Origin: an uncultured Coriobacteriaceae bacterium
GTDB taxonomy: Bacteria; Actinomycetota; Coriobacteriia; Coriobacteriales; Atopobiaceae
Direction of reading: 5' to 3'
Assembly: GCA_902795065.1 (NCBI GenBank)
Contig: CADBJR010000018.1
Location: forward strand, 1 to 64,000
Length of the DNA: 64,000 bases
The position numbers and the translations under genes are program-made. Below the pieces are notes generated by a model. It had not been told where the DNA came from. It saw only the letters and a program-made list of their open reading frames with translations, and did not search any database. This document shows positions 1 through 64,000 of this stretch, piece by piece. Each line of letters starts with the position of its first letter. The first letter of the stretch is position 1.

Positions 1-1
1 G

Positions 2-67
2 CAGCAGGACGACGCCGGCACCGCATCGGCGGCAGCCCCGTTCATCCGCATCTCCGTCTTCAGCTAG
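2..67 (+). CDS. 3' end of an unidentified gene (partial)
   Basis: An open frame runs in from the left edge and stops at TAG (65-67). It encodes about 21 residues rich in Ala and Ser and ending FIRISVFS. Codons are mostly G/C-ending, as in neighbouring genes, and the stop overlaps the stop of the convergent gene at 64-846, which is a natural layout. Too short to name; the frame itself could be chance. Confidence 0.4.
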   Translation, partial: QQDDAGTASAAAPFIRISVFS

Positions 68-846
68 GCTTCCACACGCGCCACGAGCACGTTGTTCGCG
101 AGCACCTCGGGCTCATCGGGGCGCTCGGGGATGACCTCGACGCTGCCGAACTCCCGCGCGAACGCGTCGCGCACATCCTCCAGCACCTTCGCCTTCCGCC
201 CTTCGAGCGGCGAGCGCACGTTGGCGAGGTACATGCCCCGCTCGGAGAGATGCGCGCGGATGAGCGCCGCGCCCTCCGCATTGCCGAGCGCTCCCAGCGG
301 GCGCGCCCCCGAGAACGCATCGTTGACGATGACGTCGAAGGTCCTGCCGCATCCTCGCAGGTACTCCCAGCCGTCGGCGTTGACGAGCACGAGGCGCTCG
401 CCCGCGAGCTCCTCCGCGCGGTCGAGGAAGAAGCGCTCGCGTGCGACCTGCGTGATCTTGGGGTCGATCTCGACGACGGTCACCTCCATGCGCTTCGTGT
501 GCGCGACCAGGTGCTTGGGCAGCGAGTAGCCCCCGCCGCCGATGACGAGCACGCTGCGCACCCGCCCGTGGCGGTCGATCTCGTCGACCATGGTCCGGTG
601 GTACGCGCACACGAGCTCGGCCCAGAGCTCGTCGGAGAGGTAGGTCGCCGACTGGAATGTGCCGTCGACGTTGAGGAGCCTGACCGGCGTGCCGTCCTCG
701 TCGGCGTGCTCGAAGATGAGCATCGTCCCGAACAGCGAACGGCGCCGCATCTCGACGCCGCGCAGCTTCAGAAGCCACGGGAGCGACCAGAACACGGCCG
801 ACACGAGAAGCGAGACGACGATTATGACGATGGCCCACGTTGGCAC
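64..846 (-). CDS. Membrane-anchored spermidine synthase-like methyltransferase-fold protein
   Basis: 260 residues. One hydrophobic helix at residues 4-26 should anchor it in the membrane. A Rossmann SAM-type fold follows: glycine motif VLVIGGGGYSLPKHL (about 99-113), an acidic strand end VVEIDP (about 124-129) and NDAFSG (about 175-180), as in the spermidine/spermine synthase superfamily. Whether it makes polyamines cannot be told: the family includes many polyamine-synthase-like proteins that lack the full substrate site, and no polyamine genes lie nearby. It is convergent with the partial gene at the left edge and divergent from tatA. Family call firm, substrate unknown. Confidence 0.75.
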   Translation of the reverse strand: MPTWAIVIIVVSLLVSAVFWSLPWLLKLRGVEMRRRSLFGTMLIFEHADEDGTPVRLLNVDGTFQSATYLSDELWAELVCAYHRTMVDEIDRHGRVRSVLVIGGGGYSLPKHLVAHTKRMEVTVVEIDPKITQVARERFFLDRAEELAGERLVLVNADGWEYLRGCGRTFDVIVNDAFSGARPLGALGNAEGAALIRAHLSERGMYLANVRSPLEGRKAKVLEDVRDAFAREFGSVEVIPERPDEPEVLANNVLVARVEA

Positions 847-930
847 GAAAGATTACCTTCCTGTGGGGAATACCAGAACTCTATCGTAGTGGTTTGCGCG
901 TGGAGACTGTTCTGCGCGTGTGTTTTTGGC

Positions 931-936
931 TATACT
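931..936 (+). promoter_or_regulatory. Possible -10 box upstream of tatA
   Basis: TATACT lies 55 bases before the tatA start in a locally AT-rich stretch (847-991) between two divergent genes. A candidate -35 17 bases upstream (TGTTCT, 908-913) is poor. The tatA ribosome site AGGAGGA lies just before its ATG. Confidence 0.3.
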
Positions 937-991
937 GTCCTGTGCAGTATTTTCGCACATGCAGTGCCGAATCCGTTGCTAGGAGGATTCT

Positions 992-1294
992 ATGTTTCTT
1001 GGTATGGGCCCCATGGAGCTTATCGTCATCCTGATCGTCGTACTGGTCATCTTCGGGCCTAAGAACCTCCCGAAGCTCGGCAAGAGCCTCGGCCAGACCG
1101 TCAAGAATGTCCGCGAGGGCATGGAGAGCGACGACGAGGAAGAAGAGGAAGTCGTCGAGGACGCCGAGGATGAGGACGAGGACGCCGACGACGAGGATGC
1201 CGACGTCGAGCCCGAGCCGGAGCCCGCGCCCAAGAAGAAGACCGCGGCCAAGAAGACCACGGCTAAGAAGTCCACGAAGAAGACCAGCGAGTAA
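992..1294 (+). CDS. tatA: Twin-arginine translocase subunit TatA
   Basis: 100 residues, a typical TatA size. A short N-terminal transmembrane helix (about 6-20) is followed by the hallmark FGPKNLPKLGKSLGQ and an amphipathic helix (about 21-43). After that comes a long acidic run (about 46-75) and a Lys/Ala/Thr-rich basic tail. TatA forms the size-adapting pore of the Tat export pathway for folded proteins. TatC is not in this window. A possible client is the dipeptidase at 41396-42523, which has an SRRTLL signal. greA starts 15 bases downstream, so the two are probably co-transcribed. The ATG follows a strong AGGAGG site. Confidence 0.88.
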   Translation: MFLGMGPMELIVILIVVLVIFGPKNLPKLGKSLGQTVKNVREGMESDDEEEEEVVEDAEDEDEDADDEDADVEPEPEPAPKKKTAAKKTTAKKSTKKTSE

Positions 1295-1308
1295 GGCACA
1301 AGGCTAGC

Positions 1309-1788
1309 ATGGATAACATCAAGGAAATCCACCTCACTCCGGAAGGCCGCCAGAAGCTCGTCGACGAGCTCGAGTGGCGCGAGGGCGAGAAGAACAACGA
1401 GATCGTCGAGCGCATCCAGGAGGCCCGCGGCTTCGGCGACCTCTCCGAGAACGCCGAGTACGACGCGGCCAAGGAAGAGCAGGCCAAGAACAACGCCCGC
1501 ATCAACGAGATCAAGCAGATCCTCTCGGTTGCCAAGGTCGTCGACTCCTCAAAGAGCCGCAGCGCCAAGATCTCGATCGGCTGCACCGTCGAACTCGAGT
1601 CCGAAGACGGCAAGCGCGACACCTTCACCATCGTGGGCACCACCGAGACCAACTCGCTCGAGCATCGCATCTCCAACGAGTCGCCCATGGGCGCCGCGCT
1701 CATCGGCCGCAAGAAGGGCGAGCAGATCGAGTTCGCCACGCCCGCGGGCAAGGTAAAGAAGTACACCATCGTCGGAATCACCCGCTAG
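1309..1788 (+). CDS. greA: Transcription elongation factor GreA
   Basis: 159 residues, full length for GreA. The N-terminal coiled-coil hairpin (about 5-75) carries GFGDLSENAEYDAAKEEQ, the conserved acidic tip region that enters the RNA polymerase secondary channel. The C-terminal FKBP-like domain has VGTTETNSLEHRISNESPMGAALIGRKKG. GreA stimulates cleavage of backtracked transcripts and so rescues stalled polymerase. It lies 15 bases after tatA and 79 bases before lysS, with a hairpin between, and gre-lysS adjacency is common in Gram-positive bacteria. Confidence 0.96.
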   Translation: MDNIKEIHLTPEGRQKLVDELEWREGEKNNEIVERIQEARGFGDLSENAEYDAAKEEQAKNNARINEIKQILSVAKVVDSSKSRSAKISIGCTVELESEDGKRDTFTIVGTTETNSLEHRISNESPMGAALIGRKKGEQIEFATPAGKVKKYTIVGITR

Positions 1789-1810
1789 TCATCAGCGCAT
1801 AGCAACGACA

Positions 1811-1850
1811 GCGCCCCGTGACTGCGGAAAGCAGCGCGGGGCGCAGGTTT
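1811..1850 (+). terminator. Hairpin between greA and lysS
   Basis: GCGCCCCG (1811-1818) pairs with CGGGGCGC (1837-1844), and an inner CTGC/GCAG extends the stem. AGGTTTT follows. This could be an intrinsic terminator for tatA-greA or an attenuator, because the lysS ribosome site begins only about 10 bases later. The T run is short. Confidence 0.5.
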
Positions 1851-1866
1851 TAAAAAGGAGCGAACC

Positions 1867-4398
1867 ATGGCAGATGAGTCCATCCAGTCCCAGCACATCG
1901 ACGAGCGCGCCACGCGCCTGAACCGTCGCCAGTCCCTGCTCGATGCAGGCATCAACCCCTATCCCGTCAAGAGCAGCGTCGATTGGACCATCGCCGACAT
2001 CGAGCGCGAGTACGGTTGGATCGAGGACGGCGCCGAGGGCCCGCTCAACGCGCTCTTCACCGTCGGCGGCCGCGTGAGGGCGTTCCGCCGCCACGGCAAG
2101 CTCGCCTTCATCGACCTTCAGGATGCCACGGGCACCATCCAGCTGTTCTGCCGCATCAACACGATGGACGAGGCAGGCTGGGCGCTGCTCGACTCCGTCG
2201 ACATGGGCGACATCGTCGAGGCGACGGGCCGCATCATGCGCACCAACCGCGGCCAGCTCTCCATCGCGACCGAGTCTTTGCGCATGCTCTCCAAGTCCGT
2301 GCGCCCGCTGCCCGAGAAGTTCCACGGCCTCTCCGACCGCGAGGTCCGCTACCGCCAGCGCTACGTCGACCTCATCATGAACCCCGAGGTCAAGGAGACG
2401 TTCGTCAACCGCTCGCGGATCATCTCCGGCATCAGGCGCTTCATGGAGGACCAGGGCTACCTCGAGGTCGAGACGCCCATCCTGCAGGAGACGCTCGGCG
2501 GCGCCAACGCGCGCCCCTTCACCACGCACTTCAATGCGCTCGACCAGGAGTGCTACCTGCGCATCGCCACGGAGCTCCACCTCAAGCGCTGCATCGTGGG
2601 CGGCATGGACCGCGTCTTCGAGATCGGCCGCCAGTTCCGCAACGAGGGCATGGACCTCACGCACAACCCCGAGTTCACCTCGATGGAGGCCTACTGCGCC
2701 TTCTCCGACCTCGACGGCATGAAGGAGCTCTCCGAGAAGCTTTTCCAGGCGTGTGCGCGCGTCGTGGGCAAGGGAGATGTCATCGAGTACCAGGGCCAGA
2801 AGATCAGCCTCGCGAGCCCCTGGCGCTCCGCCAGCATCGCCGAGATCGCAAGCGACGTCTGCGGCCGCGAGCTCACCATCGACACGCCGGTCGAGGAGCT
2901 GCGCGCGCTCTGCGACGAGCACGGCATCGAGTGGGATGCGAGCTGGGGATCCGGCAAGCTCCTCTTCGAGCTCTACGACGAGCTGGGCGAGGCGAGCATC
3001 GTCGATCCCACGTTCGTGTGCGACTATCCCGTCGAGGTCTCGCCGCTCGCCAAGCGCAAGGACGACGACCCGCGCCTCACCGACCGCTTCGAGCTCATCA
3101 TCGCCGGCCATGAGTATGCCAACGCGTTCTCCGAGCTCAACGACCCCGTCGACCAGGAGGGCCGCTTCCTCGCGCAGGTCGAGGCCAAGGCCGCGGGCGA
3201 CGAGGAGGCCATGGACTACGACGCCGACTACATCCGCGCGCTCGAGTACGGCATGCCCCCGGCGGGCGGCATCGGCTTCGGCATCGACCGCATGATCATG
3301 CTCTTCTGCGACGAGGGCTCCATCCGCGACGTCCTGCTCTTCCCGCACATGAAGCCCGAGGCGGGCGTCAGGCGCGCGACCGGCAACGACGGCGAGCTCA
3401 AGACCGGCCTCACGCGCAAGCAGGCGCTGGCGCTCCTCAAGCAGTACAACGAGGACCCGTTCCACATCGCGCACGGCGAGACCCTCGAGGCGCTCATGCG
3501 CTACTTCGCCGCCAAGGAGGACCCCGCCAACGTCGAGTTCTGGGGCCAGGTCGGCCTGCTGCACGACCTCGACTGGGAGAAGTTCCAGGATGCGACCGCC
3601 CACACCGTCAAGGCGGGCGAGATCATCGCCGAGGCAGGTGGGACGCCCGAGCTCATCCACGCCATCCAGACGCACAACTCCGACCACAACCCCGATCTGC
3701 CCAAGCCCGAGGCCAAGATGGAGAAGTGGCTCTACACCGTCGACGAGCTCTCCGGCCTGATCCAGGCCGTGGCGAAGATGCGCCCGAGCGGCAGCGTCAC
3801 CGACATGGAGGTCAAGTCGCTCAAGAAGAAGTTCAAGACGAAGGCCTTCGCCGCCGGTTGCGACCGCGACATCATCGCGCAGGGCGCCGAGCTGCTCGGC
3901 ATGGAGCTCGACGAGGTCTTCGCCGCGACGCTCGAGGCCATGAAGGCCATCGCGCCCGTCGGCGACATCTACGCGAAGACCGCCGAGGCCGCGCCCGCCG
4001 AGGAGCCCGCCGCACCGCAGATCCCGCAGGAGGGCATCTACATCGAGCCGCTCTTCGCCGACCAGGTCGACTTCTCCACGTTCAGCAAGTCCGACTTCCG
4101 CGTGGTCAAGATCAAGGCCTGCGAGGAGGTGCCCAAGGGCAAGAAGCTCCTCAAGTTCACGCTCGACGACGGCACCGGCACCGACCGCATCATCCTCTCG
4201 GGCATCAAGGATTACTACAGCGCCGAGGAGCTCGTGGGCAAGACGGCCGTTGCGATCGTGAACCTGCCGCCGCGCTCCCTCATGGGCATCGACAGCTGCG
4301 GCATGCTCATCTCGGCCATCCACCACGAGGATGGCAAGGAGGCGTTGAACTTCCTCATGCTCGATGACGCCATCCCCGCAGGAGCCAAGCTCTACTAG
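1867..4398 (+). CDS. lysS: Lysyl-tRNA synthetase fused to an HD-hydrolase domain and a tRNA-binding domain
   Basis: 843 residues against about 490-510 for ordinary class II LysRS. Residues 1 to about 495 are a complete LysRS: OB-fold anticodon domain, motif 2 [11 protein letters not shown] followed by [10 protein letters not shown], and motif 3 [14 protein letters not shown]. Residues about 514-690 match stand-alone HD-superfamily hydrolases, with His536, the HD pair 566-567 ([11 protein letters not shown]) and downstream THNSDH. After an Ala/Pro/Glu linker (about 700-720), residues about 729-843 form a CsaA/Trbp111-type tRNA-binding OB fold ([26 protein letters not shown]) as found at the end of many MetRS. 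The enzyme charges tRNA-Lys; the tail probably holds tRNA. The HD part's substrate is unknown. Start chosen for AAGGAG at 1856-1861. Confidence 0.93.
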
Positions 4399-4475
4399 CA
4401 CCAGCCCTCGGAAGAGGGGCCTGTCGGAACGACCTGCCCGCCCGCGCGGAAACCCTCGCGTGAAATACCCGCACG

Positions 4476-4481
4476 TATAAT
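4476..4481 (+). promoter_or_regulatory. Consensus -10 box upstream of clpC
   Basis: A perfect TATAAT lies about 70 bases before the clpC ATG; no good -35 stands at the usual distance. I see no CtsR heptad repeat near it. An upstream in-frame ATG at 4480 overlaps this box, which is one reason to prefer the start at 4552. Confidence 0.4.
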
Positions 4482-4551
4482 GGGTACACATGAGGGGAAT
4501 ACGCTGCGGGCGGTCTTGTCGCCCGCATCCCATCAGCAAGGAGATCAGTGC

Positions 4552-7028
<2,477 letters not shown>

Positions 7029-7077
7029 CCCCCTGGGGCAGGCCGGGGACGGGCCTCTCCAATCGCATATCGCGTAA

Positions 7078-7102
7078 CCGTCCGCGCGCGAGGCGCGGGC
7101 GG
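7078..7102 (+). terminator. GC-rich hairpin after clpC
   Basis: CCGTCCGCGC (7078-7087) pairs with GCGCGGGCGG (7093-7102) with one G-T pair and a five-base loop. No T run follows, so the terminator function is only possible. A TATACT at 7110-7115 just beyond it could be the -10 of disA, which starts at 7152. Confidence 0.35.
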
Positions 7103-7151
7103 TTCACGCTATACTTTATGCAGGTATGCCGAGCCATCAGAAGAGGACCGT

Positions 7152-8225
7152 ATGGACGTCCAAGAAGCCAAACAGGAAGCGATCAGCCCCAAACAGCGCC
7201 GCGAGCAGGCCCTGCGCATGTGCGCGCCGGGAACCGCGCTGCGTACAGCCCTCGATATGATCATCGCGGGGCACCTCGGCGCGCTCATCACCATCGGAGA
7301 CGAGGATGCGGTCATCTCGGCTGGCACCGACGGATTCAAGCTCGACGTGTCCTTTACCGCGAGCCGTCTGTTCGAGCTCTGCAAGATGGACGGCGCCGTG
7401 GTCATCGACAAGGACTTCACCAAGATCCTGCGCGCCAACTTCCACCTGAACCCCGATCCCACGCTCCCCACCACCGAGACGGGCACGCGCCACCGCACCG
7501 CGGCGCGCATGAGCCTGCTCACCGATGCCATCGTCATCTCCATCTCCGAGCGCCGCCAGGTCGTCAACGTCTACGTCGACGGCAAGGGCTCGCAGCTCAA
7601 GTCGACGTCCGAGGTCATGTCGACAGCCACGCAGCTCACGGGCATCATGCAGAGCACGCGCGAGCAGCTCGACCGCCAGCTCCTGCGCCTCTCCACGCTC
7701 GAGCTCAACAACTTCGTGACGCTCGCCGACGTCTCCAGCGTCATCTACCTCTGCGAGATGCTCATGACATCCGCCGAGGAGCTCGACGGCTGCCTCGTGG
7801 AGCTCGGTCGCAACGGGCGCGTCATCGACATGCAGCGCCAGGAGTACGCGGGCACCATCGACGAGGAGTACACGCTGCTCATCCGCGACTACGCGCTCGA
7901 CTCGTCCGAGGCAAACGCCGCCGCCATCCGCGAGGAGTTCCGCAAGACGCCCAACGACCAGCTGCGCACGCCCCGGAACGTGGCGCGCATCCTGGGTTAC
8001 GACGACCTCAACGTCGACTCCATCATGACACCGCTGGGCCTGCGTACCCTCAACCGCGTCTCGGTCGTGCGCAAGGGCATGGCCGACAAGATCATCGACG
8101 AGTACGGCTCGCTGCAGGATATCGTCGCCGCCGTCGATGAGGATCCCGCCAAGCTCGAAGAGGTGGGCGTCAACAATCCCGACGTCCTGGCCGACAGCCT
8201 GCACCGCATGTGGGGACGCAGGTGA
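7152..8225 (+). CDS. disA: DNA integrity scanning diadenylate cyclase DisA
   Basis: 357 residues, full length. The DAC domain makes cyclic di-AMP from two ATP; its DGA motif (80-82, in KMDGAVVID) and RHRTA (113-117) are both intact. A helical linker and a C-terminal helix-hairpin-helix DNA-binding region (about 290-355, [10 protein letters not shown] and LGLRTLNRV onwards) follow. DisA scans DNA and reports damage through c-di-AMP. In many Gram-positives clpC, radA and disA are neighbours; here radA is absent. Its TGA overlaps the ATG of ispD (TGATG), so translation is likely coupled. Confidence 0.96.
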
Positions 8226-9001
8226 TGGGAGGCTGCCAGCCGACAGCCTGCGCCGCTCCTGCGCGCCTCGACGAGGGCATCCGCGCAGCCGACACCGTCG
8301 CGATCATCGTGGCGGGCGGCGTCGGCATGCGCTTCGGCGACCCACACGGCAAGCAGTTCGTGGAGCTCGCCGGCCGTCCCATCATCGCGTGGTCGCTCAT
8401 CGCCTTCGATGCCGCGCCGTCGGTCGCCCGCATCGTGATCGTCTGCGCTCCCGACCGCGCCGACGAGATGCGCTCAATCGTCTCCGACCTCGCGATCTCG
8501 ACGCCCGTCACCTTCGCCGATGCGGGCGAGGTGCGTCAGGAATCGGTGGCGTCGGGGCTGGCCGCCATGCCGCGCGGCTACGCCTACGTGGCCATCCACG
8601 ATGCGGCGCGCCCCCTCATCGAGACCTCGACCATCGAGCGCGCCATCGCGGTGCTCCGCTGCGACCCCGCGCTCGCGGGCACGCTCGTCTCGGCGCGCGT
8701 GACCGATACGCTGAAGCTCGTGGAGGACGGCATCGTGGTCTCCACGCCCGATCGCAGCTTCTACTGGGCCGCCCAGACCCCGCAGACCTTCCGCACGCGT
8801 GTGCTCGAGGATGCCTACGCGAACGCGGCCTTCGAGGATTTCATCGGCACCGACGATGCGAGCCTCGTGGAGCGTGCCGGCGGCATCGTGCGCTGCGTCG
8901 AGCCCGCATCGCCCAACATCAAGGTCACCTATCCCGAGGACCTCGCCGTCGCCGAGGCGCTCCTCGCCATCCGGTCGGACCGCGGGGAGGTGCTGGCATG
9001 A
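8225..9001 (+). CDS. ispD: 2-C-methyl-D-erythritol 4-phosphate cytidylyltransferase IspD
   Basis: 258 residues. Transfers CMP to MEP in the MEP isoprenoid pathway. The nucleotide-binding loop is the slightly degenerate [17 protein letters not shown], and conserved [18 protein letters not shown] and [10 protein letters not shown] follow. About 25 residues precede the usual start. The ATG at 8225 overlaps the disA stop and is the likely start; an upstream ATG at 8210 would overlap disA further. Its stop overlaps the ispF start. Confidence 0.94.
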
Positions 9002-9486
9002 GGATCGGACACGGCTACGACGTCCATGCCTTCTGCGAGGGGCGGCCGCTCATCCTTGGAGGCGTCGACGTGCCCTGCGACCGTGGTCTGGCCGGCCATT
9101 CCGATGCCGACGTGCTCGCCCACGCCGTCGCGGATGCCCTGCTCGGCGCTGCGCGCGCGGGCGATATCGGCACGCTGTTCCCCGACACCGATCCCGCCTA
9201 CGAGGGGGCTGATTCCCTCGTCCTGCTCAGCCGCGTCGCCGACCTCCTGCGCGGGCAGGGCTTCGAGATCGTCGACGTCGACGCCACCGTCGCCGCGCAG
9301 GCGCCCAAGCTCGCCCCGCACCGCGAGGCGATGCGCGCCAACCTCGCGCGCGCCATGGGGATCCCCACCGAGCACGTGGGCGTGAAGGCAACCACCACCG
9401 AGCATCTGGGCTTCGTCGGCCGCAAGGAGGGCATCGAGGCATTCGCCGTCGCCCTCATCGACGACAGCCGATGTCGCACATCCTGA
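8998..9486 (+). CDS. ispF: 2-C-methyl-D-erythritol 2,4-cyclodiphosphate synthase IspF
   Basis: 162 residues, normal length. Converts CDP-ME 2-phosphate to MEcPP in the MEP pathway. Metal ligands Asp8 and His10 (GYDVH) and His42 ([10 protein letters not shown]) are present, with HSDADVL and [13 protein letters not shown] conserved. ATG overlaps the ispD stop as ATGA, so disA, ispD and ispF form one coupled run. The end (DDSRCRTS) is slightly longer than usual. Confidence 0.95.
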
Positions 9487-9526
9487 GCACACCCGACCGA
9501 CGAACCCATCTGAGCAAGGAGCACCC

Positions 9527-11005
9527 ATGCAGATCTACAACACGCAGTTCCATAAGAAGCAGGAGTTCACGCCCATCGACGAGGGCAAGGTGCGCATGTA
9601 CGTGTGCGGCCCCACGGTCTACGACCAGATCCACATCGGCAACGCGCGCACGTTCCTTTCGTTCGACATGATCCGTCGCTACCTCATGTTCAAGGGGTAC
9701 CAGGTCACGTTCGCCCAGAACCTCACCGACGTCGACGACAAGATCATCAACCGCGCCAACGAGCAGGGGCGCACATCCGCCGAGGTGGCAGAGGAGTTCT
9801 CCGCCGCCTTCATCGAGCAGATGCACCGCTTCGGCATCCTCGACCCCGACATCCGCCCGCGCGCGACGCGCGAGATCGAGGCCATGCAGGAGATGATCCA
9901 GCTCCTCATCGAGCAGGGCAACGCCTACGAGGTGCCCTCGGGCGACGTGTACTTCTCGGTCCGCAGCGACGGCGCCTACGGCATCCTCTCGGGCCGCGAC
10001 CTCGACCAGCTGCGCGCAGGCGAGCGCGTCGAGGTGAACGACGAGAAGCGCGACCCCTTCGACTTCGCGCTCTGGAAGGCCGCGAAGCCGGGCGAGCCGA
10101 GCTGGCCCTCCCCGTGGGGCGACGGACGTCCGGGCTGGCACACCGAGTGCTGCGCGATGATCCACCGCTACCTGGGCACCCCGATCGACATCCACGGCGG
10201 CGGAAGCGACCTCATCTTCCCGCACCACGAGAACGAGACCGCTCAGGCCATGTGCGCCTGGCACGGCGCGCTCGCCAACGTGTGGATGCACACGGGCATG
10301 CTGCGCGTCGAGGGCGACAAGATGTCCAAGAGCCTGGGCAACTTCTTCACGCTCAAGGAGATCCTCGACAAGTACCCGGCGGATGCCGTGCGCCTGCTCA
10401 TGCTGCAGACCCACTACCGCGCGCCGCTCGACTTCTCGTTCGAGCGCCTCGACGGTGCGGTCGGCACGCTCGAGCGCCTCACCACCTGCGTCAAGAACCT
10501 GCGCTGGGCCGCCAAGAACGCCCCGCAGGACGGCGTCCTCACCGAGCTCGACCGCGCGTTCGGCGCCGCCATCGACGCGACGCGCGAGGAGTTCGTCACC
10601 GCGATGGACGACGACTTCAACTCCGCGGGCGGCCTTGCCGCCATCTTCGGCCTCGTCACCACGGCGAACAAGTACCTCGCAGATGCGGGCGACACCATCT
10701 CCACGGCTCCCTGCCTGCGCGCCGCCGACATGCTCTGCGAGCTCTCGGGCGTGCTCGGCGTCAACCTCGCCAAGGCGACGGATGCCGACGAGCTCCCGGC
10801 CGAGCTCGTCGATCTGGCCGCCGAGCATGCAGGCTATGCGGGCACGTCTCCCTCCGAGGCAGCGGAGGTGCTGCTCGCCGCACGCGCAGCCGCTCGAGCT
10901 GCGAAGAACTGGGGCGTGGCCGACGCGATCCGCAACGGCATCACCGCCCTCGGTCTCGTGGTCGAGGACACGGCGTCCGGCGCGCGTCTGCGCACGAAGG
11001 AATAG
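9527..11005 (+). CDS. cysS: Cysteinyl-tRNA synthetase
   Basis: 492 residues. Class I aminoacyl-tRNA synthetase. Zinc-site Cys in MYVCGPTVYD, the HIGN signature, the second zinc region GWHTECCAMIH with HGGGSDLIFPHHENE, and KMSKSLGN are all intact. The C-terminal DALR-type helical domain is complete. AAGGAG precedes the start. It follows ispF by 40 bases and precedes rlmB by 12, an order (ispD-ispF-cysS-rlmB-NYN nuclease) widely kept in Gram-positives. Confidence 0.97.
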   Translation: MQIYNTQFHKKQEFTPIDEGKVRMYVCGPTVYDQIHIGNARTFLSFDMIRRYLMFKGYQVTFAQNLTDVDDKIINRANEQGRTSAEVAEEFSAAFIEQMHRFGILDPDIRPRATREIEAMQEMIQLLIEQGNAYEVPSGDVYFSVRSDGAYGILSGRDLDQLRAGERVEVNDEKRDPFDFALWKAAKPGEPSWPSPWGDGRPGWHTECCAMIHRYLGTPIDIHGGGSDLIFPHHENETAQAMCAWHGALANVWMHTGMLRVEGDKMSKSLGNFFTLKEILDKYPADAVRLLMLQTHYRAPLDFSFERLDGAVGTLERLTTCVKNLRWAAKNAPQDGVLTELDRAFGAAIDATREEFVTAMDDDFNSAGGLAAIFGLVTTANKYLADAGDTISTAPCLRAADMLCELSGVLGVNLAKATDADELPAELVDLAAEHAGYAGTSPSEAAEVLLAARAAARAAKNWGVADAIRNGITALGLVVEDTASGARLRTKE

Positions 11006-11017
11006 GCGGGCAGCAGC

Positions 11018-11947
11018 ATGGCGAAGAACCAGTCCCGCACGCCGGGCCGCGATGTGCGCGGCGGAAACGGCAAGCGGCAGAACAAGAACAAGATCGTCCC
11101 GCGCAACCTACCCGATCCCGAGGAGCGGAAGGGGAAGGGCCGTCCTCCCGCGCGCACGCAGGGGGGCAAGCCCCGTGCCGCGCAGGCCAAGCGTCCCTCC
11201 GACGCTCCGACGGGCGACATCATCGAGGGGCGCCGCGCGGTCGCCGAGGCGCTCGAGCTGGGGCTCCCCATCAAGAGCGCCTTCATCGCCGACGCCGATG
11301 CCACCGACATGACGCTGAAGCGCCTCACCGCCGAGCTCGCCGAGATGGACGTCCCGATCGAGCACGTGAGCAAATCGCGCCTCGACCAGATGTCGTCCCA
11401 CGGCGCGCACCAGGGCATCATGGTTCGCACGCGTCCCTTCGAGTACGCCTCGATCTCCGAGATCGTGCGCGCTGCGGGCGAGGGCGACGCCATCGTGATC
11501 GTGCTCGACCACGTGACCGACGAGGGCAATTTCGGCGCCATCGTGCGCTCGGCCGAGGTCGTGGGCGCCGCCGGCGTCGTCATCGCCAACGCGCGGGCCG
11601 CCCGCGTGGGCGTCGGAGCCTACAAGACCTCCGCCGGCGCGGTGCTCCATCTGCCCATCGCGCAGGTCCCGAACCTCTCCCGCGCCCTCGAGGACCTCAA
11701 GAAGGAGGGCTTCTGGGTCTGCGGTGCGAGCGAGCATGCCGAGCAGGGCATCTGGGATGCGCCCGTCGAGGGCCGCCTCGCGCTCGTCATGGGCTCCGAG
11801 GGAGCCGGCATCTCGCAGCTCGTGCTCGAGAAGTGCGATTTCCTCGCCAAGCTGCCGCAGCTGGGCCGCATCGAGTCGCTCAACGTCGCGCAGGCCACCA
11901 CAGTCTTCTGCTACGAATGGCTGAGAAGGACGGGCGGGCATGCCTGA
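11018..11947 (+). CDS. rlmB: 23S rRNA (guanosine-2251-2'-O)-methyltransferase RlmB
   Basis: 309 residues: a basic, low-complexity N-terminal tail of about 60 residues, a SpoU substrate-binding domain (IIEGRRAVAEALELG) and the SpoU/TrmH knotted methyltransferase domain with LDHVTDEGNFGAIVRSAE, MGSEGAGIS and IESLNVAQA, the three SPOUT motifs. It methylates a guanosine in the peptidyl-transferase region. The gene overlaps the next by 8 bases. Confidence 0.94.
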   Translation: MAKNQSRTPGRDVRGGNGKRQNKNKIVPRNLPDPEERKGKGRPPARTQGGKPRAAQAKRPSDAPTGDIIEGRRAVAEALELGLPIKSAFIADADATDMTLKRLTAELAEMDVPIEHVSKSRLDQMSSHGAHQGIMVRTRPFEYASISEIVRAAGEGDAIVIVLDHVTDEGNFGAIVRSAEVVGAAGVVIANARAARVGVGAYKTSAGAVLHLPIAQVPNLSRALEDLKKEGFWVCGASEHAEQGIWDAPVEGRLALVMGSEGAGISQLVLEKCDFLAKLPQLGRIESLNVAQATTVFCYEWLRRTGGHA

Positions 11948-12470
11948 TCGGCGTCGCGAGCTGCTCGTGGTCGACGGCTACAACGTCATCCGCGCGACCG
12001 AGCGCTACGCCCACCTCATCGATGAGGGCGACACCGACCCCTACCTGCGTGCCCGCGAGGCTCTGCTCGCGGATGTCGCGGCCTTCGCGCAGGGCTCCTA
12101 CGATCCCGTCGTGGTGTTCGACGGGGCGGGCAACCTCTCGCCCGACCGTCCCAACCTCGCCTCGGGGAGCGTGCGCGTGGTCTTCTCCCATACGGGCCAG
12201 GATGCCGATGAGGTGATCGAACAGCTGGCGGTCGAGGCGCGCCATCAGGGACGCGACACCACGGTCGCGACATCCGACCGCACGGTGCGCGCAACCATCG
12301 GCGGCGTGCCGGTGAAGAGCCTCTCATCCTCGCTCATCGCCCACGAGTTCGAGCTCGTCGACCGCGACATCGCCACGGCCGTCGCAGACCGCGCGAACTA
12401 CCACACGACGCTGGGGGAACGCCTCTCCGATGAGATGCGCGCCAAACTCGAGCTGCTCCGCCGCGGCTAA
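11940..12470 (+). CDS. NYN-domain ribonuclease (YacP/Rae1-like)
   Basis: 176 residues. PIN-like NYN fold: VVDGYNVIRA near the start, VVFDGAGN, VVFSHTGQDADEVIEQL and TSDRTVRATIGG are the acidic active-site motifs of the YacP family. B. subtilis Rae1/YacP is a ribosome-associated endonuclease, and the gene order after cysS and rlmB is the same here. Start overlaps rlmB by 8 bases. Function by family and context. Confidence 0.88.
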   Translation: MPDRRRELLVVDGYNVIRATERYAHLIDEGDTDPYLRAREALLADVAAFAQGSYDPVVVFDGAGNLSPDRPNLASGSVRVVFSHTGQDADEVIEQLAVEARHQGRDTTVATSDRTVRATIGGVPVKSLSSSLIAHEFELVDRDIATAVADRANYHTTLGERLSDEMRAKLELLRRG

Positions 12471-12523
12471 TACGGTCCTCCCCATTACCAATTGGGACGT
12501 TTCAACGACCGTTTACGCCATTT

Positions 12524-12552
12524 TTGACCTTTTACACCGTTATTGGTATGGC
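12524..12552 (+). promoter_or_regulatory. Sigma-A type promoter upstream of rrf2
   Basis: TTGACC (12524-12529), a 17-base gap and TATGGC (12547-12552). It lies in a markedly AT-rich space (12471-12661) and leaves a leader of about 100 bases before the regulator gene. Confidence 0.45.
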
Positions 12553-12601
12553 TGTGCCGAAAGACGATGCACCGATTCAGTTTAATTAATTCGCGAGCAG
12601 T

Positions 12602-12640
12602 TAGCATATGCTAGGCAGATTCCGCATGCCGATGGCATGC
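12602..12640. promoter_or_regulatory. Two palindromes upstream of rrf2
   Basis: The perfect palindrome TAGCATATGCTA (12602-12613) is followed by GCATGCC-GAT-GGCATGC (12624-12640). Both share a GCAT motif and lie 22-60 bases before the start of an Rrf2-type regulator. They are reasonable operators for autoregulation, but no binding consensus was matched. Confidence 0.4.
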
Positions 12641-12661
12641 TTCCGCGGCTAGGGGGGAGAC

Positions 12662-13120
12662 GTGGAGATCTCGAAGAAGACCGACTATGCGCTGCGCATG
12701 CTCATGTGCCTTGTTAAGAATCCGGGGCGCATCGTGTCGGCGCGTGCAGCAGCCGAGGATAACGGCGTGCCCTATTCATTCGCCCGGGCGATCCAGCACG
12801 ATCTCGCATCGCACGGCATCGTGGAGAGCATCCGCGGCGCCCACGGGGGCATGCGCCTTGCGATCGATCCCCACGAGACGCCGCTGCTCGATATCATCGA
12901 GGCCGTCCAGGGACCGGTCGAGATCGCGACATGCGTGATCTCGGAGGAGGAGGGTGAGCCCTGTCCGCGCAAGGATACCTGCCCCTTCAATCCGATCTGG
13001 TGCACTGCCGAGCGCATGCTGCGCGACTACCTCGCCTCCGTTTCGCTCTATGATGTGGTGATGAACGGGCTTTCGCCCGACGTCGGCACCGCATTCGGTC
13101 TCACCCCCACGGGGAGGTAG
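12662..13120 (+). CDS. Rrf2-family transcriptional regulator with cysteine cluster motif
   Basis: 152 residues, GTG start after GGGGGGAGA. The N-terminal winged helix is typical (MEISKKTDYALRMLMCL, VPYSFARAIQHDLASHGIVESIRGAHGGMRLA). Cys residues in ATCVIS, EPCPRKDTCPF and PIWC match the three-cysteine region by which IscR/NsrR-like Rrf2 proteins hold an Fe-S cluster; there is one extra Cys. It probably senses Fe-S status, redox or nitric oxide; the targets are unknown. mutY-like starts 9 bases downstream and is probably co-transcribed. Confidence 0.88.
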   Translation: MEISKKTDYALRMLMCLVKNPGRIVSARAAAEDNGVPYSFARAIQHDLASHGIVESIRGAHGGMRLAIDPHETPLLDIIEAVQGPVEIATCVISEEEGEPCPRKDTCPFNPIWCTAERMLRDYLASVSLYDVVMNGLSPDVGTAFGLTPTGR

Positions 13121-13129
13121 CGCACGTCC

Positions 13130-13999
13130 ATGATCGTCCCAATCGAACCGAGCCGCCTCGACGCGTTCCGCGCCGCAGTGGCTGAGCAGGGCGCCGTCCT
13201 CTACCGCGACCTGCCCTGGCGCCGCACGCGCGACCCCTACGCCATCTGGCTCTCCGAGGTCATGCTCCAGCAGACGCAGGTCAGCCGTGTCGACGGCCGC
13301 TGGCAGCGCTGGCTCGAACGCTTCCCGACCGTCGACGCGCTTGCCGCCGCGAGCGCCTCCGACGTGCTTGAGGAGTGGCAGGGCATGGGATACAACCGCC
13401 GCGCGCTTGCGCTCCTCCATGCCGCGCAGCAAATCTCCGAGGCGGGTGGGAGCTTCCCCGCTGACGAGCGGTCGCTGAGGGCGCTTCCCGGTATCGGCCC
13501 CGCGACGGCGGCTGGCATCAGGGCCTTCTCCTTCAACCTGCATGCCGTCTACCTCGAGACCAATGTGCGCGCGGTCTTCCTGCATGAGCTCTTCGCCGAG
13601 GAGGAGGACGTTCCCGATCGCGACCTTCTCCCGCTCGTCGATGCGACCTGCCCGCCCGACGGGGGAGACGGCCTCATCGATCCGCGCGGATGGTACTACG
13701 CGCTGCTCGATTACGGCGCGTACCTCAAGAAGACCCTGCCCAACCCCTCGCGCCGGTCTCGCGCCTACACGCGGCAGTCGCGCTTCGAGGGCTCGAACCG
13801 TCAGAAGCGCGCCGCGCTCGTCCGCGCGCTGCTCGCCCGCAGGGAGGGTGCGACGACAGCCGAGCTCGCGGCGGATCTGAGCCGCTCGGAGCTCGCCGCC
13901 GGACGCGACGCACTGTCCGATGCCGATGTCGCAGCCCTGCTCGACCAGTTGGCGAAAGAGGGATTCTGCGAGTGGGAGCGCGGATTGTGGCATACCTGA
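13130..13999 (+). CDS. MutY-like HhH-GPD DNA glycosylase lacking Fe-S and NUDIX parts
   Basis: 289 residues against about 350 for MutY. The MutY-like catalytic start is intact (YRDLPWRRTRDPYAIWLSEVMLQQTQVSRV, with Glu in SEVM), as is the helix-hairpin-helix LRALPGIGPATAAGIRAF. In place of the usual LDGNV motif it reads YLETNVRAVF, so the catalytic Asp position appears to be Glu. The four-cysteine Fe-S loop and the C-terminal NUDIX-like 8-oxoG domain are absent; GWYYALLDYGAYLKK and SRFEGSNRQKR follow instead. This matches a distinct branch usually annotated as A/G-specific adenine glycosylase. Base excision is likely; A:8-oxoG specificity is uncertain. Confidence 0.8.
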   Translation: MIVPIEPSRLDAFRAAVAEQGAVLYRDLPWRRTRDPYAIWLSEVMLQQTQVSRVDGRWQRWLERFPTVDALAAASASDVLEEWQGMGYNRRALALLHAAQQISEAGGSFPADERSLRALPGIGPATAAGIRAFSFNLHAVYLETNVRAVFLHELFAEEEDVPDRDLLPLVDATCPPDGGDGLIDPRGWYYALLDYGAYLKKTLPNPSRRSRAYTRQSRFEGSNRQKRAALVRALLARREGATTAELAADLSRSELAAGRDALSDADVAALLDQLAKEGFCEWERGLWHT

Positions 14000-14016
14000 T
14001 TGCGCTATCATAGGAG

Positions 14017-14036
14017 GGTGACGAGGGGAAGTCACC
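14017..14036. promoter_or_regulatory. Inverted repeat upstream of rubrerythrin gene
   Basis: GGTGAC and GTCACC separated by 8 bases, 22 bases before the rubrerythrin start and just after a TATCAT (14006-14011) that could be a -10 box. Candidate operator or leader hairpin; the regulator is unknown. Confidence 0.35.
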
Positions 14037-14057
14037 AACCATTCGAGAGGAGAGACC

Positions 14058-14603
14058 ATGGCAGTCGATTTCGAGAGCTCCCAGACCAAGAAGAACCTCG
14101 AGTTCGCGTTCGCGGGCGAGTCCCAGGCCACCAACAAGTACGCGTACTTCGCGAGCAAGGCCAAGAAGGAGGGCTACGTCCAGATCTCCAACATCTTCAC
14201 CGAGACCTCCGGCAACGAGCGCGAGCATGCCAAGATCTGGTTCAAGTACCTGCACGGCGGCGAGGTGCCCGGCACCCTCGACAACCTGCTTGCCGCTGCC
14301 GCCGGCGAGAACGAGGAGTGGACCTCCATGTACGCGGGCTTCGCGGAGACCGCCAAGGAGGAGGGCTTCACCGAGATCGCGGCCAAGTTCAAGATGGTCG
14401 GCGCCATCGAGAAGGCCCATGAGGAGCGCTATCGCAAGCTCGCCGCCCAGGTCGAGGCCGGCGAGGTCTTCACCCGCGAGGGCGTGAAGGTGTGGAAGTG
14501 CATCAACTGCGGCCACCTGCATGTCGGTGCCACCGCCCCCAAGATGTGCCCGGTCTGCAACCATCCTCAGAGCTACTTCGAGGAGCAGGCGCTCAACTAC
14601 TAG
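14058..14603 (+). CDS. rbr: Rubrerythrin
   Basis: 181 residues. The N-terminal ferritin-like four-helix domain (about 1-140) carries the di-iron ligands in FAGESQA, NEREHAK and IEKAHEERY. The C-terminal rubredoxin domain has two Cys pairs, [10 protein letters not shown] and CPVCNHP. Reduces hydrogen peroxide in the cytosol of anaerobes. GAGAGGAGAG precedes the start. Its TAG abuts a 138-base palindrome shared with the convergent amidohydrolase. Confidence 0.96.
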
Positions 14604-14741
14604 GCGCATGGGGACAGGTTGTTCGTTCCCTTTTGGCACAGAGGGACAGGTTCACGCCTGTCCCTTTTCCTTTAGGGATCCTTCGGCGTGTGAACCTGTC
14701 CCTCTGTGCCAAAAGGGAACGAACAACCTGTCCCCATGCGC
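14604..14741. repeat. Long palindrome, family A (interrupted copy)
   Basis: Perfect 52-base inverted arms (14604-14655 and 14690-14741) around a 34-base centre. The arms contain GGGGACAGGTTGTTCG, then TTTTGGCACAGAGGGACAGG. The centre holds a further half-copy (CCTGTCCC). It fills the whole space between the convergent rubrerythrin stop and the amidohydrolase stop. Likely a REPIN-like mobile palindrome also acting as a two-way terminator. Confidence 0.9.
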
Positions 14742-16200
14742 TAAGCCTCGTAGACGATCTTTCCGCCGACGATGGTCATGAGCACCTCGGCGGAGAGGAT
14801 CTCCTCGGGGTCGACGGGCGCACCGGGCGTGCCCACGATATCGTGGGAAAGCACGCAGATGTCGGCGAGCTTGCCCGGCTCGAGGGTGCCAAGCTCGTCC
14901 TCGCGCCCGCAGGCGTACGCGGAGCCCAGCGTATAGGCGCGCACGGCATCGGCCGCCGAGATGCATTCGCCGGTATGCCACCCATCGGGCGGCAGCTTGG
15001 TGACTGCATCGCGGCGCGTGACGGCGTCGTAGATGACGTTCCTGCTGTCGATGCCCACCACGGGGGAATCCGTGCCGAACGAGAAGCGCGCCCCGAGGCG
15101 GACGTAGCTCGCGAACGGCCACATGAGCTGGACGCGGGGCTCGGCGAGGTCGCGTTCGTACTGGTCGGGGTCCTGCGTCGCATGCGGCGGCTGCACGTTC
15201 GCCACGACGTCGAGCGAAGCCAGGCGCTCCATGTCGCCAGGTGCGAAGCCCTCGAGGTGCTCGAGGCCGTTATGGCCGTACGCGAGCGTGCCGTTCACCC
15301 GCGCGGACTCCTCGAAGATATCGAGGGCCGTGCGGATGGCGCGGTCGCCGATCGTGTGGATGCGCACCGCGAACCCCTCGGCATTGGCGGCGAGCACGAT
15401 GCGGCGCATGAGCTCGGGGTCGATGCTCGGACGGCCGCAGTCGCCGGGGAAGTAGGGGTTCGCGTACTCGTCGATCAGCCAGGCGGTATGCGTCGACGAC
15501 ACGCCGTCGAAGAACTGCTTGAGGCCGCCGACGCGCAGGTACGGGTTGCTCCCGAGGCGTCCGCGCAGCTCGCGTGCCCGCGAGAGGTCCTCGAGCGCGG
15601 TGGGGAAGAGGCTCATGCGCACCGTGAGCGAGCCCTCGTCCAGCAGGCGCTCGTAATACCGGTCGCGCACGAGGTCCTCGATGCCGGGCAGCGCCGTCCT
15701 CGGAGAGCCCCGCCATGGTCTGCGGCACGAGCGCCATCGAGGCGGTCTCCTGGATGATGCCCGTGAGATGCCCGTCAGCGTCCTTTGCGTAGGTGCCTCC
15801 CGCCGGCGGCACCGACTCGTCCGTGAGGCCGAGCTTTGCGAGGCCGGCCGAGTTGAGCCAGAGGTTGTGGCAGTCCCCCGACTGCAGGACCACGGGCCTG
15901 TCGGGCCAGCGCGCGTCGAGCACGGCACTCCTCGGGCGAATCGCCCTCGCAGAAGACCGCGAACCGCGAGCGTCCGATGGCCGAGCTCGTGAAGTGGAGA
16001 TGCGCGTCGTGGAAACCGGGGCATACGAAGGCATCGCCCAGATCGAGCACGCGCGTCCCGGGTCCGGCAAGCGCGCAGACACCCTCGGGGCTCCCGACGG
16101 CGGCGATCCGGTCGCCCGAGATGGCGACGGCGCCGGGAGCGCTGGCATCTCCGATGGAGGTGAAGAGACGGTTCGTCCTGATGATGAGGTCGACGGGCAT
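14741..16200 (-). pseudogene. YtcJ-type metal-dependent amidohydrolase, broken at two places
   Basis: Three fragments in different frames make one amidohydrolase. 16200 to about 15924 encodes the start (MPVDLIIRTNRLF, metal motif GFHDAHLHF). About 15923-15692 continues with VLDARWPDRPVVLQSGDCHN and the SAGLAKLGL region. About 15691-14741 gives LPGIEDLVRDRYYERLL, HTIGDRA, FGTDSPVVG and LEPGKLADICVL to the stop. Compared with intact YtcJ-like proteins (about 540 residues) roughly 40 and 35 residues are missing at the two junctions. The family hydrolyses amide-type bonds of unknown substrates. The ATG at 16200 has GGAG before it. Real decay or assembly deletions. Confidence 0.82.
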
Positions 16201-16279
16201 GTCGCGCTCCAATCGGCTGGACGTGCGGGCTTATGCGACAATAGTGGCACAGCCTGCTCACCGTCGCAAAGGATGACCC

Positions 16280-17696
16280 ATGGCGACCACCCACCTCACG
16301 CTCCTCCACTCCAACGACATGCACGGCGCGTTCCTCCCCAAGGACGAGGGCGGCGTCGCCACGGGCGGCCTCTCGCTGCTGTCGGGCTACGTCCGCAAGG
16401 CGCGGAGCGAGAACCCCAACACCGCCTACGTCATCGCCGGCGATATGTTCCGCGGTTCGGTCATCGACTCCGAGTTCCTGGGCCTCTCGACCATCGACCT
16501 CGTGAACATCCTCAACCCCGATGTGGCCACGATCGGCAACCATGAGGTCGACTACGATCATCAACGCCGACCTCTACGTGACGCTCAACAACACCCGCCT
16601 GTTCCAGCCCTTCATCAACCTCGAGATCGGCGGCCTCAGGATCCTGTGCATCGGCATCCTGACGCAGGAGGTGCTCTCGTCCACCAGGAACGAGGCGGTC
16701 ATCGGCTCGTTCGTCGACATCAAGGAGGCCGCGCGCGAGATCGGCGTCATCTGCGACAACTACCGCACGACCGGCACCGATCTCACCATCCTTATCACCC
16801 ACATCGGCATCGAGAAGGACCGCGAGCTCGCCGGGCTGCTCGACCCCGATTGGGGCGTCGACTTCATCATCGGCGGCCACTCGCACACCTTCATGGAGGA
16901 GCCCGAGGTCGTGAACGGCGTGCCCATCGTGCAGGCGGGCTTCGGCACCGGGCAGATCGGGCGCTTCGAGATCTACTACGACAACGCCACGCACAAGCTC
17001 GCGCGCTGCTCCTGGGAGTGCGTGCCCATCGATGAGACGACGGCGCCGACCGACCCCATCATGGAGCAGACGCTCGACACCTACCGCGAGAGCACGGACC
17101 GCAAGTACAAGCGCGTCGTGACGCACCTCGCGCGCAAGCTCACGCACCCCAGCCGCGAGCAGGAGACGGAGCTCGGCAACCTCTACGCCGACATCCTCGT
17201 GGACGGCAGCAGCTACGGCATCATGCTGTTCGGCTCGGGTTCCATCCGCAAGAAGGAGCTCGGACCCATCATCGAGTACCAGGACATGATCGAGAACACG
17301 CCCTTCGACGGCCCGGTCTACATGATCAAGGTGTCGGGCAGGCAGTTCAGGCGCATGATCACCTACCTCTTCCGCGACGGCGTGTGGGAGGGGGAGACCG
17401 AGTTCTACCAGGTCTCGCGCGGGGTGCGCATCGTCTGGCGCAAGTCGACCAAGACCCTCGAAGCGCTCGAGTTCAACGGCGAGCCGATCCGCGATACCCA
17501 GGAGCTGCTCGTCGGGCTCCAGGACTACCACTACAACAACTTCGAGGAGTTCTTCGGCGTGTCGATCGAGGAGGTCAAGGCCAACATGCGCCCGCGCATG
17601 GTCATCACGAAGATCAACAACGTCATCGAGGAGTACCTCTCCGTGAACCCCGGCCTCGATGCGCACGTGGAGGGGCGCATCACCATCCTCGACTAG
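16280..17696 (+). pseudogene. 5'-nucleotidase/UshA-type phosphoesterase, broken near 16557
   Basis: The first frame encodes TTHLTLLHSNDMHGAFLP, VIAGDMFRGS and IGNHEVDYD (metallophosphoesterase motifs with metal-binding Asp, His and Asn) to about 16556. After that the sense continues in another frame from IINADLYVTLNNTRLFQPF through GGHSHTFMEEPEVV to the C-terminal 5'-nucleotidase domain ending at 17696. About 15 residues after NHEVDYG appear to be lost together with the frame. No signal peptide is seen, so it would be cytosolic, like bacterial bifunctional UDP-sugar hydrolase/5'-nucleotidase relatives. Divergent from the amidohydrolase, 79 bases away. May be an assembly error. Confidence 0.83.
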
Positions 17697-17817
17697 CGGC
17701 GCCTCCGGAAGCCGGCGATTGTGTCCAGTTGGCGCAATGCTTCAAGCGGGCGGCTGCAGCTGGTAAACTAATGCAGGCTATATGCATCGCTGACGTGTTC
17801 CGAAAAAGGAGACTTAG

Positions 17818-19164
17818 ATGAAGTACTTCGGCACCGACGGCTTCCGCGGCAAGGCGAACGAGGGTCTGAACGTCGAGCACGCCTATCTCATCGGGCGCTA
17901 CGTGGGCTGGTACTACGGCCTGCGCCTGGGGAGGAAGGCGCGCATCGTCCTCGGCAAGGACACGCGCCGCTCGAGCTACATGTTCGAATCCGCGCTGGTC
18001 TCCGGCCTCGTCGCCTCCGGCGCCGACGCCTACATGCTCCACGTGATCCCCACGCCGGGCGTGTGCTACGAGGTCGTCGACGGCGGGTTCGACTGCGGCA
18101 TCATGGTCTCGGCGAGCCACAACCCCTACTACGACAACGGCATCAAGCTCGTCAACAGCGGGGGCTACAAGATGGAGGAGGAGGTCCTCGAGCAGATCGA
18201 GGACTTCATCGACGGCAAGGTCGAGGTCCCGCTCGCGACGGGCGACGCCATCGGCTGCACCGTCGACTACATGCAGGGCCGCAACCGCTACATCGCGCAC
18301 CTCATCGCGAGCGCGAACTTCTCGCTCCAGGGCTTCAAGGTCGGCCTCGACTGCGCCAACGGCGCGGCCTCGAGCGTCGCCAAGCCCGTCTTCGACGCCC
18401 TCGGCGCAGATGTCTACGTGATCAACAACGTCCCCAACGGCTTCAACATCAACGTCAATGCGGGCTCGACGCACATCGAGAACCTCCAGAGCTTCGTCGT
18501 GCGCAACGGCCTCGACGTGGGCTTCGCCTACGACGGCGACGCGGACCGCTGCATCGCCGTCGACGAGAACGGCCACGTGGTCGACGGCGACCTCATCCTC
18601 TACGTCTGCGGCCGCTACATGGCAAAGTACGGACGCCTCGTCAAGGACACCGTCGTCCCCACGGTCATGACCAACTTCGGCCTGATCAAGGCGCTCGAGG
18701 AGGTCGGCATCCAGGCGGTGGCGACCGATGTGGGCGATAAGTACGTCTACGCCTGCATGCGCGAGAACGGCTACACGCTCGGCGGCGAGCAGTCCGGCCA
18801 CATCATCTTCGGCGACCTGGAGACCACGGGCGACGGGATCATGACCAGCCTGCGCGTGATGGAGGCCGTGCGCGTGGAGAAGGAGACCCTCTCCACCCTT
18901 ACCCGTCCGGTCAAGCTCTATCCGCAGCGGCTCGTGAACGTGCCCGTCATCGACAAGCACGCTGCCATGCAGGCGCCCGAGGTGCTCGCGGCCGTCGATA
19001 AGGCCAACGAGGCGCTCGGCGGCATCGGTCGTGTGTTCGTGCGCGCGAGCGGCACCGAGGAGCTCGTGCGCGTGCTCTCCGAGGCACCGGACGAGGAGAC
19101 CTGCGCGAAAGCTTCAGCTCCCGTGCTCGAGGCGCTCAAGAAGATTGAAATTGACGAGTCGTAA
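17818..19164 (+). CDS. glmM: Phosphoglucosamine mutase GlmM
   Basis: 448 residues. Interconverts glucosamine 6- and 1-phosphate for peptidoglycan precursor UDP-GlcNAc. FGTDGFRG start, phosphoserine loop SASHNP (Ser100), metal loop YDGDADR, GGEQSGH and the C-terminal phosphate loop RASGTEELVRV, where the usual Pro after GTE is Glu. AAAAAGGAG precedes the ATG. glmS follows after 12 bases, so the two make one hexosamine operon. The 120-base gap before it holds nothing recognisable beyond AT-rich stretches. Confidence 0.96.
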   Translation: MKYFGTDGFRGKANEGLNVEHAYLIGRYVGWYYGLRLGRKARIVLGKDTRRSSYMFESALVSGLVASGADAYMLHVIPTPGVCYEVVDGGFDCGIMVSASHNPYYDNGIKLVNSGGYKMEEEVLEQIEDFIDGKVEVPLATGDAIGCTVDYMQGRNRYIAHLIASANFSLQGFKVGLDCANGAASSVAKPVFDALGADVYVINNVPNGFNINVNAGSTHIENLQSFVVRNGLDVGFAYDGDADRCIAVDENGHVVDGDLILYVCGRYMAKYGRLVKDTVVPTVMTNFGLIKALEEVGIQAVATDVGDKYVYACMRENGYTLGGEQSGHIIFGDLETTGDGIMTSLRVMEAVRVEKETLSTLTRPVKLYPQRLVNVPVIDKHAAMQAPEVLAAVDKANEALGGIGRVFVRASGTEELVRVLSEAPDEETCAKASAPVLEALKKIEIDES

Positions 19165-19176
19165 AGGAGCCACCAA

Positions 19177-21027
19177 ATGTGCGGCATCGTAGGATACACC
19201 GGCAGCAACCAGGCAGCGCCCTTCCTCCTGAAGGGACTCCAGACGCTCGAGTACCGCGGATACGACTCCGCGGGGCTCGAGGTTCTCTCGCCCGACGGCG
19301 CGCTCCATGGCGTGAAGTGCACGGGACGCGTGGCCGCGCTCATCGAGCGCTGCAAGACGGCGAATCCCGTGGGCACCTCGGGCATCGCGCACACGCGCTG
19401 GGCGACCCACGGAGCGCCGACCGACCGCAACGCCCACCCGCACCGCGACTGCTCGGGGCGCATCGCCATCGTCCACAACGGCATCATCGAGAACTTCCGC
19501 GACCTCAGGGCCCAGCTCATGGCCTCCGGTCACGAGTTCGCCTCCGAGACCGACACCGAGGTCATCGCGCACCTCGTCGAGGATGCGTGGAACGGTCCGT
19601 GCGGAGGCGACCTCGTCGCCGCCCTGCGCAACGCCTGCTCGCGCCTCGAGGGCTCCTGGGCCATCGCGTGCATCTGTTCCGATGTTCCCGGTAAGATCGC
19701 CGTCGCCCGCAACGGATCGCCGCTCGTCGTGGCGTCCACCTCCGACGGCGCCTACGCCGCATCCGACGTCATGCCGCTCGCGAGCATCACGAGCCACGTC
19801 ACGCAGCTCGCGAACGACCAGTACGCGCTGCTCGAGCCCGACGGGACCATCACCGTCTTCGACGAGGCCGGCGACATCGTGCGCAACCCCTCGACCATCG
19901 ACATCGATTGGGACGCCTCCGCCGCCACCCTCGGCGGCTACGCCGACTTCATGGAGAAGGAGATCGCCGAGCAGCCCGAGGCCCTCGAGCGCCTGCTCCA
20001 CGACCGCCTCGGCGAGCAGGGCATCAAGCTCGACGAGCTGCGCATGTCTCCCGAGGAGCTCGCCGCCGTCGACCGCGTGTACATGATCGCCTGCGGCACG
20101 TCGAGCCACGTCACCCAGATCGCCCGCACCATGATCGAGAGCTGGGCGGGCATCCCCGTGACCTGGGCGTACGCGTCCGAGTTCAACTACGAGCCCGCGG
20201 TGCTCGTCACCCCCAACACCCTCTGCGTCATCGTCACGCAGTCGGGCGAGACGGCCGATACCCTCGCCGCCGCCCGCCGCATGAAGGCGCTCGGCTGCCA
20301 TGTCTTCGCCGTCACCAACGTGCTCGGCTCCACCGCCGCGCGCGAGGCCGACGGCGTGCTGTACGTGCAGGCCGGCCCCGAGGTGTGCGTCGCCTCGACC
20401 AAGGCCTACACCGCCCAGCTCGTCGCCTGCGCCCTGCTCGCCCTCGTGCTCGCCCGCGCCAACGGCAGCATGGACCAGAACGGCGTGGCGCGCCATTACC
20501 ATGACCTGTGCCTTTTGCCCGATGCCATCCGCGAGGTCTTCCGCCGCAGCTGGCAGGACAAGCAGGCGTCCGCGCTCTTCCGCCGCTACAGCTCCTCGCT
20601 CTACCTGGGCCGCGGCGTCAACGCCATCACGGCCCTCGAGGGTGCCCTCAAGATCAAGGAGATCAGCTACCTGCACGCCGAGGGCTATCCCGCCGGCGAG
20701 ATGAAGCACGGTCCCATCGCCCTCATCGAGCAGGGGTTCCCCGTGGTCACCATCGTCCCGGCGGACCGCTGGCACGACAAGACCGTCTCCAACATCCAGG
20801 AGTGCATCGCCCGCGGCGCCCATGTGATCGCCGTGGCGACCGATGGCGACGAGGGCGTCGCCGCGCAGGTCGAGCACGTGCTCTGGGTTCCGCCGCTTCC
20901 CGACGAGCTGCTCGTGCCGGTGGTCGCCATCGTGCACCTGCAGATCCTCGCGCGCTACGTGGCGCTCGCCCGCGGCCGCGACGTCGACAAGCCCCGCAAC
21001 CTCGCCAAGTCGGTCACGGTGGAGTAG
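19177..21027 (+). CDS. glmS: Glutamine-fructose-6-phosphate aminotransferase GlmS
   Basis: 616 residues. MCGIVGYTG exposes the N-terminal nucleophile Cys after Met removal; the glutaminase domain (to about 240) has HTRWATHG and HNGIIEN. Two SIS sugar-isomerase domains follow (ACGTSSHV, VTQSGETADT, EISYLHAEGYPAGEMKHGP). It makes glucosamine 6-phosphate, the substrate of GlmM just upstream. No glmS ribozyme is visible in the 12-base gap. acpS begins 2 bases after its stop. Confidence 0.97.
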   Translation: MCGIVGYTGSNQAAPFLLKGLQTLEYRGYDSAGLEVLSPDGALHGVKCTGRVAALIERCKTANPVGTSGIAHTRWATHGAPTDRNAHPHRDCSGRIAIVHNGIIENFRDLRAQLMASGHEFASETDTEVIAHLVEDAWNGPCGGDLVAALRNACSRLEGSWAIACICSDVPGKIAVARNGSPLVVASTSDGAYAASDVMPLASITSHVTQLANDQYALLEPDGTITVFDEAGDIVRNPSTIDIDWDASAATLGGYADFMEKEIAEQPEALERLLHDRLGEQGIKLDELRMSPEELAAVDRVYMIACGTSSHVTQIARTMIESWAGIPVTWAYASEFNYEPAVLVTPNTLCVIVTQSGETADTLAAARRMKALGCHVFAVTNVLGSTAAREADGVLYVQAGPEVCVASTKAYTAQLVACALLALVLARANGSMDQNGVARHYHDLCLLPDAIREVFRRSWQDKQASALFRRYSSSLYLGRGVNAITALEGALKIKEISYLHAEGYPAGEMKHGPIALIEQGFPVVTIVPADRWHDKTVSNIQECIARGAHVIAVATDGDEGVAAQVEHVLWVPPLPDELLVPVVAIVHLQILARYVALARGRDVDKPRNLAKSVTVE

Positions 21028-21029
21028 CC

Positions 21030-21527
21030 ATGGCGCTCGCAGGCATCGGCGTCGACATGCTCGAGATCGCGCGCATGCAGCACGCGCTCGACACCAACCC
21101 GCATTTCATCGAGCGTGTCTTCACGCCCGAGGAGCGCGCCTATTGCGACCGCTGCGCACGCCCCGCCGAGCACTACGCCGCGCGCTTCGCAGCCCATGAG
21201 GCCATCCTCAAGGCCCTGGGGTGCGGCTTCGGCTACGGCGTGGGCCTGCTCGACGTCTCGGTGGGACGTGGCGAGAACGGCCGCCCCTACGCGATTCTCA
21301 CGGGCCGCGCGGCCGAGATCGCCGCCGAGCAGGGCGTGCGCGAGATAGCGCTCTCGCTCTCCCACACCCACGATGTCGCGGTGGCCAACGCGGTCTGCGT
21401 GACCGACCAGGTCAGGCCGCTGCAGGACGAGAAACCCGATCCCGCCGCGGAGCTCTCCGCGTCGTTCAAGGAGGCGCGCTCGGTCATCGACGAGCTGGAG
21501 CGCCTCCAAAACAAGATCGTCACCTAG
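21030..21527 (+). CDS. acpS: Holo-[acyl-carrier-protein] synthase AcpS
   Basis: 165 residues: about 125 form the usual AcpS (GIGVDMLEIARM, FTPEERAYC, ARFAAHEAILKALG with the Mg-binding Asp and Glu, LSLSHTHDVAVANAV). The last 40 or so are an extra charged tail (EKPDPAAELSASFKEARSV onwards) not found in most AcpS. It attaches 4'-phosphopantetheine from CoA to acyl carrier protein. It starts two bases after glmS and precedes nnr by 28, so one operon. Confidence 0.92.
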   Translation: MALAGIGVDMLEIARMQHALDTNPHFIERVFTPEERAYCDRCARPAEHYAARFAAHEAILKALGCGFGYGVGLLDVSVGRGENGRPYAILTGRAAEIAAEQGVREIALSLSHTHDVAVANAVCVTDQVRPLQDEKPDPAAELSASFKEARSVIDELERLQNKIVT

Positions 21528-21555
21528 GAAACGACCACATCGCAGGAGGTCTAGC

Positions 21556-23172
21556 ATGCAACCTGTCCTGAACGTCGAGGATGTCAAACGCGTCGAGGTC
21601 GCGCTCACCCGCGTGGGCGTCTCGGTCTCCGAGCTCATGCACCGTGCGGGCTACGCCGCCGCGCAGGAGGTCCTCTCGCTTCCCGACTCCGAGACCGTCG
21701 TCGTGCTCACGGGCATGGGCAACAACGGAGGCGACGGCTGGGTTGCCGCCGAGACGCTCAAGGCCAAGGGCCGCGCCGTCCAGGTTGTGACGCCGATCGC
21801 CCCCGACGACCTGCGCGGCGACCTTGCGCGCGTGGTAGCCCAGTCGGCGGTCAACGCGGGCGTGCCCATCATCGTGGGCCCCTCGCGCCCCGAGCTCGAG
21901 GCGCTGCTCGAGAAGGCCGACGTGGTGCTCGACTGCATGCTGGGAACCGGGTTCGAGGGCGAGCTCCGCGCTCCCTTCGACATCTGGATCGACTGCCTCA
22001 ACTCCTCCGGCGCCCGCGTGGTCGCCGTCGACGTTCCGAGCGGCCTGTCGGCGCAGACCGGCGCCGTCCCGAGCCTCTGCGTGGTCGCCGACCTCACCGT
22101 GACCATGCTCGCCCTCAAGCCGGGCCTGCTCGCCGACCGCGGCCGCGACGTGTGCGGCCAGATCGTCGTGGCCCCGCTTGCCGAGCAGACCGCCCAGCTC
22201 GTGATCGACGCCGATCCCGTCGCCTGGCGCGCGGACCTCGACGACTACCTCGACGTCCTCGTCGAGCCGAGCCTCGCCGTCGACAAGTTCACCCGCGGCT
22301 CGGTCCTCGTGGTGGGCGGGTCGACGCGCTTCCCCGGTGCGCCTGTCATGGCCGCGAAGGCAGCAGCGCGCGCTGGCGCCGGCTACGTGACACTCGCCGT
22401 GCCCGAGGCCATCGTCCCGATCGTCCAGATGCAGATGCTCGAGATCCCCGTCGTGGGGCTTCCCTGCGATGCCGACGGCACCTTCGCCGAAGCCGCCGCA
22501 GAGCGCGTTGCCAAGATCGCAGAATCCAACACCGCGACGCTCGTCGGCCCGGGCATGCGCGTCTCCGCGGGCACGATGGCAGTCGTCTCCGCCCTGCTCA
22601 ACTCCGCCGTGCCGCTCGTCGTCGACGCCGATGGTCTGAACAGCCTCGCACGCAGCGTCGCCGGAAAGCTCGACGAGTACCCCGAGCTCACACGCCGTCA
22701 GTTCCCGCTCGTGCTCACACCGCATCAGCGCGAGCTCGCACGCCTCGTGGGCGACACGACCGCTCCCGCATCGCTTGCAGAGCAGCTCGCGGTCGCACGC
22801 CGTATCATCTGGTCGAACGGCGGCTCCGAGCTCGCCATCGTCGCCAAGGGCTCCGCAACGGGCTGCGTGGGCGTCGAGCAGGCCATCCTCCCCAAGCCGG
22901 GTCCCGCGGCCCTCGCGACCGCAGGGTCGGGAGACGTGCTGGGCGGCATCATCGCCTCGCTCCTCGCCCAGAAGGGCGGTGCGGTCGGCAACCTGCCGCT
23001 GCTCTGCGCGCTCGCGTGCGAGATCCACGGCTATGCGGGATCCGTCGCGGCGGAGCGCTACGGCTCGCGCGGCGTGATGGCGACCGACATCATCGATGTC
23101 CTCGGCCTTGCGACCGACACCATCGAGGAGCATTGCTATTATCCCGACGCCCTTGCGCAGGACGCCGAGTAG
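21556..23172 (+). CDS. nnr: Bifunctional NAD(P)H-hydrate epimerase / ADP-dependent NAD(P)H-hydrate dehydratase
   Basis: 538 residues. N-terminal YjeF_N epimerase domain (about 1-220, TGMGNNGGDGWVAAETL, DCMLGTGFEG, VDVPSGLSAQTG) and C-terminal ribokinase-like dehydratase domain (GSVLVVGGSTRFPGAPVMAAKAAARAG, VDADGLN, LTPHQRELARL, ATAGSGDVLGGIIASL). Together they repair hydrated NAD(P)H. AGGAGG precedes the start, and alr follows after 15 bases; acpS-nnr-alr order is common in Gram-positives. Confidence 0.95.
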   Translation: MQPVLNVEDVKRVEVALTRVGVSVSELMHRAGYAAAQEVLSLPDSETVVVLTGMGNNGGDGWVAAETLKAKGRAVQVVTPIAPDDLRGDLARVVAQSAVNAGVPIIVGPSRPELEALLEKADVVLDCMLGTGFEGELRAPFDIWIDCLNSSGARVVAVDVPSGLSAQTGAVPSLCVVADLTVTMLALKPGLLADRGRDVCGQIVVAPLAEQTAQLVIDADPVAWRADLDDYLDVLVEPSLAVDKFTRGSVLVVGGSTRFPGAPVMAAKAAARAGAGYVTLAVPEAIVPIVQMQMLEIPVVGLPCDADGTFAEAAAERVAKIAESNTATLVGPGMRVSAGTMAVVSALLNSAVPLVVDADGLNSLARSVAGKLDEYPELTRRQFPLVLTPHQRELARLVGDTTAPASLAEQLAVARRIIWSNGGSELAIVAKGSATGCVGVEQAILPKPGPAALATAGSGDVLGGIIASLLAQKGGAVGNLPLLCALACEIHGYAGSVAAERYGSRGVMATDIIDVLGLATDTIEEHCYYPDALAQDAE

Positions 23173-23187
23173 GAGGGGAACGCGAAG

Positions 23188-24357
23188 ATGGCCAAGACGG
23201 CGAAGACGGCAGCACCCCAGACGCGCTGGGCGTGGGTCGAGATCGATCTGGCTGCGCTCAGGCGCAACACCCATACCTTCAAGTCGCTGCTCGACCGCGG
23301 CGTGAAGCTCATGGCCGTCGTCAAGGCCGATGCGTACGGCCATGGCGCCATCCCCTGCGCCAAGACCATGCTCTCCTCCGGAGCCGACCAGCTCGCCGTC
23401 TCAACGGTCGACGAGGGCGTCGAGCTGCGCGAGGGCGGCATCGACGCACCCATCCTCATCCTGTCCGAACCGCCCATCGACAGCGTCGACGTGCTCATCG
23501 CCTACGACCTCATGCCGTCGGTCTTCACGAGCGACTTCGCCTTGGTCTACGGCGAGGCCGCCGCCGCTGCCGGCAAGATCGGCCGCTACCATCTGGCCAT
23601 CGACACGGGCATGACGCGCACGGGCATCCGCTGGGACGAGGTCTGCGACCTGCGCGCCTTCCTCGATTTCCACCGCGGACTCGAGTGCGCGGGCACCTTC
23701 ACGCACTTCGCCACCGCCGACGAGGTCTCCGATTGGGACTTCACGCTGCAGCTCAAGCGCTTCAACTCCGCCATCGACGCGCTGCGTGCCGAGGGCTTCG
23801 ACCCGGGCATCGTCCACTGCGACAACACGCCCGGCACCATCCTGCATCCCGAGTGCCACTACGACATGGTGCGCGTGGGCATCGGCCTCTACGGCCTGCA
23901 CCCCGCCCACACCACCATCCCGCGCATCGAGCTCGCCCCGGTCATGAGCGTGCGTGCCAAGGTCACGCGCGTGGTCTGGCCCGAGGTGGGCGATGGAGTG
24001 AGCTACGGCATGCACTACCGCGTGCCGCGCCGCAACATCCAGATCGCGACGATCCCCATCGGATATGCCGACGGCCTCTCGCGCACCCTCTCCGGCAACA
24101 TGCCGGTACTCGTCAAGGGCCTGCGCTGCCGTCAGGTGGGCAGCATCTGCATGGACCAGTGCATGTTCGCCGCCGACGTGAACAGCGTGCGCGCCTACCG
24201 TCCCATCTCGAGCATCGAGGTGGGCGACGTGGTCACGATCATGGGCGCAGACGGTGACGACGCCATCACCGCCGATGAGATCGCCGAGCTGCGCGGCACC
24301 ATCAACTACGAGGTCGTGTGCGACTTCGGCCTGCGCCTCGAGAAGATCTACGTGTAA
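23188..24357 (+). CDS. alr: Alanine racemase
   Basis: 389 residues. Fold type III PLP enzyme that makes D-alanine for peptidoglycan. The PLP lysine is Lys46 in AVVKADAYGHG; GVSYGMHYR carries the catalytic Tyr region, and IGYADGLSR is conserved. AGGAGG precedes the start. A tandem family B repeat begins one base after the stop. Confidence 0.96.
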   Translation: MAKTAKTAAPQTRWAWVEIDLAALRRNTHTFKSLLDRGVKLMAVVKADAYGHGAIPCAKTMLSSGADQLAVSTVDEGVELREGGIDAPILILSEPPIDSVDVLIAYDLMPSVFTSDFALVYGEAAAAAGKIGRYHLAIDTGMTRTGIRWDEVCDLRAFLDFHRGLECAGTFTHFATADEVSDWDFTLQLKRFNSAIDALRAEGFDPGIVHCDNTPGTILHPECHYDMVRVGIGLYGLHPAHTTIPRIELAPVMSVRAKVTRVVWPEVGDGVSYGMHYRVPRRNIQIATIPIGYADGLSRTLSGNMPVLVKGLRCRQVGSICMDQCMFAADVNSVRAYRPISSIEVGDVVTIMGADGDDAITADEIAELRGTINYEVVCDFGLRLEKIYV

Positions 24358-24358
24358 T

Positions 24359-24417
24359 CTGTCAAAGGGACAGGTGATTTGACAGGATTCTGTCAAAGGG
24401 ACAGGTTATTTGACAGG
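24359..24417. repeat. Two tandem family B repeats
   Basis: Two direct 28-base copies (24359-24386, 24390-24417), differing at one base, separated by ATT. Each is a hairpin: CTGTCAAA at one end, TTTGACAG near the other, with GGGACAGGT inside. They lie between alr and the glycosylase gene, 28 bases before its ATG. Confidence 0.9.
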
Positions 24418-24444
24418 ATTCCGATTCGTCCGGAGGAGAGTTCC

Positions 24445-25053
24445 ATGAGCGCGCTGCTGATTCCTGGACATCCCAAGCCGCGTCCGCGCGAGGTCTCCCT
24501 CGAGGAGATCCGCGCCTGCGTGGGCGATTGCCAGCTGTGCCCGCTGGGGCAGACGCGCACCAACCTGGTCTTCGGTGTGGGCAATCCTCACGCGCGCGTG
24601 ATGTTCGTGGGCGAGGGCCCTGGGCGCAACGAAGACCTGCAGGGCGAGCCGTTCGTCGGCGCAGCGGGCCAGAAGCTCAACTCGCTGCTCGCCGAGGCGG
24701 GTCTGCGCCGCGAGGACATCTACATCGCCAATGTGGTGAAGTGCCGCCCACCCGGCAACCGCAACCCCAAACCCGAGGAGATCGAGGCCTGCGCGCCGTT
24801 TCTGCGCGAGCAGATCCGCAGCATCTGGCCCGACGTGATCGTGTGCCTGGGCAACTTCGCCACGCAGTTCATCCTGAAGACCGAGCTCGGCGTGACCAAG
24901 CTGCGCGGACGCTTCCACCAGACGGGGCACTTCACCGTCATGCCCACGTTCCATCCCGCTGCCACGATCTACCATCCCGATTGGCTGGAGGACCTCCGCT
25001 CCGACATGCAGATGCTCGGAGCGTGGCTCGCCGAGCATCCGGCGGGGGAGTGA
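24445..25053 (+). CDS. Family 4 uracil-DNA glycosylase (Fe-S)
   Basis: 202 residues. Type 4 UDG that removes uracil from DNA. CVGDCQLCPLGQ gives two of the Fe-S cysteines near the N-terminus, GEGPGRNEDLQGEPFVGAAG is the active-site loop, NVVKCRPPGNRNP has a third, and MPTFHPAATIY is the leucine-loop region. GGAGGAG precedes this ATG; an upstream in-frame start at 24379 lies inside the repeats and is rejected. tsaE follows after 5 bases. Confidence 0.94.
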   Translation: MSALLIPGHPKPRPREVSLEEIRACVGDCQLCPLGQTRTNLVFGVGNPHARVMFVGEGPGRNEDLQGEPFVGAAGQKLNSLLAEAGLRREDIYIANVVKCRPPGNRNPKPEEIEACAPFLREQIRSIWPDVIVCLGNFATQFILKTELGVTKLRGRFHQTGHFTVMPTFHPAATIYHPDWLEDLRSDMQMLGAWLAEHPAGE

Positions 25054-25058
25054 GGAGC

Positions 25059-25529
25059 ATGCGGTTCATCTCGCATTCCACCGAGGAGACCATCGCGTTC
25101 GGCGAGCGGCTGGGCGCCCTGCTCCGCGAGGGAGACGTGCTCATCCTCACGGGCGACCTCGGTGCCGGAAAGACGCAGCTCACCAAGGGCATCGCGCGGG
25201 CGCTGGGCATCACCGACGACGTGACGAGCCCCACGTTCACCATCCAGATGGTCTATCCGGGGACGGAGCTCGACCTCAACCACTTCGACCTGTACCGCCT
25301 CGAGCGTGCCGACCAGCTGGAGGACACGGGCCTCTTCGATGTGCTCGGCGCCGAGGGCGTCTGCGTGATCGAGTGGGGCGAGCAGTTCGCCGACGAGATC
25401 GGCGACGAGCGCCTGGATGTGTTCCTCACGCGCCTCGACGACGAGGCGGAGCCGGGAGAGGAACCGCCGCGCGCCATCGAGCTTGTCGCCCATGGCTCAC
25501 GTGCGGAGCAGATCGCATCGCAGCTCTGA
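25059..25529 (+). CDS. tsaE: tRNA threonylcarbamoyladenosine biosynthesis ATPase TsaE
   Basis: 156 residues. P-loop GDLGAGKTQ (Walker A), SPTFTIQMVYPG, HFDLYRL and CVIEWGEQF are all typical. It drives the TsaB-TsaD complex making t6A37 in ANN-decoding tRNAs. Its partners are fused in one protein 2 kb downstream (27601-30024). GAGGAG precedes the start. A family A palindrome starts one base after the stop. Confidence 0.95.
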   Translation: MRFISHSTEETIAFGERLGALLREGDVLILTGDLGAGKTQLTKGIARALGITDDVTSPTFTIQMVYPGTELDLNHFDLYRLERADQLEDTGLFDVLGAEGVCVIEWGEQFADEIGDERLDVFLTRLDDEAEPGEEPPRAIELVAHGSRAEQIASQL

Positions 25530-25530
25530 T

Positions 25531-25620
25531 GGGGACAGGTTGTTCGTTCCCTTTTGGCACAGAGGGACGGGTTCGCGAACCCGTCCCTCTGTGCCAAAAG
25601 GGAACGAACAACCTGTCCCC
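25531..25620. repeat. Perfect 90-base palindrome, family A
   Basis: Two 45-base arms meet at GTTCG/CGAAC with no loop. Each arm reads GGGGACAGGTTGTTCG onwards through TTTTGGCACAGAGGG and ACGGGTTCG. It fills the gap between the convergent tsaE and CDF genes, so it would also form a hairpin at the end of both transcripts. Confidence 0.93.
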
Positions 25621-25625
25621 ATGTG

Positions 25626-26744
25626 CTAGTCGCTGATGTCCTCGTCGAGCGTCATCGTGAACTTGTAGCCGGGGAACGACTCCTTGAGGGTGTTCGCCAC
25701 GCGCGCGAGCACCGCGCCGCGGTCGAGGGCGTCGTAGCTCACGATGATGTCGAAGAGCACCGTCTTGGCCGCCTCGTCCACATAGAGGCCGTGCGTCTGC
25801 AGCACGAACGGCTCGCCCGAGACGATCTTGTCGAGCTCGTTCGAGATCTTTGCCGTGTCGTCATCTGCGGTGGTGTCGGTGTTGACCGAGTAGATGCCCA
25901 CGGTGTGGATCGCCACGTGGTTCTTGGAGAGCACGGCATGCTGGATGCGGCGCGTCATGCGGTCGATCTCCTTGGCGGTGAGGCTCTCGTCGACCTCCAC
26001 GTGGATGCTGCCCATGGAGCGCTCGGGGCCGTAGTCGGTGAGCACGAGGTCGTAGGCGCCGCGGACGCCCTCGATCGAGCAGACCGTCTCCTTGATCGCC
26101 AGGGCCGTCTCGGAGTCGATGCGGCGGCCGATGATCTTGCCGAGCGCCTCCTGCAGGATCTCTACGCCCGTCTTGATGATGAGGATCGCGATGCCGACGC
26201 CGAGGTACGCCTCGAGGCCGAGTCCCGTGAGCTTGTTGACGAGCGCCGCCACGAGCGTCGCCGTGGAGACGAGCGCATCCATGGTGGCATCCTCGCCCGA
26301 TGCGACGAGCGTGTCGGATCCGAGGGCGGTGCCGCGGGCCTTGAAGTAGCGGCCCAGGGCGATCTTCGCGAGCACGGCGACGGCGATGATGACGAGCATG
26401 ACGGGCTCGTACGACGACTGCTCGGGGTGGATGATGCGCTCGATGGACTCCTTGATGGAGGAGATGCCGGCACCGAGCACGATGACCGCGATGACGATGG
26501 TGGTGAGGTACTCGGCACGGCCATGGCCGTAGGGGTGCTCGCGGTCGGGCGCCTTGGCGGCGAGCTTGGTTCCGACGATCGTGATGACCGATGAGAGCGC
26601 ATCGGAGAGGTTGTTCACCGCATCGAGCACGATGGCGATGGACGATGAGAGCATGCCCACGACGGCCTTGAACGCCGCGAGCGCGATGTTCGCCACGATG
26701 CCCACGATGCTCGTGCGCACGATCTGCGCGCTTCGATTCGCCAC
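25626..26744 (-). CDS. Cation diffusion facilitator, probably manganese exporter
   Basis: 372 residues, CDF family with about six membrane helices and a long C-terminal cytosolic domain (about 215-372) that looks extended compared with the usual single ferredoxin-like regulatory domain. The transport-site motifs are NNLSD (TM2) and DATMD (TM5), that is NxxxD/DxxxD. Zinc exporters normally have His in these positions; Asp/Asn is typical of Mn-type CDFs such as streptococcal MntE. HPYGHGRAEYL is the family loop. Divalent metal-proton antiport out of the cell is expected. Metal choice is inference. Confidence 0.85.
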   Translation of the reverse strand: MANRSAQIVRTSIVGIVANIALAAFKAVVGMLSSSIAIVLDAVNNLSDALSSVITIVGTKLAAKAPDREHPYGHGRAEYLTTIVIAVIVLGAGISSIKESIERIIHPEQSSYEPVMLVIIAVAVLAKIALGRYFKARGTALGSDTLVASGEDATMDALVSTATLVAALVNKLTGLGLEAYLGVGIAILIIKTGVEILQEALGKIIGRRIDSETALAIKETVCSIEGVRGAYDLVLTDYGPERSMGSIHVEVDESLTAKEIDRMTRRIQHAVLSKNHVAIHTVGIYSVNTDTTADDDTAKISNELDKIVSGEPFVLQTHGLYVDEAAKTVLFDIIVSYDALDRGAVLARVANTLKESFPGYKFTMTLDEDISD

Positions 26745-26782
26745 TTCTGCCTCCTTGAAAAACCCGCCCAGGAAAGAACCAG

Positions 26783-26845
26783 ACAGTTACCCGGTCGTTT
26801 GTCTCATACCAAAAAACGGGACAGTAACCCGGTCGTTTGTCTCAT
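26783..26845. repeat. Direct repeat pair (third type)
   Basis: ACCCGGTCGTTTGTCTCAT occurs twice (within 26783-26807 and 26821-26845), each preceded by ACAGT(T/A). An ACGGGACAGT context links it loosely to the GGGACAG repeats elsewhere. It lies upstream of the CDF gene on its 5' side, before a hairpin at the end of the gpx gene. Confidence 0.75.
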
Positions 26846-26855
26846 TTTGCAAGGA

Positions 26856-26880
26856 CCGCCCGAAAGGGAGCTTCGGGCGG
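26856..26880. terminator. Hairpin at the 3' end of the peroxidase gene
   Basis: CCGCCCGAA (26856-26864) and TTCGGGCGG (26872-26880), a 9-pair stem with a 7-base loop, about 30 bases past the gpx stop. No clear U run follows on the minus strand. Confidence 0.5.
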
Positions 26881-26909
26881 CCGTAATTCGTGCATCTAGA
26901 TGATAGCGC

Positions 26910-27452
26910 TTAGAGAATGGCGGCAACAGCCTTCTCGACATCCGCCATGTTGACGGTGGGCTCGAAGCGGGCCACGAGCGCGCCCTCGCGGTTGAAGAGG
27001 AACTTGGTGAAGTTCCAGCCCACGTAGCACTGCTCGCCGTACTGCTTGTTGTTCATTTCGGCGAACTTGCCCAGCGCTGCGGCCTTGAGGCCCTTGCCGA
27101 AGCCCTCGAAGGGCTTCTCGGCGGCCATGGCGGCGAAGAGCGGATCGGCGGTCTCGCCGTTGACGTCGATCTTCTTGAACTGCGGGAACTCGGTGCCGAA
27201 CTTGAGGGTGCAGAACGCGGTGATCTCCTCGTCGGACTCGGGGGCCTGGTTGGCGAACTGGTTGCAGGGGAAGTCGAGCACCTCGAAGCCCTGCTCGCGG
27301 TACGCGGCGTAGATGCGCTCGAGATCCTCGTACTGGGGCGTGAAGCCGCAGCCGGTGGCGGTGTTCACGACGAGCAGGACCTTGCCCTCGTAGGCCTTGA
27401 GGCTGATGGGGGTGCCGTCCTTGGCGGAAACCGTGAAATCGTAGATGTTCAT
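26910..27452 (-). CDS. Glutathione peroxidase-family thiol peroxidase
   Basis: 180 residues. Catalytic Cys35 in NTATGCGFTPQY, then the family motif DFPCNQFANQAP and the Trp region CYVGWNFTKFLFNREG. Cys replaces the selenocysteine of animal enzymes, and the second Cys in PCNQF suggests a thioredoxin-recycled two-cysteine mechanism, as is usual in bacteria. Removes peroxides in the cytosol, with rubrerythrin in the same window. Start at 27452 has AAAGGA before it; an upstream in-frame start at 27500 lies in the promoter. Confidence 0.92.
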   Translation of the reverse strand: MNIYDFTVSAKDGTPISLKAYEGKVLLVVNTATGCGFTPQYEDLERIYAAYREQGFEVLDFPCNQFANQAPESDEEITAFCTLKFGTEFPQFKKIDVNGETADPLFAAMAAEKPFEGFGKGLKAAALGKFAEMNNKQYGEQCYVGWNFTKFLFNREGALVARFEPTVNMADVEKAVAAIL

Positions 27453-27488
27453 GATGGGTCCTTTCCCCTTGTAACTTGCGTCCACTAA

Positions 27489-27519
27489 ATTATATAGCAC
27501 AAAATTAAATCGCGCGCAA
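27489..27519 (-). promoter_or_regulatory. Promoter of the peroxidase gene
   Basis: On the minus strand a perfect TATAAT (27494-27489) follows TTGCGC (27519-27514) with a 19-base spacer, in a sharply AT-rich divergent gap (27453-27600) between gpx and the tsaBD fusion. Confidence 0.55.
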
Positions 27520-27600
27520 TATATTTTTTACGATGGGAGTTGGGGAGTTGGAAGAGATTCGGCGTACACTATCTGTGCTGAAACACCCCCGTCCGAATGG

Positions 27601-30024
27601 ATGATCGCCGTGCAGACCTCCTATACCGTGCTCGCGCTTGATACCTCGACCGACATGCTCGCATGCGCGGTCGCCACGTGGACCCCCCGCGAGGGCGGGA
27701 CCGCCGACGTGCGCGTGCTCGCCGCGGGCGACCATCTGTGCCGGCGCCAGTCGAACGTCGAGCTCGTCTCGACGGCGCTCGACGCGCTCGGGAGCGCAGG
27801 CCTCTCCATGGCGGACGTCAACGCGGTGCTCGTGGGCCGCGGCCCCGGCTCGTTCACGGGCGTGCGCATCGGCGTCGCCACGGCCAAGGGAATCGCCTGC
27901 GGCCTGGGCTGCATGCTCCACGGCACCTCGACCCTCGACGCCGTCGCCTGGCGCGCATGGCTGGCGGGGGAGCGCGGGCTGCTCGCCGTCGCGGACGATG
28001 CCATGCGCGGCGAGATCTACCCGGGCATCTACGTGCTCGACGACGAGGGCGCGCACCGCACCTTCGCCACCGAGAGCGTGTGCAAGGCAGATGCGTGCGT
28101 GTCCAGGTGGGCGTCGCGCGACGATAGGGACGAGCTCGTGCTCACGGGCGACGGCCTCAAGAAGTACAAGGCGCGCTTCGAGGCTGCCGGCTTCGCGCGC
28201 TTCCTCGACGAGGGGCTCTGGCACCCCACGGGAGAGGCGCTGCTGCATGCCGCTGCATCGCGCGAGCGCTATGACGCCGCCGAATCGGGCGACCCCGCGC
28301 TCGTGCTGCCCGTGTACACGCGCCTGTCCGACGCCGAGGAGAACGAGCGCATGCGCCTCGGCATGGCCGAGCCCGCGACCGTCTCCACGACCGGCACCGC
28401 CGACGCGCTCGCCGACATCCACCTGCAGCTCAGGCCCATGTCAATCAACGATTGCGAGCAGGTGGCCGCCCTCGAGGAGCTTGCGTTCTCGGAGATGCCG
28501 CACGTGGCGTGGAAGCGCCAGATGTTCGAGGACGAGCTCGTGCTCCCGCATCGGAGCTGGTGGGTCGCGCACGACCGCGGCACCATCATCGGGTTCGCGG
28601 GCGGTCAGCTCTGCGGCGACGACTTCGAGATCTCCGACATCGCGGTCGCGGACGACCGCCGCCGCGAGGGAATCGCCACGCGCCTGCTTGCGCGCCTCTC
28701 CTACGACGCCCAGATGCTCAACGCGCTGACCATCTCGCTCGAGGTCGAAGTCGACAACGAGCCCGCGCGCGCCCTGTACGGCAAGCTCGGCTTCGAGCAG
28801 ACCGGCCGTCGTCCCAACTACTACGGCCAGGGCCACGATGCCCTCGTCATGGCGGCCAAGCTGCCGCTCCTCTCGGCCAACGACGGCGAGCTGCCCGAGC
28901 CCGCCGCTTCGATCCGCCCGTGGCCCATCGAGGCCGCTCCGCGCGATACGGCAGCCCAGGAGGCGATCGCCGCAGCCGGTGACCTCATCCTCGCCATCGA
29001 ATCCTCCTGCGACGAGACGGCCGTCGCCGTGATCGACGCGTCCGGCCGCGTGCTCTCGAGCATCGTCGCCACCCAGATCGACTTCCATGCACGCTTCGGC
29101 GGCGTGGTGCCCGAGATCGCCTCGCGCAAGCATACCGAGGCCATCGTGGGCACGTTCGAAGAGGCCCTGGCAAAGGCGGGCGAGGCGCTCGGCTGCGACA
29201 CGCTCACGCCGTCCGACCTCTCCGCCATCGCCGTCACCGCAGGCCCCGGCCTCGTGGGCGCGCTCGTCGTGGGCGTTGCCTTCGCCAAGGGCCTCTGCGC
29301 CGCCACGGGGCTGCCGCTCATCGCGGTGCACCACCTCGAGGGGCACCTCTTCGCGAACCTCTTCGAGACGCCCGACCTCGAGCCGCCGTTCGTGGCGAGC
29401 CTCGTCAGCGGCGGCAATACCATGCTGGTGCACGTGCGCGCGTGGGGCGACTACGTAGTCCTCGGCACCACCATCGACGACGCGGTGGGGGAGGCCTTCG
29501 ACAAGGTTGCCAAGGCACTCGGCCTGGGGTATCCCGGAGGGCCGATCATCTCCAAGCTGGCGGCGCAGGGCAATCCGCGCGCCATCCCGTTCCCGCGCGC
29601 GATGATGCACAGCCACGATTACCGTTTCTCGCTCTCGGGCCTCAAGACCGCGGTCATCACCTACATCGAGGGCGAGAACCGCGCGGGCCGTCCCATCAAC
29701 CTGCCCGACCTCGCGGCGAGCTTCCAGGCTGCCGTCGTCGACGTGCAGGTTGCCAAGGCCGTGACGGCCGTGGAGGAGCTGGGCGTCTCGGACTTCTGCG
29801 TGGGCGGCGGCGTGGCTGCCAACCCTGCGCTGCGTGCGGCGTACCAGAAGGCCTTCGCCAAGCGCGGCGTCCGCGTGACGGTGCCTCCCATGAAGGTCTG
29901 CGGCGACAACGCGGCCATGATCGCGCTCGTGGCGCTGCGCTCGTACAAGGCGGGCCTCTTTGCGGACCTCTCGCTCGACGCCAACCCCAACGCCCCTCTC
30001 GGCACGTGGTCGGTTACCGACTGA
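27601..30024 (+). CDS. TsaB-RimI-TsaD triple fusion (t6A synthesis and ribosomal N-acetyltransferase)
   Basis: 807 residues. About 1-250 is TsaB (TVLALDTSTDMLACAV, GRGPGSFTGVRIGVATAKG). About 275-425 is a GNAT of the RimI type (LRPMSINDCEQVAALE, ISDIAVADDRRREGIATRLL, ARALYGKLGFEQTGRRPNYY), which acetylates S18 in E. coli. About 455-807 is TsaD (AIESSCDETAVAVID, SRKHTEAI, HHLEGHLFAN metal histidines, GGGVAANPALR). TsaB and TsaD with TsaE make the t6A37 modification of tRNA. All motifs of each part look intact. TsaE is encoded separately at 25059. Start at ATG 27601 has no strong ribosome site; a GTG a few codons on is possible. Confidence 0.94.
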   Translation: MIAVQTSYTVLALDTSTDMLACAVATWTPREGGTADVRVLAAGDHLCRRQSNVELVSTALDALGSAGLSMADVNAVLVGRGPGSFTGVRIGVATAKGIACGLGCMLHGTSTLDAVAWRAWLAGERGLLAVADDAMRGEIYPGIYVLDDEGAHRTFATESVCKADACVSRWASRDDRDELVLTGDGLKKYKARFEAAGFARFLDEGLWHPTGEALLHAAASRERYDAAESGDPALVLPVYTRLSDAEENERMRLGMAEPATVSTTGTADALADIHLQLRPMSINDCEQVAALEELAFSEMPHVAWKRQMFEDELVLPHRSWWVAHDRGTIIGFAGGQLCGDDFEISDIAVADDRRREGIATRLLARLSYDAQMLNALTISLEVEVDNEPARALYGKLGFEQTGRRPNYYGQGHDALVMAAKLPLLSANDGELPEPAASIRPWPIEAAPRDTAAQEAIAAAGDLILAIESSCDETAVAVIDASGRVLSSIVATQIDFHARFGGVVPEIASRKHTEAIVGTFEEALAKAGEALGCDTLTPSDLSAIAVTAGPGLVGALVVGVAFAKGLCAATGLPLIAVHHLEGHLFANLFETPDLEPPFVASLVSGGNTMLVHVRAWGDYVVLGTTIDDAVGEAFDKVAKALGLGYPGGPIISKLAAQGNPRAIPFPRAMMHSHDYRFSLSGLKTAVITYIEGENRAGRPINLPDLAASFQAAVVDVQVAKAVTAVEELGVSDFCVGGGVAANPALRAAYQKAFAKRGVRVTVPPMKVCGDNAAMIALVALRSYKAGLFADLSLDANPNAPLGTWSVTD

Positions 30025-30062
30025 ACGTCTCCGCACGCTGCGCTCGCTGTGGCAGGCGCACT

Positions 30063-30068
30063 ATAATG
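30063..30068 (+). promoter_or_regulatory. Consensus -10 box upstream of nadE
   Basis: A perfect TATAAT 36 bases before the nadE start; no convincing -35. The leader carries the strong AAAGGAGGAGG site. Confidence 0.4.
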
Positions 30069-30103
30069 GCAGATGGAATCACGCTCCAAAGGAGGAGGCC
30101 ATC

Positions 30104-32035
30104 ATGAGGGATGGGTTCGTTTCCATTGCCGCCATCACGCCCGATGTCAAGGTTGCGGATGTCGAGTTCAACGTCGAGTCATGCATCAACGCCATCACGT
30201 CCGCGGTGCGCTCGCACGGCAGCAAGATAGTGGTGCTTCCCGAGCTGTGCCTTACGGCTTACACCTGCGAGGACCTCTTCATGCAGGGCGCCCTGCTCGC
30301 TGCGGTCGAGGACGGCCTCGAATACCTCGCAGAGCAGACCGCAGAGCTCGATGCCCTCATCTTCGTCGGAGCGCCTATCCGCGTGAACGCCAAGCTCTAC
30401 AACTGCGCGGTCGCCCTCTGCGGAGGAGAGATCCTGGGCATCGTGCCCAAGCAGAATATCCCCACGTACAACGAGTTCTACGAGGGACGTCACTTCGTAC
30501 CGGGCCAGGATGATGTGGTTCCCATCAACATCGCGGGCTTCGACGAGGTGCCGTTCGGCGTCCGCCAGCTCTTCGTTTGCGACTCGGTGCCCGGCCTTGC
30601 GGTTGCTGCCGAGATCTGCGAGGATCTCTGGGTTGCCGAGCCGCCTTCGATCCGCCACGCCCGCGCCGGGGCCACCGTCATCGTGAACCTCTCAGCCTCC
30701 AATGCGCTTGTCGGCAAGGCCGAGTACCGCCGCAGCCTCGTCGTGGGCCAGAGCGCGCGGCTCATCTGCGCGTACCTCTATGCCAGCGCGGGGTGGGGCG
30801 AGTCCACCACCGACGCCGTGTTCTGCGGACACGACATGATTGCCGAGAACGGCCGCATGCTCGCCGAGGCCCCCCAGTTCAGCGAGGGACGCGCCTACAC
30901 CCAGGTCGACGTCGACGCCATCTGCGCCGACCGCCGCCGCATCACCACGTATTACGCTTCTGCCGCTCCCGAGCTGGAAGGCTATCTGCGCGTGCCCTTC
31001 TCGCTGGGCATCACCGATACCAAGCTCACGCGCGAGGTCGACCCCCATCCGTTCGTGCCCGAGGGCATCGAGGAGCGCACGGCCCGTTGCGAGGAGATCT
31101 TCGCCATCCAGGCGCACGCGCTGGCCAAGCGCCTCAAGCACACCAACTCGAAGCGCGCGCTCATCGGCCTCTCGGGCGGCCTCGACTCAACGCTCGCCCT
31201 GCTGGTGACCACGCGTGCCTTTGACCTGCTGGGCCTCGACCGCTCCGGCATCATCGCCGTGACCATGCCCGGCTTCGGCACCACGGGCCGTACCTACAAC
31301 AACGCCTGCTCGCTCGCGAACGCCGCAGGAGCCGAGCTGCGCGAGATCTCCATCGCCGATTCGGTGCGCCAGCACTTCTACGATATCGGCCACGACGAGT
31401 CCGACCATGACTCCACCTACGAGAATGCCCAGGCGCGCGAGCGCACGCAGATCCTCATGGACCTCTCCAACCAGGAGGGAGGTCTCGTGGTGGGTACGGG
31501 CGACCTGTCCGAGCTTGCGCTGGGCTGGGCCACCTACAACGGCGACCACATGAGCATGTACGGCGTGAACGCCTCCATCCCCAAGACGCTTGTGCGCCAT
31601 CTGGTGCGCTATGTGGCCGATACCTGCGGCGATGAGGTCGAGTCATCCGTGCTGTACGACGTGCTCGACACGCCCGTCTCGCCCGAGCTGCTGCCCGCGA
31701 ACGCCGACGGCACCATCGCGCAGCAGACCGAGGACCTCGTGGGACCCTACGAGCTGCATGACTTCTTCATCTACCAGGTGCTGCGCCGCGGGTTCGCGCC
31801 GGGGAAGGTGTACCGTCTTGCCTGCTACGCGCTCGGCGGTTCGTATGACAAGGCCACCATCCTCAAGTGGCTCAAGGTGTTCTACCGCCGGTTCTTCTCG
31901 CAGCAGTTCAAGCGCAGCTGCTCGCCCGACGGCCCCAAGGTGGGATCGGTGGGCGTCTCGCCGCGCGGCGACCTGCGCATGCCGTCCGACGCGCTCGCGT
32001 CGCTCTGGCTTGCGGAGCTCGAAGAGCTGGGATAA
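30104..32035 (+). CDS. nadE: Glutamine-dependent NAD+ synthetase
   Basis: 643 residues. N-terminal nitrilase-type glutaminase with catalytic Glu, Lys and Cys in PELCLTAYT, PKQNIPTYNEFYEGRHF and AAEICEDLWV. C-terminal synthetase with P-loop LIGLSGGLDSTLALLV and GTGDLSELALGW. Amidates nicotinic-acid adenine dinucleotide to NAD+ in the cytosol, using glutamine nitrogen through an internal channel. Usual length. A family A palindrome lies 30 bases after its stop. Confidence 0.96.
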   Translation: MRDGFVSIAAITPDVKVADVEFNVESCINAITSAVRSHGSKIVVLPELCLTAYTCEDLFMQGALLAAVEDGLEYLAEQTAELDALIFVGAPIRVNAKLYNCAVALCGGEILGIVPKQNIPTYNEFYEGRHFVPGQDDVVPINIAGFDEVPFGVRQLFVCDSVPGLAVAAEICEDLWVAEPPSIRHARAGATVIVNLSASNALVGKAEYRRSLVVGQSARLICAYLYASAGWGESTTDAVFCGHDMIAENGRMLAEAPQFSEGRAYTQVDVDAICADRRRITTYYASAAPELEGYLRVPFSLGITDTKLTREVDPHPFVPEGIEERTARCEEIFAIQAHALAKRLKHTNSKRALIGLSGGLDSTLALLVTTRAFDLLGLDRSGIIAVTMPGFGTTGRTYNNACSLANAAGAELREISIADSVRQHFYDIGHDESDHDSTYENAQARERTQILMDLSNQEGGLVVGTGDLSELALGWATYNGDHMSMYGVNASIPKTLVRHLVRYVADTCGDEVESSVLYDVLDTPVSPELLPANADGTIAQQTEDLVGPYELHDFFIYQVLRRGFAPGKVYRLACYALGGSYDKATILKWLKVFYRRFFSQQFKRSCSPDGPKVGSVGVSPRGDLRMPSDALASLWLAELEELG

Positions 32036-32065
32036 CGCGCATACAGGCAAAACTGCGCGGCACAC

Positions 32066-32155
32066 GGGGACAGGTTGTTCGTTCCCTTTCGGCACAGGGG
32101 GACGGGTTTGCAAACCCGTCCCCCTGTGCCGAAAGGGAACGAACAACCTGTCCCC
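32066..32155. repeat. Perfect 90-base palindrome, family A
   Basis: Two 45-base arms, GGGGACAGGTTGTTCG onwards, CTTTCGGCACAGGGGG and ACGGGTTTG, meeting at TTTG/CAAA. CAC/GTG pairs extend it. It lies between nadE and groES. It differs from the 25531 copy at matched positions in both arms, so stem pairing is kept. Confidence 0.93.
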
Positions 32156-32173
32156 GTGCAGTATTGTGAGATT

Positions 32174-32214
32174 TTGACTCCGCACTGTAATTCGGAGCCA
32201 TATGTGGGTAATAT
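32174..32214 (+). promoter_or_regulatory. Probable groES promoter region without CIRCE
   Basis: The AT-rich leader holds TTGACT (32174-32179), an inverted repeat CTCCG-N10-CGGAG (32178-32197) and TAATAT (32209-32214). TTGACT and TAATAT are 29 bases apart, too far for one promoter, so the true pairing is unclear. I find no CIRCE (TTAGCACTC-N9-GAGTGCTAA) or HspR HAIR site; the CTCCG repeat is a candidate operator. Confidence 0.35.
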
Positions 32215-32280
32215 ATCTAGCGTTGGATTGTGCGATGCCCGCATCACGCGCGGCATCGTCTGCTTAAAGGAGGAATTGCT

Positions 32281-32574
32281 ATGACACTTAAACCTCTGGG
32301 CGATCGCGTTCTGGTCAAGCCTGCTCCCAAGGAGGAGAAGACCTCTTCGGGTCTTTACATCTCTTCCGGCGCGCAGGAGAAGCCGCAGCAGGGCGAGGTC
32401 ATCGCTGTTGGTGCCGGCAAGTACAACGAGAAGCTCGGCTCCCGCGTTCCGCTCGACGTCAAGCCCGGCGACAAGGTGTATTACGGCAAGTTCGGCGGCA
32501 ACGAGGTCAAGGTCGATGGCCAGGAGTACCTGCTCCTGCGCGCCGACGACATCTATGCCATCATCGAGGACTAA
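32281..32574 (+). CDS. groES: Co-chaperonin GroES
   Basis: 97 residues, full length. LKPLGDRVLVKPAPKEEKTSSGLYI, the mobile loop region, VIAVGAGKYNEK and VYYGKFGGNEVKVDGQEYLLLRADDIYAII match the family. Caps the GroEL chamber. AAAGGAGGA precedes the start at 32281. groEL follows after 18 bases in the same operon. Confidence 0.97.
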   Translation: MTLKPLGDRVLVKPAPKEEKTSSGLYISSGAQEKPQQGEVIAVGAGKYNEKLGSRVPLDVKPGDKVYYGKFGGNEVKVDGQEYLLLRADDIYAIIED

Positions 32575-34233
<1,659 letters not shown>

Positions 34234-34274
34234 AGACGCGTGGGGGCTCGAACGCCTCACGTAGAACGTCCTCG

Positions 34275-34302
34275 AAAGGCGGGCACCCCGGTGCCCGCCT
34301 TT
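34275..34302 (+). terminator. Intrinsic terminator of groESL
   Basis: AAAGGCGGGCACC (34275-34287) pairs perfectly with GGTGCCCGCCTTT (34290-34302) over a two-base loop, ending in CTTTCT. Forty bases after the groEL stop; the best terminator in the window. Confidence 0.9.
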
Positions 34303-34411
34303 CTGCGGATTGTTCTCCATAGAGGCGTTCGACCCCGCAGCGCGGGCACACTGGTTTATTCAACTTGGTATCATTGTTGGGGCAGCAACCCAGCCGGACA
34401 CGGGAGTATCC

Positions 34412-35695
34412 ATGGCCAAGAAGGAAGAGCGCGATTTTCTCGACGAGCTCATCGACCTGCAGAGCGACTGGCAGGCGTTCTCGAACCCGTTGGGCGATAT
34501 CGCCGACAGCCTGATGGAGGATCCCGAGAAGAAGAAGCGGTGGACGCCGTCCGATTACAAGGAGGTTCCCACCGTCAACTCGCTGCGTTGCGTCCGCGTC
34601 GCCACGAAGGACCATTCCCTCTGCACGCGCTGCCTGGACATCTGCCCCACGAACGCCATCGAGATCAGCGAGAAGGCCGTCAAGATCGTCGAGGGATGCC
34701 GCAAGTGCGGGCTCTGCTCCGCCATCTGCCCCACCGATGCGATCTTCGTGCGCAGCCGCCTGCCCAAGAACCTCTATGAGATGGTGGCGCGCAAGGCCTC
34801 GGCGTACAAGCACTGCTACATCACCTGCACGCGCGCGCTGGGGCGTCTGCCCTACGGCAACGAGGTCGTCCTCGCCTGCGTGGGCCTCATCCCGCGCGAC
34901 GTATGGTTCGCGCTGCTCGCCGACTATACCAACATCAGCGTCTACCTGCCGATGGGCATCTGCGACAAGTGCCGCACCGTCACGGGCGAGGAGATGCTGT
35001 CCGAGGAGATCGCCACCGCCGAGGAATGGGCGGACGCATCCGTGGGCCTCGAGGTCGACGAGGCCGATCTCAACCACGAGTACACGCGCGCCTACAAGCG
35101 CAGCCAGTTCGTGAGCGGTGCGCTGCAGGCGGGAGAGCGTCTCATGACGGGCGTCAACCCCGCGCTCGCGGGCGCCAAGGCGATCGCCGCGAAGATCCAG
35201 GAGCACACCAAGCGCGTGAACGAGCTCACGACGAACCTCGAGAACGCCGTCGGCGCGCGCACGTCCTCAAACAAGCAGCGCATGCTCACGGCGCGGCGCA
35301 AGATCATGCTCGAGGCGCTCCAGCGCACCCCCGACCTCGCCGAGTGCATCGTCAACCTCACGGTGCCGGTGTGCGACTCATCGCTGTGCACGATGTGCGG
35401 CGATTGCGCGACGGCCTGCATGACCCACGCGCTCGACCTCGACAAGAAGGGACATGTCCAGATCGAAGCCGCGTACTGCACGAGCTGCGGGTTCTGCGCC
35501 GACATCTGCGCCGAGGGCGCGCTCACGATGGAGCCGCTCGACGCACGCGAGCTCATCGTGCCCGACCCGCAGGCAGAGGAGATCGCGCGCAAGAAGGCCG
35601 AGGCGAAGGCCGAGGCCAAGAAGCTGCTCGACAAGGGCATAAAGCAGCTGGACAAGGTGGGCGACGTGCTCGAGTCGCTCGACAAGGATAACTAG
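34412..35695 (+). CDS. Polyferredoxin-like 4Fe-4S protein of unknown role
   Basis: 427 residues. Four ferredoxin-like cysteine motifs: CTRCLDICP (with further Cys nearby), CRKCGLCSAICP, CTMCGDCATACM and CTSCGFCADICA, two near each end. A middle segment has CITC, CDKC and a helical stretch, and the C-terminus is a Lys/Ala/Glu-rich coiled coil (ARKKAEAKAEAKKLLDKG). Likely a cytosolic electron carrier. I cannot name the partner enzyme: ychF follows 11 bases later but is functionally unrelated. The start at 34412 is chosen for GGGAG; an earlier in-frame ATG at 34310 precedes the terminator-promoter space. Confidence 0.72.
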   Translation: MAKKEERDFLDELIDLQSDWQAFSNPLGDIADSLMEDPEKKKRWTPSDYKEVPTVNSLRCVRVATKDHSLCTRCLDICPTNAIEISEKAVKIVEGCRKCGLCSAICPTDAIFVRSRLPKNLYEMVARKASAYKHCYITCTRALGRLPYGNEVVLACVGLIPRDVWFALLADYTNISVYLPMGICDKCRTVTGEEMLSEEIATAEEWADASVGLEVDEADLNHEYTRAYKRSQFVSGALQAGERLMTGVNPALAGAKAIAAKIQEHTKRVNELTTNLENAVGARTSSNKQRMLTARRKIMLEALQRTPDLAECIVNLTVPVCDSSLCTMCGDCATACMTHALDLDKKGHVQIEAAYCTSCGFCADICAEGALTMEPLDARELIVPDPQAEEIARKKAEAKAEAKKLLDKGIKQLDKVGDVLESLDKDN

Positions 35696-35706
35696 GAGAC
35701 AGGCAC

Positions 35707-36771
35707 ATGGCGCTTTCGATCGGCATCGTCGGGCTTCCCAACGTGGGCAAGTCCACGCTCTTCACGGCACTCACGAAGAAGGGCGGGCTCGCTGCCAACT
35801 ACCCCTTCGCGACCATCGACCCCAACGTGGGCATCGTGGACGTTCCCGATGCGCGCCTGCAGGCGCTCGCCGACATCGTCCATCCCGGGCGCATCGTGCC
35901 CGCCACCGTTGAGTTCGTCGACATCGCCGGTCTCGTCAAGGGCGCGAGCGAGGGCGAGGGCCTCGGCAACCAGTTCCTCGCCAACATCCGCCAGACCGAC
36001 GCCATCTGCGAGGTCGTGCGCTTCTTCTCCGACCCCGACGTCATCCGCCACGAGAGCTCGACCGACCCCGCGGGCGACATGGACACCATCCAGACCGAGC
36101 TCGTGCTCGCCGACCTCGGCACGCTCGAGAAGGCCATCCCTAAGCTGGAGAAGGAGGCCAAGCGCGACAAGGCCAACGCCCCCAGGCTCGAGATCGCCAA
36201 GCGGCTCGAGGCGTGGCTCAACGAGGGCAACCGCGCCGCGACGCTCGACATGACGCCCGAGGAGAAGGCTGCGGCGCACGACCTGTTCCTGCTCACGATG
36301 AAGCCGATCCTCTACGTGGCCAACGTCGACGAGGATGCGCTCGGAGACGAGCTGCCCGCCATCGACGGCGCGGAGGTCGTGCCCATCAGCGCCAAGGTCG
36401 AGAGCGAGCTCATCGACCTCGAGCCCGAGGAGGCTGCGGAGTTCCTCGCGGACCTCGGCCTCGAGAAGAGCGGCCTCGAGGTGCTCGCGCAGGCAGCGTA
36501 TCGGCTGCTGGGTCTTCAGAGCTACTTCACGGCGGGCGAGATGGAGGTCAAGGCCTGGACCATCCCCATCGGCGCCAAGGCGCCGCAGGCGGCGGGCGTG
36601 ATCCACTCCGATTTCGAGCGCGGCTTCATCAAGGCGCAGGTCTGCAGCTACGAGGACTACGTCTCGCTCGGTGGCGAGCAGGGCTGCAAGAACGCCGGCC
36701 GTATGCGCATGGAGGGCAAGGACTACGTGGTGCAGGACGGCGACGTCATGCACTTCATGTTCAACGTGTAG
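35707..36771 (+). CDS. ychF: Redox-regulated ATPase YchF (Obg-family)
   Basis: 354 residues. OBG-like GTPase fold that prefers ATP: GLPNVGKSTLFTALTKK (P-loop), FVDIAGLVKGASEGEGLGNQFL (G3), and a TGS-like C-terminus (LGLQSYFTAGEMEVKAWTI, AAGVIHSDFERGFIKAQV). The position usually giving GTP specificity reads YVANVDED (NxxE type), consistent with ATP use. Role in translation and oxidative stress is known for the family. GGAGAC precedes the start. Confidence 0.96.
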   Translation: MALSIGIVGLPNVGKSTLFTALTKKGGLAANYPFATIDPNVGIVDVPDARLQALADIVHPGRIVPATVEFVDIAGLVKGASEGEGLGNQFLANIRQTDAICEVVRFFSDPDVIRHESSTDPAGDMDTIQTELVLADLGTLEKAIPKLEKEAKRDKANAPRLEIAKRLEAWLNEGNRAATLDMTPEEKAAAHDLFLLTMKPILYVANVDEDALGDELPAIDGAEVVPISAKVESELIDLEPEEAAEFLADLGLEKSGLEVLAQAAYRLLGLQSYFTAGEMEVKAWTIPIGAKAPQAAGVIHSDFERGFIKAQVCSYEDYVSLGGEQGCKNAGRMRMEGKDYVVQDGDVMHFMFNV

Positions 36772-36809
36772 CCGAAGCCGGACGGCAAATCAGGGAAACG
36801 CGGAACGGC

Positions 36810-38290
36810 CTACTCGCCGGAAGATGACTCCTGCTCCGAGGAGACGGCGTCGAGGCCGATGACCACGATGACGTCGTAATCCTCGTCATAGCGCCCGTTG
36901 TTCTTCTCGGGGGTCGCATCGAGGCCGAGCGCCTCGATGACGCCGAGGGCACGCGATGCGCCCGTCGAGCTGCCCGTGAAGTACACATGCGTCGTCTGAT
37001 GCTCGAAGTCATCCGCGTTGTCGGCGGTGGGATCGAACCCGGCATCCTCGAGGATCTCGGACTTCTCGAACGCGACGCCCGCGATGCCCGTGCCGTTGAG
37101 CACGAGGACGTAGCCGTCGTACTGGGGCTCGAGCGAGCCGTAGTCGATGAGGCCCGAGTTGCCGTCGACGCCGACCGATCCCGCGACGCCTGCGGTGAAA
37201 TCCTCGTCGTCGTTCTCGTAGGGAGGCTTGCCCGCCTTCACGCGGCTCATCATCTTCGCCCACGACACGTTGTCGATCTCCTCGTACCACACATCGTCGA
37301 TGTACTCGGAGATGGTGGGGAGCTGGCCGGCGTAGATGTCGTTGTCGGTGTTGAGGTCCTTCATGGCGAGCGCGAGGCTCACGATCTGATCGACCGAGAG
37401 GTCGGTGACCACGCTGTCGGCCATCGCGGTCACGATGCCGGGGAGGGAGCTGGCGGGTTGCGCCAGGACCTTCTTGATGATGGCAGCGATGACCATGCGC
37501 TGGTTGGCCGAGCGGTAGAAGTCGCCGCCGCCGTACTCGTCGTAGGCGTGGCGGCTGCGGACGAGTCCGAGCGCGTCGCCGCCGCAGAGCGTCTGCGTGC
37601 CGGCGGGAAGGTCGATGCCGGCATTTTCCCAGTCGGACACGGGGACGGGGAGCGTGACCTCGATGCCGCCGATGAGGTCGACGATATCGACGAACTGCTC
37701 GAAGTCGATCTCCGCATAGTGCGAGATGGGCACGCCGGCGAGGTTCGAGACGACCTCGACCATGTGGGCTGCACCGCCGTCGGAGTAGACGCTGTTGATC
37801 TTGCCCTTCGTGCCGTCGCCGTAGTCGACCTCCGTGTCGCGCGGGATCGAGACGAGCGTGACCTTGCGTCCCTTGGTGTCGATGCGCGCGAGGATGATGG
37901 AGTCGGCGCGGAAGTTGCCCTCGTACGAACCCCACTCCTCGGAACGGTCGTTGTCCTTGTCGACGCCCAGGAGCAGCATGTAGAAGGGCTCGTTCAAGCT
38001 GGAATCGGAGAGCACCTGCTGCATGCGCGGGTCGATGCCGGAGGACAGGCGGCTGTTGACGTTGAAGAGGAACCAGCCCGCCGCGCCGCCGCCGATGGCG
38101 AGCAGGACGAGGAGGGCGATGAGGACCTTCTTGCCGATGCCGGAGCGCTTCGTGACGGTGCGCTGGCGGGCCGCTCGTGCGTCGCAGAGCGGATGCCCTC
38201 GCGGGAGGCGTAGGTGCGATGATCCGAAGAAGCGGAGTAACGCGCCTGCTCCTCGGCTGTCATGCGCTTATGTGCCTCTCTCCGTGCCAT
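36810..38290 (-). CDS. LytR-CpsA-Psr (LCP) family protein, one-base frameshift near 38177
   Basis: The catalytic LCP domain is complete: LLGVDKDN, RADSIILARIDTKGRKVTLVSIPRDTEVD, IDGGIEVTLPVPV-like LIGGIEV, the RSRHAY segment and QRMVIAAIIKK. A C-terminal LytR_C-like domain follows (YVLVLNGTGIAGVAFEKSEILEDAGF). Membrane phosphotransferase that attaches wall polymers to peptidoglycan. The start MARREAHKRMTAEEQARY with AAAGGA before it (38290) is in one frame; the membrane helix VLIALLVLLAIGGG and the rest are in another. Restoring a single base at about 38177 (CAC to CACC) joins them. The first ATG in the catalytic frame is at 38024. Confidence 0.85.
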
Positions 38291-38412
38291 ACAATCCTTT
38301 CCAGCGTTTCAGGTTACAAAGCCGCTACCTGCAAAATACTACTCCACTTGGCGTCATATCATAGGTTTTGCAAAAGATAGACACGTTTAAACAGCGTTTG
38401 GAGGGACCGAAT

Positions 38413-39915
38413 ATGCAGGGTCGACCCATCCAGTTCGTCGCGGTCCTCGACTTCGGGGCGCAGTATGGACAGCTCATCGCCCGCCGTGTACGCGATCTGC
38501 ACGTGTACTCCGAGCTCGTTCCCTGCGACATCTCCGCAGTAGAGCTTTCAGCGCTCTCACCTGCGGCGATCATCCTCTCGGGCGGTCCTGCGAGCGTGTA
38601 TGCCGAGGATGCTCCGAAAGTCGACCCCGCCATCTTCGACCTCGGCCTGCCCGTGCTCGGCTTCTGCTACGGTCACCAGGTCATGGCCGTTACCCTCGGC
38701 GGTGAGGTCGCCCATGCCGAGAAGGGCGAGTACGGACCCGCCGAGCTCGTCCGCGAGGGCTCGAGCGAGCTTCTGGCCTCGACGCCGGGCGAGCAGACCG
38801 TGTGGATGAGTCACCGAGACTCCGTGAGCCGTGTTCCGGAGGGCTTCACCGTCACGGCGCATACCGAGACGTGCCCGGTGGCTGCGATGGAGTGCGCGGC
38901 GCGCGGGCTCTATGCCACGCAGTTCCATCCCGAGGTGCGCCATTCCGCCTATGGCCGCCGCATGCTCGAGAACTTCCTCTTCGGCATCTGCCGTCTCGAG
39001 CCCAGCTGGACCATGGAGAGCATCATCGACGAGAAGGTCGCCGAGATCCGCGCGCAGGTGGGCCAGGACCGCGTGATCCTCGGCCTCTCCGGCGGCGTCG
39101 ACTCCAGCGTGGTGGCCGCTCTCGTCCACCGTGCCATCGGCGACCAGCTCACCTGCGTCTTCGTGAACCATGGCTTCCTGCGCAAGGGCGAGCCCGAGAT
39201 GGTCGAGGAGGTCTTCCGCGACCAGTTCAAGATGCCGCTCGTCCACGTGCACGCCGAGGAGCGCTACCTCGAGCTGCTCGCGGGCGTCACCGATCCCGAG
39301 GAGAAGCGCCGCCGCATCGGCACCGAGTTCTGGAAGGTCTTCTTCGAGGAGGCGCAGAAGCTCAACGGCGTGCGCTTCATGGCGCAGGGCCCGTTCCCCG
39401 ATGGCGTGCGCTTCGACCTTATCGAGCCGCTCGACCGCTTCTTCAAGGACGAGGTGCGCGAGCTGGGTCTGGCTCTGGGGCTGCCTGCGAAGATGGTCTA
39501 TCGCCAGCCGTTCCCGGGACCGGGTCTTGCCATCCGCATCATCGGCGAGGTCACGGCCGAGAAGCTCGAGATCTTGCGCAATGCCGATGCGGTGATCCGC
39601 GAGGAGCTCGACGCCTACAACGAGGACCTCTTCGCCAAGACGGGCGACCGTAACTCCGAGCACAGCTGCTGGCAGTACTTCGCGGTGCTCCCCGACATCA
39701 AGAGCGTGGGCGTGATGGGAGACGAGCGCACCTATGCGCGACCGGTGATTCTGCGTGCGGTGGAGAGCGCCGACGCCATGACGGCCGACTGGGCGCGGCT
39801 GCCCTACGACGTGCTCGCACGTATCTCGAGCCGCATCGTGGGCGAGGTTGCGGGCATCAACCGTGTGGTCTACGACATCACCCCAAAGCCTCCCGCGACA
39901 ATCGAGTGGGAGTAG
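38413..39915 (+). CDS. guaA: GMP synthase (glutamine-hydrolysing), with an internal in-frame deletion
   Basis: 500 residues. Class I glutaminase domain with nucleophile Cys in LGFCYGHQV and HPEV, then the ATP-pyrophosphatase P-loop ILGLSGGVDSSVVAALV and a full C-terminal dimer domain ending PATIEWE. Between RFMAQG and PFPDGVRFDLIEPL (residue about 326, base about 39390) the region that normally reads TxYPDxxES to KSHHN, about 28 residues, is missing in frame. That loop helps bind XMP, so as written the enzyme would probably be inactive. GGAGGG precedes the start at 38413. Real deletion or assembly collapse. Confidence 0.9.
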   Translation: MQGRPIQFVAVLDFGAQYGQLIARRVRDLHVYSELVPCDISAVELSALSPAAIILSGGPASVYAEDAPKVDPAIFDLGLPVLGFCYGHQVMAVTLGGEVAHAEKGEYGPAELVREGSSELLASTPGEQTVWMSHRDSVSRVPEGFTVTAHTETCPVAAMECAARGLYATQFHPEVRHSAYGRRMLENFLFGICRLEPSWTMESIIDEKVAEIRAQVGQDRVILGLSGGVDSSVVAALVHRAIGDQLTCVFVNHGFLRKGEPEMVEEVFRDQFKMPLVHVHAEERYLELLAGVTDPEEKRRRIGTEFWKVFFEEAQKLNGVRFMAQGPFPDGVRFDLIEPLDRFFKDEVRELGLALGLPAKMVYRQPFPGPGLAIRIIGEVTAEKLEILRNADAVIREELDAYNEDLFAKTGDRNSEHSCWQYFAVLPDIKSVGVMGDERTYARPVILRAVESADAMTADWARLPYDVLARISSRIVGEVAGINRVVYDITPKPPATIEWE

Positions 39916-39988
39916 GCGGGAGCACGCTGTTCAGCTCGACATAAAAAACTATACGAACGCTTGCTTGCCAGAGGGATCTTTTGAGGTC

Positions 39989-40009
39989 GTCGGCTTCTGC
40001 CGACTTTTC
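39989..40009 (+). terminator. Terminator after guaA
   Basis: GTCGGC (39989-39994), loop TTCT, GCCGAC (39999-40004), then TTTTCTC. Compact rho-independent terminator 74 bases past the guaA stop. Confidence 0.7.
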
Positions 40010-40090
40010 TCTCCGGAATGGGAAGCAGTGGAACAAAAGCGGCTGTAAGATAGAGGTATCAACGCAGCTTCATTCGGAGAGGAGCTTGCC

Positions 40091-41041
40091 ATGTGCACGG
40101 CAATCCGCTTCACAGACGGGCGAGGCAACATGTATTTCGGGCGCAATCTGGACTGGAGCTGCGGTTACGGTGAACACGTGGTCATCACACCGACCGGCTG
40201 GAGTCCCGATTCTCCCTTCGGCGCCATCGACGCAATCAGCCGACCCGTCTACGGCATGGGCATCGTGGCTGAAAACACCCCTCTGTACTTCGACTGCGCG
40301 AATGATGCGGGCCTCGCCGTTGCCGGCCTGAACTTCCCTGGCTATGCACGATACGAAGCCGCCCCGGTGCAGGGCAAGACGAACGTGTGCGCCTGGGAGT
40401 TCCCTTTGTGGGTGGTTGCCAACTTCCAGAAGGTGGATGAAGTGAAGGCCGCTCTTGCGGAGACTGCCATCGTGGACAAGCCCATCAACGATCGATACCC
40501 ATCATCGCTGCTGCATTGGATCATCGGCGATGCTGAGCGCAGCATCGTGGTGGAGTACACGGATCAGGGGATGCAGGTCTTCGATGACGGTTTTGATGTC
40601 TTGGCCAACCAACCTGGTTTTGCCTACCATTCGGAAAACGTTCGAAGCTACATTGGCTGCTCTCCCGAAGTCGAGGGCCCCGTCTTCTGGCGCTCTGCCG
40701 AGCTCTCTGCCTACGGAACCGGCAGCGGGATGCGTGGAATCCCCGGTGACTGCTATTCCCCCTCGCGTTTCGTGCGCGCCGCATACCACAACGCCTTCTA
40801 TCCACAGAAAGATACCGAGGCCGAGAACGTATCTCGCCTGTTCCACACGCTGGGAAGCGTCGCGATGGTGGACGGTGCATCCAAGATGCTCGACGGCGCA
40901 TACGAGATAACCGTATATACGGGCGGTCTGTCCACGCGTACGAACACCTACTATTTCAACACCTACGACGATCCTGCCATCAGGAGCGTGGCGCTTTCCG
41001 ACTACGACGCATCGGGCACGGAGCTGGTGGAAGTGGGCTGA
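40091..41041 (+). CDS. bsh: Bile salt hydrolase / choloylglycine hydrolase
   Basis: 316 residues, Ntn-hydrolase of the conjugated bile acid hydrolase family. The active-site set is complete: Cys2 (MCTAIRF), Arg18 and Asp21 (GRNLDW), Asn81 (GLNFPGY), Asn173 (LANQPGF) and Arg226 (CYSPSRFVRA). These fall at almost the same positions as in clostridial BSH. Releases glycine or taurine from bile acids in the gut; penicillin V acylase is the main alternative within the family, and GLNFPGY with VLANQPGF fits the BSH side. No signal peptide, so cytosolic. AGAGGAG precedes the start. Base composition is less GC-biased than in flanking housekeeping genes, hinting at acquisition. Confidence 0.92.
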   Translation: MCTAIRFTDGRGNMYFGRNLDWSCGYGEHVVITPTGWSPDSPFGAIDAISRPVYGMGIVAENTPLYFDCANDAGLAVAGLNFPGYARYEAAPVQGKTNVCAWEFPLWVVANFQKVDEVKAALAETAIVDKPINDRYPSSLLHWIIGDAERSIVVEYTDQGMQVFDDGFDVLANQPGFAYHSENVRSYIGCSPEVEGPVFWRSAELSAYGTGSGMRGIPGDCYSPSRFVRAAYHNAFYPQKDTEAENVSRLFHTLGSVAMVDGASKMLDGAYEITVYTGGLSTRTNTYYFNTYDDPAIRSVALSDYDASGTELVEVG

Positions 41042-41042
41042 C

Positions 41043-41336
41043 GTCTGCTATTCCAAATTGCGCGAGCAGTGCGACATGCCAGCATCCGTTCCCAGACTCG
41101 GCGAGGTGCTGGTGCGCGTACGAACTACGGGTATGAACCCGCTCGACAACATGATCGTGCGAGGTGAGATGATGCCAGTCGTTCCCCATCACCTCTCATC
41201 GGGGTTGGGCAATGAGCTGATGGGCACCGTCGAGGCCTCGAAACCTGCAGTTATGTCTGCTTTGGAATCGGCGTCTTCTGAGATGATGGGCGGGCCGCCT
41301 CCGCACAGGGACGCAGAAGCAATGAGGCGCGGGTAA
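41043..41336 (+). pseudogene. Remnant of a medium-chain (quinone-type) alcohol dehydrogenase
   Basis: After the bsh stop a frame encodes PRLGEVLVRVRTTGMNPLDNMIVRGEMMPVV, then GNELMGTVEA (to about 41237). This is the N-terminal GroES-like part of a zinc-type or quinone oxidoreductase. The sequence then turns into unrelated residues and stops at 41336; the cofactor domain is gone and no start or ribosome site is evident. A gene fragment left by deletion. Confidence 0.7.
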
Positions 41337-41371
41337 GAAGCGGTGCACTCGATTACTCGGTGCACCGCTTC
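41337..41371. terminator. Hairpin between the oxidoreductase remnant and the dipeptidase
   Basis: GAAGCGGTGCA (41337-41347) and TGCACCGCTTC (41361-41371), 11 perfect pairs with a 13-base loop, 25 bases beyond the dipeptidase stop. Can serve convergent transcripts. Confidence 0.6.
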
Positions 41372-41395
41372 GTGCTACGTGGTGTCTCAGGGCAT

Positions 41396-42523
41396 CTACG
41401 AAATGGAGCTGAAGAACCTCATCGCGTTCTCGTAGAAGAGCTTGCGGGCGATGTCTTGGCCAAAGCGCTCCTCGAAGCGATCGAACAGATACCGCTGGGC
41501 CGAGCAGTCTGCCAGCCATGTGGGGATGTCGGCCCCGTCGCGGTCGGAGCCAAGGGCAATGTGGTCCTCGCCATCCAGGCTCAGCCAGTGGTCAACGTGG
41601 GCAGCCAGCTCGTCAAAGGTGTAGACATACCCACCCTCGTGCACAAATCCCTCGTGGAAGTTGAGGCCTACCAAGCCGCCGCGCCCCGTCAGGGCGCCAA
41701 ACTGCTCGTCAGTGAGGTTGCGCAGGTGGTTGCATACGGAGCGCGCGTTCGAGTGTGTGGCCACATAGGGCTTGGTCGCGATTTCCTCCAGCTCCCAGAA
41801 GCCCTTCTCGTTGAGGTGGGACACGTCGGCCACGATCCCATGATTCTCGAGTGCTGCGATGTACTCCCTGCCCAGCTGCGAGAGTCCTTGGTCGGGATAC
41901 ACGTTTCCGCTGCCAAGGGCGTTCTGGTAGTTCCACGTGACCCCGGCGATGAGCACACCATCGCGCTCGAACTCGTCTACAACCTCGATCCCTGCGTCGA
42001 GGCATGCGGCGTTCTCCACCGTGAGGATCGCCGCCACCTTGCCTTCGTCCAGGATGGAGGGAATGTCGGAGAACGTGCGCACCTGCGTAAAGGTGTCGCT
42101 ATGCTCCTCCATCTGCTGCTTGAACCACGCGACTCCCTCGCGGTACCACTCGATCGCCGGGATATCGGATTGCTCGTCTCCCTCCGCATCGGGGATCCAG
42201 ATTGCGTAGCACTGCGCCCAGCGCATCCCGCTCAGGCGATTGGCCGATATCTGGGCATTGGTGTCCATGAAGCTGCCCGAGTACTTGTTGTTGAAGTTCG
42301 CATAGGGGGTGTGCGAGATCATGCCCAGCGCATCAATCGTGTCGGCATGCATGTCAAAGCTGTATACGGGAGGCCTTGGGTCCGTCGTCTCCCCTGCGGG
42401 CGAGGAGTCTTCCTGTGAGTTGCCTGCAGCCGCTTCGCATGCTGTGCCTACGAGTGCGATTGCGCCTGCCATGCCGGCGAGCAGCGTCCTTCGCGAGATG
42501 TTGAGCGCGGTGCCATGCGTCAT
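41396..42523 (-). CDS. Exported membrane dipeptidase, peptidase family M19
   Basis: 375 residues from the ATG at 42523, chosen for GGGAGG before it. The N-terminus is a twin-arginine signal (NISRRTLLAGMAGAIALVG) ending in a possible lipid-attachment Cys (TAC). Mature part is renal-dipeptidase-like: metal ligands in FDMHADTID (HxD), ILTVENA (Glu), ADVSHLN and ATHSNAR (His) and SDRDG (Asp). Would cleave dipeptides, possibly with D-residues, outside the membrane. TatA is encoded at 992. It lies in the atypical block with bsh. Confidence 0.88.
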   Translation of the reverse strand: MTHGTALNISRRTLLAGMAGAIALVGTACEAAAGNSQEDSSPAGETTDPRPPVYSFDMHADTIDALGMISHTPYANFNNKYSGSFMDTNAQISANRLSGMRWAQCYAIWIPDAEGDEQSDIPAIEWYREGVAWFKQQMEEHSDTFTQVRTFSDIPSILDEGKVAAILTVENAACLDAGIEVVDEFERDGVLIAGVTWNYQNALGSGNVYPDQGLSQLGREYIAALENHGIVADVSHLNEKGFWELEEIATKPYVATHSNARSVCNHLRNLTDEQFGALTGRGGLVGLNFHEGFVHEGGYVYTFDELAAHVDHWLSLDGEDHIALGSDRDGADIPTWLADCSAQRYLFDRFEERFGQDIARKLFYENAMRFFSSIS

Positions 42524-42734
42524 GTGCCCACCTCCCTTGCTTCCACGACGGCAGCATACCGTTACCATTATCGCACCTGCTCGTACGCGGTGCTTGGCAT
42601 GGGTGCGTGACAAAGCGCATCTCGAGGGCCTCCAGTTATCACCCTGCCCATATGCGCTGAACCCCCCTGCGCGCATCTGCTGCAGAGGGGCTCGTTGGTT
42701 TATCGATGCCGCGTGCGTGCCCGATGGGGCGTCT

Positions 42735-43535
42735 CTACTTGGCGGTGACCACGCGGACCGCGGGGGCATTCACGCCAGCTGCGCCGAGCGCCTCGGTGAT
42801 CGCCTGGGTCAGGTCGAAGTAGACCGTCCAGTAATCGGCGGACTTGCACCATGCGCGGGCGGTGAACGTGAACTCCATGGCCTCGTTGGTGCCGCCGGAG
42901 AGGCGTGCGAACGGTGCGGGATCCTTCTCTACCATGTCGTTGGCGGCCATGACATCGAGCATGATCTGCTGGACTTTCGCCACATCCTCGCCCTTGGCGC
43001 ATCCGAAGGTCATGTCGACGCGGCGGAGCTCCTCGGCGGTCATGTTCGTCACGTTGGCGTTCATGAGCGCGCCGTTGGGGATGGTGACGGTCTTGTTGTC
43101 GGTGGTGTTCAGCACGGTGTAGAACAGGCTGATCTCCTTGACCACGCCCTCGCCACCAGCAGCGTTGATGTAGTCGCCCACCTTGAAGGGCCTGAAGATC
43201 AGCAGCATGATGCCGCCCGCGATGTTGCCGAGCGACCCCTGCATGGCCATGCCGACGGCGAGGCCGGCGGATGCGAGCACCGCGATGACGGAGGCCATCG
43301 GGATGCCCAGGATGCCGATGACGGAGATCACCAGGATGGCGTAGAGGACCCATTTCACCCCGTTGAGCAGGTACCGTTTGAGCGTCTCCTCACGGGTCTG
43401 GATTGATTTCGCGCCCTCCAGGAGCTTCAGGATCTTCTTGACGACCATCTTGCCGATGATCCATACGACCAGAGCCAGGGCGATTTTCGCGACCGCAGAG
43501 ATGAGGACGTCGCCAATTGCCGTGATATCGAACAT
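42735..43535 (-). CDS. mscS: Small-conductance mechanosensitive channel MscS
   Basis: 266 residues. Three N-terminal transmembrane helices, with pore helix VIAVLASAGLAVGMAMQGSLGNIAGGIML, then the beta domain FRPFKVGDYINAAG and TVTIPNGALMNANVTN, and a C-terminal alpha/beta domain. Relieves hypo-osmotic stress at the inner membrane. Start at 43535 has GGAAAGGAAG; an earlier in-frame start at 43598 is less likely. Confidence 0.93.
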   Translation of the reverse strand: MFDITAIGDVLISAVAKIALALVVWIIGKMVVKKILKLLEGAKSIQTREETLKRYLLNGVKWVLYAILVISVIGILGIPMASVIAVLASAGLAVGMAMQGSLGNIAGGIMLLIFRPFKVGDYINAAGGEGVVKEISLFYTVLNTTDNKTVTIPNGALMNANVTNMTAEELRRVDMTFGCAKGEDVAKVQQIMLDVMAANDMVEKDPAPFARLSGGTNEAMEFTFTARAWCKSADYWTVYFDLTQAITEALGAAGVNAPAVRVVTAK

Positions 43536-43628
43536 CAGTCTTCCTTTCCTCGCAGCCTGCACCGATGCCACCGTGCCGGATGGGTGCGGCGGGTCCATGC
43601 GATAGCCTCATTGTGAATCAACGCGTGA

Positions 43629-43679
43629 CGTCCCCGTATTCAGGGGAAGCTGCCGTATACGAACGGAAACACGGGGACG
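43629..43679. repeat. Inverted repeat with GGGGAC arms
   Basis: CGTCCCCGT (43629-43637) and ACGGGGACG (43671-43679) flank 33 bases that include CAGGGGAAGC. Lies in the 149-base gap between mscS and the acetyltransferase. Arms resemble the ends of family A palindromes; a decayed or related element. Confidence 0.55.
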
Positions 43680-43684
43680 GCCCG

Positions 43685-44137
43685 CTATCGGTGTATGTAC
43701 ATCCTCGACGGCTCGGTCTCCCCATCGCTTTCGACCATGCAGAGGTATTCCCAGCCGTAGCGCTCATAGAAGCCGATGTGGTCGGTTACGAGGTAGACCG
43801 GGGATATGCCCTTCCTCCGCAGGTCCTCTACGGCCATATCGAGCAGCGTTCCCGCGAGGCCGTGCCCGCGATGGTCCTCGTCGACGAAGACCGCGCATAC
43901 GTTGGGGGAGAGGTCCGGTCTGTTATGGAAATCGTTCTCGATGACGCCCAGACCACCTACGATCCGCTCCCCATCGAGGCTGAGGTACCAGCCGAGCTCC
44001 GTCTTGTGGGAAAGGTACGCGTCCATGCACGCGAGATAGGCTTCCTCGGGCACGCCCCATCTCGCGTGGAACCATGCGGCGGCTGCACCCTCGAGCTCCG
44101 GATGCTCCCTCAAGGTGATGAAGCGGCAACCGCTCAT
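43685..44137 (-). CDS. GNAT-family N-acetyltransferase
   Basis: 150 residues. Acetyl-CoA loop VCAVFVDEDHRGHGLAGTLLDMAVEDLR and the C-terminal FYERYGWEYL are typical of GNATs. The N-terminal half (WFHARWGVPEEAYLACMD) recognises the substrate, which is unknown. Its ATG overlaps the stop of the TfoX-like gene, so the two are translationally coupled. Confidence 0.85.
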   Translation of the reverse strand: MSGCRFITLREHPELEGAAAAWFHARWGVPEEAYLACMDAYLSHKTELGWYLSLDGERIVGGLGVIENDFHNRPDLSPNVCAVFVDEDHRGHGLAGTLLDMAVEDLRRKGISPVYLVTDHIGFYERYGWEYLCMVESDGETEPSRMYIHR

Positions 44138-44439
44138 CTGCGCTTCTTAGGTTCCGGGAGCTCGGGCAGCATGGCCTCGACGAGCTCGGCGACTGCTTCT
44201 GCGTCCTCGGTGTCCACGAGGAGCATCGGCGCGGCGCCTTCGTAGGGAATCTCGCTGAACGGGAGCCTGTCGCGCGATGCCGGCGTGTCCTTCACGAGGA
44301 AACGGTCGTCGTAGATGCCGCCGAAGAGCTTCCCCGACGCGTAGAGCAGGTACTCTCCCATCATCTTCCGGACGCTGACATCGCCGACGCCGCCGAGCAG
44401 CTCGAGCACGTATGCGAGGTATCCTTCGTCGCTGGCCAT
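44134..44439 (-). CDS. TfoX N-terminal domain protein
   Basis: 101 residues. YVLELLGGVGDVSVRKMMGEYLLYASGKLFGGIYDDRFLVK is the TfoX_N fold, with the conserved RKMMGEY. Stand-alone TfoX_N proteins are common and their role is unclear; only the longer gamma-proteobacterial TfoX is tied to competence. Coupled to the downstream GNAT by overlapping stop and start. Confidence 0.85.
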   Translation of the reverse strand: MASDEGYLAYVLELLGGVGDVSVRKMMGEYLLYASGKLFGGIYDDRFLVKDTPASRDRLPFSEIPYEGAAPMLLVDTEDAEAVAELVEAMLPELPEPKKRR

Positions 44440-44556
44440 GGGCGCCTCCGTCTTTGCGGTTCCATCCACCTTATTATGGCATGGAGGACAGGGGATAATG
44501 GAGTGCAATCGGGAGGCTGACGGTATCGCCTCCCAAGCGATGCGAAGGGGCTGCCC

Positions 44557-45015
44557 ATGCTCGAGCTGGTCGATGTCGATGAGCGGAACTGGCTGGATAT
44601 CAGGGGACTGTCGGTCAGCGACGGCCAGGAGGGCTTCCTCGACAGCGCCCTCGGCATCATCGCGCGGGGCTACGTCTACCGTAGCTGCCGTGCGCGGGTG
44701 ATCGGCATCGCCGAAGACGGGACCATCGTCGGCGTCGTCCTCGTGAAGGACCTCGATGAGGAGCCCGCCTGCTACGACCTCCAGCAGTTCATGATCGACA
44801 GGCGCTTCCAGGGGAGGGGCCTCGGCACCCGCGCGCTGGGCATGATCCTCTCCGAGCTCGAGCGCGAAGGGAAATACGGCTGCGTGGAGGTCTGCGTCAA
44901 GAAGGACGACGCCGCAGCCCTGCGGGTCTATGGGAATGCGGGCTTCATCGACACCGGCTACGTTGACGATGAAGCCCCTGATTGCCTCAACCTGATGTAC
45001 CGCTTCGGGCGATAA
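44557..45015 (+). CDS. GNAT-family N-acetyltransferase (BltD/SpeG-like)
   Basis: 152 residues. ACYDLQQFMIDRRFQGRGLGTRALGMILSELE is the acetyl-CoA site in the form used by diamine/spermidine acetyltransferase relatives. AALRVYGNAGFIDTGYVDDEA follows. Polyamine acetylation is possible but unproven. Convergent with the HTH gene at 45030. Confidence 0.83.
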   Translation: MLELVDVDERNWLDIRGLSVSDGQEGFLDSALGIIARGYVYRSCRARVIGIAEDGTIVGVVLVKDLDEEPACYDLQQFMIDRRFQGRGLGTRALGMILSELEREGKYGCVEVCVKKDDAAALRVYGNAGFIDTGYVDDEAPDCLNLMYRFGR

Positions 45016-45029
45016 GCCCGGATCTGCCG

Positions 45030-45482
45030 CTACGCTTCCTTCCAGTGGCCCAGCGTGGGGAGCAGCGCGCCCATGAACGAGACGGCGTCGTCCAGGCTCA
45101 TGCCCGTGGCCTCGACGAGGTAGGGGGCGGAGGTCTCGATCACGTCGTCCATGGTCTTGTAGGTGAACTCGCCGCCGTCGTAGCACCACTTGCAGTAGTC
45201 GGGATTCTCCGCGCCGTCGGCATCCGTGCCCTTCTCCATGTGGGGCACCGTGAACGGCGTGCCGCAGCACTGGCATGCGGGCTCGTGCGGGAGGTCCAGC
45301 AGGTGCAGGACGGGCACATCGAGCACGGATGCGAGCAGCTTGGTCATGTCGATGCTCGGCGTGGTCTCGCCCGTCTCCCAGCGGCTCACGGCCTGGCGGG
45401 TCACGAACACCTTGCGTGCGAGCTCCTCCTGCGTGAGACCCTTCGCCTTGCGCGCCTGGGGCAGGACATCCTTGATAGCCAT
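45030..45482 (-). CDS. HTH regulator with C-terminal zinc-ribbon domain
   Basis: 150 residues. Residues about 8-60 are a Cro/C1-type HTH (ARKAKGLTQEELARKVFVTRQAVSRWETGETTPSIDMTK). After a spacer the C-terminus is the putative zinc ribbon found in many Clostridia/Actinobacteria proteins: CQCCGTPFTV, then GTDADGAENPDYCKWCYDGGEFTY and a helical tail ending LGHWKEA. It probably senses metal or a stress signal; target unknown. ATG at 45482 with GAGGA before it; longer frames upstream are chance. Confidence 0.82.
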   Translation of the reverse strand: MAIKDVLPQARKAKGLTQEELARKVFVTRQAVSRWETGETTPSIDMTKLLASVLDVPVLHLLDLPHEPACQCCGTPFTVPHMEKGTDADGAENPDYCKWCYDGGEFTYKTMDDVIETSAPYLVEATGMSLDDAVSFMGALLPTLGHWKEA

Positions 45483-45563
45483 GGGTTCCTCCGATCCTCT
45501 CTGCGTGATTCGAGTGTACGCGCAGAGGTGGTGAGCGTCACGCAACAAGCTGTTGCGCGGCTT

Positions 45564-45630
45564 CTGTCGAAGGGACAGGTTGTTTGACAGGTAAATCGCT
45601 TCTCTGTCAAACAACCTGTCCCTTCGACAG
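45564..45630. repeat. Inverted pair of family B repeats
   Basis: CTGTCGAAGGGACAGGTTG onwards (45564-45590) faces a second copy (45604-45630) in opposite orientation over a 13-base loop, so the whole 67 bases can fold into a long hairpin or two small ones. It overlaps the 3' end of the HTH gene at 45607. Confidence 0.88.
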
Positions 45631-46224
45631 GATGTCCCGAAGGCGGATCGAGAAGAGGCCGTCGTGGTTGCAGCAGGCGTACAGGTCGCGCACGCCGGAG
45701 CGCCTGAAATGGGCCTCGGCCGGTCCCTCGGGGTAGAGCCGCGCAATCTGGATGCAGTCCGGCGATGTGGCTGCGAGGAACACGATATGGTGCTGCTTGT
45801 CCATAGGATGATCGACCTGCACGAAGAGCTCATCGCCCGTGCATGAGGCGTGCATCGCATGGCTCTCGTCGACCGGCTCGGGGTCCAGCGGGGGCAGCGT
45901 GATGCCGTGGCAGCTGATGTGCGCCTCTCCCATGGCGTGGACGGTGTTGCTGCACACGGGGCACACGTAGAAGCGCGACCTCAGCACGTTGGCGCTCACG
46001 TTGCTGTTCTGCACGGAGGCCCCTGCGAGAAGCTCGGAGACCGACGTGCGCAGGGCGGCGGCAATCGGTTCGAGCAGGGTGATGTCGGGGTATCCAGCTC
46101 CCGTCTCCCACTTGGAGACAGCCTTGCCGCTCACGTTCAGCTTGCCTGCAAGCTGAGCCTGCGTCATCCCGCACTTCTCGCGCAGGACCTTGATCGTCGC
46201 GCCCGTGAGGTACCTGTCCATCAT
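45607..46224 (-). CDS. HTH regulator with desulfoferrodoxin-like C-terminal domain
   Basis: 205 residues. N-terminal Cro/C1 HTH (IKVLREKCGMTQAQLAGKLNVSGKAVSKWETGAGYPDITLL). Central Cys pair FYVCPVCSNTVHAMGEA resembles a rubredoxin-like knuckle. The C-terminal part, DELFVQVDHPMDKQHHIVFLAATSPDC through LYACCNHDGLFSIRL, carries the His/Cys spacing of superoxide-reductase (desulfoferrodoxin) domains, HPMxxxHHI and CNHDGLF. Likely a redox- or iron-responsive regulator. The last residues LSKGQVV and the stop come from a family B repeat, so the native C-terminus was probably replaced. Confidence 0.8.
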   Translation of the reverse strand: MMDRYLTGATIKVLREKCGMTQAQLAGKLNVSGKAVSKWETGAGYPDITLLEPIAAALRTSVSELLAGASVQNSNVSANVLRSRFYVCPVCSNTVHAMGEAHISCHGITLPPLDPEPVDESHAMHASCTGDELFVQVDHPMDKQHHIVFLAATSPDCIQIARLYPEGPAEAHFRRSGVRDLYACCNHDGLFSIRLRDILSKGQVV

Positions 46225-46306
46225 CCACCGCCCTATCTCGCTGTTCCTGCAGATAACTGTAGGCGCGAGCGCCGCGGATGGCTACCCACGCTCCGTGGAG
46301 TCGGGG

Positions 46307-46657
46307 TCAGTCGAGCTCCAGCCGCATGAGCATGAGCTCCTGCCATGCAACCGAACGGTTGCGGAACCCCCGCGGGTTGCGTCCCCACTCGGCGAATCCC
46401 TCGCTTCGATACAGCTTGATGGCGGCGACATTATCTGCGACCACATCGAGCTCCAGCTGGGAGTAACCCGCACGCTTGGCGCACGCGATGCAGGCGCGGT
46501 CGAGGGCGCGGCAGATTCCGAGACCCCAAAACTCCTTGGCAATGCTGATGCCGAACTCGGCGCGATGCCTGACCTTCTCCTTACCCGCATCGATGGCGCT
46601 GATCCCCGCGGGAAAGAGCCTGGGCGGCCTCCCATACGAGAGACCGCCCGTTCGCAT
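46307..46657 (-). pseudogene. GNAT acetyltransferase lacking its N-terminus
   Basis: The frame holds the GNAT core AEFGISIAKEFWGLGICRALDRACIACAKRAGYSQLELDVVADNVAAIKLYRSEGFAEWGR, ending at 46307. Typical relatives have another 50-60 residues before this. Upstream of the ATG at 46657 there is an in-frame TAA and then, within 20 bases, tandem family B repeats. The 5' part seems lost at the repeat insertion or by recombination there. May still be read from the internal ATG but is probably inactive. Confidence 0.7.
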
Positions 46658-46675
46658 CGACGGGTAAGAGGCTTA

Positions 46676-46739
46676 CCTGTCAAATAACCTGTCCCTTTGA
46701 CAGGAACGCACCTGTCAAACAACCTGTCCCTTTGACAGG
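46676..46739. repeat. Two tandem family B repeats
   Basis: Direct copies at 46676-46704 and 46711-46739, in the opposite orientation to those at 24359, each CCTGTCAAA at the left and TTTGACAGG at the right. Between the truncated GNAT and the methyltransferase gene. Confidence 0.9.
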
Positions 46740-46744
46740 AGCGC

Positions 46745-47461
46745 CTACGCTCTGCGTAGCGTGACGGCGATGGTGTTGAGGAACTCCAGCGCCCCCGCCT
46801 CGACGGCGGCTCGGTCACCGCGCGCATACTCGTTGTCGCATGCGATCCAGTCCGCCCACGCCTCGCGTGTGCACGACATCTCATACATGTCCACGATCTC
46901 CACCCCCTCGGTCTGCTCGATCATCGCGCGCCACCAGGCCATGTCGTGCATATAGTCGAGCTGCTCGGGCGTCCACGATGCGAGCAGGCATGCAGGCAGA
47001 TCGTCATGGCAGTCGCGCACCATGCCGGGAATCGAGAACAGCAGCAGCCCGCCGTGCTTGACGAGCGGCAAAAGGCAGGCGCCCAGATACGTGGGGTCGC
47101 GTCCGAAGTAGTTGTAGGAGTCGATGCTCACCACGGCATCGAAGAACTCCGTGGCGAAGGGCAGCGCCGTCGCGTCCGCCTTGAGCGGGACGATCTGGCG
47201 GTTGGTGAGCCCGAGGCTCTCGAAGAAGCGCATGTTGTCGCCCGGTTCGCTCCAGAGGTCGGCGGCATAGACGGTGAAGCCGTACTCACGTGCCATGAGG
47301 GCGCTCGTGATGCCCGTGCCGCTGCCCAGGTCGAGCACGACGGAGCCTGCGGCTAAATCTGCTCCATCGAGGAGCTCTTCGGCGAGCTTCAGCGGGTTGG
47401 GTCCCATGATCTTGGAGCGGACGATCGATGCGGGGAAGGTCCCGGACTTGGGGAATTCCAT
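46745..47461 (-). CDS. Class I SAM-dependent methyltransferase
   Basis: 238 residues from the ATG at 47461 (AGAAAGGAC before it). Motif I VVLDLGSGTGITSALMA, acidic strand YAADLW, motif with PLKADATALPF and the FFDAVVSIDSYNYFG loop define the fold. N-terminal PKSGTFPASIVRSKIMGPNPL is seen in SAM methyltransferases next to GNATs and small regulators. Substrate unknown, small molecule likely. Confidence 0.85.
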   Translation of the reverse strand: MEFPKSGTFPASIVRSKIMGPNPLKLAEELLDGADLAAGSVVLDLGSGTGITSALMAREYGFTVYAADLWSEPGDNMRFFESLGLTNRQIVPLKADATALPFATEFFDAVVSIDSYNYFGRDPTYLGACLLPLVKHGGLLLFSIPGMVRDCHDDLPACLLASWTPEQLDYMHDMAWWRAMIEQTEGVEIVDMYEMSCTREAWADWIACDNEYARGDRAAVEAGALEFLNTIAVTLRRA

Positions 47462-47756
47462 GGTCTTGTCCTTTCTGGAGGGTGCGGTTTCAGGCGCACG
47501 ACAACCCACGCACATCGCGCTGTGGATCCGCGCCTATTCGGTTGGGCGTTCCCTACAGAACAAGGACCAAAAAGACATCCCCTTGGATGGTCGCTCGCGA
47601 AGAACCCCATGTCCTCCGCGTTGCTCCCAGCATAGCATGGGCGGAACCTTACCGACATCATGCGCCGCTTGCCGTGTCGGCCGTGCGATGGACGGTTGCG
47701 CTGCTACGCTGGATGCAACGGCAGTGCACCGCCCGAATGAGGAAAGGAGCAGGCTT

Positions 47757-47954
47757 ATGGCAACGGTTGAGGAGCTCGTCCAGCAGTATCAGACCGACCC
47801 TGCGCTGCAGAAGGAGGTCGCCGACATCCTGGCCGACGGCAAGGTCTCCATCAAGGAGTTCATGGACTTCGCCAACAAGCACGACGTGGCCATCTCCATC
47901 ACCGAGCTGCCCAAGTACGTGGAGCAGGCAAAGCAGCTGGGATTCATCGGCTAG
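47757..47954 (+). CDS. Small acidic helical protein
   Basis: 65 residues: MATVEELVQQYQTDPALQ, then KVSIKEFMDFANKHDVAI and LPKYVEQAKQLGFIG. AAAGGAG precedes the ATG, and codon use fits the genome. The amphipathic helix pattern with DPALQ resembles Nif11-type leader peptides of RiPP precursors, but no core Gly-Gly site or modification enzyme is nearby. Function unknown. Its stop overlaps the convergent gene by 4 bases. The 295-base gap before it has no other gene. Confidence 0.7.
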   Translation: MATVEELVQQYQTDPALQKEVADILADGKVSIKEFMDFANKHDVAISITELPKYVEQAKQLGFIG

Positions 47955-48820
47955 AAGCCGATCAGGGGATCGCGTTTGAGATCCAGCAGGAAGGCGAACG
48001 GATCATTCGGAGGCTCGCACACCGTGCGGGCCTCGATTTTCTCGAGTGCGCCGTATACCTCTGCGGCGATCGCATCGATGCGGGGCGGCTGCGCCTCATC
48101 GAGATACTCGCTGAGCCTGCCGTCTGAGAAGCCCTCGGCCGTGACGCCGAGGAAGCGTCCTGCGAGGGCTGCATCGTATCGTCCGGTCGCGCAGAGCAGG
48201 CCCGTGACGTCGGCCGTGACCTCGTCCCAGACCGGCAGCACATCCTCGGGCATCAAGCGCCGGCAGACGACATGCGCGCACTCATGGTGGAGGCGCACCT
48301 CGCGCGAGACGTGCAGCCACTCCGCCTCATCGTAGGGCGTCTCATCTGCGGAGACGTTGCTGTACGGCCCCTCCGAGATCACGATGAGCTCGCTTCTGAA
48401 CGCTCCGGGCTGCTTGGCGAGACGTGCGAACTCCGCAGGCCAGTCATCGCCGCCCGTGGCACGATACGTCGCCTTCGCCGCGGCGACCTTCCCCCAATCC
48501 ACAAGCCCGCGGTACGTGATGGCGCCGACGGTGCGTGCGATGGGGTTGGGGCTGGACTTGTGGCCGACGATTTGCAGGAACGTCTCGAAATCGGCACGCT
48601 CCTTCAGGAACAGGACCTCGACGGGACCCGCCGGGGTATCCACCTCGCGCAGCTCGTCCTCGGGGGTGGTGATGAAGTGGTCGAGCGTCGCCCCGTCGGG
48701 CTCGATTCCAAAGGCCGCAGCCCTGCGATGGATGTCCTGGGCTCCTTCCGCAGGAGCGACGTAGAGCTGCGGGAAGCGCTGCGCAAGCGCCTCGAGCGCC
48801 TCTTTCCCATTCGCATGCAC
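47951..48820 (-). CDS. Unknown protein with HExxH zinc-metalloprotease-like motif
   Basis: 289 residues. No signal peptide or membrane helix. LHHECAHVVCRRLMPEDVLPVWDEVTADVTGLL (about 180-212) contains HECAH followed at suitable distance by a Glu (DEVTAD), as in gluzincin metallopeptidases. The rest (MHANGKEALEALAQRFPQL) is not recognised. A peptidase or de-modification enzyme is plausible, though the motif could be structural. It converges on the 65-residue gene. The start may be GTG/ATG nearby; the ATG at 48820 is used. Confidence 0.7.
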   Translation of the reverse strand: MHANGKEALEALAQRFPQLYVAPAEGAQDIHRRAAAFGIEPDGATLDHFITTPEDELREVDTPAGPVEVLFLKERADFETFLQIVGHKSSPNPIARTVGAITYRGLVDWGKVAAAKATYRATGGDDWPAEFARLAKQPGAFRSELIVISEGPYSNVSADETPYDEAEWLHVSREVRLHHECAHVVCRRLMPEDVLPVWDEVTADVTGLLCATGRYDAALAGRFLGVTAEGFSDGRLSEYLDEAQPPRIDAIAAEVYGALEKIEARTVCEPPNDPFAFLLDLKRDPLIGF

Positions 48821-48842
48821 GGTCCAGCACCTCCTCGATCGA

Positions 48843-50219
48843 CTATTCCATGCTCAGCCGGTGGTCGAGCCAGCGGTCGCGCAGCAGGCGTACGAGGAAG
48901 AGCACGCCGCGGAAGCACAGCTCGCCCGCCATGACCACCCAGACTCCCACGAGTCCCCAGCGCGGGGCGGCGATCGTGGCGAGGGTGATGCGGACGCCCC
49001 ACATGCTCACGAGCGAGAAGATGCTGGGCACGAGCGTGTCGCCAGCGCCGCGCGCGAACGCCTCGATGCGCAGCACCGTCACGCCGAGCTCCTGCACGGC
49101 GATGTCGGGCGTGAGCATGGCCATGATCGGCGGCGCGGCGACGTACATGAGCACGCCCATGATGGCCATGACGCCCATGCCGAGCAAGGTGGAGAGGCGC
49201 GAGAACGACCGAGCGACGTCCTTGCGCTCAGCTCCCACCGCCTGGCCCACGAGCGTGGTGGCGGCTGCGCCGATGCCGAAGCCGGGCATGTAGCACACGG
49301 CCTCGACCGTTATGGCAAGCGAGTTGGCAGCTACGGCGACCACGCCGAGCGGGGCGACGATGGCGGTGATGACCACGTAGGCGCTCTGCGTCACGATGCG
49401 CTCGATGAACAAGGGCCAGGTGATGCGCCACGCGGGGACGAGCGTCGACCGCTGGGGCATCCAGATACCGCCAGGCCTCAGCGCGAGCCGTTCGGAGCGC
49501 GTGCAGGAGAACCAGATGAGCAGCGCTGCCGTGACGGCCTGCGCGATGAGCGTGCCGTATGCGGCGCCCGCGATGCCGAGGCCCATGCCCGGCACGGGAA
49601 GCTCGAGCGCTCCGATCGCGAGCACCGGCCCCTCATGGATGAGCACGGCGTTCAGGCAGACGTTGAGCGCGCACGACAGCACGTTGAGCAGCGACGGCGT
49701 GCGCATGTCTCCGCTGCACTGGAGCATGCCCGTGCCGAGGCGCGCGATGGAGATGGGGATGAGCGAGAACGAGCAGATGAGGAAATACCGGGAGGCGTCC
49801 TCGTGGAGCGAGGGGTCGCCGCGCAGCCAGACGGGGAGGGAGCCGGAGATGGCGATGCCGGTCGCCGCGAAGACGAGGCCGAGCACGCCGATCGTCACCA
49901 TGGCCTGGCGGAAGACGTTGCGCGCCTCCATGTCGCGGCCGGCGCCGATGAGCTGGGCGACCTGCACGGTGAAGCCCGCGCCGGCGCACATGGCGAGGCC
50001 GTTGAGCATCCAGAGGGTCGACTCGACGAGTCCGATCGATGCGGTGGCATGCGCGCCGAGGCTGCCCACCATCGCGGCGTCGATGTACTGCATGAGGGTG
50101 GTCGAGAGCTCCGCCAGGATGGCGGGGGCGGAGAGCGCCAGCACGATGAGCGCCATCCTGCCGCGGCTGGGCGTCTCCCCCTCGCGGAGGGCATCGATAT
50201 CGAACGCGTACGAGGACAT
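48843..50219 (-). CDS. MATE-family multidrug/cation efflux protein
   Basis: 458 residues, about 12 membrane helices in two homologous halves. LALSAPAILAELSTTLMQYIDAAMVGSLG and GAAVG-like stretches (VEAVCYMPGFGIGAAATTLVGQAVGA) are MATE hallmarks. Exports organic cations or drugs by Na+ or H+ exchange. Located next to unknown proteins, so substrate unknown. Confidence 0.9.
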   Translation of the reverse strand: MSSYAFDIDALREGETPSRGRMALIVLALSAPAILAELSTTLMQYIDAAMVGSLGAHATASIGLVESTLWMLNGLAMCAGAGFTVQVAQLIGAGRDMEARNVFRQAMVTIGVLGLVFAATGIAISGSLPVWLRGDPSLHEDASRYFLICSFSLIPISIARLGTGMLQCSGDMRTPSLLNVLSCALNVCLNAVLIHEGPVLAIGALELPVPGMGLGIAGAAYGTLIAQAVTAALLIWFSCTRSERLALRPGGIWMPQRSTLVPAWRITWPLFIERIVTQSAYVVITAIVAPLGVVAVAANSLAITVEAVCYMPGFGIGAAATTLVGQAVGAERKDVARSFSRLSTLLGMGVMAIMGVLMYVAAPPIMAMLTPDIAVQELGVTVLRIEAFARGAGDTLVPSIFSLVSMWGVRITLATIAAPRWGLVGVWVVMAGELCFRGVLFLVRLLRDRWLDHRLSME

Positions 50220-50229
50220 CGATCGGACC

Positions 50230-50910
50230 TTATGCGTCCTTCATCCCGTACATGGCGCCCACGATCAGGCGGCGTGCCGTCTCGGCGCCGAAGAGCTTGG
50301 TGACCTGATCGACGGCGGGACCGCCCTGGGAGAAGAGCGTCTCGGCGAACGTGCGGACCTTCTCCGCCTTGGCGTCGGCATCGCAGGCGAGCGCCTCGGC
50401 GAGCTGGGCGACGAAGGCATCGATGTTGTCCTGCGTCATGGCAGAGAGGCGCTCGGTGAGCTTCCTGCCCGTCTTGCGGCACGAGCAGGAGTAGAGGATC
50501 GAGTCGTACCAGTGGGTCGCAGTGCTCTCCCCGTTGGGGACATCGCCGTAACGGTCGAGGATCTCGTGGAAGTGCGCCTGGCTCGCATGCGGCCACGGCT
50601 CGAGCTGCGTGTCGTAGAACTCGACCATCTGCGTCTCGGTTCCCGCTGCGTTCACCCAGTCGGCGTTGAAGAGGGGCAGGTCGACCTGCGTCGGAGCGAT
50701 GACGACGGTCTCCATGCGCATGAGGCCGAGAAACGCCTTCATCTTCATGATGCAGAGATGCCCGATGCCCTCGATCTCCCACGCCTCGGTGTCGAAGGCC
50801 ATGCCGCCCTTCTTGAGATGGGCGTCCTGTCCGAGATCCACCTTGTGGAGCTTGAAGGAGCGCGTCAGCGCGGAAAGAGCCTGGACCTCGAGGCTGGTGT
50901 GCTTGTCCAT
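50230..50910 (-). CDS. Conserved hypothetical protein
   Basis: 226 residues from the ATG at 50910 (GGAGG before it). No signal, membrane helix or known motif. Central LPLFNADWVNAAGTETQMVEFYDTQ, then ATHWYDSILYSCSCRKTGRKL. The layout is like a family of unnamed Clostridia/Actinobacteria proteins I recall; a remote similarity to ferredoxin-dependent bilin reductases (DWVxxxG region) is too weak to claim. Follows the MATE gene on the same strand with 10 bases between, so perhaps co-transcribed. Confidence 0.75.
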   Translation of the reverse strand: MDKHTSLEVQALSALTRSFKLHKVDLGQDAHLKKGGMAFDTEAWEIEGIGHLCIMKMKAFLGLMRMETVVIAPTQVDLPLFNADWVNAAGTETQMVEFYDTQLEPWPHASQAHFHEILDRYGDVPNGESTATHWYDSILYSCSCRKTGRKLTERLSAMTQDNIDAFVAQLAEALACDADAKAEKVRTFAETLFSQGGPAVDQVTKLFGAETARRLIVGAMYGMKDA

Positions 50911-51127
50911 CGATACCTCCGAAACGGTTGAGATTCTTTGCTGCGGCATTTCAGTCTAGCATCATTGAGCAGTCAGAATACCAGCAGACTGGTGCGCGGA
51001 AACGAGAATCTCCCTGCTCTCGGAACAGCCGTGGAGCCCTTGCCCGCTACGTCTTCCTGAACAGGAGCAGGAGATGAACATATAGACTGATGTCGATGAC
51101 CGTCCGGCGATTGATGCGGAGCAATAG

Positions 51128-51679
51128 ATGGAAGCTGGCGATAGGAAGCAGGCGCATGTAGAGCTCGTTCCGCTCGCAGATGACGACCGCGAGCAGTTCG
51201 TGCGCGACAATCAGGAGGCGTTCAATTACGGTGCCCTCGAGGAGTTCGAATGCCGCGATGACACCTTCGAGGAAGATGGCCAGATCATCTCGCGCGAGAC
51301 GATTCTGGAGTCCATCGCCGGGGGCGAAGCCTACCGCATCGTTGCAGATGGCGAGGTTGCAGGCGGCGTGGTCGTGCGGGTGGAGGGCGATCGAGGAGAC
51401 CTCGAGCTGCTGTTCGTCTCGCCGCACATCCACAGCCACGGCGTGGGGCAGGCGGCGTGGTGGAAGATCGAGCAGCTCTACCCCGATGTTCGTGTGTGGG
51501 AGCTCGTCACCCCGTACTTCGAGACGCGCAACATCCACTTCTATGTCAACAAGCTGGGTTTCCACATCGTGGAGTTCTACAACTCCCGTCATCCCGACCC
51601 CAACGACCCCGACGGATATGGTGGGGGCGATGACGTCCACGACGGCATGTTCCGCTTCGAGAAGGTCATCCGGCGGTAG
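51128..51679 (+). CDS. GNAT-family N-acetyltransferase
   Basis: 183 residues. LELLFVSPHIHSHGVGQAAWWKIEQLYPDVRVWELVTPYFETRNIHFYVNKLGFHIVEFYN is a GNAT acetyl-CoA core; the loop is a variant (HSHGVGQAA). The N-terminus LVPLADDDREQFVRDNQEAF suggests a substrate-binding half, and the tail DPDGYGGGDDVHDGMFRFEKV matches a broad family of unknown substrate. The 217-base gap upstream holds no gene. Confidence 0.82.
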   Translation: MEAGDRKQAHVELVPLADDDREQFVRDNQEAFNYGALEEFECRDDTFEEDGQIISRETILESIAGGEAYRIVADGEVAGGVVVRVEGDRGDLELLFVSPHIHSHGVGQAAWWKIEQLYPDVRVWELVTPYFETRNIHFYVNKLGFHIVEFYNSRHPDPNDPDGYGGGDDVHDGMFRFEKVIRR

Positions 51680-51918
51680 GGGAATGATCGGTCACGTCAT
51701 CGGTTGAGGGCTCGGTTCATATGCGGTTCATGGTTCAGCGCATGCCGAGAAGACAGTCCGAAATATGGCTGAAATCTGTGTTTTCCCAGCTCAGAGGCTC
51801 AACTCACACGACCTTCACAATGCACCCGAATGAACTGTCCAACCTGCGCGGTTCAGCATAGACTCCCAATCGTCGAAATCCGCAGGGCGCGTTGCGCCGA
51901 TCGTCGAAGGGGGTTCCT

Positions 51919-52101
51919 ATGGATGCCATCACCGCCAACATCTCTCAGCTCATCGTCCGCCTGGGTTCGCTCGTCACCGTCGACGAGGCCGAAGCCGCCA
52001 AGCGCGCCGAGCGCTGCCGTTACCTCGGCCACGTGCCCTACCGCGTGCCCTACCGCGTGCCCAAGCTCACCGCGCAGGACAAGGCCCGCATCATCGGCTA
52101 A
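51919..52101 (+). CDS. Small protein with tandem PYRV repeat
   Basis: 60 residues: MDAITANISQLIVRLGSLVTVDEAEAAKRAERCRY, then GHVPYRVPYRVPKLTAQDK and a short IIG end. AAGGGGG precedes the ATG, and a clear terminator follows, so a dedicated transcript is likely. The duplicated VPYR is unusual. Possible small regulator or toxin/antitoxin part; no partner is seen. The upstream gap (51680-51918) is AT-rich, holds several GGTTCA motifs and no other gene. Confidence 0.65.
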   Translation: MDAITANISQLIVRLGSLVTVDEAEAAKRAERCRYLGHVPYRVPYRVPKLTAQDKARIIG

Positions 52102-52125
52102 CCTCCTTTCCTTCCCCCTCTCCTT

Positions 52126-52157
52126 CCGCCCGCCGGCCTCTCCCGACGGGCGGTTTT
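52126..52157 (+). terminator. Terminator after the small protein gene
   Basis: CCGCCCG (52126-52132) and CGGGCGG (52147-52153) followed by TTTT and CTGTT. Intrinsic terminator 25 bases past the stop. Confidence 0.8.
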
Positions 52158-52250
52158 CTGTTGCGGAGTATTCGAGGAACCTCTCGCGGAGAGGGATGGG
52201 CGGCGGCCATCTCGCGTACAACAGATGAGGGCATCTTCGAAGGAGGACCG

Positions 52251-53333
52251 GTGAAGCTGAAGGCTCTGAAACGCGTGGGCAAGGCCATAGCGCATGCCGT
52301 CGAGGCGGCGCCTCTGGCGACCGTGGGCTCATGGTATGCCTACGCCGCCTCCGCAGATCCCGACCGCCTGCCCTACGACCTCTCCTTCGTGCGCACCTCG
52401 GTGAGCGTCGTCGGATCGGCCCTCACGGCGTGGCTCGCCGCGCGCCGATCCAAGGCCGCGCTTCCCGCGGGTCTGGCGACCGTCGCCGTGACGGGCGTTC
52501 TCAGCGCCATCCAGGTCAGGCGCCACGGGAAGTACGTCACCTCGGCATGGCCCGAGGGCGCCGTCCGCGAGAAGGTCTTCAACGACGTGCTCCCCGCAGT
52601 GCACGCGGGGCTCGGTGCCGCGGCCGTCGGCGGGCTCGTCGCCGGCGCCCCGATCCTCGCGGATCGCGCGAAGGCGATGGTCCCGCAGGCCGTCAAGGAC
52701 CGCTGGCCCGCATTCAGGCGGCTCGGCCTTTACTACATGGTGTTCTCGCTCATCGGGCACTGGGCGGAGATCGGCTTCGTCACCGCGATCAAGTACGGGC
52801 TCGTCGGTGGCGAGTACGACCGCTCGAACCACATGCTCTTCGACCAGTGGCTCTTCCCGTTCCCCGCGGAGGGCTCCGCCGCCGTGCTCATGGCGTTCCT
52901 CCTGCATCCGGCGAAGATCGCCATCCACGAGCGCGCCAAGAACCTCTCGGAGCGCGGGCTCATCCACGAGGGCGCCGTGCTTCCCCTCGCGGTAGGCGCC
53001 TCGTTCCTTCTGAACCAGGTCATCTGCACCGCCATCGACTACACGACCGGCATGGTCGCCAACCGCAACTACGAGCTGTGGGACTACCGCGGCATGCCCT
53101 TCAACTTCCAGGGGCAGATCTGCCTGCAGAACTCGCTCTTCTACACCACCATCGCGACGCTCGCCGCGTGGGGGTTCTTCCCGGCCATGGATGCCGGCAT
53201 GGCGTCCGCCAGCACTGAGAAGCTCGATGGCGCCTTCGTGGGGCTGGGATCGTTCTACCTCATGCTCCTGCTCATCTACCATGTGCTCCCACCGGGCTCG
53301 GGTCAGGGAACCATCTGGGACGACAAGGCTTAG
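52251..53333 (+). CDS. Integral membrane protein, putative ABC permease family (CmpB-like)
   Basis: 360 residues from GTG 52251, chosen for AAGGAGGA seven bases before it. About 6-8 hydrophobic helices. The C-terminal half matches the family annotated as putative ABC transporter permease (PF06541): YYMVFSLIGHWAEIGF and YELWDYRGMPFNFQGQICLQNSLFYTTIATLAAWGFF. The Pfam name is nominal; no ATPase partner lies nearby. Function unknown. The next operon begins 82 bases downstream. Confidence 0.75.
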   Translation: MKLKALKRVGKAIAHAVEAAPLATVGSWYAYAASADPDRLPYDLSFVRTSVSVVGSALTAWLAARRSKAALPAGLATVAVTGVLSAIQVRRHGKYVTSAWPEGAVREKVFNDVLPAVHAGLGAAAVGGLVAGAPILADRAKAMVPQAVKDRWPAFRRLGLYYMVFSLIGHWAEIGFVTAIKYGLVGGEYDRSNHMLFDQWLFPFPAEGSAAVLMAFLLHPAKIAIHERAKNLSERGLIHEGAVLPLAVGASFLLNQVICTAIDYTTGMVANRNYELWDYRGMPFNFQGQICLQNSLFYTTIATLAAWGFFPAMDAGMASASTEKLDGAFVGLGSFYLMLLLIYHVLPPGSGQGTIWDDKA

Positions 53334-53414
53334 CGGAAAAGATAGAGGGCGAAATCCCCGCGTGCATCTGATACGGTTGAACGGATGGACCGTACGGTAC
53401 GAGGAGGATGGACC

Positions 53415-56400
53415 ATGGCCTGCGCTGTCTGCGGAAGCGAGCTGATCGCCGACGCCGTGTACTGCCCGCACTGCGGAACCGCCGTCGAGGGAGCCGTCGA
53501 GTGCGAGGACTTCGCCTACGAGGCGTTCATCAGCTACCGTCACCTCGAAACCGACCGCAAGGCGGCCATGAAGCTGCAGAAGGCGATCGAGGGCTATCGG
53601 ATCCCCAAGCAGCTGCAGGAGCAGGCGGGCAGAGCGCGTCTGGGCAAGTGCTTCCGCGATGAGGACGAGCTGCCCACGTCCGCCTCGCTCTCCGAGCAGA
53701 TCGAGGACGCCCTCAAGCGCTCGCGCTTCCTGATCGTCGTCTGCACGCCCCAGACCCGCGAGAGCCTGTGGGTCATGCGCGAGGTCGAGACGTTCGCCTC
53801 CTACCATGGCCGCGACCGCATCCTCATCGCGCTTGCCGACGGCGAGCCTGGCGAGAGCTTCCCGCCCCTCATCCTCTCCCGCCTCATCGCAGGGGAGGGC
53901 GGTGTCGTGGAGGAGCCCTCCGAGCCGATCGGAGCGGATCTGCGCGACCTCTCGCGCAAGAAGTTCGATGTCGAGAAGCTCCGCATCATATCGACCCTCA
54001 TCGGTTGCAGCTTCGACGACCTCCGCCAGCGTGCCCGCACGCGCCGCACCCGCATCATCGCGACCATCTCCGCCGCCATCACCGCCATCTCGACGGGATT
54101 CGGCAGCTTCGCCACCTACCAGCAGCACAGGATCGAGGAGAGCTACGAGCAGATCCAGGTCGAGCAGTCGGAATTCCTCGCGCGGGAGTCGGGGGAGCTG
54201 CTCGCATCGGGTGACCGCTACCAGGCCGTGCAGGTCGCGCTCTCCGCGCTTCCCCTCCTCTCGGCCAGTCCCGACCGGCCGTTCGTGCCCTCGGCTCAGC
54301 TGGCGCTCGAGCAGTCCCTCGGCATCTATCCCGGACCCTCGGATTGGGCGCCCCTCTATTCCCAGACCGGTCTTGCAGACCGTAGCCTCGATGCCGCCTT
54401 CTCGAGCAACGGGGAAGGCCTCGAGGCGGTGTTCACCGACGATGCCTCCCTCGAGGTCCGCGAATCCGTCACCGGCAACATCGTGAACCGGATCGACGTC
54501 GAGGGGCAGCTCGGTACGAGGATCTCCTCATCGACCGTGTACGCTGCGGTCGAGTTCGCCGGCGATGACGTGCTCGTCGTGCTCAACGGGGTCATCGGCT
54601 GCTTCGACGCCGAAGGCGGCGAGCTGCTCTGGAAGCAGGAGATCGAGGGCATCTCGTACAGCGACTGCTCTCTGGCGGTCTCTCCCGATGGGACTCGCGC
54701 GGCGGTGTCCGTGGAGTTCGTGGTGGGGAGGGACAAGCTGCCCGTCCTCGTGATCGACGTGGCGAGCGGCAAGACCGTGCAGACCATCGACCTTCCCGGA
54801 TTCGCCACGTTGGGATTGGAGGCGTCCTCGTTCTACGAGGATCCGGTCGTCGCGTTCTCCCCGGATGGGGAGCATCTCGCCGTGGGAACGTGGGGCAGGC
54901 TCTTCTGGATCGACCTCGAGACGGGAACGTTCGAGCAGCGCACGCTGCACTTCGATTCCGCCTACACCATCTCGTTCGTCGACGGCCTCATCGCGGTGTT
55001 CGCGCGCGACAGCGCGGGGCTGTACACCAAGATGCCCATGAGCCTCGAGGTGTTCGATGCCGAATCGCTTGCGCTCCTCTGGGAACGCGACAAGGTCTAT
55101 GAGGCGAACTACAACCTCGAGATCGGAGGGGACTACTACACCACCTGCGGCGCCTACGGGACCTGGAGCTACTACGGCGGCGATGATACGCAGTTCGTCG
55201 TGCTATTCGCGAACGAGCTGCTCCTGCTCGACGAGAAGACGGGCGAGGAGGTCCTCTCGATCCCGAGCGCATCGGGATATCTTGATTGTCTGGTCACCGA
55301 GGCGCGCGGCAAGCAGCGCATCTTCGCCACGATGTCCGACGGCACCGTGATCTGCCGCCGCCCGTTCGAGAGCAACGACGGCAAGGGCGGCAGCGTATCC
55401 GACACCGTGCTGTTCGACCGCTTCCCCCACTACAGCGACCTGTACGAGATCGAGGGGCGCGTGTACTGCTCGGAATGGACCGCCATCGCCGACAAGCGCG
55501 TGGTGTACCGGTTCTTCACGCCCGACGATCTCGTCGAGTCATACACGTTCTCGGGTGCAACCACCAACGACCTCATGGACTTCTCGTGGACCGATCCGGT
55601 CCTCGCGCTGCGCACCAAGACGGGCATCATCCTCGTCGACGGCGAGACGATGAAGGTGCGCGCCATCGTGCCCTACGAGCGCATGCACGGGCTCGATACC
55701 CAGTACCTCAGCTCGATGGGATCCATGCTCGACAGCGCGGGCAACGTCTTCCTGCTGGGTGACCTCCGCGTTGGCGATGGCGGCACGGAGGGGTCCGTCA
55801 TCTACCGCATCGACGGTGCGGACGGCTCTGCGACGGAGCTCGCGACGTTCGATCCCGGCCTCTCCGTCGAGCTGGTCGACTTCATCGATACCCCCGCGGG
55901 TGCGGTCGGCCTCGTCGTTCAGGAGACCGGATTCTCCGAGAGCTTCGTCGAGGTCATCCCCCTCGGCGAGGTCGAGCCGTTGCGCGTCGCCATCCCCCGG
56001 TCCACCAAGGTGTGGTTCGCGGGCGAGCGGATCATCTGCTTCTCGAATCAGAGCACTGCAGAGCACGCGTTCACGCTTATCGACGCCCTGACGGGGGAGG
56101 AGCTCGAGACCGACCTCGCGAACTATGCGATGCCCATCGATGCCGTCTCGCGCAGGTGCGCATCTATCTCGCCCGATGGGCTGTTCTTCGCGGTCTCCTG
56201 CTCGGACGGCGCGCTGAGGATGTTCGATACGGTCACGGGCACGATGGTCTGGGAGACCTTCGACGCGCCTTCGTCCATCCAGTTCCTGAAGCTCGCGCTC
56301 GGCGGCAACGTCTTCATCCAGGATGGGTTCGGGCGCTGCGTGCTCGTGTCGGGTCTGACGGGCACCGTGCTCGACGCGAGCTCGGCGGCGATCCCCCCGA

Positions 56401-56741
56401 TCGACACCGCCGTCTTCCGCAACGACGGGGCGACGCTCACCGCCTACTTCAAGGAGGCCGGTATGAACGGCGCCTTCGGCCTCGTCGACTTCTCGCTCGC
56501 CGAGGAGTCGTTCGGACCTCTGAGCATCATCTACGACTCCTGCTACCTCTCGCCCGGCGACGGCGGCTACATCCTGTCCGTGGACGATTTCACGGGAGAG
56601 CTCGTCGTCTCGCGCAAGCTCTCGCTCGACGAGGAGCTGCTGTACGGCCGCGAGCTGGTCATCGGCCACGAGCTCACCGCTGCCGAGCGCCAGCTCTACC
56701 AGACGGGCGACCGCGATGCGATTCCGATCGGAGATCTGTGA
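53415..56741 (+). CDS. Zinc-ribbon / TIR / transmembrane / beta-propeller protein
   Basis: 1108 residues. Residues 3-20 are a zinc ribbon (CAVC, CPHC). About 34-205 is a TIR domain: YEAFISYRHLETDRKAAMKL, GKCFRDEDELPTS, FLIVVCTPQTRESLWVMREVE, HGRDRILIALADGEPGESFPP. SLWVMRE places a Glu (123) where NADase-active TIR domains have their catalytic Glu. A helix at about 213-235 (IIATISAAITAISTGF) likely spans the membrane. About 300-1090 is a repetitive beta-propeller (SPDGTRAAVSV, SPDGEHLAVGTW, SPDGLFFAVSCSDGALRMFD) ending HELTAAERQLYQTGD, common at WD40 ends. The family is frequent in gut Firmicutes and Actinobacteria; role unknown. First gene of a three-gene coupled operon. Confidence 0.9.
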   Translation: MACAVCGSELIADAVYCPHCGTAVEGAVECEDFAYEAFISYRHLETDRKAAMKLQKAIEGYRIPKQLQEQAGRARLGKCFRDEDELPTSASLSEQIEDALKRSRFLIVVCTPQTRESLWVMREVETFASYHGRDRILIALADGEPGESFPPLILSRLIAGEGGVVEEPSEPIGADLRDLSRKKFDVEKLRIISTLIGCSFDDLRQRARTRRTRIIATISAAITAISTGFGSFATYQQHRIEESYEQIQVEQSEFLARESGELLASGDRYQAVQVALSALPLLSASPDRPFVPSAQLALEQSLGIYPGPSDWAPLYSQTGLADRSLDAAFSSNGEGLEAVFTDDASLEVRESVTGNIVNRIDVEGQLGTRISSSTVYAAVEFAGDDVLVVLNGVIGCFDAEGGELLWKQEIEGISYSDCSLAVSPDGTRAAVSVEFVVGRDKLPVLVIDVASGKTVQTIDLPGFATLGLEASSFYEDPVVAFSPDGEHLAVGTWGRLFWIDLETGTFEQRTLHFDSAYTISFVDGLIAVFARDSAGLYTKMPMSLEVFDAESLALLWERDKVYEANYNLEIGGDYYTTCGAYGTWSYYGGDDTQFVVLFANELLLLDEKTGEEVLSIPSASGYLDCLVTEARGKQRIFATMSDGTVICRRPFESNDGKGGSVSDTVLFDRFPHYSDLYEIEGRVYCSEWTAIADKRVVYRFFTPDDLVESYTFSGATTNDLMDFSWTDPVLALRTKTGIILVDGETMKVRAIVPYERMHGLDTQYLSSMGSMLDSAGNVFLLGDLRVGDGGTEGSVIYRIDGADGSATELATFDPGLSVELVDFIDTPAGAVGLVVQETGFSESFVEVIPLGEVEPLRVAIPRSTKVWFAGERIICFSNQSTAEHAFTLIDALTGEELETDLANYAMPIDAVSRRCASISPDGLFFAVSCSDGALRMFDTVTGTMVWETFDAPSSIQFLKLALGGNVFIQDGFGRCVLVSGLTGTVLDASSAAIPPIDTAVFRNDGATLTAYFKEAGMNGAFGLVDFSLAEESFGPLSIIYDSCYLSPGDGGYILSVDDFTGELVVSRKLSLDEELLYGRELVIGHELTAAERQLYQTGDRDAIPIGDL

Positions 56742-57613
56742 TGAGCGATAGCAGCGTATCGAATGCCGGTGCCATCGGGCCCGAGGACTACGTCGAGCCG
56801 CGCTGTGTGCTCAGCGGCGATCCCTACGGCACCGTGCCCGAGATCAAACCCGTGCCCCAGCAGCGCATCATCGAGAAGATGGACGACTACATGGCGCGGC
56901 GCGACTACGACGGCGCCGAGCGCCACCTCCTCTACTGGCTCGAGGAGGCCCGTCTCGGCCATGACCTGCGCGGTCAGCTGATGATCGAGGGCGAGCTCGT
57001 CGGGCATTACCGCAAGACGGGCGAGAAGGACAAGGCGCTCGCCCATGGCGAGGAGGCGCTGCGCCTCATCGACGAGCTGGAGTTCGGCGATACCATCAGC
57101 GCGGGGACCACCTACGTGAACGTGGCGACCGCGCTCGACGCCTTCGGCGAGCGCGAGCGCGCGATCGGGCTGTTCGAACGCGCCCGCGCGGTCTACGAGG
57201 CGAGCCCCGCGACCAGGCCCGAGCTTCTGGGCGGGCTCTACAACAACATGGCGCTCACCTGCGTCGACCTCGGACGCTTTGCGGAGGCGGCGGAGCTGTA
57301 CGGCCGCGCCCTCGCCCAGATGGAGAAGGTGGAGGGCGGCGAGCTCGAGCGCGCCATCACGCTGCTCAACATTGCCGACGCCCTCGTGGCCGAGCAGGGC
57401 ATGGAGGCGGTCGAGGGCCGTGTCTTCGACCTGCTCGACGAGGCCTACGGGCTGTTCGACGCGACCGCCGCGCCGCGCGACGGCTATTACGCCTTCGTCT
57501 GCGAGAAGTGCGCGCCTGTGTTCTCCCATTACGGCAGCTTCCTCGCTGCGGACGACCTCTCGGCCCGTGCGGAGGGCATCTACGCGCGCGTCGGGGAAGG
57601 GGAGGGGCGATGA
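56741..57613 (+). CDS. Tetratricopeptide-repeat protein of the TIR operon
   Basis: 290 residues. After a variable N-terminus, TPR-like helical pairs run from about residue 50 (MARRDYDGAERHLLYWLEEA, HYRKTGEKDKALAHGEEALRLI, AFGERERAIGLFERARAVYEA, DLGRFAEAAELYGRALAQME). No enzymatic motif, so it is probably an adaptor or sensor scaffold. Its ATG overlaps the TIR stop (TGATG), and its stop overlaps the next start (ATGA), so the three genes are translated together. Confidence 0.85.
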   Translation: MSDSSVSNAGAIGPEDYVEPRCVLSGDPYGTVPEIKPVPQQRIIEKMDDYMARRDYDGAERHLLYWLEEARLGHDLRGQLMIEGELVGHYRKTGEKDKALAHGEEALRLIDELEFGDTISAGTTYVNVATALDAFGERERAIGLFERARAVYEASPATRPELLGGLYNNMALTCVDLGRFAEAAELYGRALAQMEKVEGGELERAITLLNIADALVAEQGMEAVEGRVFDLLDEAYGLFDATAAPRDGYYAFVCEKCAPVFSHYGSFLAADDLSARAEGIYARVGEGEGR

Positions 57614-58551
57614 GGGGACTCGAGCTCGCACGCTCCTACTTCGAGGAGTTCGGCCGCCCGATGCTCGAGCGCGACTTCGCCGAGGTCCTGCCCCATCTCG
57701 CGGTGGGGCTTGCCGGGAGCGGATCGGAGTGCTTCGGCTTCGACGACGACGTCTCGCGCGACCATGATTTCGAGCCCGGGTTCTGCGTGTTCCTCCCCGG
57801 AGAGGACCTTGTCGACCGGCGCACCGCCTTCCTCATGGAGCGCGCCTACGCGAAGCTCCCCAAGGAGTACGGCGGTGCATCGCGCTCGCTCATGGCCCCC
57901 GTCGGCGGTGCGAGGCACGGCATCATGCGCACCACCGAGTTCTTCTCGGAGAAGACGGGCGCGGCTGATGGCGTGCTCACGCTGGGACAGTGGCTCGCGG
58001 TGCCCGAGCATGCGCTTGCGGAGGCGGTGAACGGCGAGATCTGGCTCGACAACCTGGGCGAGGTCACGCGCATCCGCTCGAGCCTCGCCGCCTGGCCCGA
58101 GGACGTGCGCAGAAAGAAGCTTGCCGGCCAGCTGCTGCTCATGGCCCAGGCAGGCCAGTACAACTACGCGCGCTGCATCGCCCATGGCGAGGTCGCAGCC
58201 GCGCAGCTGGCCGCATACGAGTTCTCCCGCGCCGCCATCGGGGCGATCTTCCTGCTCAACCGCCGCTACCAGCCCTACTACAAGTGGGCGTTCCGCGCGC
58301 TCCGCTCGCTGCCCGTGCTCTCGATCGAGGCCGAGCTGCTCGAGTACCTCATCACCACGGGCAACGACGGCGAGATGGCCGAGGAGAAGGCCGCCGTCAT
58401 CGAGGGCATCGCGGCCGACGTGATCGACGAGCTCATCGAACAGGGGCTCACGAAGGCGGTCTGCGGCGACCTCGAGAAGCACGCGTATTCGGTGAACGAC
58501 GGCGTGGAGGATGCCGGCCTGCGCAACGCCCACATCCTCTCCGCGGTATAG
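57610..58551 (+). CDS. DUF4037 nucleotidyltransferase-fold protein
   Basis: 313 residues. LAVGLAGSGSECFGFDDDVSRDHDFEPGF (about 31-58) has the G-S-x-S and spaced Asp residues of the polymerase-beta nucleotidyltransferase fold, followed by the helical DUF4037 C-terminus (GEIWLDNLGEVTRIRSSLAAWPEDVRRKKLAG and AFRALRSLPVL). Metal-binding Asp residues look intact, so nucleotide transfer to a small molecule, protein or RNA is possible. DUF4037 commonly follows a TPR gene. Stop/start overlap with the TPR gene. Confidence 0.87.
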   Translation: MRGLELARSYFEEFGRPMLERDFAEVLPHLAVGLAGSGSECFGFDDDVSRDHDFEPGFCVFLPGEDLVDRRTAFLMERAYAKLPKEYGGASRSLMAPVGGARHGIMRTTEFFSEKTGAADGVLTLGQWLAVPEHALAEAVNGEIWLDNLGEVTRIRSSLAAWPEDVRRKKLAGQLLLMAQAGQYNYARCIAHGEVAAAQLAAYEFSRAAIGAIFLLNRRYQPYYKWAFRALRSLPVLSIEAELLEYLITTGNDGEMAEEKAAVIEGIAADVIDELIEQGLTKAVCGDLEKHAYSVNDGVEDAGLRNAHILSAV

Positions 58552-58553
58552 GT

Positions 58554-58641
58554 CCCCGTTCGGGGATACTCCCCGAACGGGGAGGTGAATTATCGGACCC
58601 GTAGGCCTATCATCCCGTTCGGGGAGTACCCCCGAACGGGG
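58554..58641. repeat. Twin hairpin repeat CCCGTTCGGGG
   Basis: Two hairpins: CCCCGTTCGGGG-ATACT-CCCCGAACGGGG (58554-58582) and CCCGTTCGGGG-AGTAC-CCCCGAACGGG (58614-58640), separated by 31 AT-richer bases that include TAGGCCTA. It may end the TIR operon and isolate nrdG. A different family from the GGGACAGG palindromes. Confidence 0.85.
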
Positions 58642-58669
58642 GATTCCCGTAACCGGAGAGGAGCGAACC

Positions 58670-59362
58670 ATGAAGATCCACGGCCTGCAGAAGATGACCC
58701 TGCTGGACTTCCCCGGGCGCGTCGCGTGCACGGTCTTCCTGGGCGGATGCGACTACCGCTGCCCGTTCTGCCACAACTTCGAGCTGGTGGACGGCACGGC
58801 GCCCGCGATCATGGACGATGGCGAGCTGCTCTCCTTCCTGCGCAAGCGCCAGGGCCTGCTCGACGGCGTCGCCATCACCGGCGGCGAGCCCTGCCTGCAC
58901 GACGGCCTGCCCGACCTGCTTGCCCGCATCCGCGAGCTCGGGTTCGCGACCAAGCTCGACACCAACGGCTGCCATCCGCGCATGCTCGAGCGGCTCCTCT
59001 CCGAGCAGCTCGTCGACTACGTCGCGATGGACGTCAAGAACAGCCCAGAGAAGTACGCGCGTACGGCCGGCGTGGAGCACGTCGACCTCGATGCGATCGC
59101 CGAGAGCATCCGCCTCATCATGGATGGGGCGCCCGACTACGAGTTCCGCACCACCGTGGTGCACGAGCTCCACGAGGCCGACGACTTCCATGCCATGGGC
59201 AAGATGATCGCCGGCGCCAAGGCCTACTTCCTCCAGAGCTTCACCGACCGCGACACGGTACCGTTCGCCGGACTCTCCGCACCCTCGGCGGACGACCTCG
59301 CCGCCTATGCCGGCATCGCACGCCTCTATGTGCCGAACACGCAGGTACGAGGCGTGGACTGA
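58670..59362 (+). CDS. nrdG: Anaerobic ribonucleotide reductase activating protein NrdG
   Basis: 230 residues. Radical SAM: the CxxxCxxC of Cys27, Cys31 and Cys34 (GGCDYRCPFCHNFEL) binds the 4Fe-4S cluster. GGEPCLHDGLPDLLARI, DTNGCHP and VAMDVKNSPEKY are conserved. Generates the glycyl radical in NrdD. Slightly longer than minimal NrdG. GGAGAGGAG precedes the start. nrdD follows after a 174-base leader with NrdR-like boxes. Confidence 0.94.
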   Translation: MKIHGLQKMTLLDFPGRVACTVFLGGCDYRCPFCHNFELVDGTAPAIMDDGELLSFLRKRQGLLDGVAITGGEPCLHDGLPDLLARIRELGFATKLDTNGCHPRMLERLLSEQLVDYVAMDVKNSPEKYARTAGVEHVDLDAIAESIRLIMDGAPDYEFRTTVVHELHEADDFHAMGKMIAGAKAYFLQSFTDRDTVPFAGLSAPSADDLAAYAGIARLYVPNTQVRGVD

Positions 59363-59403
59363 CATAAAGAACTAGCTGGTCTGCGAGCGGTAAGCCAAGG
59401 CAA

Positions 59404-59450
59404 ACACAACATATTGTGTCAGCTGCCGAAAAATCCACAATATCTTGACC
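59404..59450 (+). promoter_or_regulatory. Tandem NrdR-box-like sites upstream of nrdD
   Basis: ACACAACATATTGTGT (59404-59419) matches the NrdR box consensus closely. A second, weaker site CCACAATATCTTGACC lies at 59435-59450, starting 31 bases later, about three helical turns. The second overlaps TTGACC (59445-59450), which could be a -35 hexamer; TATTGT at 59471-59476 could be a -10 but is 20 bases away. NrdR represses ribonucleotide reductase genes. Confidence 0.7.
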
Positions 59451-59536
59451 CTCTCCCACCTGCGCAGTGGTATTGTATGTTGGCTTGAGAATGCCATGCC
59501 ACGGCAATCGGTTCGAGGATGACTGGAGGAGTAGAG

Positions 59537-61945
59537 ATGTACCAGGTAGTGAAGAGGGACGGCACCATCGCGGAGTTCGATATCTCCAAGATCAGCGCAG
59601 CTATCACCAAGGCGTTCGACGCGCTCGAGAAGCAGAGCCATCCCAGCGTGATCGACCTCATCGCCCTCCATGTCACCGCCGACTTCGAGTCCAAGGTCAA
59701 GGACGGCAAGGTCACGGTCGAGGAGATCCAGGACTCCGTCGAGAAGGTCCTCTCCGAGTCCGGCTATGCCGACGTCGCCAAGGCCTACATCCTCTACCGC
59801 CGCCAGCGCGAGAAGATCCGCAACGTCAACTCCGCCCTCCTCAACTACAAGGACCTCGTCGACAACTACCTCAAGATCAACGACTGGCGCGTCAAGGAGA
59901 ACTCCACCGTCACCTACTCCGTGGGCGGCCTCATCCTCTCCAACTCCGGCGCCATCACCGCCAACTACTGGCTCTCCGAGGTCTACGACGACGAGATCGC
60001 CGAGGCGCACCGCTCCGCGGCCATCCACCTGCACGACCTGTCCATGCTCACCGGCTACTGCGCCGGCTGGAGCCTGAAGCAGCTCATCCAGGAGGGCCTC
60101 GGCGGCGTTCCCGGCAAGATCACCTCCTCGCCGTCCAACCACCTCTCCACCCTCTGCAACCAGATGGTCAACTTCCTCGGCATCATGCAGAACGAGTGGG
60201 CCGGTGCGCAGGCCTTCTCCTCCTTCGACACCTACCTCGCCCCCTTCGTGAAGGTCGACAACCTGTCGCAGAAGGAGGTCAAGCAGTGCATCCAGTCGTT
60301 CGTCTACGGCGTCAACACCCCCAGCCGCTGGGGCACGCAGGCTCCGTTCTCCAACATCACGCTCGACTGGGTCGTGCCCAACGACCTCAAGAACCTCCCC
60401 GCGATCATCGGCGGCAAGGAGATGGACTTCACCTACGGCGACTGCCAGCATGAGATGGATATGGTCAACAAGGCCTTCATCGAGATCATGATCGAGGGCG
60501 ACGCCAACGGCCGCGGCTTCCAGTACCCCATCCCCACCTACTCGATCACCCGCAACTTCGACTGGTCCGAGACCGAGAACAACAAGCTCCTCTTCGAGAT
60601 GACCGCCAAGTACGGTACCCCGTACTTCTCCAACTACATCAACTCCGACATGGAGCCCTCCGACGTGCGCTCCATGTGCTGCCGCCTGCGCCTCGACCTG
60701 CGCGAGCTCCGCAAGAAGTCCGGCGGCTTCTTCGGAAGCGGCGAGTCCACCGGCTCGATCGGCGTCGTGACCATCAACCTGCCGCGCATCGCCTACCTGG
60801 CCGCCGACGAGGCCGACTTCTACAAGCGCCTCGACCACCTCATGGACATCGCCGCCCGCAGCCTCAAGACCAAGCGCACGGTCATCACGCGCCTGCTCGA
60901 GCAGGGTCTCTACCCCTACACCAAGCGCTATCTGGGCACCTTCGACAACCACTTCTCCACCATCGGCCTCATCGGCATGAACGAGGTGGGCCTCAACGCC
61001 AAGTGGCTCCGCGCCGACCTCACCGACGAGCGCACCCAGCGCTTCGCCCGCGACGTCCTCAACCACATGCGCGAGCGCCTCTCCGACTACCAGGAGAAGT
61101 ACGGCGACCTCTACAACCTCGAGGCCACGCCGGCCGAGTCCACCACCTACCGCTTCGCCAAGCACGACACGGAGCGCTACCCCGGCATCATCACGGCCAA
61201 CATGAACGGCACGCCCTACTACACCAACTCCTCGCACCTGCCCGTGGGCTACACCGAGGACGTCTTCTCCGCCCTCGACATCCAGGACGACCTGCAGACG
61301 CTCTACACCTCCGGCACGGTCTTCCACGCGTTCCTCGGCGAGAAGCTCCCCGACTGGAAGGCGGCCGCCAACCTCGTGCGCAAGATCGCCGAGAACTACA
61401 AGCTCCCGTACTACACGATGAGCCCCACGTACTCCGTCTGCGCCGACCACGGCTACCTTACCGGCGAGCAGTTCACCTGCCCGATCTGCGGCAAGAAGAC
61501 CGAGGTCTACAGCCGCATCACCGGCTACTACCGCCCGGTCCAGAACTGGAACGACGGCAAGGCCCAGGAGTACAAGGACCGCCGCGTCTACAACATCGGC
61601 CACTCCAAGCTCACGCACGTCGGCCCCAACCCCGCGCCGGTCGACTCCGAGCCCGCCGACTTCAAGCCTGCCGAGCCCGCAGCCGCCGTCGAGGCCGCTC
61701 CCGTCGCCGCCAACGGCCAGGTCTACCTGTTCAAGACGCCCACCTGCCCCAACTGCAAGGCCGCAGGCGCCCTGCTCGACAAGGCCGGCGTCGCCTACAC
61801 CGCGCTCAACGCCAACGAGGAGCGCGAGCTCGTGGCCAAGTTCGGCGTCAAGCAGGCCCCCACGCTGGTGCTCGTCGACGCCGACGGCGGCTTCGAGAAG
61901 TTCCGCGGCGTCTCCGACATCAAGGGTTGGCTCTCGAAGAGGTAG
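59537..61945 (+). CDS. nrdD: Anaerobic ribonucleoside-triphosphate reductase NrdD with fused thioredoxin-like domain
   Basis: 802 residues. N-terminal ATP-cone (MYQVVKRDGTIAEFDISKISAAI) with VKDGKVTVEEIQDSVEKVL, catalytic barrel with CDS-like loops, then a partial zinc site CADHGYLTGEQFTCPICGKK. The glycyl radical lies in RRVYNIG (Gly688). After a Pro/Ala linker, residues about 728-802 are a thioredoxin/glutaredoxin-like domain with CPNC (737-740) and a conserved PT turn (QAPTLVL). It likely feeds electrons to the reductase, with trxB following by 9 bases. Start at 59537 has GGAGGAG; an upstream start at 59519 is less suited. Class III, oxygen-sensitive. Confidence 0.95.
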   Translation: MYQVVKRDGTIAEFDISKISAAITKAFDALEKQSHPSVIDLIALHVTADFESKVKDGKVTVEEIQDSVEKVLSESGYADVAKAYILYRRQREKIRNVNSALLNYKDLVDNYLKINDWRVKENSTVTYSVGGLILSNSGAITANYWLSEVYDDEIAEAHRSAAIHLHDLSMLTGYCAGWSLKQLIQEGLGGVPGKITSSPSNHLSTLCNQMVNFLGIMQNEWAGAQAFSSFDTYLAPFVKVDNLSQKEVKQCIQSFVYGVNTPSRWGTQAPFSNITLDWVVPNDLKNLPAIIGGKEMDFTYGDCQHEMDMVNKAFIEIMIEGDANGRGFQYPIPTYSITRNFDWSETENNKLLFEMTAKYGTPYFSNYINSDMEPSDVRSMCCRLRLDLRELRKKSGGFFGSGESTGSIGVVTINLPRIAYLAADEADFYKRLDHLMDIAARSLKTKRTVITRLLEQGLYPYTKRYLGTFDNHFSTIGLIGMNEVGLNAKWLRADLTDERTQRFARDVLNHMRERLSDYQEKYGDLYNLEATPAESTTYRFAKHDTERYPGIITANMNGTPYYTNSSHLPVGYTEDVFSALDIQDDLQTLYTSGTVFHAFLGEKLPDWKAAANLVRKIAENYKLPYYTMSPTYSVCADHGYLTGEQFTCPICGKKTEVYSRITGYYRPVQNWNDGKAQEYKDRRVYNIGHSKLTHVGPNPAPVDSEPADFKPAEPAAAVEAAPVAANGQVYLFKTPTCPNCKAAGALLDKAGVAYTALNANEERELVAKFGVKQAPTLVLVDADGGFEKFRGVSDIKGWLSKR

Positions 61946-61954
61946 GACAGGACC

Positions 61955-62869
61955 ATGCATGACGTCATCGTCGTCGGCGGCGGCCCCGCCGGCATGACCG
62001 CCGCGCTGTACGCGCTGCGCAACGGCAAGAGCGCGCTCGTCATCGAGAAGGCCGGCTTCGGCGGGCAGATCACCCACAGCCCCAAGGTGGAGAACTACCC
62101 GGGCACCCTCTCCGCGAGCGGCAACGAGATCGCCGACGGCATGTTCGACCAGATCATGGCGCAGGGTGCCGACATCGAGGTCGAGACCGTATGCGAGATT
62201 CGCGACGAAGGCGGCGTCAAGCGCGTCATCACCGAGGAGGGCACCGAGCACGAGGGCCGCGCGGTCGTCATCGCGACGGGCGTCAAGCACCGCATGCTCG
62301 GCCTTCCCGGCGAGGAGGACCTCGTGGGCGAGGGCATCTCGTTCTGCGCGGTCTGCGACGGCGACTTCTACGCTGGCCAGACGGTCGCCGTGGCGGGCGG
62401 CGGCAACTCGGCGCTGCAGGAGGCGATCCTTCTGGCCGAGAAATGCCGCGAGGTCATCATCCTGCAGGACCTGCCGCAGCTCACGGGCGAGACCAAGCTC
62501 CAGGAGGTCCTGCTCGCGCGTCCCAACGTGCGTGTGGTCTGCAACACGCGCCTCACGGGGCTCGTCACGGACGGCGGGGAGTTCGCGGGCGTCGACTACG
62601 AGGACCGAGCGACGGGCGAGACGCACCGCGTCGCGTGCGACGGGCTTTTCGTCGCCATCGGCCTCATCCCCGAGAACAAGCCGTTCGAGGCGCTGGCAGA
62701 CCTCAACGACTGGGGCTACTTCGACTCCGACGAGCGGTGCTGCACGCGCACGCCGGGCGTCTACGTGGCGGGCGACTGCCGTTCCAAGGGCGTCCGCCAG
62801 CTCACGACCGCCGTCGCCGACGGCGCGACCGCCGCGCTCGCAGCCTGCCGCTACATCAACGGTCTCTGA
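61955..62869 (+). CDS. trxB: Thioredoxin reductase
   Basis: 304 residues. Two-dinucleotide-binding fold: FAD motif VVGGGPAGMTAALYA, redox pair Cys131/Cys134 in FCAVCDGDFYAGQ, NADPH motif VAVAGGGNSALQEAI (the usual GGGDSA reads GGGNSA) and C-terminal GVYVAGDCRSKGVRQL. Reduces thioredoxin-like partners, most likely the domain fused to NrdD just upstream. ATG follows GGACAGGACC; no typical AGGAGG. Confidence 0.94.
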   Translation: MHDVIVVGGGPAGMTAALYALRNGKSALVIEKAGFGGQITHSPKVENYPGTLSASGNEIADGMFDQIMAQGADIEVETVCEIRDEGGVKRVITEEGTEHEGRAVVIATGVKHRMLGLPGEEDLVGEGISFCAVCDGDFYAGQTVAVAGGGNSALQEAILLAEKCREVIILQDLPQLTGETKLQEVLLARPNVRVVCNTRLTGLVTDGGEFAGVDYEDRATGETHRVACDGLFVAIGLIPENKPFEALADLNDWGYFDSDERCCTRTPGVYVAGDCRSKGVRQLTTAVADGATAALAACRYINGL

Positions 62870-62875
62870 TCGGCG

Positions 62876-62971
62876 CAGGGGGACAGGTTGTTCGTTCCCT
62901 TTCGGCACAGGGGGACGGGTTTGCAAACCCGTCCCCCTGTGCCGAAAGGGAACGAACAACCTGTCCCCCTG
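62876..62971. repeat. Perfect 96-base palindrome, family A
   Basis: CAGGGGGACAGGTTGTTCG onwards to a centre TTTG/CAAA, with a fully complementary right arm ending CCTGTCCCCCTG (62876-62971). Same inner arm as the 32066 copy. Between trxB and the membrane protein gene; may also end the nrdD-trxB transcript. Confidence 0.93.
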
Positions 62972-63017
62972 TGGGGAAGAATAGCGGTAGGCGCGGCACA
63001 CGTCGAAGGGAGCTGCT

Positions 63018-63962
63018 ATGGAGCGCACCGACCGTACCGACCCCACGCACGATGAGATCGTCCGTTTCGAGGAAGCGCCCATGCAGCGCACCGTCTTCGA
63101 CGAGCTGCTGCCTCCCGAGAAACCCCTCGTCCGCTATAGCGCCTTCGCCATCGCCGTAGTGGTCGCGCTCGTATCGTTCTTCGTGATCGCGCCCTGGGCG
63201 GGTTCGGCGGAAAGCTATACGGGCATCATCGCCTCGCTCGACGAGAAGCGCAACACCGTGATGCAGCTCGTCACCGGCTCGACCGCAACCTCCGCGGGCA
63301 TCACGCTGCTGCCAGGCGATGTGGGCACGCCCATCGCCGAGAAGCTCCTCGACCTCGGTGCCGACTTCGCCATCGTGATCGGGGCCATCTACCTCGAGAA
63401 GTATGCGCTCACCATCCTCGGCCTCGCTGCGTACAAATTCCTCGTCCCCATCGGCTGCGTCCTGTTCGGAATCGCCGCGCTGCTCAGCAACAGGCCCTCG
63501 GTCCGCCAGACGCTCTACGGGCTCTCGACACGCCTCGTGCTGTTCGGCATCGCCATCTCCCTCGTCGTGCCCGCCAGCGTCACGGTCTCCAAGCTCATCG
63601 AGGATACCTACGAGACATCCATGAATGAGACGATCGCGGCGCTCGAGCAGACCGATGGCGCGGCAGGAGCTGCCGCAGCGGATGCCGGGGCGAATGCTGC
63701 AAACGAGGGGAACGCCGTCGTCAACTTCCTCACGAGCATCCCCGAGAACCTCTCCAATGCCGCGACGGGAGTCTCCGAGCAGGTGCAGGCACGGCTCAAC
63801 ATGTTCATCGAGACGCTCGCGGTGATGATCGTCACCTCGTGCGTGATCCCGATCCTCGTGCTGCTGTTCTTCATCTGGCTCGCCAAGACCATTCTCGGCG
63901 TGCGTGTGGAAGTGCCCGTCGGGGCGTTTCGCCCCCGCGCGACGAAGCGCCTCAAGTCCTAG
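63018..63962 (+). CDS. Multi-pass membrane protein of unknown function
   Basis: 314 residues. Hydrophobic helices at about 41-61 (YSAFAIAVVVALVSFFVIAPW), about 135-158, about 168-190 and about 275-300 (FIETLAVMIVTSCVIPILVLLFF). Between them a soluble loop (AAGAAAADAGANAANEG) with low-complexity Ala. GAAGGGAG precedes the start. I recognise it only as a membrane protein seen in gut bacteria; no enzyme motif. Confidence 0.78.
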   Translation: MERTDRTDPTHDEIVRFEEAPMQRTVFDELLPPEKPLVRYSAFAIAVVVALVSFFVIAPWAGSAESYTGIIASLDEKRNTVMQLVTGSTATSAGITLLPGDVGTPIAEKLLDLGADFAIVIGAIYLEKYALTILGLAAYKFLVPIGCVLFGIAALLSNRPSVRQTLYGLSTRLVLFGIAISLVVPASVTVSKLIEDTYETSMNETIAALEQTDGAAGAAAADAGANAANEGNAVVNFLTSIPENLSNAATGVSEQVQARLNMFIETLAVMIVTSCVIPILVLLFFIWLAKTILGVRVEVPVGAFRPRATKRLKS

Positions 63963-64000
63963 CCGCGCGCAGTGGCGTATCATAGTGCAGGAACTGCAAT
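63963..64000 (+). other. Short leader of a downstream gene at the window end
   Basis: The last 38 bases contain GTATCATAG, a possible -10 (TATCAT) for the next gene on the plus strand. No coding sequence can be assigned. Confidence 0.25.

Follow-up and report, generated by a model that had tools for sequence, protein, structure and literature searches.

The DNA analysed here (the window) is a 64,000-nucleotide stretch from an uncultured Coriobacteriaceae bacterium. Three genes, referred to as A, B and C, occupy positions 53415-58551 as open frames that overlap stop-to-start, as a preliminary description of this locus had stated. That description drew its boundary at the end of gene C and stopped short of three conserved downstream partners, nrdG, nrdD and trxB. 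The features of the extended locus are as follows.

53415-56741, + strand: gene A, zinc ribbon, TIR domain, probable membrane helix and beta-propeller, 1108 aa (Pfam)
56741-57613, + strand: gene B, TPR protein, 290 aa (Pfam TPR_12)
57610-58551, + strand: gene C, DUF4037 protein with polymerase-beta-type nucleotidyltransferase and HEPN-like domains, 313 aa (Pfam DUF4037)
58554-58641, no strand assigned: two long near-perfect dyads, CCCCGTTCGGGG...CCCCGAACGGGG, between the DUF4037 gene and nrdG
58670-59362, + strand: nrdG, radical-SAM activase of the anaerobic ribonucleotide reductase (Pfam Radical_SAM, Fer4_12)
59519-61945, + strand: nrdD, class III ribonucleotide reductase (Pfam ATP-cone, NRDD, Glutaredoxin)
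61955-62869, + strand: trxB-like thioredoxin reductase (Pfam Pyr_redox_2, 1e-41)

The stop codon of A (56739-56741) overlaps the ATG of B as TGATG, and the stop codon of B (57611-57613) overlaps the ATG of C as ATGA. Such overlaps point to coupled expression and are weak evidence of shared function, because they are common in the window: by rough gene calls, 5 of 36 codirectional neighbours overlap and 14 of 36 lie within 20 bp of each other. The overlap between A and B is seen in the window's genome only. That between B and C is conserved in relatives. The close loci are those of the 80 nearest relatives that gene C has among GTDB genomes, at 65-80% identity; in 55 of about 78 of them the overlap is exactly 14 bp long.

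The TPR-DUF4037 pair and its protein folds

Comparison with relatives indicates that B and C are a real, conserved and overlapping pair. All but one of the 80 close loci are labelled as Clostridia or other Bacillota. Every one of them contains a TPR homologue, which in 74 lies directly upstream of the DUF4037 gene, and the same arrangement is found in 20/20 of an order-level sample and in 12/19 of a family sample. In some genomes the two parts are joined in a single protein (loci L156 and L159, and L229 from Fusobacterium), and one 930-aa protein, encoded at L158 (8443-11235, - strand), fuses TPR, DUF4037 and DUF4125 domains. These fusions show that the parts act together. Distant DUF4037 proteins of aerobes (Sinorhizobium, Xanthobacter and Streptomyces) are encoded alone, with neither a TPR gene nor a glycyl-radical enzyme nearby.

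Two database records that contain the pair carry unexpected labels. The Fusobacterium fusion, which has DUF4125 nearby, lies in a 2.1-Mb ‘plasmid’ record (NZ_CP084075.1) that resembles a chromosome. An unannotated and unverified ‘Bacteriophage sp.’ record (MT835476.1) includes a TPR-DUF4037 pair (46% identity) among genes that look bacterial, and is likely to be a mislabelled bacterial scaffold.

The product of gene C matches Pfam DUF4037 (PF13228) at 1.6e-34, with 119.1 bits against a curated cut-off of 22.1. The polymerase-beta aspartates reported earlier are borne out by alignment of 149 homologues, in which D51 is kept in 149, D53 in 147 and D147 in 146. Membership of the polymerase-beta group is further indicated by the order of the motifs, first GS, then DxD, then a third Asp on a later strand, with G36, G38, S39, D51, D53 and D147 each present in at least 146 of the 149. 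Since the three aspartates are near-invariant, the enzyme is probably active. The pocket residues QYN..R and PYYKW are invariant across all of the contexts in which DUF4037 occurs.

A search of PDB sequences with the DUF4037 protein gave no match, so folds were compared instead; NCBIfam gave no match either. The AlphaFold2 model (pLDDT 90.7) consists of a polymerase-beta nucleotidyltransferase domain with a HEPN-like bundle C-terminal to it. Its fold neighbours include 3c18 (Z 12.5), ANT(4') (Z 11.8) and LinB (Z 10.5), at about 10% sequence identity to the solved ANT(4') and LinB enzymes, and Foldseek E-values are weak (best 2.2e-3). The C-terminal domain aligns with the HEPN protein 2hsb (Z 11.3, rmsd 2.6 over 112 residues), and the model also resembles the HepT chain of MntA-HepT. 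The assignment of gene B as a TPR protein holds, with a Pfam TPR_12 match of 1.9e-16 and an AlphaFold2 model of 12 helices (pLDDT 90.5) similar to TPR proteins that bind peptides and proteins, KLC1 and Rap among them. A metal site in the TPR protein (C22, C25, C254, C257) was considered and discarded, as only some members of the family have these residues and the window protein has Ser at position 25.

Linkage to ribonucleotide reductase and other glycyl-radical enzymes

The genes downstream of the pair recur in relatives. Both nrdG and nrdD follow the DUF4037 gene in 57/70 close loci with at least 800 bp of downstream sequence, nrdG being directly 3' of it in most. Where the sequence of a close locus extends 4.5 kb or more past the pair, 28/39 have the full series nrdG-nrdD-trxB, trxB being the third gene after DUF4037. 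Upstream of the pair, no gene family is shared by more than 5 of the close loci. In the window, the NRDD domain, the Gly-radical motif (RITGY) and the NrdG activase together identify a class III operon. The NrdD protein has an N-terminal ATP-cone (5.9e-24), the NRDD domain (7.3e-192) and a fused C-terminal glutaredoxin domain (1.8e-6) by Pfam. The presence of this fused domain, beside trxB, suggests that NrdD is a redoxin-dependent rather than a formate-dependent class III reductase. Thioredoxin-dependent class III operons with nrdD, nrdG and trxB are known, the Neisseria bacilliformis type being an example. The window operon shares this grouping of nrdG and nrdD with a thioredoxin reductase but differs in being led by TPR-DUF4037 and in having glutaredoxin fused to NrdD.

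Searches for a class I/II reductase (PF02867) found none in the window's genome, in the same-genus genome G080 or in four Clostridia in which the pair and the nrd genes are linked (G321, G345, G898 and G925). NrdD therefore appears to be the sole ribonucleotide reductase of the window's genome, in which no PFL-type glycyl-radical enzyme was found. The window NrdD shares 89-90% identity with the NrdD encoded next to TPR-DUF4037 in Clostridia; two same-genus genomes (G078 and G079) have no DUF4037, and their NrdD is 54% identical and lacks the glutaredoxin extension. From these identities, read without a tree, it is probable that the block tpr-duf4037-nrdG-nrdD-trxB as a whole was exchanged with Clostridia.

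The association is not universal. In a sample of 247 genomes taken at order level, 38 have DUF4037 (E<=1e-50); nrdD or nrdG adjoins it in only about 6-7 of these, and the genes around most of the remaining pairs are unrelated. It is mainly within a single close clade that the nrd link occurs. Moreover, NrdD does not need DUF4037, because most of about 105 genomes with this NrdD have none.

The two dyads between the DUF4037 gene and nrdG are the only strong copies in the window. They can fold on each other (RNA fold -73 kcal/mol, z -4.8), gave no Rfam match, and have similar, looser counterparts in the same interval of G080 (L022, 5420-5535). They are a possible operator or attenuator, and could separate the tpr-duf4037 and nrd transcription units.

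Glycyl-radical enzymes of other types also occur near the pair. In further genomes of the family, judged by eye and from homology, TPR-DUF4037-DUF4125 lies with shell-like proteins, aldehyde and alcohol dehydrogenases, and a glycyl-radical enzyme with its activase. Apparent glycyl-radical microcompartment loci of this type are seen in many Coriobacteriia of the same family (L023-L034 and L178). In 17/39 genomes, against an expectation of about 1.9, DUF4037 has a PFL-type glycyl-radical enzyme no more than about 11 kb away; the figures become 7/29 and 1.4 (tail 2e-4) when the shared microcompartment lineage is counted once. The test assumes random placement, was devised post hoc and corrects only partly for kinship. 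Alongside these lineages and the nrd-linked close loci there are many unlinked copies, yet the proximity itself recurs. A universal tie was rejected, as many order-level pairs and the aerobic homologues have no glycyl-radical enzyme nearby. A limonene glycyl-radical operon also encodes LrcL (DUF4125) and LrcM (DUF4037) (PMC12583861). LrcM is a DUF4037 protein expressed from an operon for a glycyl-radical enzyme, a setting that it has in common with the window pair, but the enzyme and the phylum are different and the paper presents both proteins as being of unknown function (PMC12583861).

Candidate functions of the pair

The comparisons of sequence and gene order support the existence of the pair, its intact catalytic residues, its operon context and a recurrent glycyl-radical neighbourhood. 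The reading that we tentatively favour is a TPR-guided nucleotidyltransferase pair that acts on glycyl-radical machinery, with the TIR gene independent of it. The TPR-guided nucleotidyltransferase part of it is drawn from the fold and Asp triad of the DUF4037 protein and from the likeness of the TPR protein to binders of peptides and proteins. As a two-component nucleotidyltransferase, the pair would have DUF4037 as its catalytic subunit, with a polymerase-beta fold, a three-Asp metal site and the HEPN-like C-terminal domain, and the TPR protein as an adaptor that recognises the partner. In the window the pair stands at the head of tpr-duf4037-nrdG-nrdD-trxB, the operon of the one ribonucleotide reductase that was detected. 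It would attach a nucleotide, probably AMP taken from ATP, to some glycyl-radical component, which may be NrdD, NrdG or a redox partner, in order to adjust or protect the glycyl-radical machinery. We infer catalysis, donor and purpose, and place the target at NrdD, NrdG or another glycyl-radical component on the basis of gene order. The invariant pocket residues would also fit a small-molecule substrate, and to that extent argue against such a target.

A broader form of this proposal is that TPR-DUF4037, in some cases with DUF4125, is a dedicated module for post-translational control or repair that nucleotidylates radical enzymes or their activases, and so regulates the sole ribonucleotide reductase here and in many gut Clostridia; we regard it as speculative and rather doubtful. 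To our knowledge, covalent nucleotidyl control is known neither for ribonucleotide reductase nor for any glycyl-radical enzyme. If the proposal were true, the regulator would act on the supply of DNA precursors where NrdD is the only reductase found, and there would be a shared function for DUF4037, and perhaps DUF4125, across microcompartment and other glycyl-radical loci. Among the openly accessible journal papers searched, none connected the pair with NrdD or with the class of glycyl-radical enzymes. The DUF4037 family is already known, and its link to these enzymes appears to be undescribed in the literature searched. The entry for Aminoglycoside_NT_C/DUF4037 (PF13228) in a survey of HEPN domains (PMC3710099) records the same domain, with nucleotidyltransferase domains and occasional TPR fusions, but the entry itself names no nrdG-nrdD operon or glycyl-radical link.

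The pair might instead be a general nucleotidyltransferase of proteins or metabolites, acting on one constant substrate that has no relation to glycyl-radical enzymes; it would then have been placed in nrd and microcompartment loci only through its usefulness to anaerobes and through co-transfer. The unrelated neighbours of most order-level copies fit this explanation, as do the strong invariance of the pocket in every context and the Fusobacterium fusion, which has DUF4125 and no glycyl-radical enzyme recognised within 9 kb. It accounts less well for the recurrence of glycyl-radical enzymes near the pair in independent lineages, or for the tight nrdG-nrdD order in many species, and we consider it possible but somewhat unlikely.

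It is less probable, and in our view unlikely, that DUF4037 is a small-molecule nucleotidyltransferase of the aminoglycoside or lincosamide type, which would inactivate an antibiotic or metabolite while the TPR protein aids its stability or localisation. ANT(4') and LinB, which combine a nucleotidyltransferase with a helical domain, are the closest solved folds (Z 10.5-11.8), and the HEPN survey, in its entry for the family, groups DUF4037 with the C-terminal domain of aminoglycoside nucleotidyltransferases (PMC3710099). However, those enzymes are encoded by resistance genes, whereas the DUF4037 protein is only about 10% identical to the solved ones, has no NCBIfam match and sits in a housekeeping operon. 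We know of no conserved TPR partner for nucleotidyltransferases of the aminoglycoside or lincosamide types.

A toxin-antitoxin-like module akin to HEPN-MNT, in which the nucleotidyltransferase controls a HEPN-like toxin, is very improbable: MntA-HepT likewise combines a nucleotidyltransferase with a HEPN-like helical bundle, and the likeness to the HepT chain and the overlapping two-gene layout fit, but type VII systems have separate MNT and HEPN genes and a catalytic Rx4-6H motif, whereas here both domains are fused in one protein with R188-x3-H192, the partner is a TPR protein, the operon is a housekeeping one, and the survey's entry lists no catalytic motif for the DUF4037 family (PMC3710099).

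The TIR/propeller gene

The preliminary description had taken all three genes as one unit, with a nucleotide-signalling or antiphage logic, and had named rare adjacency of the families in relatives as the observation that would count against it. That is what was found. A TIR/propeller gene is present in 0/80 of the close loci (within the flanks fetched) and in 0/60 further DUF4037 neighbourhoods, so the three-gene unit is not conserved. DUF4037-like proteins occur in 20/140 family genomes and homologues of A in 24/140, in varying contexts; the two families are found together in 1/140, the window's own, and TIR homologues adjoin TPR-DUF4037 in 0/16 regions inspected. G080 has TPR-DUF4037-nrdG in that order, preceded by other genes, and no TIR/propeller gene there. 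This comparison removes the TIR protein as a member of the unit, and the proposed signalling or antiphage logic falls with it. What remains in favour of a single nucleotide-signalling or antiphage system is the pair of overlaps in the window's genome, the conserved TIR glutamate and one weak PADLOC match, of the TIR region of A to PDC-S66 (E 3.6e-4 over 50 residues). No PADLOC model matched B or C, PHROGs gave no match for A, B or C, and a known antiphage system for the pair was rejected on these results. We conclude that the three-gene system has been largely refuted by comparison and is highly unlikely.

Gene A is nevertheless much as first described in its domains. Pfam supports the TIR domain (TIR_2 7.5e-8, ThsB_TIR 7e-7) and the propeller (PQQ_2, 1.9e-10), and the zinc ribbon falls just below the family cut-off (best E 5e-6). 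The membrane helix is less certain and corresponds to a modest hydropathy peak of 1.58 at residues 214-232. The Glu at the NADase position, in the WxxxE motif, is E123 and is kept in 17/17 aligned sequences; by this residue A may well be an NADase. A TIR domain with the WxxxE glutamate is common to gene A and to Thoeris ThsB and other TIR defence proteins, but A also carries the propeller and zinc ribbon, has no recognised Thoeris partner alongside, and is unlinked to B-C in relatives. Judged by its distribution, A is a stand-alone family and an independent, chance neighbour upstream of B-C.

Several genomes hold many copies of A-like genes, and in some genera this zinc-ribbon TIR propeller family has grown to several members in each genome (L045-L071; G125, G127, G129, G133 and others). 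In the same-genus genome G081, an A-like gene follows the same CmpB-like gene as in the window, and the contig ends inside it. In G064 (L199), a TIR/propeller homologue adjoins several WXG100-like and zinc-ribbon proteins and another TIR-like protein, in what is perhaps a secretion or conflict region.
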